Below are positions 1 to 64,000 of a stretch of 64,000 nt of DNA, piece by piece (position 1 is the stretch's first letter; every line of letters starts with the position of its first letter). Below the pieces are notes generated by a model. It was not told the origin of the DNA, ran no database searches, and saw nothing but the letters and a program-made list of their open reading frames with translations. This DNA comes from Halarchaeum rubridurum (GTDB taxonomy: Archaea; Halobacteriota; Halobacteria; Halobacteriales; Halobacteriaceae): NCBI RefSeq assembly GCF_014647115.1, contig NZ_BMOO01000004.1:62001-126000 (forward strand), in the 5' to 3' direction. The translations under genes were made by a program, and so were the position numbers.

Positions 1-1147
1 CGACGACCCCGACCGCGGGCGGGAGCGGGTGGACGCCGTCGTGGTCGCGCTCGCTGAACGCGATGGCGCTCATCGTGCCGAAGACGACGAGGAAGGCGAA
101 GGAGGCGAGCGCCGTGATACCATCGAGCGTCCCGTAGACGGTGAGCCCGAGCGTGACGATGCCGAGGAGGAGGACGGTGCGCTGTGGGACGCCGTCGCCG
201 TCGCTCGACGCGACGCGGTCGGGGAGGACGTCCTCGTCCGTCATCCCGTTCGCGAAGTGCGCCGCGGAGAAGAGCGTCGCGTTGATGGCGCTCCCCGTCG
301 AGACGACGGCCGCGACGGCGATGACCGTGAAGCCGAGCGACCCGAGGACGGGTTCGGCGGCCTTCGCCAGCGCTATCTCGCCGTATCGGGCGATCTGTGC
401 GGGCGTGAGGAGGCTCGTCGTCGTGACGCCGACGAGGACGTACGTGGCGACGGCGGTCGGGATAGCGACGTAGACGGCGCGCGGAATCGTCGTCTCGGCG
501 TCGGCGATGCTCTCCCGGTCGTAGAAGAGCAGCTGCCATCCCTGGAAGGCGACGAAGGAGACGCCGGCGGCGACGACGGGCGCGACCGTCGCGGCCCCCG
601 CGGTCCCGAAGTCGAGCAGGCCGTTCGCGCTCCCGTAGACCGCCGCGAGGACGCCGAAGCCGACGAGGACGAGCATCTTCGCGGCGACGAGGACGTTCTC
701 CGCGGTGCCGGTGGCGCGCGCGCCCATACGGTTGAGCGCGACGAAACCCACGACGGCGAGCGCGGAGACGAGCGGCCGCGCGAGCCCGCCGAGGACCTCG
801 CGCAGCCCGAGGAGGCCGACTGTGTACTCGCCGAAGGCGTAGGCGTACATCGCCATCGAGCCGACGTAGCCGAAGAGGAGCGTCCACCCCACCATCCCCG
901 CGACCGTCGTGTTGTCCGTGTAGCGCTGGACGAAGGTGACCGAAGCACCCGTCCGGTCCGACACCGCGTTGAGACGGTTGTACGAGTAGCCCGCACAGAG
1001 CGCGACGACGCCCGCGACGACGAACGCGAGCCACGTCCGCGTGCCGGCGATCCGCGCGACGACGCCGAGGACGGAGAAAATCCCGCCGCCGATCATCCCG
1101 CCGAGCGCGATGGAGACCGCCGAGGGGAGCCCGAGTCGTTCCGACAT
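1..1147 (-). CDS. APC-family amino acid permease, C-terminus cut by window edge
   Basis: The minus-strand frame opens at an ATG and stays open to the window edge, so the C-terminus is missing. The product is a polytopic membrane protein. Near the N-terminus it has the APC-superfamily pattern SIALGGMIGGGIFSVLGV (about residues 10-28), where unwound glycines in helix 1 bind substrate. At least ten hydrophobic helices follow. By family, this is a cytoplasmic-membrane secondary transporter for amino acids or related amines; the substrate cannot be read from sequence. The upstream neighbour diverges (a flavin/F420 oxidoreductase) with about 125 bases between starts. No regulatory motif stands out. 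Confidence 0.85.
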   Translation of the reverse strand, partial: MSERLGLPSAVSIALGGMIGGGIFSVLGVVARIAGTRTWLAFVVAGVVALCAGYSYNRLNAVSDRTGASVTFVQRYTDNTTVAGMVGWTLLFGYVGSMAMYAYAFGEYTVGLLGLREVLGGLARPLVSALAVVGFVALNRMGARATGTAENVLVAAKMLVLVGFGVLAAVYGSANGLLDFGTAGAATVAPVVAAGVSFVAFQGWQLLFYDRESIADAETTIPRAVYVAIPTAVATYVLVGVTTTSLLTPAQIARYGEIALAKAAEPVLGSLGFTVIAVAAVVSTGSAINATLFSAAHFANGMTDEDVLPDRVASSDGDGVPQRTVLLLGIVTLGLTVYGTLDGITALASFAFLVVFGTMSAIAFSERDHDGVHPLPPAVGVV

Positions 1148-1272
1148 CACGCCGCCGTAGGGCGAGGGGACGCTTAGGGGTACGGGCCGGCGGGGGTGAC
1201 GGAGCGGACACGCGAAGCGAGGCGCGCCGCGGCCCCGAACGCTAAACGAGCCCCGGCCGTACGCCGTCGCGT

Positions 1273-2229
1273 ATGCGCTTTGGCTACCACAACGCCTCGT
1301 TCCACTACCCCGACGCCGACGACGCCTTCGAGGGCGCGATGGCGCTCGCGCGACGCCTGGAGGGCGCGGGCTTCGAGTGGGTCTCCGTCATGGACCACCT
1401 CTGGCAGCTCCCCTTCGTCGGCGTCCGCGACGAGCCGTTCTTCGACGCCTACACGACGCTCCCGGCGCTCGCCCGCGAAACCGGGTCGATGGACCTCTCC
1501 GCGCTCGTGACGAGCCCGCACTACCGCAACCCCGCGATGCTCGGCCGCCAGCTCGCCACGCTCGACCACGCGAGCGGCGGGCGCGCCGTCCTCGGCATCG
1601 GCGCGGGCTGGTTCGAGGAGGAGTACGACGCCTACGGCTTCGACTTCCCCGAGATTCCCACGCGCGTCCACCAGCTCCGCGACACCGTGAACCTCGTGCG
1701 TGCGATGTGGACCGAGGAATCCCCCGTCACCTTCGAGTCCGACTACCACGACGTCGAGGAGCTCTACCTCGAACCCAAGCCCGTCCAGGACGGCGGCCCG
1801 GACGTCCTCGTCGGCGGCGGTGGCGAGGACCTCACCCTGAAGGCCGTCGCGGACCTCGCCGACCGCTGGAACGTCCCCGGCGTGAGCCCCGAGGCGTTCG
1901 CGCACAAACTCGACGTCCTAGAGGGGTACTGCGAGGACTTCGGGACCGACTACGACGCCATCGAGAAGACCGTGCTCCAGACGGTCATCGTCCGCGACGA
2001 CGAGGACGACGCCCACGCCGTCTACGAGGACCTGCAGAACGAGACCGCCGCGGCCGACCCGACGCCGCGCGGCGAGTACCGGGGGCTGGTCGGTACGCCC
2101 GCGCAGGTGAAGGCGGGCATCGAGCGCTTCGAGGCGGAGGGCGCGGAGATGGTGATGCTCCGCGCCGAACGCAACGACCCCGAGACGATAGACCGGCTCG
2201 TCGAGGACGTCGTGCCGGAGATGGGGTGA
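1273..2229 (+). CDS. LLM-class F420/flavin-dependent oxidoreductase
   Basis: This 318-residue protein has the luciferase-like monooxygenase (LLM) TIM-barrel pattern: MRFGYHNASF at the start, WVSVMDHLWQLP near residue 35, a TSPHYRNPAMLGRQLATLDHASGGRAV-type segment near residues 78-104, GIGAGWFEEEY following, and a C-terminal EAEGAEMVMLRAER strand. In haloarchaea such proteins usually use reduced coenzyme F420 or FMN for hydride transfer; the substrate is unknown. Length is normal for the family. The start sits about 30 bases after a TAAAC-containing AT-rich patch, consistent with a leaderless transcript. It is transcribed away from the permease gene and faces the thermosome gene. Confidence 0.85.
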   Translation: MRFGYHNASFHYPDADDAFEGAMALARRLEGAGFEWVSVMDHLWQLPFVGVRDEPFFDAYTTLPALARETGSMDLSALVTSPHYRNPAMLGRQLATLDHASGGRAVLGIGAGWFEEEYDAYGFDFPEIPTRVHQLRDTVNLVRAMWTEESPVTFESDYHDVEELYLEPKPVQDGGPDVLVGGGGEDLTLKAVADLADRWNVPGVSPEAFAHKLDVLEGYCEDFGTDYDAIEKTVLQTVIVRDDEDDAHAVYEDLQNETAAADPTPRGEYRGLVGTPAQVKAGIERFEAEGAEMVMLRAERNDPETIDRLVEDVVPEMG

Positions 2230-2278
2230 GTGTCGGACGCGGAGAGCGCGCCGTCGACGCGCGCGACGGGAGGCCGCG

Positions 2279-3847
2279 TCACTCCGCGGCGATGACGTCG
2301 TCGATGCGGACGACCATGGTCGCGGCCTCGGTGGCGGAGGCGAGCGCCTCGTGCTTGACGGCGGCGGGGTCGATGACGCCGTGGTCGACGGGGTCGGCGA
2401 TCTCGCCGCGTTCGCCGACGGTGACGACGCCGGCGCGGCCGGTCTCGTTCGCGGCGCGGAGGTCGACGAGGGCGTCGATGGGGTCCATGCCGGTGTTCTC
2501 GGCGAGGGTACGCGGGAGGGCGTCGAGGGCGTCGGCGTAGGCCTCGGCGGCGAGCTGGGCGCGGCCGTCGATGCGCGCGGCCTCATCGCGGATGCGGTCG
2601 GCGATGGCGATTTCGACGCAGCCGGCACCGGGGACGACGCCGCCGTCGTCGAGGGCGACGGCGACGACGTCGAGGGCGTCGCCGATGGCGCGTTCGAGTT
2701 CGTCGAGGACGTGCGCGGTGCTCCCGCGGACGAGGAGGGTGACGGTGCTGGCGTCGGCGCCGCCTTCGATGAACGTGAGGTCGTCCCCGCCGTAGCGTTC
2801 GACGCGGACGGACTCGGCGGAGCCGAGGTCGGCGTCGTCGACGTCGTCGACGCTCCCGACGACGGTCGCGCCGGTCGCCGAGGCGATTGCGTTCACGTCG
2901 GACTGCGTCACGCTCTCGAAGGCGAGGACGCCCGCCTCGGCGAGGAAGGCGGCGACGCGGTCGTCGATGGACTTCTGGGAGACGAGGACGTCGACGCCGG
3001 CGTCGCGGACGGCCTCGGCGTAGCGGCGGAGTTCGCTCTCCTCGGCGTCGAGCGCGGCGCTGAGCTGGTCGACGCTCGTGATGGTGTACTCGACGTCCGC
3101 GCTGGTCTCGCGGGTGTCGAGTTTCGCGTCGAGGACGAGGACGCTGGCGTCGGTCACATCGCGGGGCATGTCGTCGCGGACGGGGTCGGTGTCGGCGACG
3201 ATGCCGCGGACGAGTTCGGTCGCGCCGGAGGAGGCGCCGGATTGGGCGTGGACGCGGACGGCGTCGCGGTTCGCGCCCTCGTCGTCCGCGACCTGCTGGA
3301 CGGCCTCGACGACGAGGTCCGCGAGCGCGTCGGCGTTCGCGTCGCCCGTGCCCTTCCCGGTCATCGAGGTGGCGGCGACGCGGCGGAGGAGGTCGTCGTC
3401 GACGTCGTCGTCGAGTCGGAGGTCGTCGATGGCGGCGTGGCCGATGTCACGCGCGGCCGCGTACCCCTCGACGATGGTGGTCGGGTGGACGTCGTCGGCG
3501 AGGAGGTCCTCGGCCTTCGCGAGGAGTTGCCCGGCGAGGACGGAGGCGGTGGTGGTGCCGTCGCCGACCTCGTCCTCCTGGGTCCGGGCGACCTCGACGA
3601 GCATCTGCGCGGCGGGGTGTTCGATGTCCATCTCCTCTAAGATGGTCACGCCGTCGTTCGTGATGACGACGGTGCCGGTGGAGTCGACGAGCATCTTGTC
3701 CATGCCCCGGGGGCCGAGGGTCGTGCGGACGGCGTCGGCGACCGCCTTCCCGGCGGCGATGTTCGACGTCTGCGCGTCGCGCCCGCGGGTGCGCTGCGCG
3801 TCGTCACCGAGGATGAACACCGGACTTCGAGTACCCTGTACGGACAT
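2279..3847 (-). CDS. thermosome subunit (group II chaperonin)
   Basis: This 522-residue protein is an archaeal group II chaperonin subunit that builds the ATP-driven double-ring folding chamber in the cytoplasm. Diagnostic motifs are LGPRGMDKM (44-52), NDGVTIL (64-70), the ATP-site GDGTTT (95-100) and [11 protein letters not shown] in the C-terminal equatorial half. It ends ...[11 protein letters not shown], without the Gly-Gly-Met-rich tail found on many haloarchaeal thermosome subunits. Haloarchaea often encode up to three paralogues, and the tail-less one is a known subtype (CCT3-like). A TATA-like element lies about 30 bases before the ATG. Product assignment is firm; which paralogue it is remains an inference. 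Confidence 0.95.
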
Positions 3848-3870
3848 AGGTGCAGGAGAGGCTAGCAGGT

Positions 3871-3885
3871 CTACATATAGTTTCC
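3871..3885 (-). promoter_or_regulatory. thermosome promoter (BRE/TATA-like)
   Basis: Read on the minus strand this is GGAAACTATATGTAG. The purine-rich GGAAA followed by CTATATG matches an archaeal BRE/TATA arrangement. It lies about 28-35 bases before the thermosome ATG, so the transcript probably starts at or a few bases before the start codon. It is a marked AT-rich island in a very GC-rich region. Confidence 0.6.
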
Positions 3886-3984
3886 GTGGCGTGTGCTGTG
3901 CAAGAACGCGAGAGCGGTGCTGACGCGGGCGGCGACGGGCGACGGCACGGGCAGGTGACGAGCGGATACCCGACTACGGGTGGC

Positions 3985-4905
3985 TCACGGGTCGTAGCGC
4001 GACATCGCGCGGTCCATCCGCGAGGAGACGCCGTTGGGGTTCCGGGTCGGGGTGCGGTCGCGGCGTCGCGCCCGGAGGCCGTCCTCGACGCCGGCGGCGG
4101 CGTTCGCCACGACGGCGCGCCCGCGGGAGAGCCACGAGGAGGGCGTCTCGTCGCCGCCGAGCACGTTGCGCGCCGCGGTGCCGGCCTCGCGGAGCGCGTG
4201 CGTGACAGCGCGCCACGCGACGGGGGGGCTGAGGCCGTAGTTCTTGGCGAGGCGATAGCCGAGGGCGCGGTACTTCAGGCCGGTCGCGGACCCGTCGGGG
4301 GTCTCGGCGACGCGGTCGGGCACGTCGTCGCCCTCGGCGCGCAACACGGCGAAGGCGGGCTTCCACGCGACGCGGAGGTCGAGGCCGGCGAGGCGGTGGG
4401 CGGCGTCGCGGGCCGCACCCGTCTCCAGGTACTCGTCGAAGCCGTCGAGGGCGTCCGCGGCCGCGCGGGTGAACGCGACGTTGCCGCCGTCGAAGTAGCG
4501 GACGTCGCGGCCGGCGACGGTCTCTCGCTCGCACTCCTCGGTTGTGACGCCGCCGGAGACGGCGCGGTGGACGGGACCGGTGACGACGTCCGCGCCCGTC
4601 TCGATTGCCGCCGCGAGCGCGTCGTACCACTCCTCGCGGACGACCGAGCGGTGGTCGACGAAGGCGACGACGTCGCCGCTCGCGGCCGCGAGCCCGGCGT
4701 TCCGGGAGGCGTTGATGTTCCGCTCGGGGAGTTCGAGGAGGACGTCGACGGCGGGGTGGTCGCGGACGAGCCCCGAGGTCCCGTCGCTTGAGGGACCGTT
4801 GACGACGACGACCTCGACGTCGGGGAGGCGCGTATCGAGGGCGTCGAGGACGCGCGCGAGGCGGCGGCGCGCGTTCAGGGTGGGGACGACCACCGACAAC
4901 TCCAT
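3985..4905 (-). CDS. family 2 glycosyltransferase
   Basis: This 306-residue protein begins MELSVVVPTLNARRRLARVL, the nucleotide-sugar-binding beta strand of GT-A family 2 enzymes. GPSSDGTSGLVRD follows near residue 38, NINASRNAGLAAASGD near 63-78, and FVDHRSV (82-88) stands where the DxD metal motif normally lies. It probably transfers a sugar from a nucleotide donor to a lipid or glycan at the cytoplasmic face of the membrane; the acceptor is unknown. The hydrophilic C-terminus shows no obvious membrane helices. It lies 45 bases downstream of a methyltransferase gene in the same orientation and may be co-transcribed with it. Confidence 0.8.
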   Translation of the reverse strand: MELSVVVPTLNARRRLARVLDALDTRLPDVEVVVVNGPSSDGTSGLVRDHPAVDVLLELPERNINASRNAGLAAASGDVVAFVDHRSVVREEWYDALAAAIETGADVVTGPVHRAVSGGVTTEECERETVAGRDVRYFDGGNVAFTRAAADALDGFDEYLETGAARDAAHRLAGLDLRVAWKPAFAVLRAEGDDVPDRVAETPDGSATGLKYRALGYRLAKNYGLSPPVAWRAVTHALREAGTAARNVLGGDETPSSWLSRGRAVVANAAAGVEDGLRARRRDRTPTRNPNGVSSRMDRAMSRYDP

Positions 4906-4950
4906 AGCACTACCGAGCGGGGCCGCGCGTAAAAACGCCGCGGCACGGCG

Positions 4951-5655
4951 TCAGACGTGCGCGTGCCAGTAGGAGACGGACGCGAGGTGGTCGCCGAACG
5001 GGGTGTCGCCGACGGCGACGTCGGCGTCGCGGATGGGGTCGGCGAGCCAGCCGGGGAGCTTGCGGTAGAAGCCGTAGGGGAGGACGAAGTCGTGGGCGTC
5101 GCTGCGGAGCGTGAGGCCGGCGCCGCGGAGGAGGTCGTGGACCTCGCTCGTCGAGTAGAGGCGCGACCCCATCGGGAGCAGGGAGTTGTAGAGCGAGCGC
5201 GTGCTGTAGCGGTTGAAGGTGTCGAAGAAGACGTCGGCCTTCGAGACGCGGGCCATCTCGCTGAGGAACTTCGCGGGGGTGTCGGCGAGGTGGAAGAAGC
5301 GCATGGCGAAGACGGCGTCGAAGTAGTCGTCGGGGAAGGGGAGGCGGGCGGCGTCGCCGCGCATGAACGCCAGGTGGTCGTCGACGCCGACGTCGCGGGC
5401 CTTCGCGCGCCCCTCGCGGAGCATCGCCGCGGAGATGTCCATCCCGGTGATGTCGGCGCCCCGCTGGGCGCAGAGGACGGTGAACCGGCCGGTCCCGCAC
5501 GCGACTTCGAGCACCCGCTTGCCGTCGAGCGGGCCGAGGGCGTCGAGAACCGCCTCCTTCTCGCGGCGGTCGATGAGCCGGCCGCCGCCGGAGAAGCGCT
5601 TGTCCTCGTACTCCGCCGCGACCTCGTCGGCCTGGTACCACTCCTGTCCCTTCAC
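4951..5655 (-). CDS. class I SAM-dependent methyltransferase
   Basis: This 234-residue protein carries the SAM-binding motif I VLEVACGTGRFT (about 48-59), motif II ADITGMDISAAML, and post-motif DAVFAMRFFHL near residue 115, typical of the UbiE/Methyltransf_11 fold. The acceptor cannot be told from sequence. The start used is a GTG at 5655; the preceding reverse-strand sequence has a TTTTACC patch about 35 bases upstream that could be the TATA box. It precedes the glycosyltransferase gene on the same strand by 45 bases, so a joint role in modifying a lipid or glycan is possible but unproven. Confidence 0.8.
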   Translation of the reverse strand: MKGQEWYQADEVAAEYEDKRFSGGGRLIDRREKEAVLDALGPLDGKRVLEVACGTGRFTVLCAQRGADITGMDISAAMLREGRAKARDVGVDDHLAFMRGDAARLPFPDDYFDAVFAMRFFHLADTPAKFLSEMARVSKADVFFDTFNRYSTRSLYNSLLPMGSRLYSTSEVHDLLRGAGLTLRSDAHDFVLPYGFYRKLPGWLADPIRDADVAVGDTPFGDHLASVSYWHAHV

Positions 5656-5782
5656 GGTCTACTCGTCTCTACCTCGGCGGGGAGGTAAAACGATACTGGA
5701 TGCGCGCCGGCGTGGGGAACGTCGCGGCGAGTCGGGACGCCCCACCGACGGGCGACCGCCCACGGGACCCCCTCGGATACGA

Positions 5783-5799
5783 CCTTATACTGTATAAGG
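5783..5799. promoter_or_regulatory. perfect 17-bp palindrome, candidate operator
   Basis: The sequence is CCTTATACTGTATAAGG: two perfect 8-base arms around a central T. It is flanked by a wider CCTCGG...CCGAGG inverted pair. It lies in the divergent space between the methyltransferase gene and the winged-helix regulator at 5855, centred about 64 bases before that regulator's start and upstream of its own TATA-like TTTATC. A related half site occurs at 56054. Binding by a dimeric regulator, perhaps the adjacent one, is inferred. Confidence 0.5.
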
Positions 5800-5854
5800 A
5801 CCGAGGGCGTCGAAAGTACCAACCTTTATCTACGGGTGTGTGCGATTTACTGCC

Positions 5855-6124
5855 ATGAGTACGACGGGAGAGCAGCGACGTTCACCGATAAAACACGACG
5901 AGGAGTTCCGCGAGCGCCTCCGCGAACTCCCGCCGAGCGCGAAGCTCGTCGCGAAAGTCCTCGAAACCGAGGAGCCCCTCTCGCAGGGCCAGCTCGCCGA
6001 GGAGTCGCTGCTGCCGGACCGAACCGTCCGCTACGCCCTCAACCGCCTCGACGAGGCCGGACTCGTCGACTCGCGCTATAGCTTCCGCGACGCGCGCAAA
6101 CAGGTCTACTTCCTCGACCACTGA
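5855..6124 (+). CDS. small winged-helix DNA-binding protein (MarR-like)
   Basis: This 89-residue protein is dominated by one winged helix: an N-terminal charged segment, then ELPPSAKLVAKVLETEEPLS, QGQLAEESLLPDRTVRYALN (recognition helix region, about 45-64), LDEAGLVDSRYS and a beta wing ending VYFLDH. Such haloarchaeal one-domain MarR/ArsR-like proteins act as transcription regulators. The ATG chosen lies about 28 bases after a TTTATC box, as in a leaderless mRNA; an in-frame ATG five codons earlier is too close to that box. A perfect palindrome stands upstream. The next gene starts 5 bases after its stop. Confidence 0.75.
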   Translation: MSTTGEQRRSPIKHDEEFRERLRELPPSAKLVAKVLETEEPLSQGQLAEESLLPDRTVRYALNRLDEAGLVDSRYSFRDARKQVYFLDH

Positions 6125-6129
6125 CTCGC

Positions 6130-6885
6130 GTGCCCGGCGTCGAGCGCGTTCCCGTCCCCGTCGACTACCCCGTCCCGAGCGGTCGGACGAACGCGTACGT
6201 CGTCGACGACGTCCTCGTCGACCCCGCCGCGCGGTGCGCTCGACTCGACGACCTGGACGGAGTCGCGCACGTCGTCGCCACGCACACCCACGCCGACCAC
6301 GTCGACGCGCTCGCGCACTACACAGAGCGGACCGGTGCGACCGTCTGGGCGTACGCGCCCTACGCCGAGCGCTTCGCCGACGCGACCGGCGTCACACCGG
6401 ACCGGACCTACCGCGAGGGCGACGCCATCGGGCCGCTCGACGTCGTGGCGACCCCCGGCCACGCACCCGACCACGTCGCGTTCGCTGTCGGCGACACCTA
6501 CCTCGTCGGCGACTGCGCTCGCGCCGGCGGGAGCGTCGCCATCACCGACGAGGGCGACCTGCGCGCGTCCCTCACGAGCCTCCGCCGCCTCTACGCCCGG
6601 GCGCCCGACAGGCTCTATCCGGGCCACGGCGAGCCGATACGTCGGCCCCGCGAGCGCCTCGCCGAAATCGTCGCGCACCGCCGCGAGCGCGACCGGGACG
6701 TCCTCGCCGCCGTCGCGGCCGGGGCGGGGAGCGTCCCCGAGGTCGTCGACGCCGTCTACGAGCGCGACCTCGGCGACTACCGCGGTCTCGCCGCCGCGAC
6801 CGTCCGCGCGCACCTCGAGAAACTCGTCGTCGAGGACCGCGTGACGCGCGAGACGACGCGCGACGGCGTGCGGTATCGTGAGTGA
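6130..6885 (+). CDS. MBL-fold metallohydrolase with C-terminal winged helix
   Basis: This 251-residue protein has the metallo-beta-lactamase signature THTHADH (51-57), then GHAPDH (110-115), VGDC with the bridging Asp near 128 and PGHGEP near 165, so all the usual zinc ligands are present. The last ~65 residues (VAAGAGSVPEVVDAVYERD... to the end) look like the winged-helix tail seen in the LACTB2/MBLAC family. It probably hydrolyses a thioester, phosphodiester or similar bond; the substrate is unknown. It starts with GTG only 5 bases after the small regulator and is therefore probably co-transcribed with it. Confidence 0.8.
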   Translation: MPGVERVPVPVDYPVPSGRTNAYVVDDVLVDPAARCARLDDLDGVAHVVATHTHADHVDALAHYTERTGATVWAYAPYAERFADATGVTPDRTYREGDAIGPLDVVATPGHAPDHVAFAVGDTYLVGDCARAGGSVAITDEGDLRASLTSLRRLYARAPDRLYPGHGEPIRRPRERLAEIVAHRRERDRDVLAAVAAGAGSVPEVVDAVYERDLGDYRGLAAATVRAHLEKLVVEDRVTRETTRDGVRYRE

Positions 6886-6936
6886 GGGGACGGTGGACGC
6901 GGGAGGTTTTTCCGGGTCGCGCGCCGACGCATCGGC

Positions 6937-7626
6937 ATGGAGCGCCTCGAAGACGAACTCGACCGCGCGCGGGAGTTGGAGGTGGCCGCGCTCGCGGACG
7001 CCATCGAGGAGATCGGCTTCGAGTGCACGCGCTGTGGCGGCTGTTGTAAGGGCCTCGGCGAGGAGCACACGGCGACGGTGTTTCCCGAGGAGGTCCGCGA
7101 GCTCGCCGACGCCGAGGAATTGGAGTGGCGCGACGTCGCGCGCCCGATGCCGTTCGGCCTCGACGCCGACGGGACCGGCGAGACGTTCGAGTGGGCCCTC
7201 CAGACCGACGACTGCGGGGATTGTGCGTTCTACGAGGAGGACGACGCGAGCGCGGCGAGCGGCGGGGACGCCGCCGACGGGGAGCGCGGGACGGGCGCGT
7301 GTACCGTCCACGAGCACCGCCCGCTCATCTGTCGGACCTACCCCTTCTCGGTCGCGCTCGGCGGGACGAGCCAGCCGATGGGCGAGGCCGTCGACGAGGC
7401 GGGGATGGTCCGCGCCCACGAGTGCGAGGGGTTGGGACGCGACATCTCGCGGGCCGACGCCGAGGAGCTCGCCGCGGCGCTCAAAGAGCGCGCCGTCACG
7501 GAGCTAGAGGAGGCAATCGCCGTGCGCGACGAGTACGACCCCATCAACGCCGGCCCGGACGAGACGGTCGTCCACGACTCCGAGGGCGCGAAACGCCCCG
7601 ACGGCACGCGGTACGAGGCGGAATAG
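6937..7626 (+). CDS. YkgJ-family cysteine-cluster protein
   Basis: This 229-residue protein has CTRCGGCCKG at residues 30-39, then further cysteines at DDCGDC, GACTV, LICRTYPFSV and HECEG, the CxxCxxCC...C...C arrangement of the YkgJ/CxxCxxCC family (Fe-S or zinc binding, function mostly unknown). An acidic, Ala/Gly-rich insert sits just before GACTVHEHRP. The gene follows the MBL gene by about 50 bases on the same strand. Its last codons (DGTRYEAE-stop) are repeated twice more downstream at 7723 and 7955, so the 3' end belongs to a tandem-repeat block. Confidence 0.8.
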   Translation: MERLEDELDRARELEVAALADAIEEIGFECTRCGGCCKGLGEEHTATVFPEEVRELADAEELEWRDVARPMPFGLDADGTGETFEWALQTDDCGDCAFYEEDDASAASGGDAADGERGTGACTVHEHRPLICRTYPFSVALGGTSQPMGEAVDEAGMVRAHECEGLGRDISRADAEELAAALKERAVTELEEAIAVRDEYDPINAGPDETVVHDSEGAKRPDGTRYEAE

Positions 7627-7722
7627 CTCTCGACGGCCGAGCGAAGTGAGGTCGGAATTTTTCGCCCATGTTTTTGCGGCGAGCGGGTAGCGGAGCTACC
7701 CCGAGTCGGAAAAAGATGGGAT
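7603..7722. repeat. tandem repeat unit A (3' end of cysteine-cluster gene plus downstream)
   Basis: This 120-bp unit starts with GGCACGCGGTACGAGGCGGA, which is the last coding stretch of the YkgJ-family gene including its stop. It continues with an AGCGAAGTGAGG patch, a T-rich GTCGGAATTTTT, ATGTTTTTGCGGCGAGCGGG and GAGTCGGAAAAAGATGGG. The next unit begins exactly 120 bases later with the same sequence. Only this copy is coding; the short T tracts could act as archaeal terminators. Confidence 0.9.
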
Positions 7723-7954
7723 GGCACGCGGTACGAGGCGGAATAGCTCTCGACGGCCGAGCGAAGTGAGGTCGGAATTTTTCACCTCCGCGAGAACCGC
7801 GTTCTCGCTGATCCCGCACTCACTTCGCCGCACGGGCGACTCGTGGGTCGCCCGTGCGGCCAGCGGAACGCGACGCGTCACGCGTCGTTCGCGCGGACCA
7901 TGTTTTTGCGGCGAGCGGGTAGCGGAGCTACCCCGAGTCGGAAAAAGATGGGAT
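7723..7954. repeat. tandem repeat unit B, interrupted by a 114-base insert
   Basis: The first 61 bases match unit A, including the dead copy of the gene tail and its TAG. At 7784-7897 about 114 bases replace the two bases found in unit A. From 7898 unit A sequence resumes (CCATGTTTTTGCGGCG...) and runs to the start of unit C. The unit is therefore 232 bases rather than 120. It is non-coding and lies between convergent genes. Confidence 0.9.
7784..7897. other. hairpin-rich insert inside repeat unit B
   Basis: This insert contains three inverted repeats. First is CGAGAAC-cgc-GTTCTCG. Second is a perfect 14-bp stem at 7827-7840 pairing with 7847-7860 around the loop TCGTGG. Third is a GACGCGT...ACGCGTC pair near 7872-7886. 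No protein frame is convincing. It resembles a short palindromic intergenic element or a structured RNA, but it encodes no transposase and shows no clear terminal repeats. Confidence 0.55.
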
Positions 7955-7996
7955 GGCACGCGGTACGAGGCGGAATAGCTCTCGACGGCCGAGCGA
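7955..7996. repeat. tandem repeat unit C, truncated
   Basis: The unit repeats the gene-tail sequence GGCACGCGGTACGAGGCGGA, stop and CTCTCGACGGCCGAGCGA, and then diverges (CGCGAG instead of AGTGAG). It ends about 20 bases before the stop of the convergent TRAM-domain gene. Confidence 0.85.
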
Positions 7997-8017
7997 CGCG
8001 AGAGGAGAGAGGGGGAG

Positions 8018-8458
8018 TCAGGCGTCGGCGTCGTCCTCGATGGTCTCGCCGACGGCGAAGTTGGACTTCACCTGCGTGATTTCGACCTTGACGCGGTCGC
8101 CGATTTCGACGCCGGGGACGATGATGACGTAGCCGCGCTCGACGCGCGCGATGCCGTCGCCCTGCTTGCCGATGTCCTCGATTTCGACGTATCGGATTTC
8201 GCCCTGCTCGACGGGGGGCTGTGGCCCCTCGCCGGTGGCGTCGCCGGTCGCGGGCGTGGCGCTCCCGGAGGCGGTGTCGGACGGGGCGGCGTCGCTCGCG
8301 CCGGCGTCGTCGCGCTCGATGAGCGCGACGCGATAGACCTCGCCGGGGTCGACGGCACCCGTCTCGATTTCGCTGGTCGGGACGCGGACGACGTACTCGT
8401 CGTCGCTGACAGTCACTTCGGCGTTGAACAGACAGAGGAGCTGATCGGAGATTTCCAC
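8018..8458 (-). CDS. TRAM-domain protein
   Basis: This 146-residue protein ends in a TRAM-type OB-fold: EIRYVEIEDIGKQGDGIARV, then GYVIIVPGVEIGDRVKVEIT and a VGETIEDD tail (about residues 85-146). TRAM domains bind RNA, and small TRAM proteins in archaea are thought to act as RNA chaperones. The first 45 residues form a separate short beta-rich segment, and a disordered Ser/Ala/Thr linker joins the two. The start is a GTG; a TATTATGG box lies about 33 bases upstream. It converges on the repeat block after the cysteine-cluster gene. Confidence 0.85.
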   Translation of the reverse strand: MEISDQLLCLFNAEVTVSDDEYVVRVPTSEIETGAVDPGEVYRVALIERDDAGASDAAPSDTASGSATPATGDATGEGPQPPVEQGEIRYVEIEDIGKQGDGIARVERGYVIIVPGVEIGDRVKVEITQVKSNFAVGETIEDDADA

Positions 8459-8548
8459 TGTGAGACCCTCGTGGTGTCATCGGTATCGTCCATAATAGTT
8501 CTACCCCAACCCGGCCTCTGCCCCGGTGTCCGAGGCCGGTGTCGGCCC

Positions 8549-10246
8549 CTACCCGCGGGTGAAGCGCGCGAGGTCGGCGTCGCCGGGGGCCTCGCTCGGT
8601 GCCTCGTAGGGGCGGTTGACGACGATGTCGCCCGCGGTGCCGGAGCCGACGCCGGGGAGCGCGCGGAGTTCGTCCATCGACGCCGCGTTGAGGTCGAGTG
8701 GGTAGGGGACGCCGGTGACGGAGCGATAGCCGTGGTCGGTGACGGCGACGTCGGTGACGGTCCCGAGTTCGCGCTCGCCGGGGACGGCGACGAGGAGCGC
8801 GTACGTGCCGAGCGAGCGCCCGAACGTCTTGCCGTCCTGGTGGTACTCGAAGTGGACGTCCTCCAATACGGTGCCGGGCGGACAGACGCGTTCGAGCATC
8901 GGCTGGTCGACGTCCTCGCGGACCGCGCTCTTGTACCGCTTGAAGCGCTGTTTGTTCGCCCGCGCGACGTCCGCGCCCGTCTCCGCCATCTCGGTGCCCT
9001 CGAAGGCCATCACCTGCCGGATGTTGATGCGCCGGAGCATCAGCCCCTCCTCCAGGACGCGTTCGAGGAAGCGCTTGTTGTGCTCGTAGGTCTCCTCGCG
9101 TTCGCCCTTCAGGCCGTGCAGGAGGTTGATGCCGGGGAGGAGCTTCGGGAGGCGCTCGACGTCGTCGCCCGTCGAGGGCCCGACGCGCTCGTCGTCGCCG
9201 GGCCGCCAGCCGCCCTCCTCGTTGACGATGCGGACGGCCTCCAGGCACTCGTCGGCGTCCACGAGGAGGTTGTTCTCCTCTTGGACGACGGGGTCGGCGG
9301 ATTCGAGGCCGAACGCCGCGGTGTCGCCGGGCGTGTTGTGCTCGGCGATGACCCGAATTGCCTCCCGCGACTGCTCGGGGTAGTCCACGATGGTCACGGG
9401 GTTCATGTTGTCGAGGTGGAGTGTCCCGAGGTCGGGGACGGCCTCGCGGATGCCCCCGTAGAGCGCGCGGAGGGCGTCGGGGTTCGGGGCCTCGCCGTCG
9501 CCGCCGTAGGCGAGGATGTCCGCCTGCCGGCCGATGCGGTAGTCGTTCACGCCGGCGTCGGCGAGCGCCGCGACCTCCGAGACGACGGAGTCGGGCGTCC
9601 GGAAGTCCGGGTCGCCGTACATCGGCTCCGTGCAAAAGGAACAGCGGTAGGCGCACCCCCGCGAGGTCTCCAGTTCCGCGATGAGGTAGTCGGGGTGGTT
9701 GGGGTGTTGCTCGACGACGAACGCGCCCGCCTCGGCCCACCGGTCGAGTTCGTCGTTGTCCCGGTAGCGGTCCTCGAAGCCCTCGAGGCCGCTTGCGACG
9801 AGGTCGTGGGCGGCGGCCTCGACGTCCGCCATGGCGAGGAAGTCGAAGTCGAGGTCGTCGCGCGCCATGTCCTGCGCGCCGGCGTTCTCCTCGCCGACGC
9901 CGAAGCGAATCGGGCCGCCCATCAGGCTCGTGCCGTCCGCGGTCCACGCGAGCTCGCGCACCTCGTCGGGTTCGGCGGGCGTCCCGCCCACGTACTTCCC
10001 GGGGACGGTCATCCCGCCGAGGTAGATCATCAGGTCGGCGCGCTCGACGTCCAGCCAGCGCGAGCGGTCCTCGCGGAGCGCGTCGATGGTGTGGTAGGTG
10101 ATCCGCTCCGGGGGGACGCCCGCGTCGACGAGCGCGCCCGCCGTGTAGCGCGGATACGTGGAGATGTACGGCGGCACCCCGAAGTGGGCCGGCTCGTCGA
10201 CGTAGCCGTCCACGATGGTCACGTCGAGGGTCGCGGGGTCGGTCAT
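8549..10246 (-). CDS. radical SAM protein with C-terminal helix-hairpin-helix
   Basis: This 565-residue protein has the radical SAM cysteine motif in SRGCAYRCSFCTEPMYG (CX3CX2C). An N-terminal domain begins LDVTIVDGYVDEPAHFGVPP, resembling the B12-binding/UPF0313-like arrangement. A C-terminal LNAASMDELRALPGVGSGTA is a helix-hairpin-helix DNA/RNA-binding motif. It probably uses a [4Fe-4S] cluster to cleave SAM; the modified substrate is unknown. The ATG at 10246 was chosen because homologous sequence begins there and the preceding frame is low-complexity. It is on the opposite strand from the zinc-ribbon gene that follows. Confidence 0.85.
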   Translation of the reverse strand: MTDPATLDVTIVDGYVDEPAHFGVPPYISTYPRYTAGALVDAGVPPERITYHTIDALREDRSRWLDVERADLMIYLGGMTVPGKYVGGTPAEPDEVRELAWTADGTSLMGGPIRFGVGEENAGAQDMARDDLDFDFLAMADVEAAAHDLVASGLEGFEDRYRDNDELDRWAEAGAFVVEQHPNHPDYLIAELETSRGCAYRCSFCTEPMYGDPDFRTPDSVVSEVAALADAGVNDYRIGRQADILAYGGDGEAPNPDALRALYGGIREAVPDLGTLHLDNMNPVTIVDYPEQSREAIRVIAEHNTPGDTAAFGLESADPVVQEENNLLVDADECLEAVRIVNEEGGWRPGDDERVGPSTGDDVERLPKLLPGINLLHGLKGEREETYEHNKRFLERVLEEGLMLRRINIRQVMAFEGTEMAETGADVARANKQRFKRYKSAVREDVDQPMLERVCPPGTVLEDVHFEYHQDGKTFGRSLGTYALLVAVPGERELGTVTDVAVTDHGYRSVTGVPYPLDLNAASMDELRALPGVGSGTAGDIVVNRPYEAPSEAPGDADLARFTRG

Positions 10247-10361
10247 GGGCGGGGAAGGGGTTCGACGCGTAAAAACGCGCCCGTCCCGGCGCGCCGCACG
10301 CGGACCGGCCGGACTCGCGGAAGCCCGCGCGTTTATTGGCCCCGCGGGCGAACGCGGGAGT

Positions 10362-10520
10362 ATGCCCGCGACGATGGAAGTCGAGTGTACGGCGGACGAC
10401 TGCGAGCTCGACATGGCGGAACTCCACTACACGTACGACGTGCCGGACGACGTCTCGACCGCCGACCTCCGGTGTCCCTACTGCGGGTCGGAGACGTCCC
10501 TCGAAGAGATAGAGCTGTGA
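10362..10520 (+). CDS. small zinc-ribbon protein, 52 residues
   Basis: The protein is short and acidic, with two cysteine pairs, CTADDC near residue 9 and CPYCG near residue 38, which would hold one zinc ion. The rest is beta-strand-like (AELHYTYDVPDDVSTADLR). Similar one-domain proteins are widespread in haloarchaea and have no assigned function. A GTTTATTGG box lies about 30 bases before the ATG, so the mRNA is probably leaderless. The stop overlaps the start of the next gene as GTGA, which suggests translational coupling. Confidence 0.8.
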   Translation: MPATMEVECTADDCELDMAELHYTYDVPDDVSTADLRCPYCGSETSLEEIEL

Positions 10521-10912
10521 GCGACCTCGTGACGTACGGCGAGGCCGCGAGCCGCGCCGTCCTGAAGCGCGTCGGTCGCGCGATGAGCCGCGTCCAAGAG
10601 CGCACCCCGCTGGCCGTCGACGTCCTGGAGAGCGACGACGAGTACCTCCTCGTCTTCGACGCGCCGGGCGTCGAGACGCGCGACGTCGAGGTCACGGCCG
10701 AGGACGGCGGCGTCACCGTCCACATCGACCGCTACCGGGAGTACCGCGACGGCTTCCGGACGCTGCTCGCCGGCCGCGGCCTCGCGCTCGACGGCCACGC
10801 CGACCTCCCGGCGGACGCCGCGGTGTCCGATCCCGACACGCGCGCCGAACTCCGAGATGACGGCACGCTCCACGTCTACGTGCCGAAGGGCGACGCCGTC
10901 GCCATCGAGTAG
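10517..10912 (+). CDS. Hsp20/GvpH-like alpha-crystallin domain protein
   Basis: This 131-residue protein starts at a GTG that overlaps the previous stop by four bases. The core VDVLESDDEYLLVFDAPGV, then VEVTAEDGGVTVHIDRYREY and a final DGTLHVYVPKGDAVAIE, follows the small heat-shock (alpha-crystallin) strand pattern: a DxPGv-type segment, an amphipathic strand and a terminal strand. It may be a holdase chaperone or a GvpH-related protein; no gas-vesicle genes are nearby. Its coupling to the zinc-ribbon gene suggests shared expression. Confidence 0.7.
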   Translation: MSDLVTYGEAASRAVLKRVGRAMSRVQERTPLAVDVLESDDEYLLVFDAPGVETRDVEVTAEDGGVTVHIDRYREYRDGFRTLLAGRGLALDGHADLPADAAVSDPDTRAELRDDGTLHVYVPKGDAVAIE

Positions 10913-10979
10913 CGCGACACCCGACGACTCCCGCCAACGCCGAGCGCGCGGCGTCCCGGAATCGCCGCGCCCGCCGCGC

Positions 10980-12032
10980 TCAGAACCGCGTCGGGTCGAA
11001 GGCGCCGACGCCGTCGCGCTCCCCCAACACGTCTTCCGCGAGGCGCTCGCCGGCGGCGGGCGCGCGCATCAGCCCGTGGCCGTTCCAGCCCGCGCCGACG
11101 TAGAGGCCGTCCGCGAGTTCGCCGAGCAGCGGGTCGTTGTCCGGCGTCCGCGCGCAGACCCCCGCCCACGAGCGCCGGACCGGGACGCGCGCGTTCACGA
11201 CGCGGTCGCGGAGCCGGTCGGTGAGCCGGTCGCGGAAGTCGTCGTCCGCGTCGCGGTCGTAGTCGTCGGGGTCGGCCGGCGTCGTGACGCCGTCGCCCGC
11301 GATGACCCCCTGCGGGTGCGGCCGGGCGTAGTAGTCCCGCGTCGCGTCGTAGAGGATGGGTATCGCCGGCCCGCCGGTGACGGCCGCCTGCACGCGGTAC
11401 GGTTCGAGGGGCACCGAGACGCCGGCGTCCGCGAGTACCTCGCCCGTCCACGCGCCCGCAGCGACGACGACCGCGTCGTAGGCCGTCCCGTTCACCCGCG
11501 GCGGGTCGAGTGCGACCGCGGCGGGCGCGTCGGTCCGCAGCGTCGCGCCCGCCTCGCGCGCCTTCGCCGCGAGCAGGTCGACGTACCCCTCGGGGTCGAC
11601 CGTGCCCGCCGTCCGCGCGAGGCCGGCGGCGACCACGTCGTCCGCCCGGAGCACCGGAAACCGGCGTCTGATGGCGTCGCTCTCGACGAGTTCGACGTCG
11701 CGGTCGTGGTGGTGCATCCGCTCGACCTGCTCGCGTATCGCGCCCGCGGCCGCCCCGCCCTCCGTGACGAACCAGAGGTAGGGCGCGTGCGCGAAGCGGA
11801 AGTCGCGCTCGCCCGAGAAGGCCCGGAAGCGCTCGATGGCGCGCTCGGCGAGCGCGACGTCGACGTCCTCGGCGTAGGCGTCATAGGCGATGCCGGCCGC
11901 GCGCGCCGTGCTCCCCGCGCCGAGGGCGTCGCGCTCGTACAGCGTCACGTCCGCGTCGCGGCGCGCGAGGTCGTAGGCGGCCGTGAGCCCGACGGCACCG
12001 CCGCCGACGACCGCGACCGAGCGCGCCGTCAT
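10980..12032 (-). CDS. FAD-dependent oxidoreductase, DAO/glycine oxidase type
   Basis: This 350-residue protein opens with the Rossmann FAD motif VAVVGGGAVGLTAAYDLA and the ribose-binding acidic end VTLYERD. GSTARAAGI follows, the family pattern near the flavin, then DAVVVAAGAWTGEVLADAGV in the middle and GLYVGAGWNGHGLMRAPAAG near the C-terminus. By family it oxidises an amino acid or another secondary or primary amine with oxygen or an electron carrier; the substrate is unknown. The ATG at 12032 is used; a GTG three codons earlier is possible. It stands alone on the minus strand. Confidence 0.85.
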   Translation of the reverse strand: MTARSVAVVGGGAVGLTAAYDLARRDADVTLYERDALGAGSTARAAGIAYDAYAEDVDVALAERAIERFRAFSGERDFRFAHAPYLWFVTEGGAAAGAIREQVERMHHHDRDVELVESDAIRRRFPVLRADDVVAAGLARTAGTVDPEGYVDLLAAKAREAGATLRTDAPAAVALDPPRVNGTAYDAVVVAAGAWTGEVLADAGVSVPLEPYRVQAAVTGGPAIPILYDATRDYYARPHPQGVIAGDGVTTPADPDDYDRDADDDFRDRLTDRLRDRVVNARVPVRRSWAGVCARTPDNDPLLGELADGLYVGAGWNGHGLMRAPAAGERLAEDVLGERDGVGAFDPTRF

Positions 12033-12270
12033 CGCGGCCACCCCGTCGAGGCGCGACCACCCGCGGAGGCGGCCCGCCGTCCGTCGCCCGCGCGCCCGTC
12101 ACCCGCGCGTCCGAGTCCGTGCATACGCATCGGTGACGTGGCGGCCACTTCAACGTACGCGGGTTCGACGCGGCGGGCGAAATAGCGGGACTGGCACTGT
12201 GAGGCCATCACTTTCACTTTCACCGCGCGCACGGGTGAGTTATTAGCAATCCCGGGGTGTAGGCCGGTGT

Positions 12271-12429
12271 ATGAGCGTCGATGGTGCGGCGGTCGTCGGG
12301 GAGTCGAGTCGTGAGGAGGCGCGGATCGACGTCACGGAGACGTCGTTCGCGTGGGTGCGCTCGTTCGTCCGCGGGCGCGACGCGCACTTCGAGCGCGACG
12401 GCGAGAAGACGTACCTCGTCCTCGACTAG
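12271..12429 (+). CDS. small acidic protein, 52 residues
   Basis: The frame runs from an ATG to a TAG with the GC-rich third positions typical of real genes here. It reads MSVDGAAVVGESSREEAR, then IDVTETSFAWVRSFVRGR and HFERDGEKTYLVLD. A GAGTTATTAG box lies about 30 bases before the ATG. The final CTAG is shared with the stop of the convergent gene: the two stops overlap by three bases. The function is not recognised. The well-formed C-terminal strand and the promoter support a true gene. Confidence 0.65.
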   Translation: MSVDGAAVVGESSREEARIDVTETSFAWVRSFVRGRDAHFERDGEKTYLVLD

Positions 12430-13202
12430 CGGAAGGCGTCGGGGCCGCGGGCGGGGTAGCCGACGACGGTGTCCGCACCGGCCTCTTTCAGTTCCGCGAC
12501 GCGGTCGCCGACCGTCTCGGCGTCGCCGACGAGCGCGTAGTCGCGCACGGCGGCCGAGAGCACTTCGCGGGCGCGACCCGTCGCCGAGCCGTCCGTCGCC
12601 GCGTCGTCGGGGAGCGCGCGTCGAACGGGCCCGCGGCGGGCGGTGTAGTCGCCGACCGCGTCGAGGATGGCGTCCTCGTCGTCGTCGAGCACCACGGGCG
12701 CGTAGAGCGACACCTGCCCCTCGTAGCCCGCGGCGCGGAGCGCGCTGAGGTCGCGGTCCGTCGAGCGCGAGAGCAACTCGAACTGGCCGGCACCGGTGGC
12801 GAGCGCGACGCGCTCGATTCCCGCGGTGCCGACCCACGCGTCCGGGTGGGCCTCGACGGCCGCGCCGAGGCGCGGCGCGATGCGCTTGTCCCGCTCGTCG
12901 TCGTCGAGGTACGCGCCGTGGCCGGCGACGAGGACGCGGCCCGCCTCGGCCGGGAGCGACGCGGCGAGCGAGTCGTCGCCGAGCGGGTCGAAGCCCGCCG
13001 CGCGGACGGGCGTGGTGAGCCGGAGGTCGCGGGCGGCCGCGATGTCCGCGAGGACGTCGGACTCCGGGAGGTGTTCGCGGCCCTCGTAGTCGACGACGAC
13101 CGTGTCGAAGGGGAGGTCGGCGGCGACGCTGACGTCGCACTCCATCGGCTTCAGCGCCACCGCATCAATACCGGTCTCGCGGGCGCGGGCCGTCGCGCTC
13201 AA
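12426..13202 (-). CDS. haloarchaeal conserved protein with LLM-like features (DUF7388-like)
   Basis: This 258-residue protein, with TVVVDYEGREHLPESDVLADI near the start and DRVAELKEAGADTVVGYPARG at the end, resembles the barrel strands of luciferase-like/F420-dependent enzymes, but it lacks the family's usual N-terminal motif. Function is unknown. The longest frame begins with TTG. An ATG at 13145 lies about 26 bases after GGTATTGATGCGG, a TATA-like element of the kind also found before 44443, so the shorter protein is a real alternative. I keep the longer form because TGIDAVALKP looks protein-like. Confidence 0.65.
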   Translation of the reverse strand: MSATARARETGIDAVALKPMECDVSVAADLPFDTVVVDYEGREHLPESDVLADIAAARDLRLTTPVRAAGFDPLGDDSLAASLPAEAGRVLVAGHGAYLDDDERDKRIAPRLGAAVEAHPDAWVGTAGIERVALATGAGQFELLSRSTDRDLSALRAAGYEGQVSLYAPVVLDDDEDAILDAVGDYTARRGPVRRALPDDAATDGSATGRAREVLSAAVRDYALVGDAETVGDRVAELKEAGADTVVGYPARGPDAFR

Positions 13203-13342
13203 CGTGCCGTCCCCTCCGTGTCGGCGGCTCGGCGTGACTCGTTCACGGGTGAGAACTCAGAACGGTGCTGGAACGCGACCACTCGTCTGGACGACCATGT
13301 ACACGCGTACTAGGCCGCGTCACCGGCAAAAGCGTAGCGGAT

Positions 13343-13936
13343 TCAGGGCTCGGCGTCGGGGTCGACGACCCGGTCCGGCGTCGTCGGGCGCTCCCACCCG
13401 CAGGCGAGTTCGAGGAACTGCGCGAGGATGCGCCCGGTCGCCCCCCAGACCGTGTAGCCGCCGACGCGGAAGAAGTGGACGTCGAGTTCGCCGTACTCGG
13501 GGTGGTCGCGGCGCTCCAGCTCGTGGTTCGTGGGCTCAAGCAGCCCCGCGAGCGGGAGGACGGCGATCTCCGCGACCTCGCGGCGGTCCGGGTCGTACTC
13601 GCGGTCGGGGACGCGGGCGACGACCGGCGTGATCGCGTAGTCCGTCACGGTCTCGATGTCGTCGAGGCGGCCGACGACGCGCGCCTCCTCGGGCCGGAGG
13701 CCGATCTCCTCGTCGGCCTCGCGGAGCGCCGTCGCGGTCGCGTCGGCGTCGCTCGGCTCGCGGCCGCCGCCGGGGAAGCTCATCTGCCCGGGGTGTTCGC
13801 CGAGGTGGTCCGCGCGCTTCGTGAAGAGCAGCGCGGGGCCGTCGGCGCGCTCGACGACCGGCACGAGGACGGCCGCCTCGCGCGCCGCGTCCGCGGTCGT
13901 CTCGGGACGGCGGGTGGCGATGCGACCGAGGTCCAT
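13343..13936 (-). CDS. Nudix hydrolase, CoA pyrophosphatase type
   Basis: This 197-residue protein contains LFTKRADHLGEHPGQ followed by SFPGGGREPSD and ALREADEEIGL. The first part is the NuCoA signature and the rest the Nudix box, with RE and EExGL metal-binding residues intact. Enzymes of this set cleave CoA or oxidised CoA to phosphopantetheine and 3',5'-ADP in the cytosol. A GATTAAGG element about 30 bases before the ATG suggests a leaderless transcript. It is followed on the same strand by no close partner. Confidence 0.85.
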   Translation of the reverse strand: MDLGRIATRRPETTADAAREAAVLVPVVERADGPALLFTKRADHLGEHPGQMSFPGGGREPSDADATATALREADEEIGLRPEEARVVGRLDDIETVTDYAITPVVARVPDREYDPDRREVAEIAVLPLAGLLEPTNHELERRDHPEYGELDVHFFRVGGYTVWGATGRILAQFLELACGWERPTTPDRVVDPDAEP

Positions 13937-13982
13937 ACGGATGTGCAGACACCTCGCCCCCTTAATCGTTCCTCGGGGCGCG

Positions 13983-14522
13983 TCACCGCGCGTCGGCGAT
14001 GCGCTCGCGGACGTCCGCGAAGTCCGTGCCCGTCAGCGCCGCGGCGTCGTACGTGACGTCGATGAGCACCGCGGGGTCGGGCGGTTCGACGTCGCGTTCG
14101 GCATCGGCGTCGCCGTCCTCACCATCCGCCGCTTCGTCGCCCTCGTCGGCATCGTCGAGCGCGGCCACGTCGGCCGCGAGGCGCGCGCGGAGCGCCGTCT
14201 CGACGACGTCGCGCGGCACGTCGCGCCGCGGCGCGTCGAGCAGGTGCGGGAGGTCCTCACCACCGGAGGGGAGCGTCGGGAACGCCCGCGGGCCGGGGAC
14301 GAGGAGCGATTCGTCGGCGTCGACCCCGTCGATACCGCCCGAATCGACGTCGAGGAGCGCGTACGCCGCGCGGGCGTCCGCGACGGCCGCCTCGTGCGCC
14401 GCGGGGTCGTGGTCGCCGCCGCGGCGGGCGGCGAGGTCCGCGACGGCGCCGGCGAGTTCGTCGCGCGTCAGGCCGCCGAAGAGGTCGCAGACGCCCGCGA
14501 GTTCGTCCGGGTCGAGGGGCAT
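13983..14522 (-). CDS. haloarchaeal conserved protein (DUF7109-like)
   Basis: This 179-residue, very acidic protein begins MPLDPDELAGVCDLFGGLTR and ends YDAAALTGTDFADVRERIAD. The middle includes DVPRDVVETALRARLAADV and an Asp/Glu-rich low-complexity tract. It has no enzyme motif or membrane helix. Homologous proteins appear limited to haloarchaea. A GTG two codons upstream of the chosen ATG is also possible. It lies 30 bases downstream of the glycosyltransferase gene on the same strand and is probably co-transcribed with it. Confidence 0.65.
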   Translation of the reverse strand: MPLDPDELAGVCDLFGGLTRDELAGAVADLAARRGGDHDPAAHEAAVADARAAYALLDVDSGGIDGVDADESLLVPGPRAFPTLPSGGEDLPHLLDAPRRDVPRDVVETALRARLAADVAALDDADEGDEAADGEDGDADAERDVEPPDPAVLIDVTYDAAALTGTDFADVRERIADAR

Positions 14523-14552
14523 GGTCACTTCACCGTGCGCGTCGCGGGCGCT

Positions 14553-15644
14553 TCAACGTACCGCGTCGAGGTCCGCCGCGGCGGCCTCGCGCACCTCCGC
14601 GGTCGAGAGCGGCGCGTCGTCCCACGCGGGGAGGCGGGTGTCGGGGCCGGGCGCGCGCACCGCGGCGCGGTACGTCTCGACCTGCTCGCGCTCGGCGGCG
14701 GCGTCGTGCTCGAAGCCGTTGAACGTCGCGTCGGCCGCGTAGCCGCGCTCGAAGCGCTCCGCGGCCGCGACGTAGCGCTCGGGCAGGGTGTCGTAGTCGG
14801 GGTCGACGCCCGCCTCCTCGACGACGCGGAGGAGCGCGTCGCCGACGCCCTCGCTCATGTCGCCGAGCCCCGTGGGCCCCGAGACGGCGCGGTGGTCGTG
14901 CTCGTAGAAGCCGAGGTCGACCTGCGCGACGCCGTCGGGGCCGGTCGTCCGATAGGCCTCGCCGAGCGTCCCGACTTCGAGCCCCCAGCGCCGCTGGACG
15001 CGCAGCGAGCGCGCGACGTCGCCCGTCATCGCGCACTCGCCGGCGAGCGCGTAGCGGAACGCGCCGAGGTAGTCGAGGACCTCGTGGTCGTGGGCGTCGG
15101 CGAGCGCCGCGACCAGGGGCTCGTAGAAGAGCCGGAAGAGCCGCCCGTAGAGCCGGCCGGACTCCACGCGGGCGTAGTACCCCTTCGTGAAGTCGAAGTC
15201 GCCGGCGAGCGGCGCGAGGAGCTTCGGGACGTCGCGTTCGTCGTAGCTCTCCGCGTCCGCGTCGTGGAGGGCGACGTAGTCGGCGTCGGCGGCGAGCCCG
15301 AGCGCCAGCCAGACGTCCCGGCCCTTCCCCGCCGCGCCGTCGAGGCCGGCGGCGTCGAGCAGGTCGGCGAGGCGCGGCCCCGAACACCAGAGCACTTCCA
15401 GGGGGAGGTCGAAGCCGTCGAGCCACTCGCAGAAGGCCGGGACGCGCTCTGCGGGCGCGCGCAGCGGCACGAGCACGCGCTCGGGGTCGAGCGACGCGAG
15501 CGTCGAGAGGACGCCCTCCGCGGCCAGTCCCGCGTACTCCCGCTCGGTCATCGGGACGACGACCGTCGCGCGGCCCACCGGGGCGTCGGGGTCCGCCCCG
15601 CCGTAGTCGTGGAGCGTCGCCACCCGCTCCTGCGTGTAGTCCAT
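14553..15644 (-). CDS. glycosyltransferase, glucosyl-3-phosphoglycerate synthase-like
   Basis: This 363-residue protein has the GT-A core: ATVVVPMTEREYAGLAAEGV near residue 25, then YVALHDADAESYDERDV near 145, giving a DAD metal motif. GRLFRLFYEPLVAAL and GLEVGTLGEAYR follow, as in GT2/GT81 enzymes that make glucosyl- or mannosyl-glycerate precursors. It may produce a phosphorylated compatible solute or glycolipid head group; the exact substrates are an inference. The C-terminus ends RPROX-free and acidic without membrane helices. It heads a short minus-strand pair with the DUF7109-like gene. Confidence 0.7.
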   Translation of the reverse strand: MDYTQERVATLHDYGGADPDAPVGRATVVVPMTEREYAGLAAEGVLSTLASLDPERVLVPLRAPAERVPAFCEWLDGFDLPLEVLWCSGPRLADLLDAAGLDGAAGKGRDVWLALGLAADADYVALHDADAESYDERDVPKLLAPLAGDFDFTKGYYARVESGRLYGRLFRLFYEPLVAALADAHDHEVLDYLGAFRYALAGECAMTGDVARSLRVQRRWGLEVGTLGEAYRTTGPDGVAQVDLGFYEHDHRAVSGPTGLGDMSEGVGDALLRVVEEAGVDPDYDTLPERYVAAAERFERGYAADATFNGFEHDAAAEREQVETYRAAVRAPGPDTRLPAWDDAPLSTAEVREAAAADLDAVR

Positions 15645-15690
15645 GGGCGAGCGTGCGCGCGCCGACGGCAAAAGTCGGGCGAAGCGGGCG

Positions 15691-16578
15691 CTAGTTACCG
15701 GCGCGGTACGCGCGGACCGCGTCGGCGTACCCCTCACGGTAGGTCGGATACGCGTACTCGTAGCCGAGGTCGCGGAGGCGCGCGTTCGAGCAGCGCTTGC
15801 TCGTCGTGAGCCGCCGCCGCGCGGCCTCCGAGAGGTCGCCGTCGGCGAGGCGTTCGTCGCGCGAGACCGTCTCGGGGCGCGCGACGCCGCAGGCGTCGGC
15901 CAGCCAGGCCGCGAGCTCCCGGCGGTCGACGGGTTCGTCGTCGACCGCGAGCAACAGCGGTTCGTCCGTCTCGGTCAGCGCGAAGCGGACGACCCCCGCG
16001 GCGTCGTCGCGGTGGAGCATATTCAGATATCCCTCGACGACCGAGCCCGTCGTGTAGCGCTCCAGCCGGTAGCGCTCGGGGCCGTAGAGGCCGGCGAAGC
16101 GGACGACGCGACCCGCCATCCCGTGCGCCGCGGGGCGCTCGCGGGCGACGCGCTCGGCCTCGACGAGCACCTCCGTCTTCTCCGTGGTCGGTTCGAGGGG
16201 CGTGTCCTCGTCCACCCACGCCCCGCCGTGGTCGCCGTAGACGCCCGTGCTCGACGTGTAGACGAACTGGTCGGGGGCGCGCTCGCGCTCGCCGAAGGCG
16301 TCGATGGCGGTCCGAAGGCCCTCGACGTAGACGCGCCGGGCGGCGTCGGCGTCGCGCCCGCCGGAGGAGGCCGCGAAGACGACCGCGTCGGCGTCCGGGA
16401 CGTCGTCGAGGCTCGCGGCGTCCGTCACGTCCGCGCGGATGGCGTCGAAGCCCGCCTCGCGTATCGCCGCGAGCCCGTCGTCCGAGCGCCGGACGCCGAC
16501 CGGGTCGTGGCCGGCCGCGGCGAGCTGACGGCCGAGTTCGAGGCCGACGTAGCCGCAGCCGAGGATTGCGACCCGCAT
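15691..16578 (-). CDS. NAD(P)-dependent epimerase/SDR family protein
   Basis: This 295-residue protein opens with the Rossmann motif MRVAILGCGYVGLELGRQLA. It carries YTSSTGVYGDHGG with the catalytic Ser/Thr near residue 115, and AGLYGPERYRLERY after it. The usual YxxxK is weak (the TEKTEVLVEAE region), so it may be an atypical, non-epimerising SDR like the YeeZ-type proteins. It starts two bases after the stop of the upstream gene, so the two form one transcript. The substrate is unknown. Confidence 0.75.
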   Translation of the reverse strand: MRVAILGCGYVGLELGRQLAAAGHDPVGVRRSDDGLAAIREAGFDAIRADVTDAASLDDVPDADAVVFAASSGGRDADAARRVYVEGLRTAIDAFGERERAPDQFVYTSSTGVYGDHGGAWVDEDTPLEPTTEKTEVLVEAERVARERPAAHGMAGRVVRFAGLYGPERYRLERYTTGSVVEGYLNMLHRDDAAGVVRFALTETDEPLLLAVDDEPVDRRELAAWLADACGVARPETVSRDERLADGDLSEAARRRLTTSKRCSNARLRDLGYEYAYPTYREGYADAVRAYRAGN

Positions 16579-16580
16579 CG

Positions 16581-17009
16581 TCACCAGGGGTTCTCGACCG
16601 CGAGGTGGCGGACGACCCGCGCGTACTCCGCGAGCGTCATCTCGCGGCGGCCTTCGACCTTCTGCTGGAGCTCCTTCGGGTCGAGGTCGGTCTCGATGGC
16701 GCGCTGGAGCGCGCCGATGTCGACGACCGCGGAGCTCATCTGGAGCATCAGGTGGTCTCGGACTTCGAGGAGGTAGTCGTCGGCCGCGGGGTAGTCCGGC
16801 GAGCAGGAGAGGACCGCGGCGGCCTCGGCGAGCGTCACGGAATCGGGGTCGTCGACGACGGCCGCGACGCGCTCGGCCGAGAGGTCGGTCTCCGCGGCGA
16901 CGGCCTCGGCGCCACGCTCCTCGACGACGGCGGTCAGCGCCGCCAGATACTGCGTCCGGAGCGACTCGGGCGCGGTCGCCTCGGGCTCGGCGATCTCGTC
17001 TGTGAGCAT
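16581..17009 (-). CDS. haloarchaeal conserved protein (DUF5791-like)
   Basis: This 142-residue helical protein contains YLAALTAVVEERGAEAVAAE followed by LSAERVAAVVDDPDSVTLAE, which looks like a helix-turn-helix-type bundle, then DIGALQRAIETDLDPKELQQ near the C-terminus. No catalytic motif is present. It is the first gene of a two-gene unit with the NAD-dependent protein, separated by only two bases. A role as a regulator or adaptor is possible but not shown. Confidence 0.65.
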   Translation of the reverse strand: MLTDEIAEPEATAPESLRTQYLAALTAVVEERGAEAVAAETDLSAERVAAVVDDPDSVTLAEAAAVLSCSPDYPAADDYLLEVRDHLMLQMSSAVVDIGALQRAIETDLDPKELQQKVEGRREMTLAEYARVVRHLAVENPW

Positions 17010-17043
17010 ACCCGCGCTTGGCGCTCGGGCTAAATGGGGTTTC

Positions 17044-19722
17044 TCACTCGTCGCGCACCGTCCATCCCGCCGAGGTCTCGGTCATCCGGCCGACGTCGCC
17101 GACGCCGCGCGGGCCCGGCGGGACGACCGCGACGACGCCCGTCCGATACCCGAAGTCGATGCGCCGGTTCCGCCCGAGGCGCTCCGCGCGGCCGTCGCCG
17201 TCCACGTCGAGCGTCACGGGGGCGTTCGCGCGGACGTAGCGCAGCGAGCCGTCGGCGACGCCCGGCCGGCCGAGCGGCACGGCGACCGCGAAGCGCGCGT
17301 AGCCCCCGCGGGCCGCGACGTGCCACGCGTTCGCGGTGACGTACCACTGGCCGGGGAGGGGCAGGAGCGGCAGGCCCGAGGGGAGGAGCGCGAGCGTCGA
17401 ACGCGCCAGCGCGCGCTCGGCGGCCGTCCCGACCGCGTCCGACGCGGTCCCCACGACACGCTCCCGGACCGGGTCGACGGCCGACCCGCCGACGACGAGG
17501 GCGGTCCCGGACTGCCGGTCGCGGACGGCGTGGCCGAGTCGCGCGGCGAGGAATCCCGGCCTCGCGGCACCCCGGGCGGCCGCCTCGTCGGCGAGCGCCG
17601 CGGGGAGCGAGCCGTTGGCGACCGCGAGCGCGCGCGTCCCGGGCGTCGACCAGCGCGCGAACGCGGCGTCGAGGGCGCGCTCCCGGGCCGCCGAGGGAAG
17701 CGTCGTGTGTCGCCGGAGCGTCGCCGCCATCGTCTCGCGCGCCGTGGCGCTCGCCCCGACGACCGCGTGTTCGAGCGCCGCGCGTTCGACTCCGGCCCGC
17801 TCGGCCGCGGACAGGGTTTGGGCGGCCACGGCGTACGAGACCGGTTCGGCGTGGCCCGTCCGTAGGAAGGCGAACACCCGCTCGACGATGTCCGCCGACG
17901 GCACCGTGAACAGGTTGTCGTTGCGGGCGGCGAGCGGGTAAGCGGGGTCCGCGACCGGCGCGTCCGCGGGCGTCACGCGGGCGAGCGAGAGGTACGCGGG
18001 GTCGGCGGAGACGGTCATCGGGACGGGTGGGGCGTCCGGACCGGCGAGGGCCGGCGGCGTGACGGCCACGCCGCTCCCGGTCAGTCGCTCGCGGAGCGCG
18101 GTCTGCGCCGTCGCCAGCGTCGAGCGCCGCGCGGCGACCGTCTCCCGCACCCGGTCGGCGTAGGCGGCACGGGCGAGCGCACCGGCGCGTTCGTCGACGG
18201 TCGGCGACGCCGGCATCCCCGCGACGGTCGCGTCGACGGCGGGCGGGAGGTCGGCGAGCGGGTCGCCGTCGAGGAACACACGGCGCTCCGCGTGCGTGGT
18301 GACGTTCCGGAGCGCCGCGTGCGTCCGCCCGAGGGCGTCGAGGACCGCGCGGCGGCGCGACGCGGGCACGTCGGGGTGGACGACGAATCGGGTGTCGAGC
18401 GTCCCGGCGACGGCGCGGCGCGCGAGCGAGCGGCCGAGCGCGTCGTCGATGGCGCGCCGGACCGCACGCTCGCGGACCCACGACGGGCCGTCGCTCACGT
18501 CGGGCAGGCCGCGTCCGGTCACGGGGCGCGCGCCGACGACGACGGCGACCCGGTAGCTCTCGTTGCCGACGGTGACCGAGCGCGAGGACGAGTCGACGCG
18601 CGTGTACCCCCGCGAAACGGCGGGCGTCGGCGGGCGGCCGTCGCTCGACACGCGGACGCCGAGACGGACGGCGACGGCGTACGCGCGCCGTATCGTCCCG
18701 TCGAGCGAGTCGTGACCGTCGCCGTCGCTGAAGGCGACGAGCGCGTCGTCCGCGGCGGGTTCGAGGGGCACCGGCTGGGGGTTCGCGGTCCCGGGGTCGA
18801 CCCGCGAGAGCGCCTCGTTGGCGAGGGCCGCGCCGGTCCCGTTCCGTCCGTCGGCGGTCGCCCGCGCGCCGGCGAGCAGGTCCTTCGCCGCGACCGTGAC
18901 GGCCGCGCGACGCGTCGCGCTGACGCCGAGCGGGTCCGCGCTCCCGAAGGTCGCGCGTTCGAGCGAGAGGACGCCGCGGTTCGTGGCGAGCGCGACGTGG
19001 CGGTTCGCCACGACGTTGGTGATCGGCGCGCCGCCGTACTGCGCGAGCCCCCGCGCCTCCGCGAGCGCGGTGAGCGAGACGGTGGCGCGACGCGCGAGGC
19101 CGGGACCGTCGGCGACGCCGCGGTCGAGGCGCGTTTCGAACACGCCGACGCGCTCGTGGACGGCGAGGACCGGCGTCGGCGCGGTGACGGTGATGGAGCG
19201 CTCGCGCGACTCGACGACGGCGCGTGCGCGGGTGGCGACGACGCGGACGCCGTCGATGCGGACGCGGAGCGCGGTGTCGCTCTCGACGCCGGTGAGCGTC
19301 ACGCGGTCGATAGCAGCGTCGGCGTCCGCGGGCGAGTCGATTTCGGGGAGCGATGCCGTCGCGGTGACGCCGTCGAGCGTGACGGCGCTCGCGGGAAGCG
19401 CGTCCGCGACCGCGAGGTAGACGCGGAGGCGGAGGGCGTCCCGGAAGGGGTCGGAGGCGTTCAGGACGCGGCCGTAGGGCGTGTCGGCGCGTTCGAGCAC
19501 CGGGTGCCGAGCAGCGTCGACGCTCGCGCGCAGCACGGCGCGCTCGGTCGCGGCGTGGGTCGCCGTCCACGACGCGTCGAGGGCGGGCCCGGCGTCGTAC
19601 CCCGACGGCGCGGGCCGGCCGGCGATGCCGGCACCGAGCGCCGCGCTGGTGAGCAGGAGAAGCGCACCGATGACGGCGAACGGGACGCGACCGCGCTGGT
19701 CCGGGAAGGGGTCGAGCTTCAC
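17044..19722 (-). CDS. large exported protein of pilus-like operon (DUF7286-like)
   Basis: The GTG start overlaps the previous stop as GTGA and gives 892 residues. After DPFPDQRGRVPFAVIGALLL a single hydrophobic helix anchors the protein; the QRGRVPF...helix layout resembles a type IV prepilin-like leader. The rest is a long beta-rich, Arg/Ala-rich extracellular region with no known domain. Near the end a GQWYVTANAWHVAARGGYAR-like segment and DVDGDGRAERLGRNRRIDFG suggest a folded C-terminal module. Position as last gene of the secretion operon points to a surface pseudopilin or tip protein. Confidence 0.7.
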   Translation of the reverse strand: MKLDPFPDQRGRVPFAVIGALLLLTSAALGAGIAGRPAPSGYDAGPALDASWTATHAATERAVLRASVDAARHPVLERADTPYGRVLNASDPFRDALRLRVYLAVADALPASAVTLDGVTATASLPEIDSPADADAAIDRVTLTGVESDTALRVRIDGVRVVATRARAVVESRERSITVTAPTPVLAVHERVGVFETRLDRGVADGPGLARRATVSLTALAEARGLAQYGGAPITNVVANRHVALATNRGVLSLERATFGSADPLGVSATRRAAVTVAAKDLLAGARATADGRNGTGAALANEALSRVDPGTANPQPVPLEPAADDALVAFSDGDGHDSLDGTIRRAYAVAVRLGVRVSSDGRPPTPAVSRGYTRVDSSSRSVTVGNESYRVAVVVGARPVTGRGLPDVSDGPSWVRERAVRRAIDDALGRSLARRAVAGTLDTRFVVHPDVPASRRRAVLDALGRTHAALRNVTTHAERRVFLDGDPLADLPPAVDATVAGMPASPTVDERAGALARAAYADRVRETVAARRSTLATAQTALRERLTGSGVAVTPPALAGPDAPPVPMTVSADPAYLSLARVTPADAPVADPAYPLAARNDNLFTVPSADIVERVFAFLRTGHAEPVSYAVAAQTLSAAERAGVERAALEHAVVGASATARETMAATLRRHTTLPSAARERALDAAFARWSTPGTRALAVANGSLPAALADEAAARGAARPGFLAARLGHAVRDRQSGTALVVGGSAVDPVRERVVGTASDAVGTAAERALARSTLALLPSGLPLLPLPGQWYVTANAWHVAARGGYARFAVAVPLGRPGVADGSLRYVRANAPVTLDVDGDGRAERLGRNRRIDFGYRTGVVAVVPPGPRGVGDVGRMTETSAGWTVRDE

Positions 19723-20216
19723 CGCGACCACGTCCGGAGGGTGAGGTGGACGGGCGCGTCGCCGCACGCGGGTCGCTCGCCGGTCGGCACCACGAACGTC
19801 ACGGCGTCGACGGCGACGCCGGGCGGTGGCGTCGCCCCGGCGGTGAGCGTCGTCGCGCGACACGGGCCGTCGGGCCGCCACGACGCCGTGAGCGACGCGC
19901 GACCGGAGGCGTTGGCGAGGCGGCGGGCGGCGGCGCGTTCGACCGCCGCGACGTAGCCGGGCGGGGCAGTGTCGCCGCCGCGCGCGACGGCGGCGTCGGC
20001 GAACAGCGCGGCGACCGAGCCACGAACCGGAGCGCCATCGACGGGCACGGTGGCGGTGCTGTCGAGCGCGGCGCGCGCCGTCGCGGCGGGCGCGGTGTCG
20101 GCCGCCGGCGTCGGCGGCGCGATTCCGGCGAGCGTGACGACGGCCCCACCGACCAGGAGGACGCAGACGGCGACGTCGAGGACGGTACTGAGCCCGCGCG
20201 AGCGCGTCACGGCCAC
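19719..20216 (-). CDS. pilin-like membrane-anchored protein (DUF7284-like)
   Basis: This 165-residue protein has a single N-terminal hydrophobic helix after TRSRGLSTVLDVAV, and a small exported domain with two cysteines (GPCRATT and PACGDAP) that could form a disulfide. The short basic leader plus helix fits a type IV pilin-like substrate, although no cleavage site can be proved. It overlaps both neighbours: its start overlaps the end of the preceding gene by about ten bases and its stop overlaps the next start as GTGA. Confidence 0.65.
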   Translation of the reverse strand: MAVTRSRGLSTVLDVAVCVLLVGGAVVTLAGIAPPTPAADTAPAATARAALDSTATVPVDGAPVRGSVAALFADAAVARGGDTAPPGYVAAVERAAARRLANASGRASLTASWRPDGPCRATTLTAGATPPPGVAVDAVTFVVPTGERPACGDAPVHLTLRTWSR

Positions 20217-20596
20217 ACCGCCACGGTGAGTCGCCCCGGTCTGACGCGGTCGGGGCCGACGCGGACCGGGAGGGGTGCAGCGGCGACGTCGGCGCGGCGC
20301 GGGCGGGGCGGCCCGACGGTCCAGACGCGCGTCGGCGTGCGGAGCGTCGCGTTCAGCGAACCGGTGTGCGAGAGCGTACGGACCGCGGGGCGGAGCGTCG
20401 CGGGGTCGGCCGGCCCCGGGCCGAGGTCGGCGACGAGGGCGGCGAGCGCGTCGTCATCGGCCGTCGTCGGCGTCGCGTGGCCGGTCGGGACGGCCGCGTA
20501 GGCGGACGCGTAGACGCCGAGCGCGATAGTGAGCGCGAGGACGGCGGCGAGCGCGGCGGTCGGTTCGACCTGCGCCCTACCCGAGGAGCGTGACAT
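20207..20596 (-). CDS. pilin-like membrane-anchored protein (DUF7285-like)
   Basis: This 129-residue protein begins MSRSSGRAQVEPTAALAAVL and continues into one hydrophobic helix; a Glu follows the RAQ motif at the place where pilins carry the conserved +5-type acidic residue. The outer domain is short and basic-Pro rich. ATG at 20596 is used; a GTG two codons earlier is possible. It overlaps the genes on both sides, so expression is almost surely coupled. Confidence 0.65.
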   Translation of the reverse strand: MSRSSGRAQVEPTAALAAVLALTIALGVYASAYAAVPTGHATPTTADDDALAALVADLGPGPADPATLRPAVRTLSHTGSLNATLRTPTRVWTVGPPRPRRADVAAAPLPVRVGPDRVRPGRLTVAVWP

Positions 20597-21044
20597 CGCC
20601 ACCCCCGAGACGAACGCGGCGAGCGGTCAGCGAGTCGGCGCACGGCCGCCAGCCGGCCTCGGTGCCCGAGGCACGGGCGCGGCGGACGTCGGCGCGGAAG
20701 TCCCCGAGCGTGGGGTAGACGACGCTCGGCGACGCTCCCCGGAGGACGCGGCGGAGCGCGGGGGTGTCGGCGGGCGTGATCGGGCGCGCGAACGTCGCGT
20801 GCGTGGTGCCGGCGTCGTTGCGGAGCGCGACGCTCGCGGAGCGGACGCGGACGGTCGTCGCGGTCGTCGGGACGGTGCGCGCGGCGGCGTGGTCGCCGGC
20901 CGTGACGGCGTCGGCGGCGTTGGCGACGGCGGTCGCGTCCGGCGTCGGTGTGCTCGGGACGGCGGCGACGGCCGCGAGCGCGGTTCCGGCGACGAGCGTG
21001 AGGGCGACCCACGTCGGGAGCGCGTCGCCCTGCGTGTCGAACAT
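20577..21044 (-). CDS. pilin-like membrane-anchored protein (DUF7283-like)
   Basis: This 155-residue protein starts MFDTQGDALPTWVALTLVAG and has one hydrophobic helix (about 11-30), then a small outer domain with LRRVLRGASPSVVYPTLGDF. No catalytic motif is seen. It lies 36 bases after the TadC-like gene and overlaps the next gene by about 20 bases. With the two following genes it forms a set of three small one-helix proteins, as expected for minor pilins or assembly factors. Confidence 0.65.
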   Translation of the reverse strand: MFDTQGDALPTWVALTLVAGTALAAVAAVPSTPTPDATAVANAADAVTAGDHAAARTVPTTATTVRVRSASVALRNDAGTTHATFARPITPADTPALRRVLRGASPSVVYPTLGDFRADVRRARASGTEAGWRPCADSLTARRVRLGGGDVTLLG

Positions 21045-21080
21045 GGACCCGGGTGAGCCGCCATCGCGTAAGAACTCGCG

Positions 21081-22766
21081 CTAGAGCAGGAGCGCGGTGA
21101 CGGCGGCGGCGCAGGCGTAGCACGCGCCGGCGCTGGCGAGCGCGACGCCGACGCGGTGGCAGAGCGGCGCGGGCCGGAATCCGCGGTCGAGGCAGACGGC
21201 GAGCGCGGTGAGGACGACGGCGGACCACGCGACGTAGCCGCCGACGACGAGGCCGAGCGTCGGGACGACGAGCGTGCTCCCGGTGCCGTCGAAGGAGCCG
21301 ACGTGGCCGGCGAGCGTGACGGTCGCGCCGGCGATGACGGGCGCGAACAGTCCGGCGGTTCGGACGAGGGTGTCGACGAGGTCCGCGAGGTCGGCGCGCG
21401 CCTCGGTTTCGAGGCGGTGGACGGCGTCGAGGCCGCCCGCGACTTCGGTGAGAACGCGTCCGCCGGCCGCGCCGCCGGTCGCGGCGTCGAGGACGAGGCG
21501 GACGGTCCCGGCGGTGCGCGGGCCGTGCTCGGGGCCGAGGACGCCGCGACGGCCGAAGAAGGCGGCGTCGAGCGGCCGGCCGAGCGCGCGGCGGGTGCGG
21601 TCGGCGGCGGCGAACAGCTCGCCCGCCGGCCCGTCGAGGGTGCGGCCGACGGCGGCGACGGCAGTCTCGGGCGGGTCGCCGGCCGCGAGGCGTCGGCCGA
21701 CGACGGCCGTGGCGTCGGGGAGCCCGTCGGCGACGCCCGCGGCGCGCTCGTCGAGGGCGAGGACGGGCCGGGTGGCGACGGCGAGCGCCGTGCCGAGCGC
21801 GCAGCACGGGGCGGTGACGGGGAGCGCCCAGGCGACGCCGAGGACGAGACAGCCGACGGCGGCGAAGGTGCCGGCGCCGAGTCCGGCGAGCGCGGCCCGG
21901 CGGCGGTCGAGGACGCGGTCGGCGTCCGCGCGACCGGCGGGGAAGACGGCGGGGCGGTTTGCGAGCGCCCACGCGGCGACGCCGAGGAGCGCGAGGGGGA
22001 GGACGACGTCGTAACAGACGGCGACGAGGCCGAGCGGGAGCGCGACGCCGGCGGCGGGCGCGACGGGGACGAGGCCGACGAGCGCGAGCGGGAGGATAAC
22101 GCCGAAGGCGTAGACGGCGTTGACGGGGCCGCGAACGGCGCGGGCGCCCTCGCGGACGTGGCGGTCGGTGGCGTCGCGGGCGGCGGCGAGCGCGCGGTCG
22201 AGGACGCGGCCGCGGTCCGCAGTCGGGGTCTCGACGGCGGCGCGGACGAGCGCGACGGCGCGGCGGAGGCCGGGCGTCGGGAGCGACGGCGCGACGGCGT
22301 CGAGCGGTGTTTCGGGCGTGCCGGCACTCGCGCGGACGGCGTCGGCGAGCGCGTCCGAGAGCGGGTCGTCGCCGGCGTCGGCGGCGAACGCGGCTGCGCC
22401 CTCGGCGGAGGGTTCGATTCGAGCGCGGAGGGCGAGGCGGGCGACGAACCCCGGGCCCGCGCCGACGAGCCGGCTCTCGTGGAGGGCGAGAACGAGCGAC
22501 GGCACGTACCGGACGGCGCACGCGCCGGCGAGGGCGTAGGCGACGACGGCGAGCGCCGCGAGGGGTGCGACGGCGACGGCGAGGAGCGCGAGGGCGGCGA
22601 GGACGACGAACAGCGCGGTGACGCGCGTGACGTCGGCGGGTGTCGCGCGCCAGCCGAGCGCGCCGAGCGTGCCGCCGAGGTCGTCGGGAGCCGGGAGCGG
22701 GACGTCGGGGAGTCGCGCGGCGATGCGGACGAGGGCGTCGTCGAGCGCCGCGGCGGGGCGGCTCAC
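21081..22766 (-). CDS. type II secretion/pilus membrane protein, TadC/PilC-like
   Basis: This 561-residue protein is an inner-membrane platform protein of the type II secretion F family. It contains clusters of hydrophobic helices (for example around residues 50-90, 235-290 and the C-terminal 100 residues) separated by cytoplasmic helical domains. GVADGLPDATAVVGRRLAAG followed by PPETAVAAVGRTLDGP marks an F-domain repeat. Such proteins interact with the GspE-type ATPase to drive filament assembly. Its start overlaps the ATPase stop by four bases, as is usual for partner genes. Confidence 0.8.
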   Translation of the reverse strand: MSRPAAALDDALVRIAARLPDVPLPAPDDLGGTLGALGWRATPADVTRVTALFVVLAALALLAVAVAPLAALAVVAYALAGACAVRYVPSLVLALHESRLVGAGPGFVARLALRARIEPSAEGAAAFAADAGDDPLSDALADAVRASAGTPETPLDAVAPSLPTPGLRRAVALVRAAVETPTADRGRVLDRALAAARDATDRHVREGARAVRGPVNAVYAFGVILPLALVGLVPVAPAAGVALPLGLVAVCYDVVLPLALLGVAAWALANRPAVFPAGRADADRVLDRRRAALAGLGAGTFAAVGCLVLGVAWALPVTAPCCALGTALAVATRPVLALDERAAGVADGLPDATAVVGRRLAAGDPPETAVAAVGRTLDGPAGELFAAADRTRRALGRPLDAAFFGRRGVLGPEHGPRTAGTVRLVLDAATGGAAGGRVLTEVAGGLDAVHRLETEARADLADLVDTLVRTAGLFAPVIAGATVTLAGHVGSFDGTGSTLVVPTLGLVVGGYVAWSAVVLTALAVCLDRGFRPAPLCHRVGVALASAGACYACAAAVTALLL

Positions 22767-24556
22767 GGGCGCGTCGCCGCCTCGGCCGCGAGCTCGCGCT
22801 CCCGCGCGTCGAGCGCGTCGGACACGGCGGTGGGCGCTTCGCCCGGTCGGGCGAGCGACGCGAGGAGGGCCGACTCGGCCAGTCGCGGGGTCGCCCGGAG
22901 GCGCGTGCCGTCGAGGGCGTAGAGCGCGTGGAACGCCCCGTCGTGGTACTCCTCGATGCGCGTGACGCGGTGTTCGCCGTCGACGCGCCCGGCGCTGACG
23001 ACGAAGTCGGTGGCGTCGAAGGCGGAGGGCGCGACGCCGAGGTCGGAGACGACGCGCTCGCGGACCGCGGCCCCGTCCTCGCCGTGGATGGTGCCGAGGA
23101 CGGCGCTGACGTGCGCGCCGATGCGCATCGCCTCGTAGAGCGTGCCGGCCTCGGTGCCCCGGACTTCGCCGACGACGAGCGCGCCCTCACCGAGGCGGAG
23201 CGCGGTGCGCAGCGCGGCGTCGGGCGAGAGCCCGTCGCCGTCGAGGTCGGTGCGGAGGCCCTGCACGTCGCGGCCGTCGCGCTGGAGCGCCGTCACGGGG
23301 AGCTCGGGGGTGTCCTCGACGACGACGGTGCGGACGTCGCGGGGGAGTTCGGCGAGGAGCGCCGACAGGAGGGTGGTCTTGCCCGCGCCGCGCGCGCCCG
23401 CGACGAGGCCGGCGGCGCCGCGTTCGACCGCGAGCGAGCAGAGCGCGGCCGCGTCGGGCGGAAGCGTCCCGCCGTCGACGAGGCGCGCGAGCGTCCAGAC
23501 GTCGCCGCCGTGCGCGCGGAACGCGAACCCGGGACCGTCGCTCGCGGGGCCGGTGACGCCGGCGACGCGGACGCGGCGGCCCGCGACGTCCTCGGCGACG
23601 GCGTCGAGCGTGGGGTCGGCGCTGGAGAACGCGCGCCCGCTCCCGGCGCGGAAGCGGGAGGCGAGGGCGCTCGCGCCACCCGCGGTGAGGCGGACGTTCG
23701 TCCGGTGGCGCTCGCCGTCGCAACGGACGTAGAGCGGCGTCGAGTCGGCGGGCGCGGGCGCGAAGACGTCGCTGACGCGCTCGTCCGCGAAGAGGTCGTC
23801 GAGGACGCCGTAGCCGCGGGTGTGTTTCCGGAGGACGCGCGCGAGCGGCGCGACGCGGGTCGGGTCGTCGACGACCGCTGCGACGGCGCGGTCGGGACGC
23901 GGGTCGTCGGCGGCGACGAGGCGGTCGACGGCGGCGTCGAGCGCGCGGTAGTCCGCGGCGTCGAGCGCGGCTTCGGCCGGCACGAGGTGGTAGAGCGGGA
24001 GGGCGTCGGGACGCTCGTAGCGGCGGACCGCGGTGTCGGGAGCGACCTCGCGTTCACCGCGGAGCGTCGCGTCGGTGGGCGGGGCGGGGTCGACGTGCGC
24101 GAGCGCGACCGCGGGCCCGCGGTAGGCCGCGAACGCGCGTTCGGGTGCAACGTCGCGGGCGGCCGCGAGGCCGGTCTCGACGGCGAGCGACGCGACGGTG
24201 CCGGCGCGGCCGGCGGCCTCGCGAGCGGCACCGAGCGGGTCGCGTCGGGCGCGCGCGGCGAGTCGGGGGTCGACGGTGGCGACGCGCGCGGCGAACGCCC
24301 CGGCGGCGACGAGGCGCGCGACGGCGTCGGGGCCGTATCGGCGTTCGAGCCCGCACGCGGTGACGCGGACGGCGTCGGTGTCGCGACCGTCGAGCGCGCG
24401 GACGACCGCCTCGCGGCAGGCGGGTTCGGCGGCGAGGTCGCCCCGCCCCGGGCAGTCGTCGGCGGTCACGTCGAGCCGGCCGTCGGCGGCGTCGTGGACG
24501 CAGGCGCACGCGGGGGGCGCGTCGCCACGCGGCGGGAGGAGGTCGGTGAGGGTCAC
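22763..24556 (-). CDS. type II/IV secretion system ATPase (GspE/PilB-like)
   Basis: This 597-residue hexameric-type ATPase would power pilus or secretion-filament assembly at the cytoplasmic membrane. It has Walker A GARGAGKTTLLSAL near residue 387, an Asp box VVVEDTPELP, Walker B ALVVGEVRGTEAG near residue 457 and a His box HVSAVLGTIHGEDG. The N-terminus carries CACVHD...DDCPGRG...ACREAVV, four cysteines that may bind zinc, followed by an unusual acidic domain. It is coupled by four-base overlaps to both neighbours. Confidence 0.9.
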   Translation of the reverse strand: MTLTDLLPPRGDAPPACACVHDAADGRLDVTADDCPGRGDLAAEPACREAVVRALDGRDTDAVRVTACGLERRYGPDAVARLVAAGAFAARVATVDPRLAARARRDPLGAAREAAGRAGTVASLAVETGLAAARDVAPERAFAAYRGPAVALAHVDPAPPTDATLRGEREVAPDTAVRRYERPDALPLYHLVPAEAALDAADYRALDAAVDRLVAADDPRPDRAVAAVVDDPTRVAPLARVLRKHTRGYGVLDDLFADERVSDVFAPAPADSTPLYVRCDGERHRTNVRLTAGGASALASRFRAGSGRAFSSADPTLDAVAEDVAGRRVRVAGVTGPASDGPGFAFRAHGGDVWTLARLVDGGTLPPDAAALCSLAVERGAAGLVAGARGAGKTTLLSALLAELPRDVRTVVVEDTPELPVTALQRDGRDVQGLRTDLDGDGLSPDAALRTALRLGEGALVVGEVRGTEAGTLYEAMRIGAHVSAVLGTIHGEDGAAVRERVVSDLGVAPSAFDATDFVVSAGRVDGEHRVTRIEEYHDGAFHALYALDGTRLRATPRLAESALLASLARPGEAPTAVSDALDARERELAAEAATRP

Positions 24557-25077
24557 GCCGCGCCGTCGTGCCGCGCTCGGGTATAAACCGTCGCCCCCGC
24601 GGCCGGCGCGACGACGACGGTCGGCGTCCGGTCGACGAGCACGTAGCGGAGCGTGAGCGTCGCCCCGTGGGTGATTCGGAGGCCCGTCGCGTCGTCGCGC
24701 AGGGTGCCGTCCGCAGCCCGAACGCGGAGGTCGACGGGGAGGAGAGTCGTCCGGAGTTCGCCGCCGACGCGGACCGCGGCGACGTCGGTCGTGGGGGCGT
24801 CGGGCGTGTCGGGCGCGCTCCCGACGAGGAGCGCGGCGGGAGCGGTCGCGGCGTCGGCTCGCGGGAGCGTGAGCGCGACGGTCCGCTCGGCCGCCGGCGC
24901 GCCGGGCGGGGCGGGCGTGCTCGCGGCGAGGGCGACGACCGCGTCCCGGACGTCCACGGCGGCGACGTGGCCGGCGCTCGCGGCGTTCGCCTCCCGGGCG
25001 TCCTCGACGACGGGCGCGGCGGCCGCGGTCAGCGCGCCCGCGAGTGCGACCGCGAGGAGGACGCGGAGGACGGTCAC
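24553..25077 (-). CDS. single-helix exported protein of pilus operon (DUF7311-like)
   Basis: The GTG start overlaps the preceding stop as GTGA, giving 174 residues. The N-terminus VTVLRVLLAVALAGALTAAA is a hydrophobic signal or anchor; the rest is a beta-rich outer domain (VGGELRTTLLPVDLRVRAAD, THGATLTLRYVLVD). The function is not recognised. Position between the coiled-coil protein and the ATPase suggests an assembly component acting outside the membrane. Confidence 0.65.
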   Translation of the reverse strand: MTVLRVLLAVALAGALTAAAAPVVEDAREANAASAGHVAAVDVRDAVVALAASTPAPPGAPAAERTVALTLPRADAATAPAALLVGSAPDTPDAPTTDVAAVRVGGELRTTLLPVDLRVRAADGTLRDDATGLRITHGATLTLRYVLVDRTPTVVVAPAAGATVYTRARHDGAA

Positions 25078-25559
25078 CGGAGGAGGCGACCGAAGAAGCC
25101 GGTAGCGTCGTCTTCGGGTTCCGAGGACGCCGGCTCGGGGAGGTCGGGAAGCGGATGCGTCGGCCGCGGGCGTTCGGCGGCCGCGAGCGCGGCGTTCGCG
25201 CGGCGCTCGACGGACTCGTTCACGGCGTCGACGCTCCCGACGTACCCCTGGAGGGATTGGACGGCGGCGTCGAGGTCGTCGAGACGGCGCTCGACGGTCG
25301 AGAGGCGAGCGGCGAGCGCGCGGTCGGCGTCCGCCGCGGCGCGGGAGTCCGCGGTCGGTGTCGGGTCGCGCTCCGGCGTGTCGTGTGCGGTCCCGTCGGT
25401 CGGGTGGTCGGGGTCGGTCGAGTGCGCCGCGTCGAACGCGCGCTCGACGGCGCGGAGTCTGGCGTCGACGTCGGTGCGCTCGGGCGCGGACGGGGCGTCG
25501 CCGCGGTCGCCGTCGTGCGTGTGCGAGTCGGCCGTCTCGGCGCGGAGGTCGGTGGACAC
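25074..25559 (-). CDS. coiled-coil protein heading the pilus operon (DUF7310-like)
   Basis: This 161-residue acidic protein has a GTG start. The central part, ALAARLSTVERRLDDLDAAV followed by QSLQGYVGSVDAVNESVERR, has heptad character and should form a coiled coil. Both ends are disordered, and the C-terminus ends GFFGRLLR, a short amphipathic segment. No enzyme motif is present. It is the first gene of an eight-gene operon in which each junction is overlapping or very short. It follows the phosphodiesterase gene by 45 bases on the same strand. Confidence 0.65.
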   Translation of the reverse strand: MSTDLRAETADSHTHDGDRGDAPSAPERTDVDARLRAVERAFDAAHSTDPDHPTDGTAHDTPERDPTPTADSRAAADADRALAARLSTVERRLDDLDAAVQSLQGYVGSVDAVNESVERRANAALAAAERPRPTHPLPDLPEPASSEPEDDATGFFGRLLR

Positions 25560-25604
25560 GCGACGCGATGGTCGCGCGTTCGTACAAGAAGTCGCGGGGG
25601 CCGC

Positions 25605-26954
25605 TCAGCCCTTGACGAGGCTGCCGCCGTCGAAGTCGGCGGCGTCGAAGTCGATGTCGAGGAGGTCGAGCATCGTCGGCGTCAGGTCGAAGAGGTTCGC
25701 CTCGTCGATGGCGACGTCGGGCGCGTCGGTGACGAGCGTCGCGTTGTCGAAGGAGTGCATCCCGTTGCGCGGGCCCTTATCGAAGACGGCCTCGCTGCCG
25801 CGGAAGCCGGCCTTCAGGTCGAAGCCGTGGTTCGGGATGGCGACGAGGTCGGGTGCGATCTCGTCGTGCTCGCCCGCGAAGGCGTCCTCCTTCTCGACGA
25901 CGCGCTCGACGACTTTCTCGCCGTTCGGGCCTTCGAGGGCCTCTATCTCGGCTTTGAGCTCGTCGCGGACGTCGTAGTAGTCGTCCTGTGCGACGCTCCC
26001 GCGGGGTTCGCGGCCCTCGAGGTTGAGGTAGAAGCGCCCGGGGACGAAGGCGTACGCGCGCGTGTCGTCGTCGATGTCCGCGAGGCTGTCGTGGTCGTCG
26101 TCGGCGAAGGAGAGCCACCCCTGCGCTTCGAGCCAGTGATTGAGGTGGACCTCGTAGTCGAGCGTCGTGAAGCCGTGGTCGGAGGCGACGACGAACGTGA
26201 CGTCGTCGGGGGCGGCCTCGCGGAGCTTCCCGATGTACTCATCGACCTGCCGGTAGAAGTCGAAGAACTCCTGGTCGTATTCGCCGTCGCGCTCGTAGTC
26301 CTCGAAGAGGAAGTGGTTGACCCGGTCGGTCGTCATGAAGACGCCGAAGAAGAGGTCCCAGTCGCCCTCCGTGAGGTAGTGGTCGAAGGCCTCGTAGCGC
26401 TTATCGAGGGTGTGGTGGGCGTCCTCGACGAAGTCGGTCTTGTCCTCGTCGTGGCCGAGTTTGGCGTTGACGTCGATGCGGTAGCCCTGCTCGTCGAGGT
26501 AGTCGCCGACATCGCTCGGGTGGGAGGCCTTCTTCACGCCGGGGGAGAGGAAGCCGGAGACCATCCGGTCGACGTTGCGCTGTGGCGGGAAGGTGACGGG
26601 GACGTTGAAGACGGAGGCGCGCCGGTCGGCGTCGACGACGCGGTCCCAGAGGCGTGTCGCCTGCACGTCGCGGCCCATCGGCACGTACGTGTCGTACGTG
26701 CCGGTCTCTCGGTCCTGGAAGCCGTAGACGCCCGTCTTTCCGGGGTTGACGCCGGTCGTGAGGGAGGGCCAGCAGGCGCTCGACTCGGGCGGCACGATGC
26801 TCTCGATGGCGCCGCCGGCGCCCTTCTCCGCCATCGCCGTGAGGTTCTCGAACACCTCGGGGTGGTCCGCGATGAGTGAGTAGGGTACGCCGTCGATACC
26901 GATGAACGCGACCCGCGGGCCGTCGTCGCCGCGGAGCCGGTCGAAGAGTCCCAT
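25605..26954 (-). CDS. alkaline phosphatase-superfamily phosphodiesterase
   Basis: This 449-residue protein belongs to the type I phosphodiesterase/nucleotide pyrophosphatase set. RVAFIGIDGVPYSLIADHP supplies the first metal Asp. SSACWPSLTTGVNPGKTGVY provides the nucleophile Thr/Ser region. DRVNHFLFEDYE and VVASDHGFTTLDYEVHLN carry the remaining metal ligands, and HSFDNATLVTDAP ends the site. It hydrolyses a phosphodiester or transfers phospho-groups; the substrate is unknown. TTCTTAAGCC about 30 bases before the ATG suggests a leaderless transcript. The pilus operon follows on the same strand. Confidence 0.85.
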   Translation of the reverse strand: MGLFDRLRGDDGPRVAFIGIDGVPYSLIADHPEVFENLTAMAEKGAGGAIESIVPPESSACWPSLTTGVNPGKTGVYGFQDRETGTYDTYVPMGRDVQATRLWDRVVDADRRASVFNVPVTFPPQRNVDRMVSGFLSPGVKKASHPSDVGDYLDEQGYRIDVNAKLGHDEDKTDFVEDAHHTLDKRYEAFDHYLTEGDWDLFFGVFMTTDRVNHFLFEDYERDGEYDQEFFDFYRQVDEYIGKLREAAPDDVTFVVASDHGFTTLDYEVHLNHWLEAQGWLSFADDDHDSLADIDDDTRAYAFVPGRFYLNLEGREPRGSVAQDDYYDVRDELKAEIEALEGPNGEKVVERVVEKEDAFAGEHDEIAPDLVAIPNHGFDLKAGFRGSEAVFDKGPRNGMHSFDNATLVTDAPDVAIDEANLFDLTPTMLDLLDIDFDAADFDGGSLVKG

Positions 26955-27120
26955 ACCGTCCCTGTCCGGGCGCGCGGCTTAAGAACGTTCGTTCGCGTCG
27001 GCTTTCGCCCCTGTCTACGAGCGTGGCGAACGCGGCGGCGGACCGTGAGGGGGGTCCGAGTGACGCGACAGGTCGGGGTGGGGCGGGACGGATGACGCGT
27101 CGGCGCGATAAGGGGTGGGA

Positions 27121-27270
27121 CTACTCGTCGTCCGTCGCCGTGGCGTCCTCCGCGGCGTCCGCGTCACCGCGTGCGACGTCACCGTCGGTGGCGTCGGCGT
27201 CGCCCCCGTCGAAGTTCGTCGGGACGACGGTGAGGTGGTCGAGGCCGACCGTGGGCCGGTTCGTGGACAT
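27121..27270 (-). CDS. small acidic protein, 49 residues
   Basis: The frame starts MSTNRPTVGLDHLTVVPTNF and ends in an Asp/Ala-rich tail. A GGTAATACTTTGGG box lies about 30 bases before this ATG, which favours it over an ATG 15 codons upstream. The N-terminal segment looks conserved and the tail is low-complexity. The function is not recognised. It lies between two minus-strand genes, alkaline-phosphatase-like and inorganic pyrophosphatase, in its own transcription unit. Confidence 0.5.
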   Translation of the reverse strand: MSTNRPTVGLDHLTVVPTNFDGGDADATDGDVARGDADAAEDATATDDE

Positions 27271-27403
27271 ACCCGACTGTCGGGCCGCCACGCCCAAAGT
27301 ATTACCCATACGCATAACGCATCGGTGGGGCGGCGACGGATACCCGCCGGTAATCGGCGTCGCGGCGCGGCGGAAAAACGGAGGTCGGCTATCGGGGACG
27401 AGG

Positions 27404-27934
27404 TTAGAAGTTCTCGTCGTAGAGTTCCTGGGCGTGCTCGATGGCGTCCTTCGCCGTCTGGGCGTCCTCCCAGTCGCCGACGGAGACTTCCTTGCCCTCT
27501 TCGAGGTTCTTGTAGGTCTCGAAGAACTCCGCAATTTCGGCCTTCTTCTGGTCGGTGAGGTCCTCGACGTCCGTGATGTGGTCGTAGCGCGGGTCCTCCT
27601 CGGGGACGGCGATGACCTTGTCGTCCTGCTCGCCGTCGTCGTCCATCCGCATGAGGGCGACGGGGCGGGCCTCGATGACGCACTCGGGGAACGTCTGGTC
27701 CTTCACGAGGACGAGGACGTCGAAGGGGTCGCCGTCGTCGTAGTAGGTCTGCGGCATGAAGCCGTAGTCCGAGGGGTAGTGGACGTTGCTGTGGAGGACG
27801 CGGTCGAGCACCGTGCCCGGGATGTCCTTGTCGTACTCGTACTTGTTGCGCTCGCCCTTCAGACACTCGACGACCGCGTAGACGGTGTCGGGCGCGTCGG
27901 GTCCGGTTTCGAGGTCTTCCCAGAGGTTGACCAT
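27404..27934 (-). CDS. ppa: inorganic pyrophosphatase, family I
   Basis: This 176-residue protein has the family I PPase features: ERNKYEYDKDIPGTVLDRVL, HYPSDYGFMPQTYYDDGDPF and the metal-binding DGDPFDVLVL. It hydrolyses pyrophosphate released by biosynthesis, making those reactions irreversible; it is a cytosolic, magnesium-dependent enzyme. The length is normal for archaea. The gene diverges from the PadR-type regulator, with about 114 bases between the starts holding both promoters. Confidence 0.95.
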   Translation of the reverse strand: MVNLWEDLETGPDAPDTVYAVVECLKGERNKYEYDKDIPGTVLDRVLHSNVHYPSDYGFMPQTYYDDGDPFDVLVLVKDQTFPECVIEARPVALMRMDDDGEQDDKVIAVPEEDPRYDHITDVEDLTDQKKAEIAEFFETYKNLEEGKEVSVGDWEDAQTAKDAIEHAQELYDENF

Positions 27935-28048
27935 AACGGTTTGGTGTGCGATTGACGACGTAAAGGGCCTTTCGGGTCGCCGAGACGGGGGCTCAGCGTC
28001 GGAATCGTGAGAAGCGTTTAAGTACCGTCTGTGTCATTAAATACAACT

Positions 28049-28402
28049 ATGTCAGAGGCACAACCCGCGGCGCGTACCGGCGTCCGCGATCTGACAGCGT
28101 TCCAGAAGAACATCCTCGTCGTCCTCGCCGAGGAGCCACGATACGGGCTCGCGGTCAAGCGGGAGCTCGAGGAGTACTACGGCGAGGAAGTCAACCACGG
28201 CCGGCTCTACCCGAACCTCGACGACCTCGTCGAGGAGGGCATGGTCGAGAAGAGCGAACTCGACAAGCGGACGAACCAGTACGCGCTGACGGACGCGGGC
28301 GTCGAGGCCGTCTTCGACGACCTCTCGTGGGCGCTCGGGAAGTTCGTCGCCACCGACGAGCGCGCCGAACGGGTTCGCGACGTCGTCGCCGAGCACGAGT
28401 AA
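28049..28402 (+). CDS. PadR-family transcriptional regulator
   Basis: This 117-residue protein contains LTAFQKNILVVLAEEPRYGL, KRELEEYYGEEVNHGRLYPN and LDDLVEEGMVEKSELDKRTN, followed by QYALTDAGVEAV: a PadR-type winged helix with its wing. The short C-terminal helix (DDLSWALGKFVATDERAERV) would support dimerisation. TTTAAG at about 28016, about 30 bases upstream, together with a lack of Shine-Dalgarno sequence, fits a leaderless mRNA. It diverges from the pyrophosphatase gene; its ligand and targets are unknown. Confidence 0.85.
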   Translation: MSEAQPAARTGVRDLTAFQKNILVVLAEEPRYGLAVKRELEEYYGEEVNHGRLYPNLDDLVEEGMVEKSELDKRTNQYALTDAGVEAVFDDLSWALGKFVATDERAERVRDVVAEHE

Positions 28403-28423
28403 CGAAGCGGCCCGAGCGCCGCA

Positions 28424-28972
28424 CTACGGCTTCTCTTCGTCAACGACCGCGAACGCGTAGCGCAGCGAGTCGGCGAGTCGTTCGAGTTGCGCCTCGGTCG
28501 GCCACGCGTTCCGCACGAGGTACTCCTCGCGGAACTCCGCGAGTTCCTCGCGCGTGAGGTCCTCGATCCGCTTCGCGTAGTGGTTGCTGGCGAAGTCGGC
28601 GAGCGACGTCACCGTCTCGCCGTGGACGCTCCCATGTGCCTCGTGGACCGCGCGGGCGATTCCGCGGTTGTGCGTGGCGACCTCGTCCCACTCGTCGGGG
28701 TCGCCCGGCCCGCCGAGGGGGCGCTCGACGGCCTCGTCGGGGTCGAAGGCGTCCATCCGTATCGTCCCCGTCTCGTCGAGCCACGACTCGGGGTAGCAGA
28801 CGAGCGTGACGCCCCCATCGTCCCCGCGCTCGCGGGCGGCGTACCCCGCCTCGGCGAGCAGGGCGTCGCGTTCGTCGCGGTAGGCCGCGGCCTCGTCGGG
28901 GTCGCTCGCGCGCAGCGCGAGGCGGGTGAGGCGTTCGGCCTCGGCGACCGTCGAGTCGGGGAGCTCAGGCAT
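28424..28972 (-). CDS. rnhA-operon conserved protein (DUF7108-like)
   Basis: This 182-residue protein contains ERLTRLALRASDPDEAAAYR, LVCYPESWLDETGTIRMDAF, VHGETVTSLADFASNHYAKR and IEDLTREELAEFREEYLVRN. It has no catalytic motif. In haloarchaea this family is annotated as the rnhA operon protein, and here its ATG overlaps the last eight bases of the RNase HI gene, supporting coupling. A partner role for RNase HI is suggested only by this constant neighbourhood. Confidence 0.75.
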   Translation of the reverse strand: MPELPDSTVAEAERLTRLALRASDPDEAAAYRDERDALLAEAGYAARERGDDGGVTLVCYPESWLDETGTIRMDAFDPDEAVERPLGGPGDPDEWDEVATHNRGIARAVHEAHGSVHGETVTSLADFASNHYAKRIEDLTREELAEFREEYLVRNAWPTEAQLERLADSLRYAFAVVDEEKP

Positions 28973-29561
28973 TATCGAGCGCCTCGTTCGCGAGGTCGTC
29001 CGCGCGCTCGTTCACCTCCCGCGGGACGTGCGTTATCGACCAGTCGTCGAAGTCGCGGAGGAGTTCGCGGACGCGCACGCGGCGTTCACGGAGGTCCGGG
29101 TCGTTGGTGTCCCACTCGCCCCGCACCTGCTTGGCGACGAGCTGGGAGTCCCCGCGTATCTCGACCTCGTCGAAGCCAAAGCGCGTGGCGGCCTCCAGGA
29201 CGGTGATGAGGGCGTCGTACTCCGCGCGGTTGTTCGTCGTGGCGCCGATGGTCTCGCTCCCCTCGGCGACGATGCCGTCGCCGGGCGAGACGAGCACCCA
29301 GCCGACGGCCGCCGGCCCGGGGTTCCCCCGGGACGCGCCGTCGAAGTAGGCGTGGACGCGCCCGCCGCGCTCGCGGAGGACCGCGGTGACATCCACGGGG
29401 CGTTTGCCCTGCACGACCACCTGGTCGTCGTAGGCGACGGCGCTCGCGTCGCCGAGCGTCGCCCGCCAGCGCTCGTGGTCGGTGTTCCCCTCGGCGAACG
29501 TCGCACCCGCCTCGGCGAGGCGCTCGCGTGCCGTCTCGGGGTCGCAGTCGATGACCGGCAT
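28965..29561 (-). CDS. rnhA: ribonuclease HI
   Basis: This 198-residue enzyme cleaves the RNA strand of RNA-DNA hybrids. The RNase H core begins at [20 protein letters not shown] (catalytic Asp near residue 74); [15 protein letters not shown] supplies Glu, [11 protein letters not shown] the second Asp and [14 protein letters not shown] the last Asp. About 70 extra residues precede the core, as is usual for haloarchaeal RNase HI. The ATG at 29561 was chosen as the first start of recognisable sequence. The next gene overlaps by eight bases. Confidence 0.9.
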
Positions 29562-29694
29562 TCGAGTGGAAATCGGGGTGGTGCGAGTAAATGGGTTGCC
29601 GTTCGGGACCGCGCTCGACCGGGCGCGCGGGGCGGGCGAGCGCGCGACGCGGCGGTCCGAAGGGGTTTTGCTGGCCCGGAGTGACACTCCGAGC

Positions 29695-30405
29695 ATGCAC
29701 ACCCCGTGGGCCGACTGGGACCACGTCCTCAAGGTCGACCCGGACAAGGACCTCGTCGATGGTGAGACCTTCGACGACGTCTGCGAGACCGGGACGGACG
29801 CCATCGAGATCGGCGGCACCCTCGACGTGACGAGCGACAAGATGGAGCGCGTCATCGACGCCTGCCGGACGCACGACGTTCCCCTCTACCAGGAGCCGTC
29901 GAACCCCGCGGTCGTCGTCGACGACGAGGCCCTCGACGGGTATCTCGTCCCGGTCGTCATGAACGCGGGCGACGTCGCGTGGGTCACGGGCGCGCACAAG
30001 GAGTGGGTCCGCATCGACGACGTCGACTGGGCGCGCACCGCGACCGAGGCGTACATCGTCCTGAACCCGGAGGCCTCCGTCGCCGAACTCACGGACGCGG
30101 ACTGCGAGCAGGACGCGGACGACGTCGCGGCGTACGCGGAGGTCGCGGAGCGGATGCTCGGGCAGGACGTCGTCTACGTCGAGTACTCGGGGATGCTCGG
30201 CGACCCGGAGAAGGTCGCGGCGGCCCACGACGCCCTGGAGGAGGCGACGCTGTTCTACGGCGGCGGCGTCCACGACTACGACGACGCCTACCTGATGGGC
30301 GAGCGCTCGGACGTCGTCGTCGTCGGCGACCTGCTGCACGACGAGGGGTGCGAGGCGGTCCGCGAGACGGTCGAGGGCGCACGCGACGGAAAGGCCGCGC
30401 GCTGA
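29695..30405 (+). CDS. phosphoglycerol geranylgeranyltransferase (GGGP synthase)
   Basis: This 236-residue protein has the PcrB/GGGP synthase barrel: [51 protein letters not shown], then [18 protein letters not shown] and [17 protein letters not shown], ending [20 protein letters not shown] with [14 protein letters not shown]. It joins geranylgeranyl diphosphate to sn-glycerol-1-phosphate, the first step in archaeal ether-lipid synthesis. It diverges from the rnhA pair and is followed by aspS on the same strand after 76 bases. Confidence 0.9.
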
Positions 30406-30481
30406 GACCCGCGACCCGACCCGACCACCCCGGCCGACGCGAAGGGCGGCATTTAAGCGCGCCACGCCGATATGGGCGCGT

Positions 30482-31783
30482 ATGGACGAGAGAACGTACA
30501 CGGCAGACGCCGAACCGGGCGACCACGTGACGGTCGCCGGGTGGGTCCACGAGGTCCGCGACCTCGGCGGTATCGCCTTCCTCATCCTCCGGGACAAGTC
30601 CGGGAAGATTCAGGTGAAGTTCGAGAAGGACGAGATGGACGAGGAGCTCGTGGAGACGGGCCTCGGCGTCCACCGCGAATCCGTCATCAGCGTGACGGGC
30701 GGCGTCGAGGAGGAGGAGCGCGCCCCGACGGGCGTCGAGATGCTCCCCGAGTCCCTCGACGTGCTGAACGAGGCGGACGCGGAACTCCCCCTCGACCCCT
30801 CCGGGAAGGTCGACGCCGACCTCTCGACGCGCCTCGACAACCGGACGCTCGACCTCCGCAAGAAGGAGGTACAGGCGATATTCGAGATTCGCGCCGAGGT
30901 CCTGCGCGCCGTTCGGGACTACTTCCGCAGCATCGGCAGCACGGAGATCAACACGCCGAAGATCGTCGCCACGGGTACCGAGGGCGGCACGGAGCTCTTC
31001 CCAATAACGTACTTCGGCGAGGAGGCGTTCATGAACCAGAGCCCGCAGCTGTTCAAGCAGCTGATGGTCGGCTCCGGGCTCGAACGCGTCTTCGAGGTCG
31101 GCCCGATCTTCCGCGCGGAGGAGCACAACACGCCCCGCCACCTGAACGAGGCGACGATGATCGACTTCGAGTCCGCGTTCATCGACCACGAGGAGGCGAT
31201 GGACGTCTGCGAGGGCACCCTGAAGGCGGCCTACGAGGCCGTCGAGGAGAACTGCGAGGCGGAGCTCGACCTGCTCGGCTACGACGACTTCGGGACGCCG
31301 GACGGCGACTTCCCGCGTCTCACCTACGAGGAGGCCATCGAGCGCATCAACGCGACGGGCGAACTCGACGAGCAGCTCGTCTACGGTGACGACCTCTCCA
31401 CCGAGGCCGAGCGCGCGCTCGGCGACGACGTCGGCGGGCACTACTTCATCACGGACTGGCCGAGCGAGATCAAGCCCTTCTACATCCAGGATTACGAGGA
31501 CGACCCGACGACCTCGAAGGGCTTCGACCTGATGCACCCGCGCATGGAGCTCGTCTCCGGCGGCCAGCGCGAACACCGCTACGGGGCGCTCGTCGAGGGC
31601 TTCGAGCAGCAGGGCCTCGACCCGGAGCAGTTCGACTACTACACGAAGATGTTCAAGTACGGGATGCCGCCCCACGCGGGGTGGGCGTACGGCGTCGAGC
31701 GCCTCGTCATGACGATGCTCGGGCTGGAGAACATTCGGGAGGCCGTCCTCTTCCCGCGGGATCGGCAGCGGCTCTCGCCATAG
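30482..31783 (+). CDS. aspS: aspartyl-tRNA synthetase, archaeal type
   Basis: This 433-residue class II synthetase has an N-terminal OB fold ([20 protein letters not shown], then [12 protein letters not shown]) and the catalytic domain with motif 1 [20 protein letters not shown], motif 2 [20 protein letters not shown] and motif 3 [19 protein letters not shown]. It charges tRNA-Asp with aspartate. Whether it also charges tRNA-Asn cannot be told here. The protein ends [11 protein letters not shown], and this very tail with its stop is repeated in degraded form at 31824 and 31916. Confidence 0.95.
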
Positions 31784-31942
31784 GCGAGAACGCTGACGAG
31801 CCGGAAAGACGCTGACGCGTCGACGCGACCGGCAGCGTCTCAGCCCGTAGGGCCGGACGCGGTCCGACGAGCCGGAGCACGTCGAACGAGCGGAGCGAGC
31901 CTCTCGCTGTTCTCGCGTGACCAGCAACGACTTCTCGCCGTA
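31757..31942. repeat. three degraded copies of the aspS 3' end
   Basis: Copy 1 at 31757-31783 is the true gene end encoding RDRQRLSP-stop. Copy 2 at 31824-31850 also reads RDRQRLSP-stop, with several silent changes. Copy 3 at 31916-31942 reads RDQQRLLAV and extends upstream to an LFSRD segment like the gene's LFPRD. The copies are 67 and 92 bases apart, and a GACGAGCCGGA string is also repeated between them (31796 and 31866). The copies retain protein-level likeness rather than exact DNA identity, so they are old. Confidence 0.85.
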
Positions 31943-32348
31943 AGACGGGGCCGCTCCGTCGGGCCGCTCGACGGCGCGCGACGGCGCGGCCGTGGCGGTC
32001 GCTCGCGGGGGGTCGTGTTTCGAGGACGTCGAGCCGTGCGTGCGGTCCCAGACCGGAGGGGAGCGACCGCGCGGGGTGTGGACGCAACGGACCGGCGTGG
32101 TCCGTCGCGTTCCCCCGGTGGCCGATGGCTCCCCCCTCAAGGGAGTGGCCGGATTCTTCGGTTATCGAACTGTCTCCCGCGCGGGAGATTCGACAATCGA
32201 CGCCTCCAGCCGTGGGCGTGAGGACGTACGCCGACCGCCCGGATGACGGTTTTGGCTCGGGAGCAGACATATCCACTCGGGCCGGTGTCGGCAGGGTGGC
32301 CGCGACGAACTGCAAGCCTTAACCGGGGGCCGCACGGACCACGGGACG
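31943..32348. other. long intergenic stretch with several perfect inverted repeats
   Basis: No convincing protein frame is present in this 406-base stretch. It holds ACGGACC-ggcgt-GGTCCGT (32087-32105), CTCCC-CCTCAA-GGGAG (about 32130) and the perfect palindrome TCTCCCGCGCGGGAGA (32173-32188). It ends in a GCCTTAACC box about 30 bases before the pantoate kinase ATG. It could hold a structured small RNA or only terminators. I saw no RNase P or signal-recognition RNA signature and no tRNA. Confidence 0.4.
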
Positions 32349-33182
32349 ATGACCGACGAGGCCGCGGCGTTCGTCCCCGGGCACGTCACGGGGTTCTTCT
32401 CCGTCCACCGGGCCGGGACGCCGACGAAGACGGGGTCGCGGGGGGCGGGCGTGACGCTCGCGGACGGCGTTCGAGTCCGGGTCGCGCCGGCGGACGAGCG
32501 GCGGGTGACGCTGAACGGCCGCGAGGCCGACGTCCCGGCGGTCGAGCACGTCTTGGACGCGCTCGACGCGACGGCGGCGGTGTCGGCGTCGACGGACCTC
32601 CCCGTGGGCGCGGGATTCGGCGTCTCGGGCGGGATGGCGCTCGGCGCGGCGCTGGCGGCGAACGGCGCGTTCGAGGGCCGCTACTCGGAGAACGAACTCG
32701 TCCGGCTCGCCCACGAGGCGGAGGTGACGGCGGGGACGGGGCTCGGCGACGTGGTCGCGCAGGCGCGCGGCGGCGTCCCGATTCGCCTCGACCCGGGCGC
32801 GCCGCCCCACGGGCAGCTCGACGGCGTACCGGCCACGGGCCGTATCGAGTACGTCTCGCTGGGCGAGCTCTCGACGGCGGACGTGCTCGCGGGGTCGACG
32901 GCGCGGCTGTCGTCGGCGGGCGTGCGGGCGCTCTCGGCGCTGCGCGAGCGGCCGACGATAGCGGGGTTCGTCCAAGAGTCGCGGCGGTTCGCGGAGGAGG
33001 CCGACCTCCTCACGCCGGAGGTCGAGGACGTCGTCGCGGACGTCGTCGACGCGGGCGGCGAGGCGTCGATGGCGATGCTCGGGCACACGGTGTTCGCGCT
33101 CGGACACGGGCTGAGCGACGCGGGGTACGACGCGACGGCGACGCGCGTGCACGACGCGGGCGCGAGCCTCACGGGCGAGTAG
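32349..33182 (+). CDS. pantoate kinase (GHMP family)
   Basis: This 277-residue GHMP-fold protein has PVGAGFGVSGGMALGAALAA near residue 84 (the phosphate-binding loop) and AAAFVPGHVTGFFSVHRAGT at the N-terminus. Near residue 136 HEAEVTAGTGLGDVVAQARG supplies catalytic residues, and MAMLGHTVFALGHGLSDAGY is near the end. In archaea it phosphorylates pantoate to 4-phosphopantoate on the way to CoA. Its partner, phosphopantothenate synthetase, is the next gene on the same strand. A CCTTAACC box lies about 30 bases before the ATG. Confidence 0.85.
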   Translation: MTDEAAAFVPGHVTGFFSVHRAGTPTKTGSRGAGVTLADGVRVRVAPADERRVTLNGREADVPAVEHVLDALDATAAVSASTDLPVGAGFGVSGGMALGAALAANGAFEGRYSENELVRLAHEAEVTAGTGLGDVVAQARGGVPIRLDPGAPPHGQLDGVPATGRIEYVSLGELSTADVLAGSTARLSSAGVRALSALRERPTIAGFVQESRRFAEEADLLTPEVEDVVADVVDAGGEASMAMLGHTVFALGHGLSDAGYDATATRVHDAGASLTGE

Positions 33183-33303
33183 CGCGGAACGAGCGGAGTG
33201 GACGAGTGCAAGCGGAGTGGGCGGGGCGAGCGGGACGGGCGAGTGCGAGTACGGACGACGGGGAGGCGCGGCGTTTTTGACGGTACGCGGTCGAATCTGG
33301 GGT

Positions 33304-34065
33304 ATGAGCGACGAGGTCGACGTGCCGGCGGACCACCCGCGCTATCAGTCGTTGCTGACGCGCCACCGTATCGAGGCGGGCGTGGAGAAGGGAATCACGA
33401 GCACGCAGGGATTGATAGCGGAGGGTCGCGGGGAGGCCTTCGATTACCTGCTGGGCGAGGAGACGACCCCGAGCGCGGACCGGGCGGCGCGCGCGGCGGC
33501 GGCGCACTTCCTGCTCGCGGCACACCCCGTGATCAGCGTGAACGGGAACGTCGCGGCGCTGGTGCCCGAGGAGGTCGTCGAGTTGGCCGAAGCGACGGGG
33601 GCGGACATCGAGGTGAACCTCTTCGGGCGGACGGAGGAGCGCGTGCGCGCCATCGCCGAGCACCTCCGCGAGCACGGCGCCGAGGAGGTGAAGGGGTTGA
33701 CGGCGGACGCGCGCATCCCCGGGCTGTCGCACGAGCGCGCGAAGGTCGACGCGGACGGCATCTACGACGCCGACGTCGTGCTCGTCCCGCTGGAGGACGG
33801 CGACCGCGCGGAGGCGCTGGGCGAGATGGGGAAGACGGAGATAGTTATCGACCTGAACCCGCTCTCGCGGAGCGCGCGCGTGGCGGCGGTGCCCATCGTG
33901 GACAACATCCTGCGCGCGCTCCCGAACGTGACGCGCCACGCGCGCGACCTCGCGGGGGCCTCCGACGCGGAGCTCGCCGAAATCGTCGAGGCGTTCGACC
34001 CGGCGGCGGCGCTCGACGACGCGGAGCGTCGTCTCCGGGAGGGGGCGGTCGCGGAGGACGAGTGA
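33304..34065 (+). CDS. 4-phosphopantoate--beta-alanine ligase (phosphopantothenate synthetase)
   Basis: This 253-residue protein begins MSDEVDVPADHPRYQSLLTR, then HRIEAGVEKGITSTQGLIAE and the AAAHFLLAAHPVISVNGNVA block; later come GIYDADVVLVPLEDGDRAEA, GKTEIVIDLNPLSRSARVA and VDNILRALPNVTRHA. These match archaeal phosphopantothenate synthetase, which ligates 4-phosphopantoate and beta-alanine with ATP. It follows pantoate kinase, so the two adjacent genes make the archaeal CoA branch. The gap of 120 bases contains GAGCGGAGTGGACGAGTG-type low-complexity sequence. Confidence 0.9.
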   Translation: MSDEVDVPADHPRYQSLLTRHRIEAGVEKGITSTQGLIAEGRGEAFDYLLGEETTPSADRAARAAAAHFLLAAHPVISVNGNVAALVPEEVVELAEATGADIEVNLFGRTEERVRAIAEHLREHGAEEVKGLTADARIPGLSHERAKVDADGIYDADVVLVPLEDGDRAEALGEMGKTEIVIDLNPLSRSARVAAVPIVDNILRALPNVTRHARDLAGASDAELAEIVEAFDPAAALDDAERRLREGAVAEDE

Positions 34066-34091
34066 CGCCGGGACCACAACACCCATTACGT

Positions 34092-34107
34092 TTTAGGCTA
34101 GCCTAAA
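34092..34107. promoter_or_regulatory. iron-box-like palindromic operator
   Basis: The sequence TTTAGGCTAGCCTAAA is a perfect 16-base palindrome. It closely resembles sites bound by DtxR-family metal-dependent repressors (half site TTAGG-CTAG-CCTAA). A TTACG box lies just upstream and the gene at 34144 starts 37 bases downstream, so a bound repressor would block transcription. Iron or manganese control of that gene is an inference. Confidence 0.6.
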
Positions 34108-34110
34108 GGT

Positions 34111-34143
34111 ATGGCGCGACAGCCGACGCGGGTGGTGGTGTAG
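34111..34143 (+). other. tiny reading frame of 10 codons before 34144
   Basis: The frame reads MARQPTRVVV and stops at TAG, and the ATG of the next gene follows immediately. It lies 26-28 bases after the weak ATTACG box, where a leaderless start is expected. It may be a leader peptide coupled to the next gene, or a chance frame. No homology can be judged at this length. Confidence 0.3.
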
Positions 34144-34965
34144 ATGGTCGGGCGGACGCTCGACGAGATTCGCGAGCGTCTGGAGGGGTACGCGTGCGAC
34201 GACGGCCCCTACTACCTCGCGTGCGCTCGGACGGGCGAGCGGCCGATTCCCTCGGGCGACCGGCGCTTCCCGGACCGGGAGACCGCGACGCGGGCCGCGG
34301 ACCTCGTGGACGCCTACCGGGCGGAGTTACGCCAGTACGACCCGCACCTCCCCCACCGGGACGTCATCGTCCGACAGCTCCCGCGGGAGGCGGCGACAGA
34401 CGTCGGGGGCGTCCACACGCCGACCGACCGGAGCGAGTTCTGCCACGAGGTCGCCGCGGCGGTCTTCGAGACGCTCTCCGGGGGCGGCTTCCGCGACGCC
34501 GAGCGCGCCGTGATGGACGCCTACCTCGACGCCGCGGAGACCGTCGACGACCCCGACGACCTCTGTCTGCTCCTCCTGCGGAGCATGGGCGCGGTACTCG
34601 ACGAGGCGCTGACCGTCCACGAGCAGGAGGTGGTGTTGAACCGCGCGGCGGGCCGACTCGACCCCGTCGCCGCACCGGACGACGCGCTCACGGACAGCCT
34701 CGACAGCGTCGCGGCCGCCGGCCTGCTCGACGCTTACCGCGTCGACGGGCCGGGCGACTCCCCGACGGTCGCCCTCGACGGCTACGCGCTCGGGCGCGGC
34801 CGGCGGGTGCTCACGCTCCCCCTGGCGGTCGAGTTGCTCCGACGCCGCCCCGGCGCGGACGTCCGCTTCGAGCCGACGGACGACGACGAACCGGGCTTTC
34901 GCGTCACGGTCGTCGACCGGGCGTGCCACCGACCGCAGGGCCTCCTGCGCGTCGGCACCTCGTAG
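34144..34965 (+). CDS. conserved protein of unknown function under iron-box-like site
   Basis: This 273-residue soluble protein begins [20 protein letters not shown] and contains [40 protein letters not shown] and [20 protein letters not shown]. It has seven scattered Cys/His-containing patches but no known metal motif. The second half is helical with a strand-rich end. A perfect TTAGG/CCTAA-type palindrome lies 37 bases before the ATG, so expression may respond to iron or manganese. It resembles a haloarchaeal family (DUF7551-like); the biochemical role is unknown. Confidence 0.6.
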
Positions 34966-34978
34966 CGGACGTCCGCAC

Positions 34979-35884
34979 TCAGCAGAACGCGCGGACGGCC
35001 GCGGCGACGCTCGGCGCGTCGTCGCCGAGCACGTAGACGATCGGTTCGACGCCGTAGCCGCCGGTCTGGTAGAGCGCGCGCGCCTCTGGCGCGTCGACGA
35101 GCGCGTCGCGGACCACGGTGCGGACGTCGGCGGACTCGGACTCCGCGGGGAACTCCACGGGCTCGTAGCCCGCGTCGGCGAGCGCGTCGATGAGGTCCGC
35201 CGAGTAGGCGACGTTGATCGCGGCGCGCGCGTCGCTTCCAGCGTCGCGGGCCGCGAGGAGCACGGTCGCGACGTGTGCGGAGACGCCGAACTCGGGGTCC
35301 GCGGGGACCGTCGTCCGTCCCATCACGTCGAATATCCGCCCGGGGACGCCCGCGACGTCCTCCGGGGTCTCCGCGTCGGGGAGACACTCGACGAGGTTCG
35401 AACCGACCGCGGGGATGAGCGTGGCGAACCCGGACGTCCGCTCCAGGAGTTTGACGCCGCGGCGGAGGTCCGCGAGGACGTGTTCGCGCTCGCGGAGCGC
35501 CCCCTCGCCCGTCCCGCGGAAGTCGACGTCCACCCCGGCGAGTTCGGGCATCTGCTCGGTGTGGATGTCCGCGAGGACGTCGCCCGGCGCCTCGAGGTCG
35601 CGCACGAGCGCTTCCGCCTCCGCGAGTGCGCCGACGCGCGAGAGCGTGCCGTCCGCGAGCCCGTCCGCCACCTCCGCGACGTGCGCGGTGACGCGCTCGT
35701 CCGTCTCTATCTCCGCGCGCGTCCCGACCTCCCCCTTCGCGTACTTCGAGACCGCGCTCTGACTCACGCCGAGCAGGTCGGCGACCGCCTGCTGGGTGAG
35801 CCCGCGCTCCCGCAGCGCCGCCGCGAGCAGCGAGCGGTAGGTGGGCAAAAACTCGTCGACGACGACCTCCTCCAAGAAGCGCAT
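34979..35884 (-). CDS. HTH-ThiN regulator (ThiR-like)
   Basis: This 301-residue protein has an N-terminal XRE-type helix-turn-helix, [20 protein letters not shown] followed by SKYAKGEVG (about 26-54). The C-terminal half resembles Thi[61 protein letters not shown] and [20 protein letters not shown]. ThiN binds thiamine phosphate; archaeal proteins of this layout repress thiamine genes (ThiR). The ATG is immediately followed by the dCTP deaminase gene upstream, so the two are one transcript. No thiamine gene lies nearby. Confidence 0.75.
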
Positions 35885-36493
35885 CTACGCGTCCCCTCCG
35901 CCCCCGGACTGGTCGCCGCCGAACTCCGCGTCGCCCTGGATGCGCGAGGCCTGCGGGCCGTCCTGGTCCTGGTACTTCGAGCCGCGCTCGGCGCCGTACG
36001 GCCGCTCGGCGGGCGAGGAGAGTTCCGTGAAGACGAGCTGGCTGATCCGCATGTCGGGTGTGAGCGCGACCGGGGTCTCGCCGAGGTTCGAGAGTTCGAG
36101 CGTGACCTTCCCGTGGAATCCCGGGTCGATGAAGCCGGCCGTCGCGTGCACCACGACGGCGAGCCGGCCGAGCGAGGAGCGCCCCTCGACCTGCGCGACG
36201 AGGTCCGGGGGGACTTCGACGCGCTCTTTGGTCGTGCCGAGGACGAAGTCGCCCGGGTGGAGGATGAACTCCTCGTCGGACTCGACGTACGTCTCGCTCA
36301 CGTACTCCTCGACTTCCGTCTGGTCCGTCGGGTGGATGCAGGGGATGTTGGCGTGCTGGAACTCGAGGAAGCGCTTGCCGAGCCGGACGTCGATGCTCGC
36401 GGGCTGTATCTGAAGTTCGGGGTCGTCGAGGGGTTCGACGACGAGGTCCCCGGCCTCCATGCGGTCGAGGAGGTCGGCGTCGGAGAGGATCAT
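35885..36493 (-). CDS. dcd: dCTP deaminase
   Basis: This 202-residue trimer-type enzyme deaminates dCTP to dUTP. Diagnostic pieces are [58 protein letters not shown] (with the catalytic Glu nearby in the [17 protein letters not shown] strand) and [12 protein letters not shown]. The ATG at 36493 is used rather than one two codons upstream. The C-terminus has a Gly-rich tail. The next gene (ThiN regulator) starts right at its stop. Confidence 0.95.
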
Positions 36494-36593
36494 ACGCACG
36501 GGGAGACGCCCGGGCGTGTTAAGCGACTCTCTCTCCGTCCGCTCTCAGGCCGCGGGTCGCCACGCCTATGCCGCCCTGGTCGCTCCTTCCGGT

Positions 36594-36932
36594 ATGAAGC
36601 AGGTCATCGCCGCCCGGACGGACCTCGGGATGGGGCGGGGGAAGCTCGCCGCGCAGGTCTCACACGCCGCCATGAACGCCGCGGAGAACGCCGACCCCGA
36701 GAGCGTGAAGGCGTGGAAGGACGCGGGGCAGCCGAAGATCGTCGTGAAGGTCGGCTCCGAGTCGGAGCTCCTGGAGGTCGCGGAGAACGCGCGTCGGCGC
36801 GGGCTTCCGACGTCGATCGTCCGGGACGCGGGACGCACCCAACTCGACCCCGGGACGGCGACGACGTGCGGGGTCGGACCCGCGCGGGACAACGAGGTGG
36901 ACGCCGTTACGGGCGACCTCTCGCTCTACTGA
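36594..36932 (+). CDS. pth2: peptidyl-tRNA hydrolase, type 2
   Basis: This 112-residue protein has the archaeal/eukaryotic Pth2 pattern: [20 protein letters not shown] then [40 protein letters not shown] and [20 protein letters not shown]. It releases tRNA from peptidyl-tRNA that dropped off ribosomes. The stop TGA overlaps the ATG of truD as TGATG, so the two RNA-maintenance genes are coupled. Confidence 0.95.
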
Positions 36933-38332
36933 TGCGCGACGCCCACGATATCGAGCGAGCCGTCGGCATCGACCACTACGTGAGCGACGCGCCGGGGACG
37001 GGGGGGTCGCTGCGCGAGTCCGCCGCGGACTTCCGCGTGCGCGAACTCGAGGCGTTCGACACCGAGCCCGTGGACGCCGACACGGGCGACTACCCGCACC
37101 TCGTCTTCCGCGCGACGCTGACGAACTGGGACACGAACGGGTTCGCGCGCGACCTCTCGAACAAGCTCGGTATCAGCCGCGAGCGCGTCTCGTGGGCGGG
37201 GACGAAGGACCGCAACGCCGTCACGACCCAGCTGTTCAGCGTGCGCGGCGTCGACGCCGCGGACCTCCCCGAGATCGGGAACGCGGCCATCGAGCCGGTC
37301 GGGCGCGCGGGCCGGCCGATACGCTTCGGCGACCTCCGCGGGAACGCGTTCACCATCGTCGTCCGCGACGCCGACCCGGACCCGGTGGACGACGTGACGC
37401 GCGAGCTCACGGCGTTCGGCGGCGCGGACGGGGACGGCGGGAGCGGGGCGCGTGGGGCGAGCGATGTGGGCGGCGAGGCGGACGACGGCACGGGCGACGC
37501 GACAGGTGGCGCGACGAGCGTCGGCGTCCCGAACGTCTTCGGCCAGCAGCGCTTCGGGAGCTATCGGCCCGTCACCCACGAGGTCGGCCTCGCGGTCCTG
37601 CGCGGCGACTGGGAGGGTGCGGTGATGGCGTACGTCGGGAACCCCTCGCCGGACGAGCCCCCGGAGACCCGCGAGGCCCGAACGTTCGTCGAGGAGACGC
37701 GCGACTGGAGCGCGGCCATCGAGCGCTTCCCGCGACGCCTGCGCTACGAGCGCGCGGTGCTGAACACGCTCGCGGAGAACGGCGGGGGTAGTGAAGAGGA
37801 CTACCGGGAGGCCCTCGAAACCTTCCCGTCGAACCTCCAGCGCCTCTTCGTACACGCCGCGCAGTCGTACGTCTTCAACCGAATCTGCTCGGAGCGCCTC
37901 GAACGCGGGTTGCCGTTCGACCGGGCGGTCGCGGGCGACGTCGTCTGTTTCGCGGACACGGACGGCGAACCGGTCCTCCCCGACATCGACCGCACCCAGC
38001 GCGTCACCGAGGGCCGCGTCGAGGTCGTGAACCGACACCTCGAACGCGGGCGGGCGTTCGTTACCGCGCCGCTCGTCGGCACCGACACCGAGTTCGGCGA
38101 GGGCGAACCCGGCGAGATCGAGCGCGCGGTCTGCGCGGACGTCGGAGTCGAGCGCGACGACTTCGACCTCCCGGGGTCGTTCGGGTCGACGGGGACGCGA
38201 CGCGCGATACTCCTCACCACCGACCTCGCCGTCTCGCGCGACCCGCTCACCTTCGAGTTCGCGCTCCCGAAGGGGAGCTACGCGACCGTCCTCCTGCGCG
38301 AGTACCTCAAGAGCGGGCCGCTCGACCTCTGA
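36932..38332 (+). CDS. truD: tRNA pseudouridine(13) synthase
   Basis: This 466-residue TruD-family enzyme makes pseudouridine-13 in t[23 protein letters not shown] carries the catalytic Asp (near residue 93); [35 protein letters not shown] and [20 protein letters not shown] are further family blocks. About 33 residues of Gly/Asp/Ala-rich sequence interrupt the protein before NVFGQQRFG, around residues 165-197; this insert looks disordered. The ATG overlaps the pth2 stop. Confidence 0.9.
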
Positions 38333-38374
38333 GGAAGCAGGGCGGTTTTACGTCACGCCCGCCTTCTCGCCGGC

Positions 38375-39097
38375 ATGGAGTGTTCGCGTTGCGGGACGCC
38401 GCTCGAAAAGCCGGGTGACTACTGCCTGGTGTGCGAGACCCGCAACGCCGACGCCGTGGTCGTCCACGCCGAGTCCGACCACGCGACCCTCACGTTCCTC
38501 GACGAGGACGAGGTGGTGGGTCGGACGGACATCACGACGACGCCGGAGGACGACGCGGACCTCGAGGGCAGGCGCGTCCGGAACTTCGCGGGGCGAATCG
38601 CGGACGAGGTGCGACGAAAGCGCCCCGAGGAGGTGTACGTCGCGGGCGACCGTGACGTCGTGCAGGCGGTGCGCGCGGACCTCCACTACGACGTCTATCG
38701 CGTGCCCGCGGACGACCCCGTGGCGGCCGTCGTCGAGCGCCGCGGGGAGCGCGAACTCGACGTCGTGGAGAAGCCGCCGTCGGAGAAGGTCGGCGGGACG
38801 CACAGCACGCTAATCGGCGGGCGGGTCGGCCAGCGCGCGATTCGGGAGGTGGCGGCGCACCCGCACGTGAAGAAGGTGATTCCGGGGCCCATCGACGCGA
38901 GCGGGTCGGGCGCGCGCGGCGGCGTCCGGGCGAAGGTGACGCGGGCGGACGGCAACGGGAACGTCCGGTTGTTGATCCGCGACGGCTCCAGCGTGCAGGA
39001 GAACCGCGTCGTCACGACGGCGATGGACCGCGAGATGGGCGAGCGCGTCCGCGACGACCTCAACGAGGCGCTGGAGGACGCGGAGCTCACGGGGTAG
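38375..39097 (+). CDS. DUF2103 zinc-ribbon protein
   Basis: This 240-residue protein starts MECSRCGTPLEKPGDYCLVC, a four-cysteine zinc ribbon, and has GTHSTLIGGRVGQRAIREVA and HPHVKKVIPGPIDASGSGAR, then GNVRLLIRDGSSVQENRVVT. These match the archaeal DUF2103 family, thought to bind metal or nucleic acid. The function is unproven. A GGTTTTACG box about 30 bases upstream indicates its own leaderless promoter. The L37Ae-rpoP cluster follows on the same strand. Confidence 0.85.
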   Translation: MECSRCGTPLEKPGDYCLVCETRNADAVVVHAESDHATLTFLDEDEVVGRTDITTTPEDDADLEGRRVRNFAGRIADEVRRKRPEEVYVAGDRDVVQAVRADLHYDVYRVPADDPVAAVVERRGERELDVVEKPPSEKVGGTHSTLIGGRVGQRAIREVAAHPHVKKVIPGPIDASGSGARGGVRAKVTRADGNGNVRLLIRDGSSVQENRVVTTAMDREMGERVRDDLNEALEDAELTG

Positions 39098-39236
39098 AGA
39101 CGGGGCCGAACGGAACGTCCGGGGGCGAGCAGGCGAGTGAGAGGGGAGAACGGGACACGAGGACGAGCGGGTCCGCGAGTGGCGCGGCCGTCGACTCGTA
39201 GGGCTTATGTGCGCGCTGGGGCTAGTGGTCGATATC

Positions 39237-39524
39237 ATGGCCAGCAAGGGCTCCAACAGCACCGGTAGCGCGGGACGCTTTGGCGCGCGCTACGGTCGCG
39301 TCGCACGACGCCGCGTCAGCGAAATCGAGGGCGACACGAACGACGACCACACCTGTCCGGACTGCGGCTCCGACGCCGTCGACCGCAAGGGGACGGGCAT
39401 CTGGCAGTGCGGGAAGTGCGGCTACAAGTTCGCGGGCGGCGCGTACCGGCCGTCGACGCCCGGCGGCGAGTCCGTCGCGCGCTCGATCCGCACCGCGCTC
39501 GCCGAGGAGGAGTCCGAGGCGTAA
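39237..39524 (+). CDS. rpl37ae: 50S ribosomal protein L37Ae
   Basis: This 95-residue zinc-finger ribosomal protein contains [20 protein letters not shown], then [20 protein letters not shown] and [18 protein letters not shown], giving two CxxC pairs. It sits in the large ribosomal subunit. GGGCTTATG about 30 bases upstream is the likely TATA box. RNA polymerase subunit P follows after 6 bases, the usual euryarchaeal arrangement. Confidence 0.95.
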
Positions 39525-39530
39525 CGGTCG

Positions 39531-39665
39531 ATGTCGTACAAGTGCTCCCGCTGTAAGCGCGACGTCGAACTGGACGCCTACGGTGGCGTCCGCTGTCCCT
39601 ACTGTGGGCACCGCGTCCTGCTGAAGGAGCGCAGCCGCGACGTCAAGGAAGTCGACGTCCAGTAA
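39531..39665 (+). CDS. rpoP: DNA-directed RNA polymerase subunit P (Rpo12)
   Basis: This 44-residue protein reads [20 protein letters not shown], then [20 protein letters not shown]: two CxxC pairs forming a zinc ribbon as in Rpo12/RpoP. It is an essential small subunit of archaeal RNA polymerase. It begins six bases after the L37Ae stop and is followed by Pcc1, a standard archaeal gene order. Confidence 0.95.
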
Positions 39666-39687
39666 CGCGCCGTCGAGTCCGAGAGAC

Positions 39688-39960
39688 GTGCGCGCGACCC
39701 ACCGGACGTCACTCACCTTCTCCTACGAGTCCGAGTCCGTAGCCACGGCTGTCGCCGCCGCGGTCCGCGTCGAAGCCGGCGAAATCGAGGGCGGGCGGAC
39801 GCGGGCGAGCGTCGAGCGCGACGGCGAGGCGGTGCGCGTCACGGTGACGGCGGCGGACCTGACGGCGCTGCGCGCCGGAGCGAACACGTGGACGACGCTC
39901 GTCGCCGTGGCGGAGCGAGGACACGATGCCGGACGCACCCACGCGGACCTAAGCAAATAG
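39688..39960 (+). CDS. pcc1: KEOPS complex subunit Pcc1
   Basis: This 90-residue protein starts at [23 protein letters not shown], then [20 protein letters not shown] and [20 protein letters not shown] followed by [14 protein letters not shown]. This is the Pcc1 fold, the dimerisation subunit of the KEOPS complex that makes t6A37 in tRNA. Position after rpoP and before prefoldin beta supports the call. Confidence 0.85.
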
Positions 39961-40154
39961 GTCGTAGATACTTCTGGATGGGGCGTGTCCCTTCGGGTGC
40001 CGGTTCGACGGGCGTGCCGGGCGCTCGTTCTTCGGGCCCCGGCCCGTCCGAATCCCCCCTCCCCCCTCTCGACCGGCTTTTCACGACCGACGAGCGCCAG
40101 CGACGGCGTCCGGCAAAGCGGGGGTTTTTACCTCCGGGCGTGCACGTTCCGGGC

Positions 40155-40535
40155 ATGCAGGGCAACCTTCCGCCCGAGGCGCAGGAGAAGCTCGAAGAGC
40201 TGCAGGACCTTCAGGAGAAGGCCCAGACGGTCGCGGCCCAGAAGCAGCAGGCCGAGACGCAGCTCAGCGAGGCCGAGACGGCGCTCGACGAGCTCGACGA
40301 GATCGACGAGGACACCGTCATGTACCGCGAGGTCGGCGAGCTCCTCGTCCAGACCGACTACGACGAGGCCGCCGAGGACCTCGAAGAGAAGGTCGACAAC
40401 CTCGAAATTCGCGTGCAGTCCCTGGAGAAGCAGGAGACGCGCGTCGAGGACCAGTTCGAGGAGCTCCAGGAGGAGCTGCAGAACATGCTCGGCGGTGCGG
40501 GCGGCATGATGGGCGGCGGGCCCGGCGGCGCGTAA
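40155..40535 (+). CDS. pfdB: prefoldin subunit beta
   Basis: This 126-residue protein is nearly all coiled coil: [20 protein letters not shown], then [20 protein letters not shown]; a hairpin region [20 protein letters not shown]; a second helix and a Gly/Met-rich tail. Prefoldin captures unfolded proteins and passes them to the thermosome, a subunit of which is encoded at 2279 in this window. The preceding 195 bases carry no gene; TTTTTACC near 40128 is the likely TATA box. Confidence 0.95.
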
Positions 40536-40539
40536 GGCG

Positions 40540-40782
40540 ATGGTCGACGACGAGACGGTCGTCCAGACCGCCGCGGAAGCCGCGGAAGGCTACCTCTTCT
40601 CGCGGGTGAAGCAATCGGACGTTCGCGACCTCGACGTCGCGGTGACGTTCGAGGACGGCGTGCTCACGATGGACGTCTACGTGAACGCGCCGGCGGCCGA
40701 CGTCGACGAGGACGAGCTCGCGGACGAGGCGGCGCGCGTCGGGCGCGAGGCAGTGGACGACCTGTTCGCGGCCGAGGAGTAG
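40540..40782 (+). CDS. DUF3194 family protein
   Basis: This 80-residue acidic protein has VVQTAAEAAEGYLFSRVKQS, DVAVTFEDGVLTMDVYVNAP and DELADEAARVGREAVDDLF, the pattern of archaeal DUF3194. The family is nearly always next to prefoldin beta; here the gap is four bases. Function unknown. Confidence 0.8.
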   Translation: MVDDETVVQTAAEAAEGYLFSRVKQSDVRDLDVAVTFEDGVLTMDVYVNAPAADVDEDELADEAARVGREAVDDLFAAEE

Positions 40783-41062
40783 GCCGCGAGCGCTCGCGGT
40801 TTCTGCGGTCGTCGTGAGACGAGGAGCGCCGAGTGGCGAACACCGACCCGCGTACTCGCGCGGCGGTCGGGCCGGGATTTCGCTGGCCGCCGCGCGTCGC
40901 TCGTGTTACACGAGGAGCGATGGCGCCGTCCTCCGGGAAGAAGGCGCGGGCGGCGCGGACCGTCGCGAGTGGGGGTCCGTCCCGAGCGCTCCGTGTTCGC
41001 GGGGGCGTCGACGGAGTCGTAGTGCGAGGGGCGGCATCGTCGCCCCCGTCGCGAAAGCGGCC

Positions 41063-42994
41063 CTACGTCAGGAAGAAGATGAGCGCGCTGACGAGGACGG
41101 TGGCGGCGACGACGACGGCGCCGAGGACGCTCCCGAGGGCGATGACGGCGTTCGCGTGACTGGCGAGCGTCTCGGTGCGGTCGTTGCCGAAGACGGTGAC
41201 CTCGGCGTGTTCGGTGGCGACGCCGGCCTCGACGGGTTCGAGGTCGTCGACGGCGTCGCCGGCGAGGTCGCGGACGAGCGCGGCGAGTTCGCGCTGGTCG
41301 ATGACGTCGCCGACCTGGTTCTCGGATTTGACGGTGTTGACGATGTGGGTGTCGGTCGTCATGATTTCGACGGCGTCCGGGGCGAAGCCGTGGGCGTCGA
41401 CGAGCGCGTCGACGAGGTCGCCGCGGAGGCCGGGTTCCATGTTGTTGCCGTCGACGAGGACGTAACACGCTCTCTGTCCCCCGACGTCGGTGACGGCGAC
41501 GCGGACGCCGAGCGGGCCGATGCCCTCCTGTGGCGTCCAGACGGTGCGGTCCCAGGCGACGCCGAGGGAGAGCGGGCCGCGTTCGGCGTCGGCGAGGCGT
41601 GCGCCGAGGTCGCCCGCCCCCTCGATGAGGTGGAAGGAGCGGGGAGAGCCGGGGACGACGTGGCCGAGGTCGTCGCCCTGGAGGCCGTTGTTGGAGTTGT
41701 GGGCGTCGGCGAGGAGGACGTCGTCGAGGCCGGCGCGGCGCGCTTCGGCGGCGGCGGCGAGGCCGACAGCGTACTCGACGTCGTCGGCGAACTCGGGCGC
41801 GAAGGTGGCGACGAGGAACGCGCCGTCGTCGCCGAACCCCTGGCCGAGGAGGCTGGCGTCGCCGTGCGCGGTGCGGACGCCGGGGGTCGCCTCGCGGTCG
41901 TACTCGACGTTCGCGGCGGCGCGTTCGGCGGCGTCGACGAGCGTGTCGACCTCGCGCTCGGTGACGAGGTTGAAGTCGTGGCCGGCGGTGGCGTGCGGCG
42001 GGAAGGCGAGGCCGGTCGCGGTCTCGGCGACGCGCTGGGGGAGGTTGCCGCCACCGATTTCGCCCATCGGCCCGGGATGTATCATCGGGAGGACGAAGCG
42101 GGCCTTCTCCTCGCCGGGCTCGCGGCTGTCGCCGCTCGCTCGTTCGGCGTCGCTTCGCTGGCGCTTCGCGCCGCCGGGGCGGCGAAAGGAGAGGACGGTG
42201 ACGGGGACGATGGCGTCCTCGCCGATCTGCTCGAAGAAGTCCTCGAGTTCGCGGGTTCCCTCGGCGATGTGGCCGATGAATCCCCGTAAGAAGTCGAGGC
42301 CGGAGACGCCGAGGCTCTGACGCCACGGGCGGTCCATGGTGCGCACGAAGCCGTAGGCGACGAGCGCGTAGAGGACGCTCATGCCGACGAGGAGAAGGAG
42401 GTCGTTCGGCGTGACGAGGAGGAGACGCGAGGGGGCGCTCTGGGGGCGCGAGAGGTAGGCGTTGAGCAGCGGGACGTCGACGGTGAGGTAGCGCATCGTC
42501 CCGCTGTAGACGAAGAGGAGGACGCCCGCGGTGACGGTCTGGATGCTCGCGGGAATCGCGGCGAGCAGGAGGCTGTTGCGCGAGACGGCGAGGACGACGA
42601 GCAGGCGCAGGGCGAAGACGAGCGCGAGCGCGGCGATGAGGACGTCGAAGACGAAATTCTGCCCGAGGCGCGTGAGGACGGCGATGACGCTGGCGACGGC
42701 GAGCAGCGCGACGACGATGAGCTCACAGCAGAGCGCGAGGAGCGACGAGCGATTGTACGTGAGTTGGCCGTCGAGCCAGCCGTCGACGGGCGTGGTGAGG
42801 AGGCTGGCGACGACGGTCGGGACGCCGATGAAGAAGACGCCCTGCCAGGCGTCCTCCAGGGGGTACGAGGAGGTGAACGCGCCGACGCCGGCCAGCGCGG
42901 CGACGAGGAGAGCGAAGGTGAGACTGGCGTACCAGTTCGGCGCGCGGAAGATGAACCGCGAGAGCGCCGCGAGGTCGCCCTGCGTCTCGGTCAT
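41063..42994 (-). CDS. DUF2070 membrane protein
   Basis: This 643-residue protein has seven or more membrane helices in the first ~230 residues (for example WYASLTFALLVAALAGVGAF) and a last helix at the C-terminus. The soluble middle, VLPMIHPGPMGEIGGGNLPQ, LADAHNSNNGLQGDDLGHV and TDTHIVNTVKSENQVGDVI, is the conserved DUF2070 core with many His/Asp residues that may bind metal. Between SFRRP and ARFVLP there is a charged insert of about 25 residues made from GCTTCGCT-type repeat DNA (42105-42186). GMP synthase glutaminase precedes it by six bases. Confidence 0.8.
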   Translation of the reverse strand: MTETQGDLAALSRFIFRAPNWYASLTFALLVAALAGVGAFTSSYPLEDAWQGVFFIGVPTVVASLLTTPVDGWLDGQLTYNRSSLLALCCELIVVALLAVASVIAVLTRLGQNFVFDVLIAALALVFALRLLVVLAVSRNSLLLAAIPASIQTVTAGVLLFVYSGTMRYLTVDVPLLNAYLSRPQSAPSRLLLVTPNDLLLLVGMSVLYALVAYGFVRTMDRPWRQSLGVSGLDFLRGFIGHIAEGTRELEDFFEQIGEDAIVPVTVLSFRRPGGAKRQRSDAERASGDSREPGEEKARFVLPMIHPGPMGEIGGGNLPQRVAETATGLAFPPHATAGHDFNLVTEREVDTLVDAAERAAANVEYDREATPGVRTAHGDASLLGQGFGDDGAFLVATFAPEFADDVEYAVGLAAAAEARRAGLDDVLLADAHNSNNGLQGDDLGHVVPGSPRSFHLIEGAGDLGARLADAERGPLSLGVAWDRTVWTPQEGIGPLGVRVAVTDVGGQRACYVLVDGNNMEPGLRGDLVDALVDAHGFAPDAVEIMTTDTHIVNTVKSENQVGDVIDQRELAALVRDLAGDAVDDLEPVEAGVATEHAEVTVFGNDRTETLASHANAVIALGSVLGAVVVAATVLVSALIFFLT

Positions 42995-43000
42995 GGCGAC

Positions 43001-43552
43001 CTATTCGCAGCGCGCGAGGAAGTTCTCGAAGACGACGTCGCCGGCTTCGGTGTGCGCGACCTCCGGGTGCCACTGGACGCCGTAGCGTTCGCGCTCGGGG
43101 TCGCTCATGGCCTCGATGTCGCAGACGTCGCTCGTCGCGGTGCGAGCGAAGCCGTCCGGGACGGCTTTGACTTCGTCGGCGTGGCTCGCCCACACGCGCG
43201 TCTCGGGGGCGAGCGAGCCGACGATCGGGTCCTCGTCGTCCGTGATCTCGACGGTGACGTCCGCGTAGCCGCCGTACTCGCCACCGCCGACGTCGCCGCC
43301 GTACTCGGTGGCGATGAACTGCATCCCCAGACAGATGCCGAGGATCGGCACGTCGAGGTCGAGGTACTCGTCGCAGCGTCCGGTGCGGTCCATGCTCGGG
43401 CCGCCCGAGAGGACGAGGCCGTCGTACGCGGCGAGGTCGCTCGGCGCGGTGTCGTTGTCGACGAGTTCGGTGTCGACGCCGAGGTCGCGGAGCGCGCGGT
43501 GTTCCAGGTGCGTGAACTGGCCGTGGTTGTCCACGACGGCGATGCGCGTCAT
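43001..43552 (-). CDS. guaAA: GMP synthase glutaminase subunit
   Basis: This 183-residue class I glutamine amidotransferase releases ammonia for XMP-to-GMP conversion. GICLGMQFIATEYGG holds the nucleophile Cys, and YGVQWHPEVAHTEAGD the catalytic His and Glu. Archaea keep this subunit separate from the ATP-pyrophosphatase subunit, which is not in the window. CTTTTTACG about 33 bases before the ATG is a likely TATA box. The DUF2070 gene follows by six bases on the same strand. Confidence 0.95.
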   Translation of the reverse strand: MTRIAVVDNHGQFTHLEHRALRDLGVDTELVDNDTAPSDLAAYDGLVLSGGPSMDRTGRCDEYLDLDVPILGICLGMQFIATEYGGDVGGGEYGGYADVTVEITDDEDPIVGSLAPETRVWASHADEVKAVPDGFARTATSDVCDIEAMSDPERERYGVQWHPEVAHTEAGDVVFENFLARCE

Positions 43553-43627
43553 AACTGGGGGTAGCGTTCGTCGGCGTAAAAAGTCCTCGCAGTCGCGTCG
43601 GAACGCGCGACGGGCGTCGGACGGTCG

Positions 43628-44443
43628 TTAGGCGACGACGTCCGCGTCCGTGAGGTACTCGTCGCGGACGCGTCTCGCCTCCGGGCCCTCCGGGACGATT
43701 CCGGGCGAGGTCGGCGGCGCGTCGAAGCGCCCGGGGTCCGGCGTGAGCGGTTCGAGCAGGTCCGCGAACACGTCGTCGCGCCGGCCCGTCATGTAGACGA
43801 AACCACCGTACGCGCGGTCCTCGCGCGGTGTCTCGTCCGGGTCCGGGAACTGCTCGCGGACGACGGCCCCGCCTTCGCGGACGTACGCGGCGGCCTCCCG
43901 CTGGGCGTAACGGCTCTCCGCGTAGTAACGCTCGCCGTAGTCGTCGTCGTAGTCGACGCCGGCGTGCATCGGCGACTCGAAGCGGACACCGCCGTCCGGG
44001 AGTCCGCCCTCGAGGAAACAGAAGTTCGCCGTGAACGAGTCGGGGTAGCGCAGGAGAACGAGCACGCAGACCTGGTCGTCGAGCGCGGTGTGCTCCTCGA
44101 TACGCAGGAGACACTCGCGGTAGTAGACGGCGAGTTCGCCGACCCAGTCGTCGCGCTCGCCCTCCACGTAGGCGTCCGCGACGTCGTCGTACCCGTCGCC
44201 GACGAGTCGGCACAGCCGGTGCTCGAAGCCGTTTCGCATCTCCTCGACGAGGTAGTCGAGCGCGACCGACAACGGGACGTCCGGGTCGGCGAGCAACGCG
44301 GCCTGCCGCTCGCGGCCGTCCGCGACCCGCATCATGTTCTCGTAGTGTGCCCGCTCGGCCTCGGCGTCCGGGAGCGGAACCCGTACCGCCCGTCGATAGA
44401 GCGCATCCACGCCGTGTTCGATCCGCGCCCGTCGCTCGTCCAT
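43628..44443 (-). CDS. hypothetical acidic protein
   Basis: This 271-residue soluble protein has no recognised domain. The start at ATG 44443 follows GACGTATTGATGCG by about 30 bases, so leaderless initiation is likely; an upstream in-frame ATG at 44503 is less convincing. Notable segments are YRRAVRVPLPDAEAERAHYE, EEMRNGFEHRLCRLVGDGYD and ALDDQVCVLVLLRYPDSFT, followed by a second half rich in Tyr, Arg and Asp. No membrane helices. It is separate from both neighbours. Confidence 0.6.
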   Translation of the reverse strand: MDERRARIEHGVDALYRRAVRVPLPDAEAERAHYENMMRVADGRERQAALLADPDVPLSVALDYLVEEMRNGFEHRLCRLVGDGYDDVADAYVEGERDDWVGELAVYYRECLLRIEEHTALDDQVCVLVLLRYPDSFTANFCFLEGGLPDGGVRFESPMHAGVDYDDDYGERYYAESRYAQREAAAYVREGGAVVREQFPDPDETPREDRAYGGFVYMTGRRDDVFADLLEPLTPDPGRFDAPPTSPGIVPEGPEARRVRDEYLTDADVVA

Positions 44444-44549
44444 CTCGATGCAGGTCGGGGACGAACACGCATCAATACGTCGTTCGTGTCGTCCGCCTAC
44501 CACGTCTCGTCGGCGACGGTCGGACTTCGAGCGCGGCGTCGCGGGCGCT

Positions 44550-44723
44550 GCTCGCGGGTCGACCCTCCACGCTCACGTGTCCCGCTCCGCTCGGCCCGCG
44601 TGACTCACGAGTCACTCCGTTCCCCGTTCTCCTTCTCGCGGTCCTCGCTCCGGTCGGCCCGCGTGGCTCACGGTGTTACCGCTCGCTCTTCTCGCGGTCC
44701 TCGCTCCGCTCGGCCCGCGTGGC
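44550..44723. repeat. imperfect tandem copies of the HNH gene's 3' coding sequence
   Basis: Copy 1 (44688-44723) encodes the C-terminal ATRAERSEDREK of the HNH-type gene. Copy 2 (44632-44667) is identical at 35 of 36 bases, 56 bases further downstream of that minus-strand gene. Copy 3 (44583-44602) shares a 20-base core. Next to it, 44550-44584 matches 44931-44965 inside the coding frame, with three mismatches. Thus the downstream flank is a mosaic of gene segments. Confidence 0.85.
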
Positions 44724-45293
44724 CGCCGTCTCGAACCCGAGTTCGTCGAGTTCGGCGCTCCGACGCCCCTCCGCTTCCGCGAGCGCCTCGGCGCTCGGCG
44801 AGGCGTCGTCGTCGATCCGCGCCCACGAGTCGTGGACCGCGGCGTGACACCACCGACAGAGCGTGACCGTGATCTCGTGACTCACGCCGTCGTCCGCGTC
44901 GCCGGCCGGCCCGTCGCGCTCGCTCGCGGGTCGTCCCTCCCCGCTCACGTGTTCCGCGGACTCGCTTCGCTCGTCCGCGTACGCCAGATGATGCTCTTCG
45001 AGGAGCGGCCGGGCGTCGGTGTGGGCGTCGCGGCGCTCTTCGAGGCCGCAGCGGGCGCACTCGCGGGCGTCGCTGGTCGAGCGGTAGTGCGGGCAGTCGC
45101 GCCACTCGCAGTCGCCCGCGGCGGCGGGGCAGCGGTAGTCCTCGCTCGCGCGCTCCGCCGCGAACGCGCGGTCGTGCTCGGGGTGCTCGAAGGCGTAGCG
45201 ACACGTGCCGTCGCCCATGACGTGGTCGCAGACCCCGGCGTGCGCGTAGGGGTCGTCGACGCCCACGGCGGTCCCGGTCGGGGTCTTCTTCAT
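44676..45293 (-). CDS. HNH-type zinc protein with repeat-like insert (DUF7097-like)
   Basis: This 205-residue protein starts MKKTPTGTAVGVDDPYAHAG and has GVCDHVMGDGTCRYAF, DYRCPAAAGDCEWRDCPHYR and ARECARCGLEERRDAHTDAR, giving several zinc-binding Cys/His pairs. LLEEHHLAY and HEITVTLCRWCHAAVHDSW form an HNH endonuclease-like ββα site. The segment ERSESAEHVSGEGRPASERD splits the HNH halves and matches downstream repeat DNA. It could be a nuclease or a structural HNH-fold protein. It diverges from the DUF192 gene. Confidence 0.7.
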   Translation of the reverse strand: MKKTPTGTAVGVDDPYAHAGVCDHVMGDGTCRYAFEHPEHDRAFAAERASEDYRCPAAAGDCEWRDCPHYRSTSDARECARCGLEERRDAHTDARPLLEEHHLAYADERSESAEHVSGEGRPASERDGPAGDADDGVSHEITVTLCRWCHAAVHDSWARIDDDASPSAEALAEAEGRRSAELDELGFETAATRAERSEDREKSER

Positions 45294-45368
45294 CGGCTCC
45301 ACCTCGCGCCGGGAGCGCCAAAACGCTTCCGCGCGCCCCGAAGAGCCAAACGCGTCGCGGCCCTCGCG

Positions 45369-45719
45369 ATGGACGTGCGCGTCATCCACGAACGCGACGG
45401 CGACACGGCGACGCTGGCGAGCGACGTCGACGTCGCCGACTCGTTCCTCGCGCGGGCCCGCGGGCTGATGTTCCGAGCGTCCGTCCCGGACGACTACGCC
45501 CTCGTCTTCGAGTTCGACGAGCGAAAGCGCCGCGACGTCCACATGGTGTTCGTCCCGTTCCCCATCGACGTCCTCTGGCTCGCCGACGACGAGGTCCAGG
45601 CGGTCGAGACGCTGTCGGCGTGGACCGGCCTCGGGGCCGCGGACGCGGACCGGCTGATCGAGCTCCCGGCGGGCGCGGCGAGCGACGTCGGCGTGGGCGA
45701 GACGGTGCGCGTCGAGTGA
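45369..45719 (+). CDS. DUF192 family protein
   Basis: This 116-residue protein contains DVADSFLARARGLMFRASVP, then ALVFEFDERKRRDVHMVFVP and FPIDVLWLADDEVQAVETLS, ending ELPAGAASDVGVGETVRVE: the complete DUF192 fold, a small beta-barrel protein of unknown function common in bacteria and archaea. There is no signal peptide. It diverges from the HNH gene with 75 bases between starts. Confidence 0.85.
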   Translation: MDVRVIHERDGDTATLASDVDVADSFLARARGLMFRASVPDDYALVFEFDERKRRDVHMVFVPFPIDVLWLADDEVQAVETLSAWTGLGAADADRLIELPAGAASDVGVGETVRVE

Positions 45720-45869
45720 GCGCGGTCGGGCGCGGACCGCCGTACCGCGACCCCGACGCGACCCCGGCACGACCTCGACACGCAACCCCGACGCGACGGC
45801 CCCACTATCACGGTCGTTCCCGACGGTTCCGACCACTTTATGTGCGTCGGCGTCCTCGGTGCGAGTACG

Positions 45870-45944
45870 ATGACGTCAGACACGACGACGTCGGAGGATA
45901 GAGGAAGTCGCCGCAAGGCGGCTGGCCGTGAAATCCGACGGTAA
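45870..45944 (+). other. 24-codon reading frame in the leuA leader
   Basis: The frame begins MTSDTTTSEDRGSRRKAAGR and stops at TAA, 31 bases before the leuA ATG. CACTTTATG lies about 30 bases before its ATG, so the transcript probably begins at it. A short stem, GCCGC-aag-GCGGC, lies within the frame. No leucine codon is present, so classical leucine attenuation is not supported. It may be a leader peptide or a chance frame. Confidence 0.35.
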
Positions 45945-45975
45945 CGAAACCACACCAACCGACAGCGAGTTCTCG

Positions 45976-47508
45976 ATGGACTTCTTCTCGAACACCACCC
46001 TCAGCGACGGCGACGTACAGTTCCTCGACACGACCCTCCGCGACGGCGAACAGGCCCCGGGGGTGTCGCTCAGCCCGGACCAGAAGGCGGACATCGCCCG
46101 CCGCCTCGACGACGCCGGCGTCGCCGCCATCGAGGCCGGGAGCGCCTGCACGAGCGCCGCCGAGCGCGAGACCATCCGGCGCGTGACGAGCCTCGGCCTC
46201 GACGCCCGAATCACGAGCTTCTGCCGCGGCGTCGAGCGCGACGTCGACCTCGCGCTCGACTGCGACGTCGACGGCGTCCACATCGTCGTGCCGGCGAGCG
46301 ACCGGCACATCGAGGGGAAAGTCGGGTCGAGCCGCGAGGACGTCGTCGAGAAGACCGGCGAACTCGTCGCCTACGCGAAAGAGCAGGGCCTCTGGGTCGA
46401 GGTCATCGGCGAGGACGGCTCGCGCGCCGACTACGACTACCTCGAAGCGCAGGCCGAGGCGGCCTTCGAGGCGGGCGCGGACCGCTTTTGCTTCGCCGAC
46501 ACCGTCGGCCACGCCTCGCCCGAGGCGGTCTACGAGGGGGTGGCGCGCCTCGCCGACCACGGCCCCGTGGGCGTCCACACGCACGACGACCTCGGGCTCG
46601 CGGTGACGAACGCGTTCGCGGGCCTCGCCGCCGGTGCGGACCTCGTCCACGGCACGATCAACGGCATCGGCGAGCGCGCGGGCAACGTCGCCCTGGAGGA
46701 GGTCGCCATCGCGCTCTGGCACTGCTATGGCGTCGAACCGATGGAGACCGAGGCGCTCTACGACCTCGCCACGGCCGTCTCGGAGGCGACGGGCGTCCGC
46801 CTCCCGCCGAACAAGGCCGTCTCGGGCGAGAACGCCTTCGCCCACGAGTCCGGCATCCACACGGACGGGACGCTGAAGGACGAGCGGATGTACGAACCCT
46901 ACCCGCCGGAGGCGGTGGGGAGGGAGCGCCGTCTCGTCCTCGGGAAGCACGCCGGGCGGGCGGGCGTCCGCGCGGCGCTCGCCGAACACGACGTCGAACT
47001 GGACGACGACGCCCTCGCGGCGGTCGTCGAGCGCGTGAAGACCCTCGGCGAGAAGGGCCGGCGCGTCACGGACGCGGACCTCCTCACCATCGCGGAGGAC
47101 GTCCGCGGACGCTCGCGCGAGCGCCGCGTCGAACTCCTCGATTTGACCGCGGCGAGCGGGCAGGGGACCCCCTCCGCGAGCGTCCGCCTGCGCGTCGACG
47201 ACGACGAGCGCAGCGCCGCGGGCACGGGGAGCGGGCCCGTCGACGCCGCGATGAGCGCGGTCCGGCAGGCGCTCGGCTCCGAGTTCTCCTTCCACCTCGA
47301 ATCGTACCACGTCGACGCGATAACGGGCGGGACGGACGCCGTCGTCACCGTGGACGTCGAAGTCTCGCGCGGTGACCGGTCGGTGTCGGTCTCCGCGAGC
47401 GACGCCGACATCACGGTCGCCAGCGTCACGGCCGTCCTCGACGCCCTCGACCGCCTCCTCCCCGAGGCCGACGCCGAAGAGGGGGATACCGTGCCCGCTG
47501 ACGACTGA
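45976..47508 (+). CDS. leuA: 2-isopropylmalate synthase-type enzyme (LeuA/citramalate synthase family)
   Basis: This 510-residue protein starts at ATG 45976; a GTG at 45928 in the same frame is an alternative. FLDTTLRDGEQAPGVSLSPD is the DREAM-fold signature with metal/substrate residues; GVHTHDDLGLAVTNAFAGLA and GERAGNVALEEVAIALWHC follow, and the C-terminal regulatory domain starts near LLDLTAASGQGTP. It condenses acetyl-CoA with a 2-oxo acid in leucine or isoleucine synthesis; the choice between them cannot be settled. An inverted repeat after the stop is probably a terminator. Confidence 0.85.
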   Translation: MDFFSNTTLSDGDVQFLDTTLRDGEQAPGVSLSPDQKADIARRLDDAGVAAIEAGSACTSAAERETIRRVTSLGLDARITSFCRGVERDVDLALDCDVDGVHIVVPASDRHIEGKVGSSREDVVEKTGELVAYAKEQGLWVEVIGEDGSRADYDYLEAQAEAAFEAGADRFCFADTVGHASPEAVYEGVARLADHGPVGVHTHDDLGLAVTNAFAGLAAGADLVHGTINGIGERAGNVALEEVAIALWHCYGVEPMETEALYDLATAVSEATGVRLPPNKAVSGENAFAHESGIHTDGTLKDERMYEPYPPEAVGRERRLVLGKHAGRAGVRAALAEHDVELDDDALAAVVERVKTLGEKGRRVTDADLLTIAEDVRGRSRERRVELLDLTAASGQGTPSASVRLRVDDDERSAAGTGSGPVDAAMSAVRQALGSEFSFHLESYHVDAITGGTDAVVTVDVEVSRGDRSVSVSASDADITVASVTAVLDALDRLLPEADAEEGDTVPADD

Positions 47509-47509
47509 A

Positions 47510-47536
47510 TCCAGTCCGAGGGTAGCGAGGACTGGA
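47510..47536 (+). terminator. hairpin after leuA
   Basis: TCCAGTCC (47510-47517) pairs perfectly with GGACTGGA (47529-47536) around an 11-base loop, starting right after the TGA of leuA. There is no T tract. It probably ends or stabilises the leuA transcript. Confidence 0.45.
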
Positions 47537-47662
47537 GGGACGCAAGCGGGAGCGGCCCTCGGGAGCGACCACGTTGGAGTGGAACGCCGAGCGTCGCCGC
47601 CGCGCCGTCCCCGTGTCCTACCCCATACGTTTAGGTGTGGGAGTTCGTAGCACATACAGACC

Positions 47663-48028
47663 ATGAACGATACGGTACGGGAGGAGCTGACGCGCGCGTG
47701 TCGAAGCGCCATCGGGGATTCGCTCCGGAGCATCGTCCACTTCACCGCCGACGGCTACGAACAGCTCTACTTGCGCGAGGACCTGGAGGCGTCGGCGGAT
47801 TTGGCGTCGTTCGTGGAGAACGAGCGCCGCGGGTTCGAGCGCCGAGAGACGGGCGCGAACTCCGAGCTCGGCGGCTACGAGTACACGATACACAGCCACG
47901 CGGACGGCGCGTTGACGCGCGTCGTCACGGACGACGAGGGCGTCTTCGTCACGACCGACCCGCTCTCGACGGCGCGCTTCGAGGAGGTGGCGACGGCGGT
48001 CCGGGAAGTGCTCGACGGGACGAACTGA
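47663..48028 (+). CDS. conserved haloarchaeal protein (DUF7522-like)
   Basis: This 121-residue protein reads MNDTVREELTRACRSAIGDS, then LRSIVHFTADGYEQLYLRED and LASFVENERRGFERRETGAN, then YTIHSHADGALTRVVTDDEG and VFVTTDPLSTARFEEVATAV. The layout (helix, strand pair, strand pair, helix) recalls haloarchaeal small sensor-like or roadblock-like proteins, but no function is assigned. CGTTTAGGT lies about 33 bases before the ATG, so the transcript is near-leaderless. Confidence 0.7.
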   Translation: MNDTVREELTRACRSAIGDSLRSIVHFTADGYEQLYLREDLEASADLASFVENERRGFERRETGANSELGGYEYTIHSHADGALTRVVTDDEGVFVTTDPLSTARFEEVATAVREVLDGTN

Positions 48029-48125
48029 ACTGCGGGAGTAAAAACGGATAGACGAACGGAGGCGCGAACGGGCCGCACGAACGGAGTAACGGGGCGCTAT
48101 CGGGGTAGCGACGGAAGGAGTGGAG

Positions 48126-48210
48126 CGCCGAGGGTGAGATTTGAACTCACGAGTCCGTGTGGACAGTTGCTTTCGAGGCAACCGCCTTGGCCAGGCTAGG
48201 CTACCTCGGC
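48126..48210 (-). tRNA. tRNA-Ser (anticodon CGA)
   Basis: On the minus strand the acceptor arms GCCGAGG and CCTCGGC pair exactly, followed by discriminator G. The D arm contains AGCCTGGCCAAGGCG. The anticodon stem GTTGC/GCAAC encloses the loop CTCGAAA, giving anticodon CGA, which reads UCG serine codons. A long variable arm (TGTCCACACGGACT) and the T loop GAGTTCAAATCTC complete a class II tRNA of 85 bases. CCA is not encoded. A TAAAG patch upstream may be its promoter. Confidence 0.95.
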
Positions 48211-48272
48211 TTACTTCGGCGTAGTCGCCTTCCGACTTTAGCCGTTTCGATTCGCGCCCACGGCGGCGCGGG

Positions 48273-48665
48273 CTACTCCTCCTCGCCGTACATCTCGACG
48301 TCGAGTTTGCGGGCGGCCCGCGAGATGAGGTGCGCGCCCGTGGGCGCGGTGACGAAGAGGAAGACGATGCCGACGAGGGAGGTGAGCCCGGCGCCGAAGG
48401 GACCAAAGCGGACGAAGCCGGCGAGGAACATCGAGGCCGCGCCGAGCGTCGTCGCCTTCGAGGTGGCGTGCATCCGGTTGTAGACGTCCGGGAAGCGCAG
48501 CAGGCCGATGGTGCCGACGCAGAGGAAGAACGTCCCGACGACGACGAGCGCGGCGACGACGGCGAGCCGGAGCGCCGAGGGGCCGGCCGCGGCGTGCCCG
48601 GCCTCGCCCGCGCCCTCGGTCGCGGCGACGGCGACGGCCGTGCCGAGGGAGAGCGCGAGGCTCAT
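48273..48665 (-). CDS. mnhG: Mrp-type antiporter subunit G
   Basis: This 130-residue protein has a short signal-like start, then VVAALVVVGTFFLCVGTIGL and RFPDVYNRMHATSKATTLGA, the MnhG signature, and a third helix LTSLVGIVFLFVTAPTGAHL. It is the last, smallest membrane subunit of the Na+/H+ antiporter encoded by the seven genes upstream. Its start overlaps the stop of mnhF (ATGA). Confidence 0.9.
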   Translation of the reverse strand: MSLALSLGTAVAVAATEGAGEAGHAAAGPSALRLAVVAALVVVGTFFLCVGTIGLLRFPDVYNRMHATSKATTLGAASMFLAGFVRFGPFGAGLTSLVGIVFLFVTAPTGAHLISRAARKLDVEMYGEEE

Positions 48666-48946
48666 TCGATGATCGCCCCCTCGGTGAGGTACTTCGCGGC
48701 GACGACCGTCGTCACGAAGCCGACGATGGCGAGCATCACGGCGACGAGGACGAAGAACGACCGGTCGGCCTCCAGGGCGTGGACGACGACGATGCCGACG
48801 ACGCACGTCGAGATGGTGTCGAGCGCGACCGCCCGGTCGGGGACGGTCGGGCCGACGACGACGCGGTACGTGCAGGCGAGCGCGCAGAGCGCGGCGATCG
48901 CGCCGCAGGCGACGAGGACGAGGTGGTAGAGTTCGGGGGCGTTCAT
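48662..48946 (-). CDS. mnhF: Mrp-type antiporter subunit F
   Basis: This 94-residue protein has three membrane helices and the subunit F pattern YRVVVGPTVPDRAVALDTIS, then VVHALEADRSFFVLVAVMLA. It is part of the Mrp/Mnh antiporter complex and overlaps both neighbours by four bases. Confidence 0.9.
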   Translation of the reverse strand: MNAPELYHLVLVACGAIAALCALACTYRVVVGPTVPDRAVALDTISTCVVGIVVVHALEADRSFFVLVAVMLAIVGFVTTVVAAKYLTEGAIIE

Positions 48947-49617
48947 CGCTCGTCCACCCCCGTCTGGTCGGCGTCGGCATTCGCGCCGTCGGCGGCGTCG
49001 GCCGGCGCGTCCTCGGTGTCGGCCGCCGCGTCGGCGTCTGTGTCCGCCGGCGGCTCCCACGCGCCTTCGAGGGCGGCCTCGCGGGGCGCGCGCTCGGAGT
49101 CGACGTCCTCGCCGAAGATGTCGATGGCGTAGCGCTCCCAGCGGCGTATCGGGGCGACGAGGCCCTCGACGTCCGCGGTGTCGACGGCGTGGACGGAGAG
49201 GGCGTTCGCCTCCGCGTCGTAGTCCATGGTGAGGGTGCCGGGCGTGAGCGTGATGGAGTTAGCGATAGTCGTAATCGCGGCGTTGCTCTCGACGCGCAGC
49301 GGGACGACGACGACGCCGGGGTCGAGGCGCGGCGACGGGGAGAGCACGCGCTTTGCGACGTCGACGTTCGCGGTGAGGAGCTCGTATCCGAAGTCGAGGA
49401 CGTAGACGACGACACCGCGGACGAGCGTCGGCGTCCGGCCGAGGTCGCTGCGACCCGGGAAGAGCGTGCGGAAGGTGTACGTGACGGGGAGCGAGAGGAC
49501 GAGGCCGGCGACGAAGCCGGCGGCGATTCCCCGGAGCGTCCCGGGCGCTTCGGCGACGAATATCCAGACGACGGCGAAGCCGACGCCGGCGGTCACCCAG
49601 CGCGGGATGGATTTCAC
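48943..49617 (-). CDS. mnhE: Mrp-type antiporter subunit E
   Basis: The start is a GTG overlapping the mnhD stop (GTGA), giving 224 residues. Two helices (WVTAGVGFAVVWIFVAEAPG, GIAAGFVAGLVLSLPVTYTF) precede the subunit E core LVRGVVVYVLDFGYELLTAN and SNAAITTIANSITLTPGTLT followed by MDYDAEANALSVHAVD. A C-terminal acidic Asp/Ala-rich tail of about 50 residues exceeds the usual length, a common haloarchaeal extension. Confidence 0.9.
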   Translation of the reverse strand: MKSIPRWVTAGVGFAVVWIFVAEAPGTLRGIAAGFVAGLVLSLPVTYTFRTLFPGRSDLGRTPTLVRGVVVYVLDFGYELLTANVDVAKRVLSPSPRLDPGVVVVPLRVESNAAITTIANSITLTPGTLTMDYDAEANALSVHAVDTADVEGLVAPIRRWERYAIDIFGEDVDSERAPREAALEGAWEPPADTDADAAADTEDAPADAADGANADADQTGVDER

Positions 49618-51176
49618 GCGACACCACCCCCGAGCACCGCGCGGACATAGGCGTCGCGGCCCGGTCCGGTGGCGACGTGACCGGCGGCCTCGGCGAAGCC
49701 GTAGACGGGCCCGAAACCGACGCCGACGGCGACGATGCAGCCGGCGAGAGCGACGACGACGGCGAGCCGGACGGGGTCGAGCGCGCCCATCGACGCGACG
49801 ACGTCGGTGCGCTCGCCCCAGAAGGCGCGGTTCCACGTCCGCGAGACGTACGCGATGGTGAGCACGGCACCGGCGACGGCGACGGCGAGCGCGACGGTCG
49901 CGTCGCCGAGCGCGGCCGCGCGGAAGACGAGGAGTTTGCCGAAGAAGCCGGCGAGCGGCGGGATGCCGACGAGGGAGAGCCCGCCGACGAGGAACGCCCC
50001 GGCGAGCGTCGGCGAGCGGCCGGCGAGTCCCCCGAGGACGTCGAGTTCGGTCGTGCCCGCGGCGTCCTCGACGAGGCCGCCGACGAGGAAGAGCAGGGGC
50101 TTGGCGAGCGCGTGGTTGAGCGCGTAGACGAGCGCGGCGGCGACGCCGACCGTTCGGAGGTCGGGGACGGCGGCCGCGACGGCGAGCGGGAGGACGATGA
50201 AGCCCACCTGCCCGATGCTGGAGTACGCGAGCGTCTCCTCGAACGTCGGGCGGTCGAGCGCGGCGAGGCCGCCGACGAGGATGGACGCGCCGGCGAGCGC
50301 GAAGAGGACGGGCCCGTAGGCCGCGAGGAGGTCGCCGGCGAGGCCGCCGAGGGTGAAGGTGGGGTCGGCGGCGGCGAAGACGACGAAGCCGACGCGGATG
50401 ACCGCGTAGACGCCGACCTTCTTGGCGACGCCGGCGAGCATCGCGGCGGCGGGGGCGGGCGCGGCGGCGTACGCCGAGGGCACCCACCACTGGAAGGGGA
50501 CGAGGCCGGCCTTCAGCCCGAAGACGGCGAGCAACAGGAGCGAGAGACCGAGGACGGGCGTCGCCTCCGCGGGGGAGGCGGCGGCGAGCCAGCGCGCCAT
50601 GTCGGCCATGTTGAGCGTGCCCGTGACGCCGTAGAGGCCGCCGACGGCGAGGAGCATCAGGCTGGAGCCGACGAGGTTGAGCACGACGTAGCGCGTCGCG
50701 GCGAGCGTGCCGTCGCGGCCGCTGTAGAAGGCGACGAGGCCGTAGGAGGCCATGAGGGTCACCTCGAACCAGACGAAGAGGTTGAAGAGGTCGCCGGTGA
50801 GGAACGCGCCCGTCGAGCCGACGAGGAGGAAGTGAAAGAGCGTGTGGTAGGAGACGCGCTGGCCGGGCGCCTTGAGGTGTCGGACGCTGTAGACGAGCGT
50901 GAGCGGCGCGACGACGGCCGTCATGGTGAGCATGAAGCCCGAGAGCGGGTCGGCGACGAGCGTGATGCCGTAGGGCGCGCGCCAGTTCCCGACCTGATAC
51001 GCGAGGGTGTTCGCGGGCCAGACCCGCGCGAGGAGCGCGAAGGTCGTGGCGCTGTACGCGACGACGCCGACGAGGCTACACGTGCGCTGGACGCGCGGCG
51101 CGAAGCGCACGAGGATGCAGGTAATCGCGGTGACGAGCGCCACGAGCACGGGCGCGATGACGAGGTTCGTCGTCAT
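49614..51176 (-). CDS. mnhD: Mrp-type antiporter subunit D
   Basis: This 520-residue membrane protein, with about 14 helices, is of the NADH dehydrogenase ND2/ND4/ND5-like proton-translocation family: LVGSTGAFLTGDLFNLFVWF, GLKAGLVPFQWWVPSAYAAA and FEETLAYSSIGQVGFIVLPL carry the conserved Lys/Glu ion-path residues. It forms one of the two large ion channels of the complex. Overlaps of four bases link it to subunits C and E. Confidence 0.95.
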   Translation of the reverse strand: MTTNLVIAPVLVALVTAITCILVRFAPRVQRTCSLVGVVAYSATTFALLARVWPANTLAYQVGNWRAPYGITLVADPLSGFMLTMTAVVAPLTLVYSVRHLKAPGQRVSYHTLFHFLLVGSTGAFLTGDLFNLFVWFEVTLMASYGLVAFYSGRDGTLAATRYVVLNLVGSSLMLLAVGGLYGVTGTLNMADMARWLAAASPAEATPVLGLSLLLLAVFGLKAGLVPFQWWVPSAYAAAPAPAAAMLAGVAKKVGVYAVIRVGFVVFAAADPTFTLGGLAGDLLAAYGPVLFALAGASILVGGLAALDRPTFEETLAYSSIGQVGFIVLPLAVAAAVPDLRTVGVAAALVYALNHALAKPLLFLVGGLVEDAAGTTELDVLGGLAGRSPTLAGAFLVGGLSLVGIPPLAGFFGKLLVFRAAALGDATVALAVAVAGAVLTIAYVSRTWNRAFWGERTDVVASMGALDPVRLAVVVALAGCIVAVGVGFGPVYGFAEAAGHVATGPGRDAYVRAVLGGGVA

Positions 51177-51511
51177 CGGACCGCCCCCTGGATGTCGTCG
51201 AGGTCGATGGAGCCGTGCTCCTGGTACGTCCGGTAGACGAGGACGAGCAGGAGCGCGGTCGTGGCGAAGCCGATGACGACGGCGGTGAGCACGAGCGCCT
51301 GCACGAGCGGGTCGGTGATCGTCCCGCCGTGGCCGAGGATGGGCGCGACGCCGCCGATGCCGCCCATCGTGACGAGGTAGACGTTCGTCGCCTGCGAGAG
51401 CACGAGCACGCCGAAGACGACGCGCACGAGGTCGCGGCGGAGGACGAGGAACGTCCCCGCGGTGAACAGCACGCCGAGGGCGAGCGCGAGGACGACTTCG
51501 GCGTCGCTCAT
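51173..51511 (-). CDS. mnhC: Mrp-type antiporter subunit C
   Basis: This 112-residue protein has three helices and is NuoK-like: EVVLALALGVLFTAGTFLVL, VVFGVLVLSQATNVYLVTMG and DPLVQALVLTAVVIGFATTA. It has the usual MnhC length. ATG overlaps the mnhB stop by four bases. Confidence 0.9.
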   Translation of the reverse strand: MSDAEVVLALALGVLFTAGTFLVLRRDLVRVVFGVLVLSQATNVYLVTMGGIGGVAPILGHGGTITDPLVQALVLTAVVIGFATTALLLVLVYRTYQEHGSIDLDDIQGAVR

Positions 51512-51987
51512 TCCGCGCCCACCACCGAGATGATCGTGAGGAGCGCGCCGACGACGACGGCGTAGACCCCGAGGTCGAAGACGACGGCGGAGGCGAGCTC
51601 GATGTGTCCGAAGAGCGGGACGGTCGCGTAGCGGAACGTCTGTGTCATGAAGGGGATGGTCGTGTCCGTGAGGTAGCCGTAGAGCATCGCGGCGAGACCG
51701 CCGGCGACGGCGACGGCGAGCCCGGCCGCGTAGAGCGTCTGGTAGTCCCGAACGACGCCGTGCTGGACGTGCTCGACCGCGGTCTCGACCTCGCGGCCGA
51801 AGACGTCCTCCTCGACGACGTCGAGGCCGTACGCGAGGTAGGCGAGCGCGACGACGGAGGCGGTGAGCACGCCGGCGATGAAGCCGCCGCCCGGGAGGTT
51901 GTGCCCCTGCAGGAAGAACGCGAAGGAGACGACGAACCCGAGCGGGAGGACGAGGCGCGTGATCGTGCGCAGGATGACCGTCGTCAT
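51508..51987 (-). CDS. mnhB: Mrp-type antiporter subunit B
   Basis: This 159-residue protein has four helices and the MnhB motif SFAFFLQGHNLPGGGFIAGV. It carries the late gene-B domain; the DUF4040-like domain that in some operons is a separate gene is here at the end of subunit A. Overlaps of four bases link A, B and C. Confidence 0.9.
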   Translation of the reverse strand: MTTVILRTITRLVLPLGFVVSFAFFLQGHNLPGGGFIAGVLTASVVALAYLAYGLDVVEEDVFGREVETAVEHVQHGVVRDYQTLYAAGLAVAVAGGLAAMLYGYLTDTTIPFMTQTFRYATVPLFGHIELASAVVFDLGVYAVVVGALLTIISVVGAE

Positions 51988-54350
51988 GGCGTCTCACCCC
52001 GCTCGCGCATGACGATGAGGGTGAGCACCGTCACGGCGGCCATGGCGACGACGCTGATCTCGCCGAGCGTGTCGAGGCCGCGGAAGTCGACGAGGATGAC
52101 GTTCACGATGTTGTGACCGCCGGCCTGCTCGACCGTATTCTCCACGAAGTAGGTGGCGATGGCGTCGGGGCTCGCGTCGGTGGCGACGAGCGTCGTGACG
52201 GTGACGAGGCCGCCGACGAGCACGGAGATGACGGCGTCGCGGGCCGCCCGGGAGCGCTCGATGCGCCCGTAGTAGCTCGGGAGTTTGTCGAGGATGACGA
52301 GGAAGACGACGAACGTCACGGTCTCGACGACGACCTGCGTGAGCGCGACGTCGGGCGCGCTGGCGAGGACGAAGAAGACGGTGACGGCGAAGCCGACGAC
52401 GGAGAGCGCCATGACGCCCGCGACGTGCGAGGGCGCACGGACGGCGGCCACGGCGGCCACGGCCGCGACGGCGAGGATTATCGTGAGCCCCGCGCCGAGC
52501 GTCGGGCCGGCGGTCGGGACGGCGATGCCGGTGGCGAGGTAGCCGAAGCCGGCGAGCGCGACCGCGCCGACGAACGTCCACGCGGCGTACGTCCGCAGAT
52601 GGCCGGTCCAGAGAGCGCGCTGGACGCGCGTACTCGCGTGGTTCGCGCCGTAGACGAAGCCGTCGTACCAGCCGTCGGCGCGCAGGACCGGGAGCGCGCC
52701 GAGGAGGCCGCGGGTCGCCCACCGGACGGTGCGCCACCGGAGGTAGCAGACGATGCCGCCGGCGATGGCGAGCGCGCTCATGACGACGGCGGGCGAGACG
52801 TACGTCGGGAGGTAGTAGTGGAAGCTCGCGGCGTGGCCGGCGGCCTCGGGGCCGAGCGTCGCGCCGACGACCCAGCCGACGAAGGACTCGACGGGTGCGA
52901 GGGGCGCGCCGAGCGCGGCCGTGATTCCGCCGAGGCCGATGACGCCCGCGATGGCGGCGAGGGCGACCGGCGGGCCGGTCATCGACCACGGCGCGCGGTG
53001 GACGTGGCCGAGCGTGTCGGGGCGCTCGCCGAAGAAGACGGCGAGGAAGCGAAGCGAGTAGGCGAGCGTGAAGACGCTGCCGACGACGGCGACGACGGGC
53101 GCGAGCCACGCGAGCCCGCCGGCGTGGTGGGCGAACTCGTAGCTCGCCTCGAAGAGGAGCTCCTTCGAGTAGAAGCCGTTGAACGGCGGGACGCCGCCCA
53201 TCCCGAGCGCGGCGACGACGGCGACGGCCGCGGTTATCGGGAGGTCGTGGCGGAGGCCGCCGAGGTCGTCGAACGCCCGCGTCCCCGCTTCGTGGGCGAC
53301 GATGCCGGCGACGAGGAAGAGCGCGGCCTTGAACGCGGCGTGGTTGAGGATGTGGAAGACCGCGGTCTCGGAGCCGAGCGCGCCCGTGAAGCCGAAACCG
53401 GCGACGATGAGCCCGAGGTGGCTCACCGTCGAGTACGCGAGGAGCTCCTTCAGTTCGCTCGCGCAGACGGCGAGGATCGCGGCGACGAGCATCGTGCAGA
53501 GGCCGAGCGCGACGAAAATCTCGGTCCAGTGGTCGCCGACGAGAATCGGGCGGACGCGCCCGAGGAGGAAGACGCCGGCCTTCACCATCGTCGCGGAGTG
53601 GAGGAAGGCCGAGACGGGCGTCGGGGCGGCCATCGCGTCCGGGAGCCAGACGTGGAAGGGAACCTGTGCGGATTTGGTGGCTGCACCGATGCCGACGAGC
53701 GAGAGTATCGGGAGGAGTAAGCCCGCCCGCTCGACGGCGGCGCGGGTCGCGGCGGGCTCGGCGAGCATCGCGGCCAACGAGTAGGTGCCGACGGTGCTCG
53801 CCAGGAGCACGAAGCCGACGAGCATGAAGAGGCCGCCGCCGACGGTGACGAGCATGGCCTTCCGCGCGGCGTAGCGCGAGTCGCGGCGGTCCGAGTAGTG
53901 ACCGACGAGGAGGAAGGAGGCGACGCTCGTCAGCTCCCAGAAGCAAAAGAGGACGACGAGGTCGCCGGCGTAGACGACGCCGAGCATCGATCCCATGAAC
54001 GCGAGCATCGTCGCGTAATACTTCGGCTGGCCGGGCTCGCCGCGCATGTACCCCGCGGAGTACAGGAAGACGAGGACGCCGACGCCGCTGGCGAGCGCGC
54101 CGACGAGCGTGGCGAGGCCGTCGACGTAGAAGCCGAGGGAGACGGAGAGCGGGCCGACCCACGAGACGGCCGCGCCGCCGTGCGTCCCGGCGAGCGTGAC
54201 GACCAACCCGAAGCAGACCGCGGCGACCGCGGCCGCGTAGTACGCAGTCCGGTTCCCGAGGGCCCGCGCCACGAGTGGCGTGGCCGCCGCGGCGGCGAAC
54301 GGCAGCCCCACCAGGGCGAGGAGGACCCACAGGTCGGGTGTCGGTTGCAC
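51984..54350 (-). CDS. mnhA: Mrp-type antiporter subunit A
   Basis: This 788-residue polytopic protein starts at a GTG. Near residue 90 come the ND5-like features (VGVLVFLYSAGYMRGEPGQP), then KSAQVPFHVWLPDAMAAPTP with the conserved Lys, FLHSATMVKAGVFLLGRVRP and KELLAYSTVSHLGLIVAG. A C-terminal block SAPDVALTQVVVETVTFVVF and TLGEISVVAMAAVTVLTLIV resembles the MbhE/DUF4040 modules. It pumps sodium out in exchange for protons, essential at high salt. GAGTATAAAGG-type DNA precedes it and makes it the operon's first gene. Confidence 0.95.
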   Translation of the reverse strand: MQPTPDLWVLLALVGLPFAAAAATPLVARALGNRTAYYAAAVAAVCFGLVVTLAGTHGGAAVSWVGPLSVSLGFYVDGLATLVGALASGVGVLVFLYSAGYMRGEPGQPKYYATMLAFMGSMLGVVYAGDLVVLFCFWELTSVASFLLVGHYSDRRDSRYAARKAMLVTVGGGLFMLVGFVLLASTVGTYSLAAMLAEPAATRAAVERAGLLLPILSLVGIGAATKSAQVPFHVWLPDAMAAPTPVSAFLHSATMVKAGVFLLGRVRPILVGDHWTEIFVALGLCTMLVAAILAVCASELKELLAYSTVSHLGLIVAGFGFTGALGSETAVFHILNHAAFKAALFLVAGIVAHEAGTRAFDDLGGLRHDLPITAAVAVVAALGMGGVPPFNGFYSKELLFEASYEFAHHAGGLAWLAPVVAVVGSVFTLAYSLRFLAVFFGERPDTLGHVHRAPWSMTGPPVALAAIAGVIGLGGITAALGAPLAPVESFVGWVVGATLGPEAAGHAASFHYYLPTYVSPAVVMSALAIAGGIVCYLRWRTVRWATRGLLGALPVLRADGWYDGFVYGANHASTRVQRALWTGHLRTYAAWTFVGAVALAGFGYLATGIAVPTAGPTLGAGLTIILAVAAVAAVAAVRAPSHVAGVMALSVVGFAVTVFFVLASAPDVALTQVVVETVTFVVFLVILDKLPSYYGRIERSRAARDAVISVLVGGLVTVTTLVATDASPDAIATYFVENTVEQAGGHNIVNVILVDFRGLDTLGEISVVAMAAVTVLTLIVMRERGETP

Positions 54351-54373
54351 GTTCGAGTCGTAGGGGAGTCCGA

Positions 54374-54382
54374 GTATAAAGG
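54374..54382 (-). promoter_or_regulatory. mnh operon promoter (TATA box)
   Basis: Minus-strand CCTTTATAC lies about 26-30 bases before the mnhA GTG, so the seven-gene transcript probably begins at the start codon. The next 230 bases upstream carry no accepted gene. Confidence 0.6.
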
Positions 54383-54613
54383 TGGCCACGATTCGTCGTG
54401 TTGGGGAACCGCCAGAATACAGAAGTAGGTACGCGGCCTCGATACTGGTGCGCGGCGCTCCGGCGACACTCGTCGGCGTCGCCCTCGGAACCACCACCAC
54501 CCTCACCATCCTGACGTCGGCGGTGGCCGGGGCGTGCGCTCTGTCGTCGCACGAGCGTCGTGCGCTCCGCCGTCAGGTTCTCGCGCCCGTCAGAGGCGAC
54601 CGCCGAGCGGTCG

Positions 54614-55024
54614 CTACGACGACACGACGTCCGGGTCGTAGAGCGACCGGCACGCGCAGTCGGCGTCCACGTGTCGCTCCACGAAGCGCGGGATGACCGC
54701 GTGCGCGAGTCTGTTCTCGGGGTCGGGGACGTCGTCCCGTTCGGCGAGCACGTCGTCGACGACATCGCGGAGGACCGAGAGCGCCTCCCGGGTCGCCTCG
54801 CGCGTCCCGTAGCCCGCGACGGGGTGGTCGGAGACGTGTCGCGTCCCGTCCTCGTGAATCGTCGAGAGCAACACGTGATAGGGGCAGGTCTCGTCGGTCG
54901 GCGACTTCGACACCCAGAGGTCGACCGCGAACGCCGGCGTGACGCGACGGCGCCACCGGCGCTCGGTGTCCCGGGCGCGCTCCGCGGTCACCTCGGTCCA
55001 CGCGTCGGGGAGGGAGTCGTCCAT
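54614..55024 (-). CDS. hypothetical protein, 136 residues
   Basis: The frame from ATG 55024 reads MDDSLPDAWTEVTAERARDT, then RRWRRRVTPAFAVDLWVSKS and CPYHVLLSTIHEDGTRHVSD, followed by DADCACRSLYDPDV near the end. Cys residues at PTDETCPYH and DADCACRS could bind metal. No domain is recognised. Reading frame composition matches real genes. It stands between mnhA and the RNA polymerase epsilon gene. Confidence 0.6.
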   Translation of the reverse strand: MDDSLPDAWTEVTAERARDTERRWRRRVTPAFAVDLWVSKSPTDETCPYHVLLSTIHEDGTRHVSDHPVAGYGTREATREALSVLRDVVDDVLAERDDVPDPENRLAHAVIPRFVERHVDADCACRSLYDPDVVSS

Positions 55025-55264
55025 GACCGCGCGTTCGGTACCGCGAGCCAAGAAACGCCGGGGCCGGTCGCGCCGTCGCTTTAAGTCGTTCTCGTCACAA
55101 GCAGTAGATACGACCGAGGGACGCCCCGCTTCTCGGGCGTCCAACGCCGACCGCCGAGCGGCGGTGCACGCGCTTCTCCGATACGCCGGCGGCAGACTCA
55201 TTTCGCCGTCCCTCGACGTCGGGTAGTCGTGCGTTTATCCGTCTGCGCACGGTAGCGGGAGTCG

Positions 55265-56014
55265 ATGACCGACGCCGCCACGTCGGCCCCCGAGTTCGAG
55301 GTGGTCGACGAGGAGCAGTTCAGCCAGCGGCCGGGGGACGGTGCGCTCGCGCGCGCCGCCCACAGGCGCGACACGACGGTCGGCCGGTGGGGACCGACGA
55401 GCCCGAGCGCGACGCAGATCGGCCGCGCGCGCTCGCCCGACGCGGACGTCTCGGAAAGCCTCCGTCGCCTCCACGAGGAGCGCCACCCGGCGACCGAAGG
55501 CCACGGCGCGCGCCAACACCGCCTCGAGAAACTGCGGATCACGCACGCGCTCTGTAACGACCTCGACGTGACGCCGTGGCAGCGCGACCGCGCGCTCGGC
55601 GTGATGGTCGACCTCGACCTGACCGCGTTCGGGAGCCAGCGCGCCATCGAGAAGGTCGCGCTCGTCACCATCCGGCACGTCGTCGACGACGAACGCGAGC
55701 GCTATCTGGGTCTGCAGGACCAGGCGTGGCTCGCCGAGCAACCCCCCGAGCGCCTCGAAAGCCTCTACGAGCAGTTCACCTCGCTCACGGACGACCCGCG
55801 CTTCGAGGCGCTCGCGGAGAAACACGGGCTCTCGATCACGTCGCTCAACCGTCTCCGGCGCGTGCTGCGCGCACAACTCGACGAACAGGACCTCCACGGC
55901 GCGGTCTACGGCCGCAACCCCTACCGCGACCCGAACCTCCCGAGCGCGGACCTCGACGCTGACGACGGCGGCGATGCGGATGCGGACGACGGCGGAGACA
56001 CCGACACGGCGTAA
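55265..56014 (+). CDS. haloarchaeal RNA polymerase-associated epsilon subunit
   Basis: This 249-residue protein matches what I recall of the haloarchaeal protein annotated as RNA polymerase subunit epsilon: RPGDGALARAAHRRDTTVGR, EKLRITHALCNDLDVTPWQR, DLTAFGSQRAIEKVALVTIR and YEQFTSLTDDPRFEALAEKH, ending GAVYGRNPYRDPNLPS. The central part has the two-helix-repeat look of TFIIB cyclin-like folds. Its C-terminal tail is an Asp/Gly-rich low-complexity stretch. A CGTTTATCC box lies about 31 bases before the ATG (leaderless). Whether it is a true polymerase subunit is not shown by sequence. Confidence 0.75.
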   Translation: MTDAATSAPEFEVVDEEQFSQRPGDGALARAAHRRDTTVGRWGPTSPSATQIGRARSPDADVSESLRRLHEERHPATEGHGARQHRLEKLRITHALCNDLDVTPWQRDRALGVMVDLDLTAFGSQRAIEKVALVTIRHVVDDERERYLGLQDQAWLAEQPPERLESLYEQFTSLTDDPRFEALAEKHGLSITSLNRLRRVLRAQLDEQDLHGAVYGRNPYRDPNLPSADLDADDGGDADADDGGDTDTA

Positions 56015-56053
56015 CGCGACCGTCCCGTCCGGCCCCGTCGGCACCCTCTTACA

Positions 56054-56070
56054 CCTTATACAGTATCCAC
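56054..56070. promoter_or_regulatory. half-palindrome related to site at 5783
   Basis: CCTTATACAGTATCCAC shares its left arm CCTTATAC and the first half of the right arm (GTAT) with the perfect palindrome at 5783. It lies about 100 bases before the symporter's predicted TATA box. A common regulator for both is an inference. Confidence 0.4.
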
Positions 56071-56191
56071 ACCCTCCGAGGGGCCAAGGGGGTGTGAACG
56101 GTTCCCGTCTGTTGAGAGTGTATCCGAGAAACTAAACAACCCCAGGATAAGTCCTTTATGGCTGGTTGGTTGTCGTAGCGTCGTGGAAGAT

Positions 56192-56287
56192 ATGCACGCG
56201 TTCGTCAACCAAAGTCCGGAGGAACGTGGGGAAGTTCGCGTATCGGGTCGGAATCGGTGGACGGGGTACCAGGGGTGGTGTTCGTGA
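56192..56287 (+). other. 31-codon reading frame before the symporter
   Basis: The frame begins MHAFVNQSPEERGEV and ends at a TGA that overlaps the symporter GTG (GTGA). CCTTTATG lies about 35 bases before its ATG, making it the first frame in the mRNA. It has no membrane helix, so it is not the usual symporter accessory protein. It may couple translation or be a regulatory leader. Confidence 0.45.
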
Positions 56288-57831
56288 GTCCCATCGTCAT
56301 CGGGCTGATCGGGATCGTCGTCCTGATGCTCGGCGTCGGCTTCTACGTCTCCCGGAAGGTGAAGGGGGACAGCGTGAACTACATCGTCGCGGGCCGGGGG
56401 TTGATCCTCCCGCTCGCGGCGGCGACGCTGATGGCGCAGTCGCTCGACTCGAACGCGACGCTCGGGAACACGGACCTCGTCGCGTCCGCGGGCTTCTGGG
56501 CGGGCGCGGCGCTCCCGGTCGGCCTCGCCACCTGCCTGTTCCTCACGGGGTTGTTCTTCGCCAAGCCGATGAACCGGATGAACCTCGTGACGCTCCCGGA
56601 CTTCTACCGGCGCAAGTACGGCCGCGTCGTCGAGGTGCTCTCCTCGGGCGTGATGCTCCTCGCGTACGCCTTCCTGCTCGCCGGCAACCTCGTCGCCGGT
56701 GGCTACCTCTTCCAGATATTCCTCGGCTTCGACTACACGATCGGCGTCGTCGCCATCGCCGCGATAATCTTCAGCTACACCGTCGCCGGCGGGCTCTTCT
56801 CGGTCGCGTACACCGACGTTATCCAGGCCGGCATCGCGCTCGTTGGCTCGCTCGCCCTCATCGTCTACGTCGCCACCCACTACGGGCTCACCGTCCCGAG
56901 CGGGATGGGGCCGACCGCGTTCGGTCAGCTCACCAATCCCGCGCAGGGCGCGTACATCAACTGGGCGTCGATAATCGCGCTCGGCCTCGGCGACATCGTC
57001 GCCATCGACTTCATGGAGCGCGTCTTCGCCGCCGACGACCCCGAGACGGCCCAGAAGGCCTGCTTCATCGGGAGCGCCGGCACGCTCATCATCGGCATCC
57101 CGTTCTCCGTCGTCGCGCTCTCGATGCCGTCGATTCTCTCATCGCTCGGCGTCCAATCCGGCAGCGAGGCGATGCTCTACACGCTCCTCCAGACCGGCGT
57201 GCCGACGTGGCTCGCCGTCCTCGTGTTGGGCGGTATCGTCGCCGCCTCCTTCTCGACGGGCGACGGCGCGATTCTCGGGACGTCCGCCGTCCTCGCGCGC
57301 AACGTCGTCGGCATCCGCGTCGACGAGAGCGCCCACGAGGACGAGCACGCGGCGGCCGACGCGGACGACGACCTCGTCGACACGGACGCGGACAAACTGC
57401 TCACGACGACGCGGCTGATGGCGGTGCCCGTGACGGTACTCGGGGTCTTCTTCGCCCTCCAGGTCGCCCAGACCGGGATGCTCCTGCTGCTCGCCTTCGA
57501 CGTGATGCTCGCCGCGCTGCTCGTGCCGTTCGTCTTCGGGCTGTTCAAACCCGACTTCGCCACGCGGCAGGCCGCGCTCGCGTCGATACTCACGGGCTCG
57601 CTCACCCGCCTCGTGCTGTTCGCGCTCGTCCCGACGACGTACGCGATTCCGAACTCCCTGCTCTACATCCAGAACCCGTGGTTCACGCCCGCGTTCGACG
57701 GCCTCCCGACGTTCATCGCGCCCGCGCTCGCGCTCGTCACCTACGTCGGCGTCGCCGCGGTCACGGAGGATGCCGAAGTCGAGGAACGCGCGCGCACCCA
57801 CGCGGGTGCCGCCGAACCGATGGACGACTGA
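56284..57831 (+). CDS. sodium:solute symporter (SSS family)
   Basis: This 515-residue protein with about 13 helices starts at GTG 56284; longer starts to 56257 are possible but less likely. VKGDSVNYIVAGRGLILPLA and NLVTLPDFYRRKYGRVVEVL match the SSS/LeuT fold, with AYTDVIQAGIALVGSLALIV as the sodium-site helix. By family it uses the sodium gradient for uptake of a solute such as a carboxylate, proline or a polyol. The Na+/H+ antiporter nearby would renew that gradient. An acidic loop, HEDEHAAADADDDLVDTDAD, is cytoplasmic or external. Confidence 0.85.
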   Translation: MSPIVIGLIGIVVLMLGVGFYVSRKVKGDSVNYIVAGRGLILPLAAATLMAQSLDSNATLGNTDLVASAGFWAGAALPVGLATCLFLTGLFFAKPMNRMNLVTLPDFYRRKYGRVVEVLSSGVMLLAYAFLLAGNLVAGGYLFQIFLGFDYTIGVVAIAAIIFSYTVAGGLFSVAYTDVIQAGIALVGSLALIVYVATHYGLTVPSGMGPTAFGQLTNPAQGAYINWASIIALGLGDIVAIDFMERVFAADDPETAQKACFIGSAGTLIIGIPFSVVALSMPSILSSLGVQSGSEAMLYTLLQTGVPTWLAVLVLGGIVAASFSTGDGAILGTSAVLARNVVGIRVDESAHEDEHAAADADDDLVDTDADKLLTTTRLMAVPVTVLGVFFALQVAQTGMLLLLAFDVMLAALLVPFVFGLFKPDFATRQAALASILTGSLTRLVLFALVPTTYAIPNSLLYIQNPWFTPAFDGLPTFIAPALALVTYVGVAAVTEDAEVEERARTHAGAAEPMDD

Positions 57832-57976
57832 CGGACCCCACCGCTCGCTCCCGCTCGTCCTCTCTCGTTCGGTTTTGGGTCGTAATAGCGAATGTCGCGG
57901 ACAGGAATAGGCGTATATGGTTTCAGTACACACACCTACAACGAGTATGGATGGTCGTTCGTGAGAAAGTATCGGG

Positions 57977-59017
57977 GTGGAAGACGCCGTGACGGGTGAG
58001 GACGTCCGCATCACGCGGAAGGTCCAACAGCTCGGTTCGTCGACGCTCGCGGTGACGCTCCCCGCGGAGTGGGCGCGCGAGCACGACGTGGAGAAGGGGG
58101 ACTCGGTCGTCGTCCAGCGCGACGAGAGCAGCGGCTCGCTCCTCGTCGTCCCCGACCGCACGCTGATCGACGACGCGGAGACGACGGTGGACGCGAGCGG
58201 GCTCGACGCCGACGCGCTGCGCCGCGCCGTCATCGCCCAGTACGTTCTGGGGCGGCGGCTCGTCCACGTCACCGACGACGGCCCGATTGCGCCCGGCCAC
58301 CGCGACGCCGTCCTCGACGCCGAGCGCGGGCTGATGGGCGTCGGCGTCGTCGAGGAGACCGCGGAGGCGATGACGCTCCGGTGTTCCATCGCCGCCGACG
58401 ACTTCGAGCTCCCGACGCTCCTCGGCCGCCTCGACCGCACCGAGACGACGATGCGCAGTGAAGCGCTCGCCGCGTTCCTCGACGGCGACGCCGAGCGCGC
58501 CCGCGCGCTCACGCAGCGCCACGCGCAGGTGGACAAGCTCTTCTACCTCCTCCTGCGCGTCCTCTTCGCCACCTACCGGAACCCCGACCTCAACCGCGCG
58601 GTCGGCGTCGACACCGGCTTCCCGCTGATCGGCTATCGCTCCGTCGCCCAGGACGTCGTGTTGATGGCGGACGCCGCGACGGACCTCGCCGCGCTGACCG
58701 ACGAGCCGGTCCCCGAGGGCGCGCGCGAGCACCTGCGCGAACTCGCGGACGCCATCGACGACGCCGCGGACGCCGCGCGGAACGCCGTCGTCGAGCCCTC
58801 GTACGCTGACGTCACACGCGCACGCGAGGCGCTCGACCGGGCGCGCGAACGCACCGACGCCGCGAACGACTACCTCGAACGCGAGCGCCCCGAGCCGCTC
58901 CTCCGCCTCCAGCGCGCCGTCTGCGCCCTCGGCGGCGACGCCCGCCACGTCCGGGACACCCTCGACGTCGCCACGCGCCTCACCTTCCGCGACGGCAGCG
59001 GCGCGACGCCCGAGTAG
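57977..59017 (+). CDS. AbrB-PhoU regulatory protein
   Basis: This 346-residue protein starts at GTG. The N-terminal ITRKVQQLGSSTLAVTLPAE-type strand set is a SpoVT/AbrB DNA-binding domain (about 8-55). Two PhoU-like three-helix bundles follow, for example TTMRSEALAAFLDGDAERAR and LALTDEPVPEGAREHLREL. This layout is the haloarchaeal PhoU-domain protein that may control phosphate or other ion transport. An in-frame ATG at 57947 is followed by a TGA, so the GTG is the likely start. Confidence 0.8.
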   Translation: MEDAVTGEDVRITRKVQQLGSSTLAVTLPAEWAREHDVEKGDSVVVQRDESSGSLLVVPDRTLIDDAETTVDASGLDADALRRAVIAQYVLGRRLVHVTDDGPIAPGHRDAVLDAERGLMGVGVVEETAEAMTLRCSIAADDFELPTLLGRLDRTETTMRSEALAAFLDGDAERARALTQRHAQVDKLFYLLLRVLFATYRNPDLNRAVGVDTGFPLIGYRSVAQDVVLMADAATDLAALTDEPVPEGAREHLRELADAIDDAADAARNAVVEPSYADVTRAREALDRARERTDAANDYLERERPEPLLRLQRAVCALGGDARHVRDTLDVATRLTFRDGSGATPE

Positions 59018-59280
59018 GGCGTCCCAGACCCGTTTTCGACGGCGGTCACGTCCGCCGAGCGACGCGTCCATCACTACCGCTCGACACGTGACGCGCGTCG
59101 CGCGAGCGCGTGACCTTATATGCCTCTAGGTGTCGAAGGCGACTCGAACCGTTGGGGGACGCACCAACCCCGCATACGAAACAGTACACATCCAAATCAA
59201 AGCTTTTCATACCGGATAGAAAAGGTGTGAGCGTCGAAAGAAGCGCACGAACGAGTGCGTATAACGGAGAAAGAAACACG

Positions 59281-60393
59281 ATGACGGAAAACAACTGCAA
59301 CGGAGCGGACATCTACGGCGACGCGCACAAGGAGGCGAACGAACCCATCTTCAGCGGCATCCCCTCGTTCCTGAAGCTCCCCGAGGTCGACCGGAGCGAA
59401 CTCGACGAGGCGGACGTCGACGTCGGCATCCTCGGCGCGCCGCTCGACACGGCGACGACCATCCGGCCGGGGACGCGCTACGGCCCGCGCGCGGTCCGCG
59501 CGGCCTCCACCGTGCCGTCGCCGCCCTACGAGCACTTCAACATCGAGACGGGCGTCGACCCCTTCGATCACTTCAGCGTCGCGGACACCGGCGACGCCCA
59601 GGTCTCGCCCGGCGACACCCGGGGGAGCCAACTGAACATCGAGGACGCCGTCGCGGAGATAAGCGAGCAGGCGACGCCGGTCGTCATCGGCGGCGACCAC
59701 TCGATCAGCTACCCCGACATCAAGGGGTGGGCGGAGGCCAACGGCTACGAGGACATCGGCCTCATCCACTTCGACTGCCACGCCGACACGGGCGACGACG
59801 GTCTCACCGGCTTCGAGTACGACCACGGCGCGTGGGTCAAACGAGTCTACGACGAGGGCATCATGGCCGGCGAGAACTACACCCTCATCGGCCCGCGCGG
59901 CTTCTGGCCGGGCCCCGACACCTACCGCGACATGCGCGACGCCGGCATGAAGTGGTACACCGCGGACGACGTCGCCGCGATGGACCTCTCGGAGATCGTC
60001 GCGGACGCCGTCCGGCGCGCCACCGACGACACCGACGCCGTCTGGATATCCTTCGACGTCGACGTCATGGAGCCCGCGTACGCGCCCGGTACCGGCGAAC
60101 CCGAGCCCGGCGGACTCGTCCCCCGCGAGGCCATCTCCATGGTCCGGGAGTGCGTGAAGGAACTCGACCCCGAGGCCTTCGGCTTCGACGTCGTCGAGGT
60201 CTCGCCCGCCTACGACACGAGCGACACCAACTCCTACAACGGCGGCGTCACCTCCGGCTTCGCCAACCGCCTCATCATCGAGGTCCTCGGGAGCATGGCA
60301 CTCGCCGCCCAGGGCAAGGAGTCGGGCGAACCGATCAGGCCGAAGGAACCGCTCGGCGTCCCGCCGGAAGCCGAAACGCCCGCGGACGACTAG
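59281..60393 (+). CDS. speB: agmatinase-family ureohydrolase
   Basis: This 370-residue binuclear manganese enzyme has GGDHS (137-141), HFDCHADT (163-170) and SFDVDVMEPAYAPGTG (258-272); ligands H140, D165, H167, D169, D259 and D261 are all present. The usual DPA is EPA. It begins with an extended segment IPSFLKLPEVDRSELDEADV seen in guanidine/guanidinobutyrase-type enzymes as well. It hydrolyses agmatine or another guanidino compound to urea and amine. GCGTATAACGG lies 20-25 bases upstream. Confidence 0.8.
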   Translation: MTENNCNGADIYGDAHKEANEPIFSGIPSFLKLPEVDRSELDEADVDVGILGAPLDTATTIRPGTRYGPRAVRAASTVPSPPYEHFNIETGVDPFDHFSVADTGDAQVSPGDTRGSQLNIEDAVAEISEQATPVVIGGDHSISYPDIKGWAEANGYEDIGLIHFDCHADTGDDGLTGFEYDHGAWVKRVYDEGIMAGENYTLIGPRGFWPGPDTYRDMRDAGMKWYTADDVAAMDLSEIVADAVRRATDDTDAVWISFDVDVMEPAYAPGTGEPEPGGLVPREAISMVRECVKELDPEAFGFDVVEVSPAYDTSDTNSYNGGVTSGFANRLIIEVLGSMALAAQGKESGEPIRPKEPLGVPPEAETPADD

Positions 60394-60414
60394 CGTGATC
60401 GCGTAGCGATCACG
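60394..60414 (+). terminator. perfect hairpin directly after speB
   Basis: CGTGATCGC and GCGATCACG pair over nine bases around GTA, immediately after the TAG stop. A weaker copy, CGCGGTCGCGTAGCGATTCA, follows at 60451-60470. It probably ends transcription. Confidence 0.5.
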
Positions 60415-60589
60415 TCGTGGCGAGCGGGGAGCACAGCGACCCGCGAGCAGCGCGGTCGCGTAGCGATTCACGTCCGAGCGCGCGGCGACGCCGGCCACGT
60501 CTGCCCGGACGCCGCGCGGGCCGACCCCCGACAGACGTGTTACCTACCACCAACGTCCCGCTTATATACATATCCGTTCTGATAGGAGT

Positions 60590-62752
60590 ATGGATTTTCC
60601 GGTTCCCCCCATCGTCGCGCCGGACGACCCCGACGCGTGGTACGCCCCCGAGGTCCGCGCGCAGTACGAGGTCCACCCGAACGTCGTCGTCACCGTCCGC
60701 GACATCGGGACGGACTTCACGTACGACGTCCGCGAACCCGTCCTCCCCGCGGCCGACGCCGCGGCGCGCGAGCGGATCGCGGCTCACTTCGCCGACGCGG
60801 GCCTCGAACGACCGCGGACGCGCGAGGGGTGCGTCGAGCGCGTCGCGGCCGGCCTCGACGCGAAACACCGCCGTATCGTGGACGGCCTCGCGCCGCGCGC
60901 GAAGGCGAGCCGCCGTCGGCTGCGCTACTACGCCCTGCGCGACCTGCGGTGTCTCGGCGACCTGACGCCGTACGCGCTCGACGAGCGCATCGAGATCGCG
61001 GACGCGAGCGACGAGCGCCTCGTCGTCCACACGGTCGATTACGCGCCCGCGCTGACGGCTCTGCCGGCGCGGCCGGACCACCTCGGGCGCTTCCTCTCCG
61101 AGCGCGTCGAGACGTACACCGTTCCCTTCGGCGACGTCGACGTGCCGGTCGTCGTCTACCGCGAACACCTCCTCGGCGCGGACCCCTTCGACCTCCAGTA
61201 CGCCGTCCAGGAGCCCCCGTTGCTCCCCGGCGACGCCGAACTGGTCGCGGCGTGCAAGGACCGCATCTGGGAGACGAACGTCGACGAGGTCGTCGCGGAC
61301 CGGACGAGCTTCGTCCGCGAGCACGCCGAGCGCTACCTCTCGCGCGCGCTCGCCGCCGAGCAGACCCGCGCGTGGCGCGACGCCGTCGGCTATCGCGTCC
61401 GGGCGGCGCTCGCGGCCTACGACCTCGCCGTCCCGCCGGTGAGCCGGCGTTTCGAGGACGGCCGCCTCGACGACCTCGTCTACTACGTCCTCCGGGATTT
61501 CGTCGGCGACGGCGAGCTCACGGTGCCGATTCGCGACGACAACCTGGAGGACGTCGAGGCGAATCGCGTCGGCGAGCGCGTGAAGGTCGTCCCTCGGGGT
61601 GGTGACGAGCGCGTCCCGACGAACCTCGTCTTCACGGACGAGGCGCGCTTCGTCAACCTCGTCACCCAGCTCGCGGCGAGCGACGGCGTCGAGTTGAACG
61701 CCGCGCGCCCCTCCGCGAAGGTGAACCTCCGACCGCCCGAGGTGGACGCCGACGTCACGATACGCTGTGCGGTCGCGCTCCCCGTCATCAGCGCCGACGG
61801 CCCGCACGTCTCCATCCGCAAGCAGTCGCCCGACCCGCTCACGCCCGTCGACCTCGTGCGCGCGAACAGCATGCCGACGGAGGCCGTCGCGTACCTCTGG
61901 CTCGCCTACGAACACCACGCCGCGGTCCTGTTCAGCGGCGCGACGGGCGTCGGGAAGACGACGCTCATGAACGCGCACCTCCCGTTCGTCCCGTTCGACG
62001 ACCGACCGGTCAGCATCGACGAGGGCTCCCGAGAGGTCAGACTCCCCCACGAGACCGGCGTCTCGCTCACCACGCGCGACCACGAGAGCGAGTTCAAGCG
62101 CGTCACGATGGCCGACCTGATGACCGAGACGAACTACCTGAACCCCGACGTCGAGGTCATCGCGGAGATAAACAGCCCCGCGAGCTTCGAAACCTTCGGC
62201 GAGGTCCTCAACACCGGCCACGGCGTCATCGGGACGACGCACGCCGAGGACGTGGAGACGCTCGTCAACCGCGTCACCGAGCGCGGCCTCCCGGCGTACC
62301 TCCTGCGCGAGGTCGACCTCGTCGTCTTCCCGCGCCACGTCGACGGCGAGCGCTACGTCGGCGAGCTCGTCGAACTCGTCCGCGACGACGACGCCCCCGC
62401 GGACGGCGAGGTCGTCAACGACGGCGTGGCGGTCAGATACCGCCGGCTCGTCGAGCGCACCCACGACGGCGGCTTCCGAGTGAGCGGCGGCGAGTCGGCG
62501 TTCCTCGCGCGTCTCGCGGCCCGGACGGACCGCCACGTCGACGACGTCCGCGCCGAGTACGAGCGCAAACACCGCTACGTCCGCTACCTCGTCGAGCACG
62601 ACGTGAGCGACGTCGACGCGCTCTTCAGCTTCCTCGCGGACCTGCGCGTCGACGAGGCCGCGACGGTCGAGCGCGTGCGGCGCGGGCGCGACGCCGGCCC
62701 GAACCCGCGGCCCGCGGACGCCGACGACCGCGACGACCGGAGGGTGGCGTGA
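60590..62752 (+). CDS. second type II/IV secretion (pilus) ATPase
   Basis: This 720-residue GspE/PilB-type ATPase has an N-terminal ~390-residue domain (MDFPVPPIVAPDDPDAWYAP then VVVTVRDIGTDFTYD). Walker A is GATGVGKTTLMNA (about 448-460), with DEGSREVRLPHETGVSL as the Asp box. The Walker B segment VEVIAEINSPASFETF has Asn where the first ATPase has Arg. GVIGTTHAEDVETLVNRV is the His box. CTTATATACATAT lies about 25 bases upstream, so the mRNA is near-leaderless. It is coupled to the next gene by a four-base overlap. Confidence 0.9.
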   Translation: MDFPVPPIVAPDDPDAWYAPEVRAQYEVHPNVVVTVRDIGTDFTYDVREPVLPAADAAARERIAAHFADAGLERPRTREGCVERVAAGLDAKHRRIVDGLAPRAKASRRRLRYYALRDLRCLGDLTPYALDERIEIADASDERLVVHTVDYAPALTALPARPDHLGRFLSERVETYTVPFGDVDVPVVVYREHLLGADPFDLQYAVQEPPLLPGDAELVAACKDRIWETNVDEVVADRTSFVREHAERYLSRALAAEQTRAWRDAVGYRVRAALAAYDLAVPPVSRRFEDGRLDDLVYYVLRDFVGDGELTVPIRDDNLEDVEANRVGERVKVVPRGGDERVPTNLVFTDEARFVNLVTQLAASDGVELNAARPSAKVNLRPPEVDADVTIRCAVALPVISADGPHVSIRKQSPDPLTPVDLVRANSMPTEAVAYLWLAYEHHAAVLFSGATGVGKTTLMNAHLPFVPFDDRPVSIDEGSREVRLPHETGVSLTTRDHESEFKRVTMADLMTETNYLNPDVEVIAEINSPASFETFGEVLNTGHGVIGTTHAEDVETLVNRVTERGLPAYLLREVDLVVFPRHVDGERYVGELVELVRDDDAPADGEVVNDGVAVRYRRLVERTHDGGFRVSGGESAFLARLAARTDRHVDDVRAEYERKHRYVRYLVEHDVSDVDALFSFLADLRVDEAATVERVRRGRDAGPNPRPADADDRDDRRVA

Positions 62753-64000
62753 GAGGGGTGCGGGGCCTCGACCGGGCGTGTTACGCGCTGTTCGGCGGGC
62801 GCTCCGAGCGCCCGCGACACGAGCGCGACCGGAGTCACTACCGCGCGACCACGATCACGACGGGCTTCGACGTCTACGTCGCGCGCGTCTACGCGGCCGC
62901 GGCGCTCTGTGCGCTCGCCGTCGGCGCGCTGGGCGCGGGCGCGTGCCTCGCGCTCGGCGGGCCGCTGTTCGTCGCGCTCCCGGGCGTACCGCACGGTCTC
63001 GTGGCCATCCTCGCGGGCGTCGTCGCGGCTGTCGCCGCCTTCGAGGGCGTCGTTCGGGGCGGCGGGCGCTACCTGCAGGCGGCCGCGCTCGCCCGACGCG
63101 CCGACATCGAGCAGACGCTCCCGAGCGCGGTGCGCTACCTCCGCGTGTTGGCCTCGGGCGGCGCGGACGACCGGACGCTCGTCGCGCGCGTCGCCGAGCG
63201 CCCCGACGCCTTCGGGGAGACGGCCGCGACCTTCCGCACCGTCCAGTCGCGCACCGAACTCACCGGGAGCATGGGCGAGGCGCTTCGCGTCGTCGCCCGC
63301 GACACGCCCTCCCGAAGCCTGCTCGCGCCGTTCCTCCTGAAGTTCCGCGAGCACGCCCAGCAGGGCCCGGACGCCGTCGAGAGCTTCCTCGAACTCGAAG
63401 CCCGGATGCTGGCGAACCACCAGTCGCGCGCGAACGACGAGGCCGCGGGCTTCCTCGAACTCCTCGCCGAGCTGTTCGTCGTCCTCCTCGTCGTCCCGAC
63501 GCTCCTCGTGGTCGTCGTCACCGTCCTCAGCGTGCTCGCGCCGTCGCTCGACCGGTCGGTCGCCACCGCGTTCGGCCCGGTGTCGCTGCGCGCGCTCGTC
63601 GTCTACGGCTGTGCGGCGTGCGTCCTCGTCATCGGCGCGGGCGCGGCGGCGCTCGTCGACTCCCTGCGGCCGACCGGCTACGGGCTCGACTGGTACGTCC
63701 GCTCGTCGAGCGTCGAGGGGGTGCTCGCGGGCGCGCTCGACAACCCCGCGAACGCGGTCGTCGTCGTCCTCCCGCTGGGCGCGCTCACGGGCGTCGCCCT
63801 CCTCCTCACCGGTCTCGACGCCGTCAACGCCGCGTTGCTCGGCTACGCCGCCGGCGCGATTCCCGTTGGCGCGATTGCGGTGCGCCGGGCGCGCCGCGAC
63901 GACGCGAAGGACCGGGAGATCAAGGACTTCGTGCACGGCGTCGCCGGCCACGTCGGGCTCGGCCAGCCGTTCGCGGCCGCGGTCGAGGCCGTCGCGCGCG
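62749..64000 (+). CDS. second TadC/PilC-like membrane protein, C-terminus cut by window edge
   Basis: The frame starts at GTG overlapping the ATPase stop (GTGA) and runs open to the window edge. It shows helix groups and the F-domain segment ARRADIEQTLPSAVRYLRVL, ASGGADDRTLVARVAERPDA and SMGEALRVVARDTPSRSLLA, as in archaeal type II secretion F proteins. It is the platform partner of the ATPase before it. Full length and downstream pilins lie beyond the window. Confidence 0.85.
   Translation, partial: MRGVRGLDRACYALFGGRSERPRHERDRSHYRATTITTGFDVYVARVYAAAALCALAVGALGAGACLALGGPLFVALPGVPHGLVAILAGVVAAVAAFEGVVRGGGRYLQAAALARRADIEQTLPSAVRYLRVLASGGADDRTLVARVAERPDAFGETAATFRTVQSRTELTGSMGEALRVVARDTPSRSLLAPFLLKFREHAQQGPDAVESFLELEARMLANHQSRANDEAAGFLELLAELFVVLLVVPTLLVVVVTVLSVLAPSLDRSVATAFGPVSLRALVVYGCAACVLVIGAGAAALVDSLRPTGYGLDWYVRSSSVEGVLAGALDNPANAVVVVLPLGALTGVALLLTGLDAVNAALLGYAAGAIPVGAIAVRRARRDDAKDREIKDFVHGVAGHVGLGQPFAAAVEAVAR

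Follow-up and report, generated by a model that had tools for sequence, protein, structure and literature searches.

The pil-2 locus of Halarchaeum rubridurum: an eight-gene type IV pilus-like operon, its separable surface module and a candidate shaft pilin encoded in trans

What does a machine build when its genes couple an assembly ATPase and a membrane platform protein to five exported proteins, and where does the bulk of the structure come from? We address this for an operon lying within a 64-kb window (the whole stretch of H. rubridurum DNA analysed here), picked out in an earlier note made from the sequence alone.

An operon in fixed order and its motor

Inspection of open reading frames confirms that eight co-directional genes occupy the minus strand between positions 17044 and 25559, as the earlier note had it; its description of every junction as overlapping or very short also holds, with spacings, from gene 1 to gene 8, of -4, -4, -4, +36, -26, -10 and -4 bases (six of the seven being overlaps). 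The flanking gaps, 45 bp to a phosphodiesterase gene upstream and 34 bp to DUF5791 downstream, are about the size of the internal 36-bp gap, so the transcription unit cannot be delimited by gap length. All eight genes are found on one strand and in identical order at 60 of 60 complete named loci, an arrangement far beyond chance expectation; the same 60 have an epimerase neighbour in 58 cases, DUF5791 in 59 and the phosphodiesterase in 32. A tubulin-like gene adjoins DUF7310, the first gene of the operon, in 47/81 loci; none sits beside the operon within the 64-kb window, and tubulin-family genes are present elsewhere in the genome. Of 292 haloarchaeal genomes, 224 carry the last gene, DUF7286; operon genes are present in two Halobacterium strains (L104 and L115).

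That the ATPase and platform protein form part of a type IV pilus-like machine stands from the earlier description, which did not mention the first gene as what it is: a cytoplasmic coiled coil by its Pfam family (DUF7310, 161 aa, 25074..25559, minus strand; PF23991, 1.6e-21), in which a membrane-helix scan finds no membrane segment. It remains with the motor where the surface genes have moved away (L223), and is probably a motor-associated regulator, controlling or docking the motor. The assembly ATPase, PilB2 (22763..24556, minus strand), is of the VirB11/TadA type (PF00437, 1.1e-14), scores 7e-34 against the TadA model in an NCBIfam search, below that model's cut-off, and has the CpaF, FlaI and GspE structures as its closest solved relatives. 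It carries a short cysteine-containing N-terminal extension, with C and CR positions common to the window, haloarchaeal and most methanogen orthologues; in the ATPase tree, the window type and the methanogen ATPases form an 11-row clade (support 100/99), with the other haloarchaeal paralogues set apart. The platform protein, PilC2/TadC type (561 aa, 21081..22766, minus strand), has several membrane segments and is assigned from its position after the ATPase. Alone it has no Pfam match; within the platform-protein alignment, 7 of 20 members match T2SSF (PF00482), and the methanogen platform proteins match the profile of this protein at 1e-85 to 1e-100. The motor is orthologous between haloarchaea and methanogens.

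Exported proteins and their leaders

Each exported product has a single N-terminal membrane helix. These proteins are not the unfamiliar ones that the earlier note took them for: they match Pfam families PF23954-PF23957 and PF23993, and the coiled-coil gene PF23991. We found no literature under the DUF names of these families. DUF7311 (174 aa, 24553..25077, minus strand; PF23993, 5e-23) begins with its helix almost from the first residues (6-24) and lacks a basic leader ahead of it; its motif rate is left out, since the scanned stretch extends upstream of its start. DUF7283 (155 aa, 20577..21044, minus strand; PF23954, 8e-36), a pilin-like exported protein, matches [KRDE][GAST] at the edge of its helix in 86 of 87 homologues, nearly all of them acidic ([DE][GAST]); its AF2 model (pLDDT 91) found no match among solved structures, pilins included, in a structure search.

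The remaining three carry basic, prepilin-like leaders. DUF7285 (131 aa, 20207..20602, minus strand; PF23956, 1.5e-21; leader GRA/QVEP) and DUF7284 (19719..20216, minus strand; PF23955, 3e-13; leader SRG/LSTV) are minor pilin candidates; the former's leader is the most prepilin-like of the set, and the latter protein is 165 aa long here and about 290 aa in most relatives. DUF7286 (17044..19722, minus strand; PF23957, 690 bits) has a near-invariant R[GA]RVPF leader. Its start is a GTG at 19722, placing this conserved N-terminus of the homologues at residues 10-15 and so backing the length of 892 residues previously given for it. Neither its model nor its sequence matches a solved structure, and we regard it as probably a tip or adhesin-like minor pilin. 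The window protein contains DVDGDGRAE; a calcium-binding tip of the PilY1 kind was considered and rejected, as 65 of 89 intact C-termini have the DxDxDGxx[DE] loop, too few for it to define the family.

The three leader patterns picked out in the earlier note (QRGRVPF, GRAQVEP and SRGLSTV) are real and plausible prepilin sites. They are kept as R[GA][RW][VIL]PF in 81/88 DUF7286 homologues, with methanogens also carrying it; as R[GA]xx[EDS]P in 81/93 DUF7285 homologues (a basic [KR][GAS] in 88/93, and DRG/VTEP in one methanogen); and as R[GA]xS[TA] in 65/94 DUF7284 homologues, being absent from Haloferax/Halorubrum-type sequences. Chance occurrence is rejected because the leaders persist in methanogens and throughout sets of 80-90 homologues after deduplication. 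The genome encodes a single prepilin peptidase, elsewhere (PF01478, C1:525967-526362), which would be expected to process them.

A known locus, a separable module and a pilin elsewhere

We take this operon, with near certainty, to be pil-2, the type IV pilus locus of haloarchaea that carries pilB2 and pilC2; it fits subclade 4F of Makarova and colleagues and is not new. The suggestion that the machine is uncharacterised must be amended accordingly: the locus is published (PMC4292770, PMC9856176, PMC4858521), although no filament has been reported from it. In Hbt. salinarum, pil-2 (pilB2 OE1347R to OE1332R) likewise runs from ATPase to platform protein (arCOG01818, arCOG01810), three small prepilins predicted by FlaFind and a last gene, and is co-transcribed (PMC4292770), the gene-by-gene match to our operon resting on order and size. 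The pilB2 transcript is higher in adherent cells of that species, whose thin filaments depend on pilB1; pilC2 has an in-frame stop in strain R1 and pilB2 an insertion in NRC-1 (PMC4292770), whereas both are open here. The features described for subclade 4F (PMC4858521) recur here: an extra cysteine-containing ATPase N-terminus, prominent in methanogens; an ATPase grouping with those of methanogens; an intracellular coiled-coil protein (arCOG07564, which from its description appears to be DUF7310); a large surface-type, S-layer-like protein, as our large exported protein may be; an FtsZ-like gene in the neighbourhood, to be compared with the tubulin-like gene noted above; and a PilA-family major pilin predicted to be mostly stand-alone and in trans. 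We judge membership by these features and the ATPase tree; subclade names conflict, Hfx. volcanii PilB2 having been assigned to 4C in a paper from 2019.

The cetZ2-adjacent pilB2/C2 regulon of Halobacteria (PMC9856176) shares epimerase, phosphodiesterase and probably glycosyltransferase neighbours with our locus, and differs in its adjacent tubulin-like gene. As with Hfx. volcanii PilB3/PilC3, whose pilins PilA1-6 are encoded in trans, the motor operon would use pilins from elsewhere; unlike that system, it has an ATPase set apart from the other haloarchaeal paralogues and five exported proteins of its own. The bacterial Tad pilus (TadA/CpaF, TadB/C, TadE/F/G) offers a further parallel in its several small and one large exported proteins, and CpaF is among the nearest ATPase relatives. 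Tad membership is nevertheless rejected, as the exported proteins match none of the TadE, TadF, TadG or Flp families in Pfam or NCBIfam.

The operon falls into two separable parts, a surface module (7311-7283-7285-7284-7286) and a motor (DUF7310-ATPase-PilC): surface genes stand with no motor nearby at L144, L157, L163, L165 and L187, with DUF7311 travelling with 7285-7284-7286 at L187, L157 and L163, and L223 retains a motor without most of them. Restriction of pil-2 to haloarchaea, concluded from blastn (PMC4292770), is rejected as an account of its origin, as part of the module (DUF7285-7284-7286), like the motor, has relatives in methanogen genomes.

Some 190 kb from the operon, the genome encodes a stand-alone, single-copy Ig-like pilin (DUF7382, C4:278016-278459) with a class III leader (DDRG/VAGLPVRL), related to the pilin that adjoins the orthologous methanogen motor. 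Its presence agrees with that of DUF7286 in 284 of 292 genomes; within mixed genera alone the agreement is 43/46, a value reached in 0 of 200000 within-genus shuffles. The discordant genomes comprise five with DUF7286 and no pilin (one, G067, an operon remnant) and three with the pilin and no DUF7286. The pilin is broken or missing in the operon remnants G012, G234, G294, G067 and G299, and apparently frame-broken in G264, where DUF7286 is full-length. This pilin is the best candidate for the operon's major pilin; the operon itself probably lacks a gene for the shaft subunit.

A proposed assembly model and its alternatives

Synthesising gene content and order, leader conservation, module separability, motor orthology with methanogens and the co-occurrence and co-decay of the trans pilin, we consider it likely that pil-2 is an archaeal type IV pilus assembly machine of subclade 4F, with its shaft pilin in trans and a motor plus a five-protein minor-pilin or tip set encoded here. 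Class III prepilins would have their leaders cut by the single genomic peptidase and then be lifted out of the membrane by PilB2, at the cytoplasmic face, and PilC2, the membrane platform; DUF7310 would stay with the motor, probably to control or dock it. DUF7311, DUF7283, DUF7285, DUF7284 and DUF7286 would probably form a stoichiometric minor-pilin or tip complex, with DUF7286 as its large surface-exposed end piece, on a filament shaft probably built from the single-copy Ig-like pilin and possibly serving in adhesion or contact. Counting against this reading are the missing basic leaders of DUF7283 and DUF7311, the lack of a solved-structure match for the confident DUF7283 model, the loss of the DUF7284 leader in part of its family, the discordant genomes and the apparently frame-broken pilin of G264, the silence of the literature on a filament from this locus and, in Hbt. 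salinarum, the dependence of the thin filaments on pilB1 and the stop in pilC2.

The same motor might instead build a short pseudopilus, a piston or display structure that presents DUF7286 at the S-layer and does not grow into a long filament, comparable to the Sulfolobus bindosome or the pseudopilus of type II secretion. The operon holds no abundant-looking pilin, the unvarying order of its one large exported and several small single-helix proteins recalls a pseudopilin tip set, and the silence of the literature on a pil-2 filament fits too; we think this unlikely, however, given a conventional Ig-like pilin that co-occurs and co-decays with the operon and whose methanogen relative adjoins the orthologous motor. 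The earlier note implied rather that the shaft is built from DUF7285, DUF7284 or DUF7283, which would leave the trans pilin to another system. Their prepilin-like leaders (acidic in DUF7283) and the FlaFind prepilins of Hbt. salinarum speak for this, but each of the small proteins has one gene at an invariant position in the same operon as DUF7286, as minor pilins do, DUF7283 has no pilin-like fold match, and the presence of the trans pilin follows that of the operon even though the genomes hold other type IV pilus motors too, making such a shaft decidedly improbable. Repeated remnants and losses (G012, G234, G294, G067), with the Hbt. salinarum lesions, could finally suggest a decaying locus, nonfunctional in many species and a relic by descent; with all eight frames open here and in the 60 named loci, and motor motifs and leaders conserved over great distances, we give this very little credence.

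Returning to the assembly machine with a trans-encoded shaft, we also advance, tentatively and at a little short of even confidence, a more specific version, whereby the shaft is the DUF7382 pilin and the tip a five-protein complex whose folds resemble no pilin or tip protein of solved structure: an archaeal invention, older than the split from methanogens, that passes whole from one motor locus to another. What is added to the literature is the separable surface module, the trans pilin candidate and the DUF7283 and DUF7286 models without a solved-structure match.

Finally, pil-2 is carried by about three quarters of haloarchaeal genomes; a single-copy shaft-pilin candidate that tracks the operon, together with the division between motor and surface genes, narrows the pilus to a few testable genes, and would give six Pfam families of unknown function, along with a probable tip module common to methanogens, a point of reference for what they do.

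An eight-gene operon of an already described kind

In the 2.81-Mb haloarchaeal host genome (window, C4:62001-126000), the operon runs on the minus strand from 25559 to 17044, and family assignment gives, from 5' to 3', DUF7310, DUF7311, a T2SSE-family ATPase, a platform protein, DUF7283, DUF7285, DUF7284 and DUF7286. The earlier note's eight tightly joined genes at 17044-25559 are borne out by the gene calls and by internal junctions of, in order, -4, -4, -4, +36, -26, -10 and -4 bases; gene spacing leaves both operon ends unset, with a phosphodiesterase gene 45 bases upstream and a DUF5791 gene 34 bases downstream. DUF7286 is found in 224 of 292 haloarchaeal genomes and, among 79 named related loci, all 60 that hold all eight genes keep them on one strand in identical order. 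DUF7284 (19719-20216) is short here (165 aa; 153 aa in Halobacterium locus L115) against ~260-300 aa in most relatives. Elsewhere in the window, a tRNA-Ala called by ARAGORN (4644-4737) overlaps a well-scoring reading frame (3985-4893, minus strand) and may be a false positive.

The same note said that the machine looks uncharacterised, which holds for experiment but not for the kind of locus. Losensky et al. described the Halobacterium salinarum pil-2 locus as co-transcribed pilB2, pilC2 (interrupted in that species) and further genes to OE1332R, with three FlaFind prepilins, and found pilB2 transcript 8.5-fold up in adherent cells, yet low in amount (PMC4292770); going by gene order, the three prepilins are probably DUF7283, DUF7285 and DUF7284. 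Brown and Duggin placed the pilB2/C2 regulon beside cetZ2 and noted genes for an epimerase, a phosphodiesterase and a glycosyltransferase in its vicinity (PMC9856176). Two of these, the epimerase and the phosphodiesterase, have counterparts at the corresponding places in the window, and the gene at 14553-15644, without a match in a Pfam search, may by its position be the glycosyltransferase. A divergently transcribed, CetZ-type tubulin-like gene (GGGTGSGG) adjoins DUF7310 upstream in 47 of 81 loci (e.g. L087, 1217-2308, minus strand), whereas no tubulin-like gene adjoins the window's operon.

Naming in the literature conflicts: Hfx. volcanii PilB2 has been assigned to subclade 4C (PMC6491452), and Makarova et al. 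(PMC4858521) cite the Hbt. salinarum work in discussing 4C. In their description of halobacterial 4F, the N-terminus of the ATPase is Cys-rich, the major pilin is stand-alone, and the system has a unique coiled-coil protein, an S-layer-like protein and a neighbour resembling FtsZ. We place the pil-2 operon in 4F because of these subclade features and our ATPase tree.

Motor, leaders and a separable surface module

Among proteins of solved structure, the ATPase is closest to GspE, CpaF and FlaI. In non-Halobacteria genomes with DUF7286-like proteins (termed methanogens here because the control Methanosarcina acetivorans also matches DUF7286), the ATPase is 42-47% identical to that of pil-2, against ~30% for haloarchaeal paralogues; its N-terminus contains Cys, and the platform protein encoded after it gives matches of 1e-85 to 1e-100 to the pil-2 profile. 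A maximum-likelihood tree puts the pil-2 and methanogen ATPases in a single group (support 100/99), separate from other paralogues. At the window's right edge, a second T2SSE-family ATPase and the T2SSF platform protein after it (60590-62752, plus strand, extending beyond the window's end; L169, 6750-8576) make another type IV pilus-like motor pair; this ATPase scores highest against the pil-2 ATPase profile among the genome's other ATPases (316 bits), its tree placement not being firm.

Prepilin-like leaders recur at the membrane-helix boundary of DUF7285 ([KR][GAS], 88/93 sequences) and DUF7286 (R[GA][RW][VIL]PF, 81/88), with R[GA]xS[TA] in 65 of 94 DUF7284 sequences; of 87 DUF7283 sequences, nearly all have an acidic [DE] then a small residue, a pattern similar to the DAVS-type sites given for PilA1 and PilA3 of Haloferax. 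DUF7311 lacks any such leader. Methanogen loci retain DRG|VTEP, DRA|YSTT and DRA|RVPF (L173) and HG|YVPF (L175), and the window's genome encodes a prepilin peptidase (C1:525967). The DUF7283 model is confident (pLDDT 91.1) and shows a single helix at the N-terminus plus an alpha/beta domain; neither it nor the DUF7286 model (78.3 overall) matched any solved structure.

The surface genes can part from the motor. One genome (G033) keeps DUF7310, ATPase and PilC at the usual site (L223), with a DUF7283-like match left behind PilC, and carries DUF7311-7283-7285-7284-7286 elsewhere (L187). In four loci (L144, L157, L163, L165) the fetched stretch contains surface genes but no motor, and DUF7285-7284-7286 likewise occurs with no motor nearby in two f19 genomes (L173, L174); from these arrangements, DUF7311 groups with the surface genes and DUF7310 stays with the motor. 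The four loci, all from metagenome-assembled genomes (two Halovenus), hold 7285-7284-7286, plus 7311 or 7283 in some; in L163 and L165, 7283 sits behind 7286.

A candidate shaft pilin encoded in trans

In three methanogen genomes the motor locus (L219, L220, L221) encodes a ~157-aa protein with a class III leader, and a weak Ig-like match in both of the two scanned. Its relative in the window's genome is a stand-alone gene (C4:278016-278459; leader DDRG|VAGLPVRLVVAFVVG) whose product matches DUF7382 and, weakly, Big_1; this protein may be the stand-alone major pilin that Makarova et al. predicted for 4F (PMC4858521).

In a search of the same 292 genomes with a profile built from four haloarchaeal members, the pilin being scored as present at E below 1e-20, 219 genomes had both pilin and DUF7286, 65 neither, 5 DUF7286 only and 3 the pilin only. 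Within nine mixed genera (among G000-G193) the two agree in 43 of 46 genomes, a level reached by none of 200000 within-genus shuffles. Decay is also common to both: four operon remnants accompany a pilin in two frames (G294), with an in-frame stop (G234), without its first 20 profile positions (G012) or missing (G067), and G299 has fragments of both DUF7286 and pilin. Exceptions are G264, with full-length DUF7286 and the pilin in two frames, and G220, G239, G251 and the same-genus G236, with DUF7286 present and the pilin absent. In G012 (L185, C1:2148500-2163000), a single open frame at 9880-10821 matches the C-terminal part of DUF7286 and, weakly, DUF7310 (E 5e-4); this looks like the scar left when the entire operon was lost by internal deletion.

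What is new here is that the operon is tied quantitatively to a specific trans pilin and that its surface module is separable. The motor, its orthology with that of methanogens, the leaders, the modules and the co-occurrence are all borne out by the data. The best-supported reading is of a type IV pilus system with its shaft pilin encoded in trans, in which, the leaders presumably being processed, PilB2/PilC2 would assemble a filament from that pilin; the pilus would bear a set of five minor-pilin or tip proteins, with DUF7286 at its end.
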